12,779 nt of DNA from Mycobacterium sp. (GTDB lineage: Bacteria; Actinomycetota; Actinomycetes; Mycobacteriales; Mycobacteriaceae), in the NCBI GenBank assembly GCA_025965815.1, contig JAOPWF010000816.1, positions 1 to 12,779 on the forward strand. The letters run 5' to 3'. A model generated the notes under the pieces. That model was not told the origin of the DNA, made no database searches, and worked only from the letters and a program-made list of their open reading frames with translations. The position numbers and the translations under genes were made by a program. This document shows, in pieces, positions 1 through 12,779 of this stretch (position 1 is the stretch's first letter; each line of letters begins with the position of its first letter).

Positions 1-2246
<2,246 letters not shown>

Positions 2247-2300
2247 ATCAACTCCCGGCTAGTCGTCACCCACGACGGGCTGTGTCGGCGGGTACTTGCA

Positions 2301-2309
2301 ATTCTAACA
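2301..2309 (-). promoter_or_regulatory. Probable acn promoter, extended -10
   Basis: Read on the minus strand, this is TGT followed by TAGAAT, an extended -10 (TGn plus hexamer) of the mycobacterial SigA type. It would start transcription near 2294 and give a leader of roughly 48 nt before the GTG start of acn. No convincing -35 is visible, as expected for an extended -10 promoter. The AcnR-like operator at 2308-2323 overlaps its upstream edge. Confidence 0.5.
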
Positions 2310-2323
2310 GTACGGTTGTCCTG
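2308..2323. promoter_or_regulatory. AcnR-type operator in the acn promoter
   Basis: The sequence CAGTACggttGTCCTG is an imperfect inverted repeat. It fits the published Corynebacterium glutamicum AcnR consensus, recalled as CAGNACnnncGTACTG, at all but two specified positions. It sits immediately upstream of the -10 hexamer, where a TetR-family repressor would block polymerase. A further CAGGAC half-site follows at 2329-2334. With the inner arm it forms a second, perfect repeat, TGTCCTG-caaac-CAGGACA (2317-2335). The match is seen directly; binding by the local AcnR/Rv1474c homologue is inferred. Confidence 0.6.
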
Positions 2324-2448
2324 CAAACCAGGACAGGCACCTTCACCACCTCTCAGTCTTGCGTTCGAGGGACAGTGCTGCCACCCCGGGTCCGCGGCGT
2401 CGCGTACCGTGCCGGTGAAGGCAGCTCGGCAGGAGGTAACAGGCAGCG

Positions 2449-2979
2449 ATGGTTGGACCGCAGACGATTCCGTTTCTGCCGGACTACATCCCGTCCGATG
2501 TCGACGTGAACGCGGTCAAGGCCGACGTCGGCGACGACGGGGTGAGCGCCCCTAACGCCGTTGTCCCCGGGCTGCGGCAGGTGGTCGAAGAGGCCCACAA
2601 GGACGGCATCAACCTCAAGGTCGTGGTGATCGACAGGAATCCGCCCGTCGACACGCCGCTGCGCGATATCGCCACCGAAGTCGGCCACGCCTACCCGGGG
2701 TCGACCGTGCTCGTGCTGAGCCCGTCCTACGCCGGGACGTACAGCCCGAACTTCGATCGGGTCACCCTGGAAGCCGGCCAGGATCTGGCCAAAACCGGCA
2801 ACCCTGTGCAGTCCGCGCAGAATTTCGTCGACCAGTTGGAAACCCCCGATTTTCCCTGGACGGCAATGACCATCGTGGTCCTGATCGGCGCAATCGCGGC
2901 CACCGTTATTACGCGGGTCCTGCAGGTCCGCGGCAAACGCGCTGCCAGGGCAGACGCTTCGGCCGACGCCACCGGCTAA
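2449..2979 (+). CDS. Rv1476-family membrane protein, function unknown
   Basis: A 176-residue protein closely resembling M. tuberculosis Rv1476. The first 135 or so residues form a soluble domain with alternating beta-like stretches (NLKVVVIDRNPP at 55-66, STVLVLSPSYAG at 85-96). One hydrophobic helix (about 138-157) and a basic tail (RGKRAAR) follow, so it is probably C-tail anchored with the N-terminal domain held at the membrane. There is no signal peptide. The ATG start is preceded by AGGAGGT at 2431-2437, with a slightly long 11-nt spacing. It is divergent from acn and lies 210 nt before ripA. The soluble domain loosely recalls TPM-type domains of membrane-anchored proteins, but I see no diagnostic residues and assign no function. 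Conservation next to ripA suggests an envelope role; that is inference. Confidence 0.9.
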   Translation: MVGPQTIPFLPDYIPSDVDVNAVKADVGDDGVSAPNAVVPGLRQVVEEAHKDGINLKVVVIDRNPPVDTPLRDIATEVGHAYPGSTVLVLSPSYAGTYSPNFDRVTLEAGQDLAKTGNPVQSAQNFVDQLETPDFPWTAMTIVVLIGAIAATVITRVLQVRGKRAARADASADATG

Positions 2980-2987
2980 TACGCTGC

Positions 2988-3002
2988 CGCCGTTCACCGG
3001 CG
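2988..3002 (+). terminator. Weak hairpin downstream of the Rv1476 homologue
   Basis: CGCCG-TTCAC-CGGCG is a 5-bp GC stem with a 5-nt loop, 8 nt after the TAA stop. No T-run follows, only AATTCACAAC. It could be a weak intrinsic terminator separating this gene from the ripA control region, but a stem this short is common in GC-rich DNA. Confidence 0.2.
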
Positions 3003-3037
3003 AATTCACAACATCACCATTCCGTAACAACTCTTTC

Positions 3038-3075
3038 AATTACACGTATGTAATTTGTGACTAAAGTTTCTTTAG
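3038..3075. promoter_or_regulatory. Palindromic AT-rich control region upstream of ripA (possible MtrA site)
   Basis: Two perfect inverted repeats lie side by side: AATTACA-CGTA-TGTAATT (3038-3055) and CTAAAG-TTT-CTTTAG (3061-3075). On the minus strand, 3049-3061 reads GTCACA-AA-TTACA. This resembles the GTCACA/TTACA direct repeats reported for the response regulator MtrA, which is known to control ripA and rpf genes in mycobacteria. A GTAACA half-site occurs at 3024-3029 and another TTGTGAC at 3082-3088. The region is much more AT-rich than its surroundings. The palindromes are certain; the protein that reads them is inferred. Confidence 0.45.
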
Positions 3076-3081
3076 GGTCAG

Positions 3082-3109
3082 TTGTGACGTACGGTGCAGA
3101 AGGTATCTA
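3082..3109 (+). promoter_or_regulatory. Candidate ripA promoter
   Basis: TTGTGA (3082-3087) as -35 and TATCTA (3104-3109) as -10 are separated by 16 nt, an acceptable SigA-like arrangement. Transcription would begin near 3116, giving a leader of about 74 nt before the TTG start of ripA. The -35 coincides with a TTGTGAC element that may also be a regulator half-site. No fold of a known riboswitch is recognisable in this short leader. Confidence 0.4.
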
Positions 3110-3189
3110 TTGTTGTAGAAGTGCTTCGAGTGACTGCTGCGCACGGATATTGAAAGGCCCGTCCCGCGTTGAGCCATAGGAGACTTGAG

Positions 3190-4623
3190 TTGAGACGCAC
3201 CCATCGCGCCTCGGCGTCACGCCCGGGTCCCGGGCTCTGGTGGCGGGCCTGTGCGGTGCCGGTCAGCCTCGCAGTGCTGGTGGCTACTCCGGGCTTGGCC
3301 TTCGCCGAGCCAGCCCCCGGCGATCCGAACCAGATCGCGGCACTGATCACCGCCGTGGCCAACGCCAACCAGAAACTTCAGGATCTCGGCGCGGCCGTCC
3401 AGTCCCAGCAGGAGAGCGTCAACAAGGCGCTCGTCGACGTGCAGACCGCGCGAGACAACGCGGCCACCGCTCAGCAGCAGGTCGACGAGGGCCAGCGTGC
3501 CGTCGGGGATGCCAACAACGCGATCGCCGCGGCGCAGCAGCGCTTCGACACCTTCGCCGCGGCGACGTACATGAACGGGCCGTCCGGGTCCTACCTCACC
3601 GCGTCCGACCCGCAGGACATCGTCGCCACCGCCACCGCGGGCCAGACCCTGGCGGTCAGCTCGCAGCAGGTCATGTCGAACCTGCAGCGGGCCCGGACCG
3701 AACAGGTGAATAAGGAGTCGGCCGCCCGGCTGGCCAAGCAGAAGGCCGATCAGGCCGCCGCGGACGCGCAGGCCAGCCAGGACGCCGCGGTGTCGGCGCT
3801 GACCCAGGCCCAGCAGTCCTTCGGCGAGCAGCAGGCCGAGGTGAACCGGGTTGCCGCCGAGCGTAACCAGGCGCAGGCCCAGCTCGACGCCGCGCGCACG
3901 GCCTGGTCGGCGTCCGCTTCCGGCCGGCCGGCCACCCCGGAGGCCTCGACCACCGGCGATCGATGGGAGCAGGGGGCGCAGGCCGCCGGTCCGGTCGCCG
4001 CCCGCCCGGCCGACACCAGCGAGTGGGACACCACCTTGCCGATGGTGCCCAGCGCCTTCGTCGGCGGTGACCCGATCGCGATCGTCAACGCCGTTCTGGG
4101 GATCTCGGCGACCTCGGCGCAGGTCACCGCCGACCTCGGGCGCAACTTCCTGACCAAGATCGGCATCCTCAAGCCCACCGACACCGGGATCACCAACGGC
4201 GCGATCCCGCGGGTCTACGGGCGGCAGGCCGCCGAGTATGTGATCAAGCGCGCCGGTTCGCAGATAGGTGTGCCCTACTCGTGGGGCGGCGGCAATGCGG
4301 CCGGGCCCAGCCGCGGCATCGACTCGGGCGCCGGCACGGTCGGCTTCGACTGTTCGGGCCTGATCCTGTACGCCTTCGCCGGCGTCGGGATCAAGCTGCC
4401 GCACTACTCCGGTTCGCAGTACAACCTCGGGCGCCAGATCCCGTCGGCGCAGATGCGCCGCGGTGACGTGATCTTCTACGGCCCGGGCGGCAGCCAGCAC
4501 GTGACGCTCTACCTCGGTGACGGCCAGATGCTCGAAGCGCCGTACACCGGCTCGGACGTCCATATCTCACCGGTGCGTTCCAGCGGCATGACGCCGTACG
4601 TGGTCCGGTACATCGAATACTGA
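3190..4623 (+). CDS. ripA: Secreted NlpC/P60 peptidoglycan endopeptidase RipA
   Basis: Essential-type septal hydrolase that cleaves the D-Glu to meso-DAP bond of peptide stems. It acts with the resuscitation factor RpfB at the division site. The 477-residue product (M. tuberculosis: 472) has a Sec-type signal peptide with likely cleavage at AFA|EP (39/40). A long Gln/Ala-rich coiled coil follows (about 44-245), the regulatory N-terminal domain. After a Pro/Thr/Ala linker comes the NlpC/P60 domain. The catalytic triad is Cys388 (FDCSGL), His437 (GSQHVT) and Glu449 (QMLEAP). Its spacing equals that of M. tuberculosis RipA (383/432/444) shifted by five. The TTG start at 3190 is chosen because AGGAGA (3178-3183) lies 6 nt upstream and the product then begins MRRTHR as in the orthologue. 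A TTG at 3169 is in frame but lacks a ribosome site. ripB follows 17 nt after the stop. Confidence 0.95.
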   Translation: MRRTHRASASRPGPGLWWRACAVPVSLAVLVATPGLAFAEPAPGDPNQIAALITAVANANQKLQDLGAAVQSQQESVNKALVDVQTARDNAATAQQQVDEGQRAVGDANNAIAAAQQRFDTFAAATYMNGPSGSYLTASDPQDIVATATAGQTLAVSSQQVMSNLQRARTEQVNKESAARLAKQKADQAAADAQASQDAAVSALTQAQQSFGEQQAEVNRVAAERNQAQAQLDAARTAWSASASGRPATPEASTTGDRWEQGAQAAGPVAARPADTSEWDTTLPMVPSAFVGGDPIAIVNAVLGISATSAQVTADLGRNFLTKIGILKPTDTGITNGAIPRVYGRQAAEYVIKRAGSQIGVPYSWGGGNAAGPSRGIDSGAGTVGFDCSGLILYAFAGVGIKLPHYSGSQYNLGRQIPSAQMRRGDVIFYGPGGSQHVTLYLGDGQMLEAPYTGSDVHISPVRSSGMTPYVVRYIEY

Positions 4624-4640
4624 CTCAGGCGGTGATGGCC

Positions 4641-5339
4641 TTGCGCCACAGGAATTTACGCTGCGCCGGATTGGCCTGGCTGGTGCTGGCGATGCTGCCC
4701 CTGGTAATGGCGCTCGCTTCGCCGGCGTCGGCCGACCCCGGCGACGGCGTGTGGGATCCCACGCTGCCCAAGGTGCTCAGCGCAGGCGCGCCCGGTGATC
4801 CGGTCGCGATTGCCAACGCGTCGCTTCAGGCGAGCCAATTGGCCGCGCAGACCACGATGGATCTCGGCCGCAAGTTTCTCGGCAGCCTAGGATTCGGGCC
4901 CGCTGAATCCAGCGTGGCCGGCGGCCGTGTTCGCGGACCGCAGGCCATCGAGTACGTGATCCGTCGCGGTGCTTCGCAGATGGGTGTTCCGTACTCCTGG
5001 GGCGGCGGCGCGATCAACGGCCCCAGTGAGGGTGTGGGCTCGGGGGCGGGCACCGTCGGTTACGACTGCTCGGGCTTCACCCGGTACGCATTCGCGGGCG
5101 TCGGAGTGCAGATTCCGAAGTATTCCGGCGACCAGTACAACACCGGCCGGCACATTCCGCCGTCGCAGGCCAAGCGCGGCGACCTGATCTTCTACGGCCC
5201 CGGCGGAAGCCAGCATGTGACGATCTACCTGGGTGGCGGCCAGATGCTGGAGGAGTCGTCGGCGGCGGGCAAGGTCACCGTCAGCCCGGTCCGCACCGCG
5301 GGAATGTCGCCGTATCTGGCCCGCATCATCGACTCCTGA
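4641..5339 (+). CDS. ripB: Secreted NlpC/P60 peptidoglycan endopeptidase RipB
   Basis: A shorter RipA paralogue that hydrolyses the same D-Glu to meso-DAP bond but lacks the coiled-coil domain. It has 232 residues from the chosen start. A signal peptide with cleavage at ASA|DP (31/32) is followed by a segment shared with RipA (WDPTLPKV..., GDPVAIANASLQ..., TTMDLGRKFLG). The NlpC/P60 domain then carries Cys143 (YDCSGF), His192 (GSQHVT) and Glu204 (QMLEES). These spacings (49 and 12) are identical to RipA. The start is uncertain. TTG at 4641 gives MRHRNLRC and sits 9 nt after AGGCGG (4626-4631, approximate). ATG at 4635 and GTG at 4632 are in frame but too close to that weak ribosome site. It is probably co-transcribed with ripA. 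Confidence 0.93.
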   Translation: MRHRNLRCAGLAWLVLAMLPLVMALASPASADPGDGVWDPTLPKVLSAGAPGDPVAIANASLQASQLAAQTTMDLGRKFLGSLGFGPAESSVAGGRVRGPQAIEYVIRRGASQMGVPYSWGGGAINGPSEGVGSGAGTVGYDCSGFTRYAFAGVGVQIPKYSGDQYNTGRHIPPSQAKRGDLIFYGPGGSQHVTIYLGGGQMLEESSAAGKVTVSPVRTAGMSPYLARIIDS

Positions 5340-5404
5340 GCGGCCGGCGACGTCGACGGATTCCGAACTGCCTGGAATAGTTGACTGCGGGCAGCCGAGA
5401 CAGC

Positions 5405-5419
5405 GCCCGGCTTCCGGGC
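5405..5419 (+). terminator. Short GC hairpin between ripB and moxR1
   Basis: GCCCGG-CTT-CCGGGC is a 6-bp perfect stem with a 3-nt loop, with no T-run after it. It lies in the 132-nt gap between ripB and moxR1. It may attenuate transcription or be incidental. The gap contains no clear -10/-35 pair for moxR1, so read-through from ripB remains possible. Confidence 0.25.
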
Positions 5420-5471
5420 CGGTTGCCCGTACGCAAGACCTGAGTCCGTAGACAGCGTGGGAGGATCCTTA

Positions 5472-6623
5472 ATGACGTCACCAGGTGGACCGCCGCAGGG
5501 CACCGGGGGTTTTTCCGGTCCGGGCGGAGGTCCGGGACCCGGCTATCCGCCGGGCGCTCATTCGGCTCCGCCGTCCCCTAACGGAGGCGGGCTGGCCGCA
5601 GAGGTGCACACCCTGGAACGGGCCATCTACGAGGTCAAGCGCATCATCGTCGGCCAGGACCAACTCATCGAGCGAATCCTGGTGGGGTTGCTCGCCAAGG
5701 GCCATGTGTTGCTTGAAGGTGTGCCCGGCGTAGCCAAGACCCTGGCTGTGGAGACGTTCGCCCGGGTGGTCGGTGGCACCTTCTCCCGCATCCAGTTCAC
5801 CCCGGACCTGGTGCCCAGCGACATCATCGGCACCCGGATCTACCGGCAGGGCAAGGAGGAGTTCGACACCGAGCTCGGCCCGATCGTGGCCAACTTCCTG
5901 CTCGCCGACGAGATCAACCGCGCACCGGCCAAGGTGCAGTCCGCGCTACTGGAGGCGATGGCCGAACGTCACGTGTCGATCGGCGGCAAGACCTATCCGA
6001 TGCCCAAGCCGTTCCTGGTGATGGCCACTCAGAACCCAATCGAGAACGAAGGCGTCTACCCGCTGCCCGAGGCGCAGCGTGACCGCTTCCTGTTCAAGAT
6101 CAACGTCGACTACCCGACGCCGGAAGAAGAACGCGAGATCATCTACCGGATGGGCGTCACCCCACCCGAGCCCAATGCCATCCTGGCCACCGGTGATCTG
6201 CTCCGGCTGCAGGGACTGGCCAGCAACAACTTCGTGCACCACGCGCTCGTGGACTACGTGGTGCGTGTGGTGACCGCGACGCGTCAGCCGGGTCAGTTCG
6301 GCCTCAACGATGTGGGCGCCTGGATCGCGTTCGGCGCGTCGCCGCGTGCGTCGCTGGGCATCATCGCCGCCTCGCGTGCGCTGGCGCTGGTCCGTGGGCG
6401 CGACTACGTGGTTCCCCAGGACGTCATCGAGGTCATCCCCGATGTGCTGCGGCACCGCCTGGTGCTGACCTATGACGCGCTGGCCGACGACATCTCACCC
6501 GAGACGGTGATCAACCGCATCCTGCAGACGGTGGCGCTGCCGCAGGTCAATGCCGTTCCGCAGCAAGGTCACTCGGTGCCGCCCGTGGTGCCTGCCGCAG
6601 CGGCCGCGGCCAGCGGTCGGTGA
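5472..6623 (+). CDS. moxR1: MoxR-family AAA+ ATPase MoxR1
   Basis: AAA+ ATPase of the MoxR class. These act as chaperones that mature or remodel partner complexes, usually together with VWA-domain proteins encoded next door. The 383-residue product begins with a Gly/Pro-rich, disordered stretch of about 40 residues. The ATPase core has Walker A GVPGVAKT (83-90), Walker B LLADE (143-147) continuing into the MoxR hallmark [16 protein letters not shown], sensor 1 ATQNP (from 185), and [13 protein letters not shown]. The conserved mycobacterial C-terminus ([13 protein letters not shown]) ends in an Ala-rich tail. The ATG start has GGGAGG (5459-5464) 7 nt upstream; an in-frame GTG at 5457 overlaps that ribosome site and is unlikely. 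Its TGA stop overlaps the GTG start of the next gene (GTGA), indicating translational coupling. Confidence 0.95.
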
Positions 6624-7594
6624 GCGAATCCACCGCTCGCGACGACGGGCCCGCCGGCAAGCCGGCAGTCCACCCGCCGTCGATGCTGCGTGGCGACATC
6701 GGTGACCCGAAGCTCGCGGCGGCGCTGCGCACCCTGGAGCTGACCGTCAAGCGCAAGCTCGACGGCGTGCTGCACGGCGATCACCTTGGCCTGATTCCCG
6801 GGCCGGGCTCCGAGCCGGGGGAGTCGCGGATCTACCAGCCGGGCGACGACGTCCGCCGGATGGACTGGTCGGTGACGGCCAGGACGTCGACGCCGCACGT
6901 GCGGCAGATGATCGACGACCGCGAGTTGGAGACCTGGCTGGTGATCGACCTGTCGGCCAGCCTGGACTTCGGCACAACCGGCTGCGAGAAGCGTGACCTG
7001 GCGGTGGCCGCAGCGGCGGCGATCACCTTCCTCAACAGCGGCGGCGGCAACCGCGTCGGCGCGATCATCGCCAACGGCGAGAACATCGTGCGGGTGCCCG
7101 CGCTGTCCGGACGGGCGCACGAGCAGGCGATGCTGCGCACCATCGCCACCGCTCCCAAGGCCGCCATGGGCACCCGGGGTGACCTCGCGGCCGCCATCGA
7201 CGCCCTGCGTCGTCCCGAGCGCCGCCGCGGGATGGCGGTCGTCATCAGCGACTTCCTCGGCCCGATCAACTGGATGCGCCCGCTGCGTGCCATCGCCGCG
7301 CGTCACGAGGTGCTCGGCATCGAGGTCCTCGATCCGCGCGATGTCGAACTGCCCGATGTCGGCGATGTCGTCCTGCAGGACCCCGAGACCGGGGTCACTC
7401 GCGAGTTCACTATCGACGCGCAGCTGCGCGACGATTTCGAGAAGGCCGCCGGGGCGCATCGTACGGAGGTGGCCCGTACGCTACGCCGTTGCGGCGCACC
7501 GCTTTTGACGATGCGCACCGACCGTGACTGGATCGCCGACATCGTCCGCTTCGTTGCATCGCGGCGGCGCGGGGCGCTGGCCGGACGCCAATGA
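6620..7594 (+). CDS. DUF58 protein of the MoxR module (Rv1480 homologue)
   Basis: A 324-residue soluble protein matching M. tuberculosis Rv1480. It carries the DUF58 signature PGDDVRRMDW (74-83) and the vWA-like metal-site remnant DLSASLDFG (110-118). A second conserved block is VISDFLGPINWMRPLRAIAARHE (written here only as a landmark near 215-237). DUF58 proteins are encoded with MoxR ATPases and transmembrane VWA proteins and are thought to be clients or adaptors of MoxR; the molecular role is not established. The GTG start overlaps the moxR1 stop (GTGA) with no Shine-Dalgarno, so translation depends on coupling. At its own stop, CAATGA creates an ATG overlapping the TGA. That ATG starts a relay of mini-ORFs leading to the next gene. 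Confidence 0.92.
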   Translation: MSESTARDDGPAGKPAVHPPSMLRGDIGDPKLAAALRTLELTVKRKLDGVLHGDHLGLIPGPGSEPGESRIYQPGDDVRRMDWSVTARTSTPHVRQMIDDRELETWLVIDLSASLDFGTTGCEKRDLAVAAAAAITFLNSGGGNRVGAIIANGENIVRVPALSGRAHEQAMLRTIATAPKAAMGTRGDLAAAIDALRRPERRRGMAVVISDFLGPINWMRPLRAIAARHEVLGIEVLDPRDVELPDVGDVVLQDPETGVTREFTIDAQLRDDFEKAAGAHRTEVARTLRRCGAPLLTMRTDRDWIADIVRFVASRRRGALAGRQ

Positions 7595-7703
7595 TCCTCA
7601 CGCACAGGCCGGTCGAACCACACGAGTGAAATGACACGACTGAAATGCCATGCCCGAAATAACAAGCCGTAATGACAAGCGTGAAATGACAAGCCTCACA
7701 TGA
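7591..7703 (+). other. Relay of five overlapping mini-ORFs linking the DUF58 and VWA genes
   Basis: Every stop codon in this stretch overlaps the next start codon. The DUF58 TGA (7592-7594) overlaps ATG 7591, which opens a 12-codon ORF (MILTHRPVEPHE) stopping at TGA 7627-7629. GTG 7626 gives a 2-codon ORF stopping at 7632-7634. ATG 7631 gives 13 codons (MTRLKCHARNNKP) stopping at TAA 7670-7672. ATG 7672 gives MTSVK, stopping at 7687-7689. ATG 7686 gives MTSLT, stopping at 7701-7703. That last stop overlaps ATG 7700 of the VWA gene. The junctions are ATGA, GTGA, ATGA, TAATG, ATGA and ATGA. No Shine-Dalgarno is visible, so ribosomes could reach the VWA gene by repeated termination-reinitiation. 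The peptides themselves are probably not functional. The arrangement recalls mycobacterial interspersed repetitive units (MIRUs) at DTGA sites. Confidence 0.6.
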
Positions 7704-7705
7704 CT
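7628..7705 (+). repeat. Degenerate 14-bp tandem repeat (core GAAATGACA)
   Basis: Cores begin at 7628 (GAAATGACA), 7642 (GAAATGCCA), 7656 (GAAATAACA), 7669 (GTAATGACA), 7683 (GAAATGACA) and, more weakly, 7697 (CACATGACT). The steps are 14, 14, 13, 14 and 14. The best unit is GAAATGACAAGCCT. The last, degenerate unit contains the ATG of the VWA gene. The block is clearly richer in A than the coding DNA around it and shows no hairpin. It underlies the mini-ORF relay at 7591-7703. Confidence 0.8.
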
Positions 7706-8707
7706 TTGCCGTTGTTCGGCCCGATGACACTGTCGGGATTCGAACACAAGTGGTACCTCCTGTTCCTGCTGGTGATCCTGGCGCTGATCGGGCTCTACGT
7801 CGTCGTGCAGATGGCCCGGCAGAAGCGGGTGCTGCGGTTCGCCAACATGGAGTTGCTGGAAAGCGTGGCGCCCAAGCGGCCCACCCGCTGGCGGCATCTG
7901 CCTGCGATCCTGCTCATCGCCGCGCTGCTGCTGCTGACCGTCGCGATGGCAGGTCCGACGAACGATGTCCGGATCCCGCGCAACCGCGCGGTGGTGATGC
8001 TGGTGATCGACGTGTCGCAGTCCATGCGGGCCACCGATGTGTCACCGAACCGGCTGGCGGCGGCGCAGGAAGCGGCCAAGCAGTTCGCCGACCAGCTGAC
8101 GCCGGGCATCAACCTGGGTCTGATCTCCTACGCGGGCACCGCGACCGTGATGGTGTCACCCACCACCAACCGGGACGCCACCAAGAACGCGATCGACAAG
8201 CTACAACTGGCCGACCGCACCGCCACCGGTGAGGGCATCTTCACCGCGCTGCAGGCCATCGCCACGGTCGGCGCGGTGATCGGCGGCGGTGACCAACCGC
8301 CACCCGCGCGCATCGTGCTGATGTCTGACGGCAAGGAGACCGTGCCGTCGAACCCGGACAACCCCAAGGGCGCCTATACCGCGGCCCGCACCGCGAAGGA
8401 CCAGGGTGTGCCGATCTCGACCGTCTCGTTCGGCACGCCGTACGGCTACGTGGAGATCAACGACCAGCGACAACCGGTTCCCGTCGACGACGAGATGCTG
8501 AAGAAAATCGCCGACCTGTCCGGCGGCTCCTCCTACACGGCGTCCAGCCTGCAACAGCTCAAGGAAGTCTTCACCTCGCTGCAGGAGCAGATCGGATACG
8601 AGACGATCAAGGGTGACGCCAGCGTCGGCTGGCTGCGGCTCGGGGCCCTGGTACTGGCGGTTGCGGCGCTGGCGGCAGTGTTGATCAACCGGCGGCTGCC
8701 GAACTGA
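7700..8707 (+). CDS. Membrane VWA-domain protein of the MoxR module (Rv1481 homologue, BatA-like)
   Basis: A 335-residue membrane protein matching M. tuberculosis Rv1481. Two hydrophobic helices (about 17-37 and 66-84) precede a von Willebrand factor A domain. The MIDAS motif is DVSQS (D104, S106, S108) in [10 protein letters not shown], with the later TTNRD and LMSDGKE elements also present. A third helix (about 311-330) ends the protein just before the basic tail NRRLPN. This topology is that of BatA/BatB-like proteins, which work with MoxR ATPases. The start is ATG at 7700, giving [14 protein letters not shown] like the orthologue. No ribosome site is seen; the start overlaps the stop of a mini-ORF, so expression probably depends on ribosomes arriving from upstream. 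The next gene, fabG1, is 79 nt away. Confidence 0.93.
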
Positions 8708-8748
8708 TACATCCCCGTGTCGCTGCGCTTCTGCCCGCCGGACCGCGA

Positions 8749-9581
<833 letters not shown>

Positions 9582-9610
9582 CAGCTACAGACACAAACCA
9601 AAGGACGGAC

Positions 9611-10417
9611 ATGGCAGGACTGCTCGAAGGTAAACGGATTCTGGTCACCGGGATCATCACCGACGCGTCGATCGGCTTCCACATCGCGCGGGTCGCCCAG
9701 GAACAGGGCGCGGAGTTGGTGCTGACCGGCTTCGACCGGATGCGGCTGATCCAGCGCATCGCCGACCGGCTGCCGAATCCCGCGCCGCTGCTCGAACTCG
9801 ACGTCCAGAATGACGAGCACCTTGCCACCCTGGCCGATCGGGTCACCGAGGTGATCGGCGATGGCAACAAACTAGATGGTGTCGTGCACTCCATCGGCTT
9901 CATGCCGCGCAGTGGGATGGGCGAGTTCCCGTTCTTCGATGCGCCTTTCGAGGATGTCGCCAAGGGCATCCACATCTCCGCCTACTCCTACGCCTCGCTG
10001 GCCAAGGCGTTGCTACCGATCCTGAACCCCGGATCCGGGATCGTCGGAATGGACTTCGACCCGACGCGCGCGATGCCGTTCTACAACTGGATGACGGTGG
10101 CCAAGAGCGCGCTGGAGTCGGTGAACCGGTTTGTCGCCCGCGAGGCCGGCAAATACGGCGTCCGGTCGAATCTGGTTGCGGCAGGCCCTATCCGGACGCT
10201 CGCGATGAGTGCGATCGTCGGCGCGGGCATCGCCGGCGTCAGCGACGAACTGCAGCTGCTCGAGGAGGGCTGGGACCAGCGCGCGCCGATGGGATGGAAC
10301 ATGAAGGACGCGACACCGGTGGCAAAAACGGTGTGCGCGTTGCTGTCCGACTGGCTGCCGGCCACCACCGGAACCATCATCTTCGCCGACGGCGGCGCCC
10401 ACACCCAGTTGCTCTGA
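9611..10417 (+). CDS. inhA: NADH-dependent enoyl-ACP reductase InhA
   Basis: Catalyses the last reduction of each FAS-II cycle, from trans-2-enoyl-ACP to acyl-ACP, using NADH. It is the target of isoniazid-NAD and ethionamide-NAD adducts. The product has 268 residues (M. tuberculosis: 269). The [17 protein letters not shown]-binding loop includes Ile21. Ser94 (VVHSIGF), Phe149, Tyr158 and Lys165 keep the numbering of the tuberculosis enzyme, so known resistance positions Ile21 and Ser94 are wild-type. Residue 157, next to the catalytic Tyr, is Phe where Ala is usual. The substrate-binding loop ([10 protein letters not shown]) is one residue shorter. AAGGA (9601-9605) precedes the ATG by 5 nt. 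It is co-transcribed with fabG1, and its TGA overlaps the ATG of hemH (TGATG). Confidence 0.97.
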
Positions 10418-11460
10418 TGCGATTCGACGCCGTTCTGCTGCTGTCGTTCGGCGGACCCGAAGGCCCCGAACAGGTCCGGCCGTTCCTGGAGAACGTCACC
10501 CGCGGACGCGGGATCCCGCCGGAGCGGCTCGACGAGGTCGCCGAGCACTACCTGCATTTCGGCGGGGTGTCGCCGATCAACGGCATCAACCGCGAACTGA
10601 TCAAGGCACTGCACGCCGAGTTCATCGAGAGCGGCGCCGACCTGCCCATCTACTTCGGGAACCGCAACTGGGAGCCCTATGTCGAGGATGCCGTTTCGGC
10701 CATGCGGGAGAACCGCATTCGGCGGGCAGCGGTGTTCACCACGTCGGCCTGGGCCGGCTACTCCAGTTGCACGCAGTACGTCGAGGACATCGCCCGGGCG
10801 CGGCGCGTCGTGGGCGAGTATGCCCCGGACCTGGTCAAGCTTCGACACTATTTCGACCACCCGCTGCTAGTGGAGATGTTCGCCGACGCAATAGCGGCCG
10901 CCGCCGAGACACTGCCCGCGGAGTTGCGGGTCGGGGCGCGGCTGGTGTTCACCGCGCACTCCATCCCGGTGGCCGCCGACGATCGTTACGGCCCCAACCT
11001 GTACAGCCGCCAGGTGGCCTACGCCTCGCGGCTGGTCGCCGCGGCCGCGGACTACCCGGACTTCGATCTGGTCTGGCAGTCACGGTCGGGGCCGCCGCAG
11101 GTGCCGTGGCTGGAGCCCGACGTCGGCGACCACCTGACGGCGCTGGCCGCTGCCGGCACCAAGGCCGTCATCGTGTGCCCGATCGGCTTCGTCGCCGACC
11201 ACATCGAGGTGGTGTGGGACCTGGACAGCGAGCTTCGTCAGCAGGCCGACGAGCTGGGCATCGCGCTGGCCCGGGCGTCCACGCCAAACGCCGACCGCCG
11301 GTTCGCCAGGCTGGCCAAGGACCTCATCGACGAGCTGCGCTACGACCGTGAGCCGGCGCGGGTGGTGGGGCCGGACCCGGTGTGCGGCTGCGGCCCCAGC
11401 CTCAACGGCGGGCCGTGCATCACGTCGCCGCACTGCTGTGTGAGCCGCGAGGGCGGCTAG
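10417..11460 (+). CDS. hemH: Ferrochelatase (coproporphyrin ferrochelatase type)
   Basis: Inserts Fe2+ into a porphyrin; also called hemZ or cpfC. Actinobacteria use the coproporphyrin-dependent haem route, so the expected substrate is coproporphyrin III. The product has 347 residues. The N-terminal [18 protein letters not shown] block is typical. The catalytic His181 lies in TAHSIP and an acidic Glu264 in [10 protein letters not shown]. The C-terminus has a cysteine cluster (Cys323, 325, 334, 340, 341). Mycobacterial and some other bacterial ferrochelatases bind a [2Fe-2S] cluster through C-terminal cysteines; which of these five serve is not decided here. The ATG overlaps the inhA stop (TGATG) with no ribosome site, so it is translationally coupled. 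It ends in TAG inside a hairpin shared with the convergent gene. Confidence 0.95.
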
Positions 11461-11476
11461 CGAAGCTAGGGCCGCC
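11452..11476. terminator. Shared hairpin between convergent hemH and the Rv1486c homologue
   Basis: GGCGGCTAGC (11452-11461), loop GAA, then GCTA-gg-GCCGCC (11465-11476) form a 10-bp stem with a 2-nt bulge. It contains both stop codons: TAG of hemH and CTA (TAG on the minus strand) of the opposing gene. They base-pair with each other. It has no T-run, but mycobacteria often use such tailless hairpins. It could serve as a bidirectional terminator, although it is partly coding. Confidence 0.5.
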
Positions 11477-12323
11477 AGGCTGACTGCAGGATCGCGTTGA
11501 CCGCCGCGATGCGGGCTGAGCGCACCACCCCGACCAGCGGCCGCAGGGCCTCGTTGGCGATCTGCGCCTCCGACGAGGTCTGGGTCGCGATCGGCATCAG
11601 TCCCGCGCTCACGGTGATGATCGCGTCGATGTGGGCGGCGTTCTCCAGGACCCGCAGCGCCCGCGACGGTGCGTGGTCGGGGGCCCGGTGATGGCCCGCC
11701 GATTGCAGTACCTGCTCGACCAGCCCGCGCGGGTCGGCGACGTCCACCCCGCCGCTAATGGCGCGGATGGCGGTCAGCGCGTCCGCCGCCGAGCGCACCG
11801 CTGACCGCAGCTCGTATTCGGCCTCGCCGAGGTCGAGATGGTCGACGATCGGTGCGGCGGGAATCGAGTACACCGTCCACGACAACGCGCACAGATCGGG
11901 CACCATGTCGTCGTCGTCGGAGTCGTCGTATTCGAAGTCGGGCACCATGCCAACCACCGAGGTCGGGTCGTGTGGATCGGCCACGACGACGGCCTCGCCT
12001 GCGCCGATTGCATCGCGCTGAAACTGTGTGCCGGCTGGGAGTCCGCGAACGTCACCGGGCACCGGCAATACCACGCTGATGGCCGGTGCCGGCCTGCGGT
12101 GCCGACCCGCCGCGGTGCGCACCGTCTGCAGCAGGGAGACGGCTCCCGCGTCGTCGAGATCGGGCCACGGCAGACCCGTGTGGCCTGCGGCGACGGCATC
12201 GTACGCGGTCACGGAATGTCTTGGTGCCCATTGCGATAGCGCATCGAGCACGTCGTCAGGCGCGGCCGCACCGGCAAGCCAGGCGTTGGCCCACATCGAC
12301 AGGGAAACACTAGGGCACCACAT
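11466..12323 (-). CDS. Conserved mycobacterial protein, Rv1486c homologue, function unknown
   Basis: A 285-residue protein beginning [18 protein letters not shown], matching what I recall of M. tuberculosis Rv1486c. There is no signal peptide or clear membrane helix. Visible features are a hydrophobic [18 protein letters not shown] block (84-101), a very acidic insert (129-139, Asp-rich) and an Ala-rich helical C-terminal half. No catalytic motif is recognised. It lies convergent to hemH with only 5 nt between stop codons, and divergent from the nfeD-like gene. The ATG at 12323 has no ribosome site but lies 9 nt after a -10-like TACACT, suggesting a leaderless or nearly leaderless message. 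A downstream in-frame ATG (residue 10) is the alternative start. Known only as a conserved hypothetical; I assign no role. Confidence 0.85.
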
Positions 12324-12332
12324 GATGCTCGC

Positions 12333-12338
12333 AGTGTA
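12333..12338 (-). promoter_or_regulatory. Candidate -10 of the Rv1486c homologue
   Basis: On the minus strand this reads TACACT, 9 nt before the ATG at 12323. The start point would fall within a few nucleotides of the start codon, so the message would have little or no leader. No -35 is recognisable. Confidence 0.35.
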
Positions 12339-12370
12339 GTTGTTAGCCGCGGAGAGGGCGGACTTCGCAG

Positions 12371-12376
12371 TAGGCT
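12371..12376 (+). promoter_or_regulatory. Candidate -10 of the nfeD-like gene, leaderless
   Basis: TAGGCT followed by 6 nt and the ATG at 12383 gives the same layout as the fabG1 promoter (TAGGTT, 7 nt, GTG). Transcription would begin at the start codon. There is no Shine-Dalgarno in the short upstream region. This promoter is divergent from that of the Rv1486c homologue, with the two -10s about 33 nt apart. Confidence 0.45.
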
Positions 12377-12382
12377 GACGCC

Positions 12383-12779
12383 ATGCCCGTGCCTCTGATC
12401 TGGCTCATCGTCGCGCTGGCGTTCGCTGGGGCCGAAGTGCTGACCGGCGACATGTTCCTGTTGATGCTCGGCGGCGGAGCCCTGGCCGCGGCCGGATCCA
12501 GCTTTCTTTTCGACTGGCCGATCTGGGCCGACGGAGCTGTCTTTCTGATCGTGTCGGTGCTGCTGCTGGCGCTGGTTCGCCCGGCACTGCGCCGACGGCT
12601 CACCTCGGGTGAGGCACTCACCACCGGCATCAAGGCGCTGGAAGGCAAGAGCGCGCTGGTGCTGGACCGCGTCGGCCGTCACGAGGGTCAGGTCAAACTC
12701 GACGGCGAAGTCTGGACGGCACGCCCGTTCAACGACAACGATGTTTACGAGCCGGGCGACCTGGTGACCGTCATGCGGA
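12383..12779 (+). CDS. Short NfeD-type membrane protein (Rv1487 homologue), 3'-truncated
   Basis: The first 132 codons, open to the end of the window; from the family length near 144 only the last dozen or so residues are missing. An N-terminal hydrophobic region has two or three helices: [16 protein letters not shown] (1-16), a short [13 protein letters not shown] segment, and [15 protein letters not shown] (about 51-65). A basic RPALRRRL stop-transfer follows. The C-terminal part ([36 protein letters not shown]) is the NfeD OB-fold. Such proteins are encoded with, and partner, SPFH/stomatin-like slipins in membrane microdomains. In M. tuberculosis the next gene, Rv1488, is such a slipin; here it would lie beyond the window. 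The ATG start is supported by the adjacent TAGGCT -10 and the match to Rv1487. Confidence 0.92.

Follow-up and report, generated by a model that had tools for sequence, protein, structure and literature searches.

The DNA analysed here, a stretch of 12,779 nucleotides from Mycobacterium sp. (assembly GCA_025965815.1, contig JAOPWF010000816.1; hereafter the window), belongs to a draft genome that is 81% complete and is divided into 877 contigs. This genome shares its genus with the loci named Mycobacterium and Mycolicibacterium in the comparison below. Pfam analysis of the predicted products identified a MoxR-type AAA ATPase, a DUF58 protein, a VWA/BatA-like protein, two NlpC/P60 proteins, two short-chain dehydrogenase-type proteins and ferrochelatase (hemH). 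We call the two dehydrogenase-type genes fabG and inhA, labels that derive from the gene order. The listed start of the MoxR gene is GTG 5457, and ATG 5472 is probably the true start, with a strong Shine-Dalgarno sequence (-10.2 vs -2.3 kcal/mol at GTG 5457). The DUF58 and VWA genes are separated by an A-rich spacer (35% A) with a G+C content of 51%, compared to 71% in the DUF58 gene and 66% in the VWA gene.

Five mini-ORFs and six stop/start overlaps connect the DUF58 stop at 7592 to the VWA start at 7700 (Table 1). The first-pass annotation had described this relay, with ORFs of 12, 2, 13, 5 and 5 codons, and all of its elements proved exact on re-reading. The start of mini-ORF 1 sits at the position taken by the VWA start in relatives with a direct overlap, and the sequence CCAATGA was seen in both (three relatives). 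At the other end of the chain, the TGA of a small ORF overlaps the VWA start in the ATGA at 7700-7703. Additionally, the VWA start was said to lack a Shine-Dalgarno sequence, and this holds: the best duplex with the anti-Shine-Dalgarno sequence reached -2.7 kcal/mol, close to the median of -2.5 for 1000 random 18-mers, while inhA in the same window gave -7.2.

Table 1. Features at the DUF58-VWA junction, in coordinates of the window.
Feature	Position	Strand	Details
DUF58 family gene (upstream)	6620..7594	+	PF01882, E 4e-80; stop TGA 7592-7594 overlaps ATG 7591
Mini-ORF 1	7591..7629	+	12 codons, ATG 7591 to TGA 7627-7629
Mini-ORF 2	7626..7634	+	2 codons, GTG 7626 to TGA 7632-7634
Degenerate 14-nt tandem array	7627..7704	+	5.6 copies, 75% matches, consensus TGAAATGACAAGCC
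Mini-ORF 3	7631..7672	+	13 codons, ATG 7631 to TAA 7670-7672
17-codon ORF, not part of the relay	7650..7703	+	ATG 7650; stop also on the VWA ATGA
Mini-ORF 4	7672..7689	+	5 codons, ATG 7672 to TGA 7687-7689
GAAATG (start of mini-ORF 5 and the 3 preceding bases)	7683..7688	+	Most conserved spacer block in relatives
Mini-ORF 5	7686..7703	+	5 codons, ATG 7686 to TGA 7701-7703; stop overlaps VWA ATG 7700 (ATGA)
VWA/BatA-like gene (downstream), no Shine-Dalgarno	7700..8707	+	PF13519, PF00092, PF07584

Most of the spacer is covered by the tandem array, and five of the six matches to its unit found in the window at up to three mismatches lie inside 7627-7704. An intact copy recreates the ATGA overlap because 14 is 2 mod 3, and since the spacer is a tandem array, the overlaps are copies of one another and not independent events. 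The array accounts for much of the length of the chain. Mini-ORF 3 spans two copies in which the ATGA has been lost, and stops at TAATG. At up to one mismatch, the own genome (81% complete) contained no array of this unit beyond the window and only one isolated match. The nearest other junction locus is 0.31 substitutions per site away, so that arrays are compared between species only.

We then determined how readily such a chain arises by chance. When spacer dinucleotides were shuffled between an unaltered DUF58 stop and an unaltered VWA start, some unbroken relay appeared in 21% (ATG, GTG or TTG starts) or 28% (ATG or GTG starts) of 300 shuffles. A relay of at least five steps was seen in 0.22% of 20,000 such shuffles, and in 0.005% of 20,000 random spacers of 67% G+C. 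We also modelled neutral decay of a perfect array by 8-10 substitutions (a hand count) and either no deletion or one, with 20,000 runs per setting. Some relay survived in 18-21% of runs, and with one deletion exactly five steps remained in 9-13%. As neutral decay keeps a relay this often, the window alone is no proof of selection on it.

We therefore turn to the relatives. A total of 202 loci were collected, and 16 were dropped because DUF58 was missing from the results, neither gene was matched or the VWA match began late. The 186 loci with a DUF58-VWA junction gave 159 distinct junctions, window included: 44 direct, with a -4 overlap, and 115 gapped. Of the 159 VWA starts, 155 fell within a stop/start overlap (ATG and GTG starts), although these junctions are related and the counts are not independent. 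Counting mini-ORFs that start either at the DUF58 stop or within the gap, we found a mini-ORF stop on the VWA start in 112 of the 115 gapped junctions (111 if TTG starts are omitted), compared to 67.5 in shuffled junctions (sd 4.9, maximum 81, 300 runs). Complete relays were present in 64/115, with 46.2 in the shuffles (maximum 55). With hops allowed, the largest jump was 10 nt or less in 87/115 (shuffles 59.5, maximum 70) and 20 nt or less in 102/115 (shuffles 74.6, maximum 87), and in 13/115 even the best path required a jump of more than 20 nt. Tree-based counting was applied only to the length changes described below, and all other junction counts ignore kinship. The four junctions that lack an overlap at the VWA start were L022, L098, L105 and L143, with duplex energies of -5.9, -4.5, -4.5 and -2.9, respectively; in L143, a 9-codon frame stops 3 nt before the VWA start, as judged by eye. 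The number of overlapping hops ranged from 0 to 5 for the same gene pair. Five-step relays were also found in L087 and L112 and a four-step relay in L025, and the spacers of these three junctions contain a repeated unit of 32 nt, a length that is again 2 mod 3. L045 (M. frederiksbergense LB 501T) has a three-step relay.

A dispersed repeat made up of ATGAGCGCTTGCGCGAAGAGC and a variable tail is present in 25 copies at up to one mismatch in the own genome (L222, L233-L256), and was also seen in the spacers of L023, L025, L040, L046, L052, L087 and L112. A search of 41 genomes detected it in 21, of which a few lie outside the genus. Neighbouring copies were 32 nt apart in 13/24 spacings (2 mod 3, recreating ATGA) and 33 nt apart in 7/24. 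In an uncontrolled count, arrays of this repeat began at the TGA of an open frame of at least 100 codons in 20/48 cases. The repeat string had no occurrence in the open-access literature searched.

Other junctions of the same operon region served as controls. A mini-ORF stop fell on the downstream start in 1/126 fabG-inhA junctions (shuffled 2.4) and in 10/36 VWA-fabG junctions (shuffled 9.1), with no excess in either. The inhA-hemH junction showed a small excess (8/40; shuffled 4.5, maximum 8), and complete relays there numbered 5/40 (shuffled 2.6). Given this small excess, bridged junctions may not necessarily be confined to the DUF58-VWA pair. The base after the VWA start codon was A in all 116 gapped junctions of the control comparison, as opposed to 24/36 at VWA-fabG, 46/126 at fabG-inhA and 8/40 at inhA-hemH. 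The MoxR-DUF58 junction was dropped as a control, with 8 junctions only. As outgroups we used the best-scoring 20 of 108 matching genomes outside the genus, which cover other genera in both the family and the order. The DUF58 and VWA genes overlapped directly in 20/20 of these loci (-4 in 16, -1 in 4), and direct overlap is therefore probably the ancestral state.

Additional copies of the VWA gene were also seen. A second VWA gene in the own genome (L289; G000:C845:16913-17917) is 85% identical to that of the window; no DUF58 was found in front of it, and hence there is no junction, and it may be a paralogue, a contaminant or a misassembly. The duplex energy before its start was -4.1, compared to -2.7 in the window. 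In G011, G019, G065, G068 and G081, the first VWA gene is immediately followed by another, diverged one with 69-73% identity to the query.

One subtree, whose loci include M. gordonae, M. asiaticum and M. scrofulaceum, kept the connection through changes in spacer length. Its junctions were complete in 60/61 cases, 23 of them direct and 37 bridged. Among the gapped junctions, lengths of 1, 7, 10, 19, 28, 31, 34, 43, 46 and 97 were found, all 1 mod 3, along with 29, 42 and 138; the junctions of 42 and 138 are two-step relays, and that of 29 (L113) is incomplete. Parsimony on the tree gave 19-20 changes to a gapped length, and the new length was 1 mod 3 in 16-17 of them, for which P under an expectation of one third is 7e-6 (16/19) or 6e-7 (17/19). 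Complete gapped junctions numbered 37/38, compared to 25.9 in 200 mononucleotide shuffles with lengths kept (maximum 32). A conserved frame of VWA relative to DUF58 was considered and rejected, since direct and one-step bridged junctions differ in frame within one subtree.

The window belongs to the part of the tree outside this subtree. Of the 115 gapped junctions, 74 had a 5-codon ORF that starts with ATG at -14, and 66 of these lay outside the subtree. In these 66 junctions, the window included, complete relays were at chance level (20/66, expected 20.5), and the DUF58 stop was not in ATGA or GTGA in 36/98 junctions outside the subtree. According to the first-pass annotation, relatives in which the overlaps are broken would refute the relay; such breaks occur at the upstream hops, but the last hop is kept. 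A DNA search with 7600-7760 gave a similar picture. Of 396 genomes in the genus, 148 had a match, and among the matches listed outside the own genome none began before query base 63 and most began at 83-84 (7682-7683, where GAAATG starts) or 98-102, so that the upstream array copies were matched by no relative among them.

We next examined conservation by position, as parsimony changes, in the 67 junctions outside the subtree with gaps of at least 25. The six bases of GAAATG (-17 to -12) showed 1, 3, 2, 0, 4 and 1 changes, compared to 10-20 at -25 to -18, 6-15 at -11 to -5 and 4-7 at -4 to -1. This pattern points to constraint on a start codon and the bases immediately ahead of it, with the peptide less constrained. 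Functional mini-ORF peptides were rejected, as the codons of the last mini-ORF vary among relatives, and the encoded peptides are probably irrelevant. Presence of the mini-ORF went along with weak pairing to the anti-Shine-Dalgarno sequence. A duplex at least as strong as -4.4 kcal/mol was found in about 1 of 73 junctions with ATG at -14 (1%), compared to 26% of random 18-mers, 90% of the 41 other gapped junctions and 100% of the 44 direct junctions. In L008, L014, L098 and L105 the ATG at -14 is replaced by AAG, and the duplex energy there is -4.5; L008 and L014 have, in addition, a bridging frame of 12 codons.

Taken together, these comparisons tip the balance modestly towards coupling of VWA translation to DUF58 by termination-reinitiation, through a conserved last mini-ORF that has been tandemly multiplied in the species of the window. 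The first-pass annotation had proposed that a ribosome finishing DUF58 could step through the whole chain to VWA. Of this, the tie of the VWA start to an upstream stop stands: it extends to the outgroups, exceeds the shuffles, is unlike the fabG-inhA and VWA-fabG junctions, and is kept in one subtree by frame-preserving changes in spacer length. Selection on the complete relay, on the other hand, did not find support. Use of the path by ribosomes, and any importance of the hops that precede the last one, we only infer. We favour the last mini-ORF as the indispensable link in the coupling, whereas a five-step relay in the species of the window is plausible and unproven. In its full form, where one post-termination ribosome would serially translate DUF58, the five mini-ORFs (2-13 codons) and VWA over 105 nt without scanning, we regard the relay as possible but doubtful.

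A different reading of the upstream hops is that only the last mini-ORF matters, with ribosomes entering at or near mini-ORF 5 and the remainder of the array being a product of passive replication slippage, so that the upstream overlaps are by-products. The chance level of complete relays outside the subtree, the survival of relays under neutral decay and the lack of upstream array copies in the relatives' listed matches all agree with this. However, five-step relays are rare in shuffled spacers, two of the array copies that lack ATGA are spanned by a longer frame that terminates at TAATG, and short hops are commoner across the gapped junctions than in their shuffled counterparts. We consider passive slippage a tentative explanation, short of likely. 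Alternatively, GAAATG could aid initiation at VWA directly, as a non-canonical ribosome site or a standby site, with no reinitiation involved. The GAA is indeed conserved equally with the ATG, but pairing to the anti-Shine-Dalgarno sequence is weak (median -2.9 in the ATG-14 class), conservation of T at -13 (60/67) suits a start codon and not a Shine-Dalgarno sequence, and the bridging frame in L008 and L014 takes the place of the missing ATG, which together make a direct aid improbable. A promoter or leaderless start for VWA inside the spacer is very unlikely: leaderless mRNAs are common in mycobacteria (PMC4633059) and the spacer is rich in A, but a search limited to sigma-70-type promoters found no such site within 7400-7900.

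The same interval contained no intrinsic terminator, and inverted repeats were absent from 7560-7760. The fold of the spacer was weaker than that of most shuffles (168/200 at least as stable; z-score +0.98), and no Rfam match reached the gathering score in the window. A structured RNA element was rejected on the unremarkable folding and the lack of an Rfam match.

Coupling through the last mini-ORF suggests the following course of events. The ancestor would have carried a direct stop/start overlap, and sequence would later have been inserted between DUF58 and VWA. The VWA start would have remained functional, as it continued to coincide with an upstream stop codon. Here, that stop belongs to the 5-codon mini-ORF, whose start 14 nt upstream may replace the missing Shine-Dalgarno sequence. 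In the species of the window, this mini-ORF would have been multiplied through tandem duplication of the 14-nt unit and, because each copy (2 mod 3) recreates ATGA, an unbroken five-step path from the end of DUF58 to VWA would have become available to the ribosome.

Termination-reinitiation at AUGA has been demonstrated with reporters in M. smegmatis (PMC11260477), and M. tuberculosis is reported to have an excess of small ORFs coupled through RTGA, some of which keep the linkage in the absence of peptide conservation (PMC4633059). It is disputed whether a terminating ribosome scans to a distant start or needs an overlapping one (PMC10666635, PMC12548453). Coupling was almost gone at ~20 nt for six gene pairs in two other species (PMC10666635), while of two studies cited in a review, one saw no influence of spacing up to +25 nt and the other still found coupling at +50 nt or more (PMC12548453). 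The gene pairs described in these two sources share with the present junction co-oriented ORFs and stop/start overlaps of -4 and -1; they involve one overlap and two genes, whereas in the window a series of mini-ORFs carries the overlap across 105 nt. The RTGA-coupled small ORFs likewise have a TGA that overlaps the next start, and a linkage that is conserved while the peptide is not, but those described are leaderless and lie ahead of annotated genes, unlike five serial ORFs inside an operon junction (PMC4633059). In the uPPE2-PPE2 system, an upstream small ORF delivers ribosomes via AUGA to a main gene that lacks a Shine-Dalgarno sequence, but as a single uORF behind a riboswitch and not at a junction of operon genes (PMC11260477). 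The short ORF mgtQ, between mgtC and mgtB, also promotes translation of the next gene; going by the section titles of that report, it acts with stem-loops and acidic codons, and no stop/start chain is named in them (PMC8092293).

The spacer also resembles the mycobacterial interspersed repetitive units (MIRU), repeats that lie between operon genes and carry small ORFs overlapping the flanking genes in the same direction, with no dyad symmetry (PMC12548453, PMC4473831). Small ORFs that overlap contiguous ORFs in the same orientation are present here, and dyad symmetry is likewise absent. However, the unit here is 14 nt and the 81% complete own genome has no other array, and MIRU membership was rejected, as there are no dispersed copies at up to one mismatch apart from the window and the isolated match. 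A relay of several mini-ORFs was not described in the titles and abstracts of the best-ranked open-access literature on coupled mini-ORFs or MIRU, and the string GCGCTTGCGCGAAGAG was absent from the open-access literature searched. The same literature yielded no title on translation of Rv1480, Rv1481 or MoxR1, and neither Rv1480 nor Rv1481 is mentioned in the main text of PMC9094748.

If the multi-hop relay is true, junction spacers would grow mainly in ways that keep the path, and repeats of 2 mod 3, of 14 nt here and 32 nt in relatives, would be coupling elements that can expand and so adjust the ratio of the two products. Junctions with 0 to 5 hops between the same two genes provide a natural series for the cost per hop, and this series would show how repeats can lengthen an operon spacer while the downstream protein is retained.
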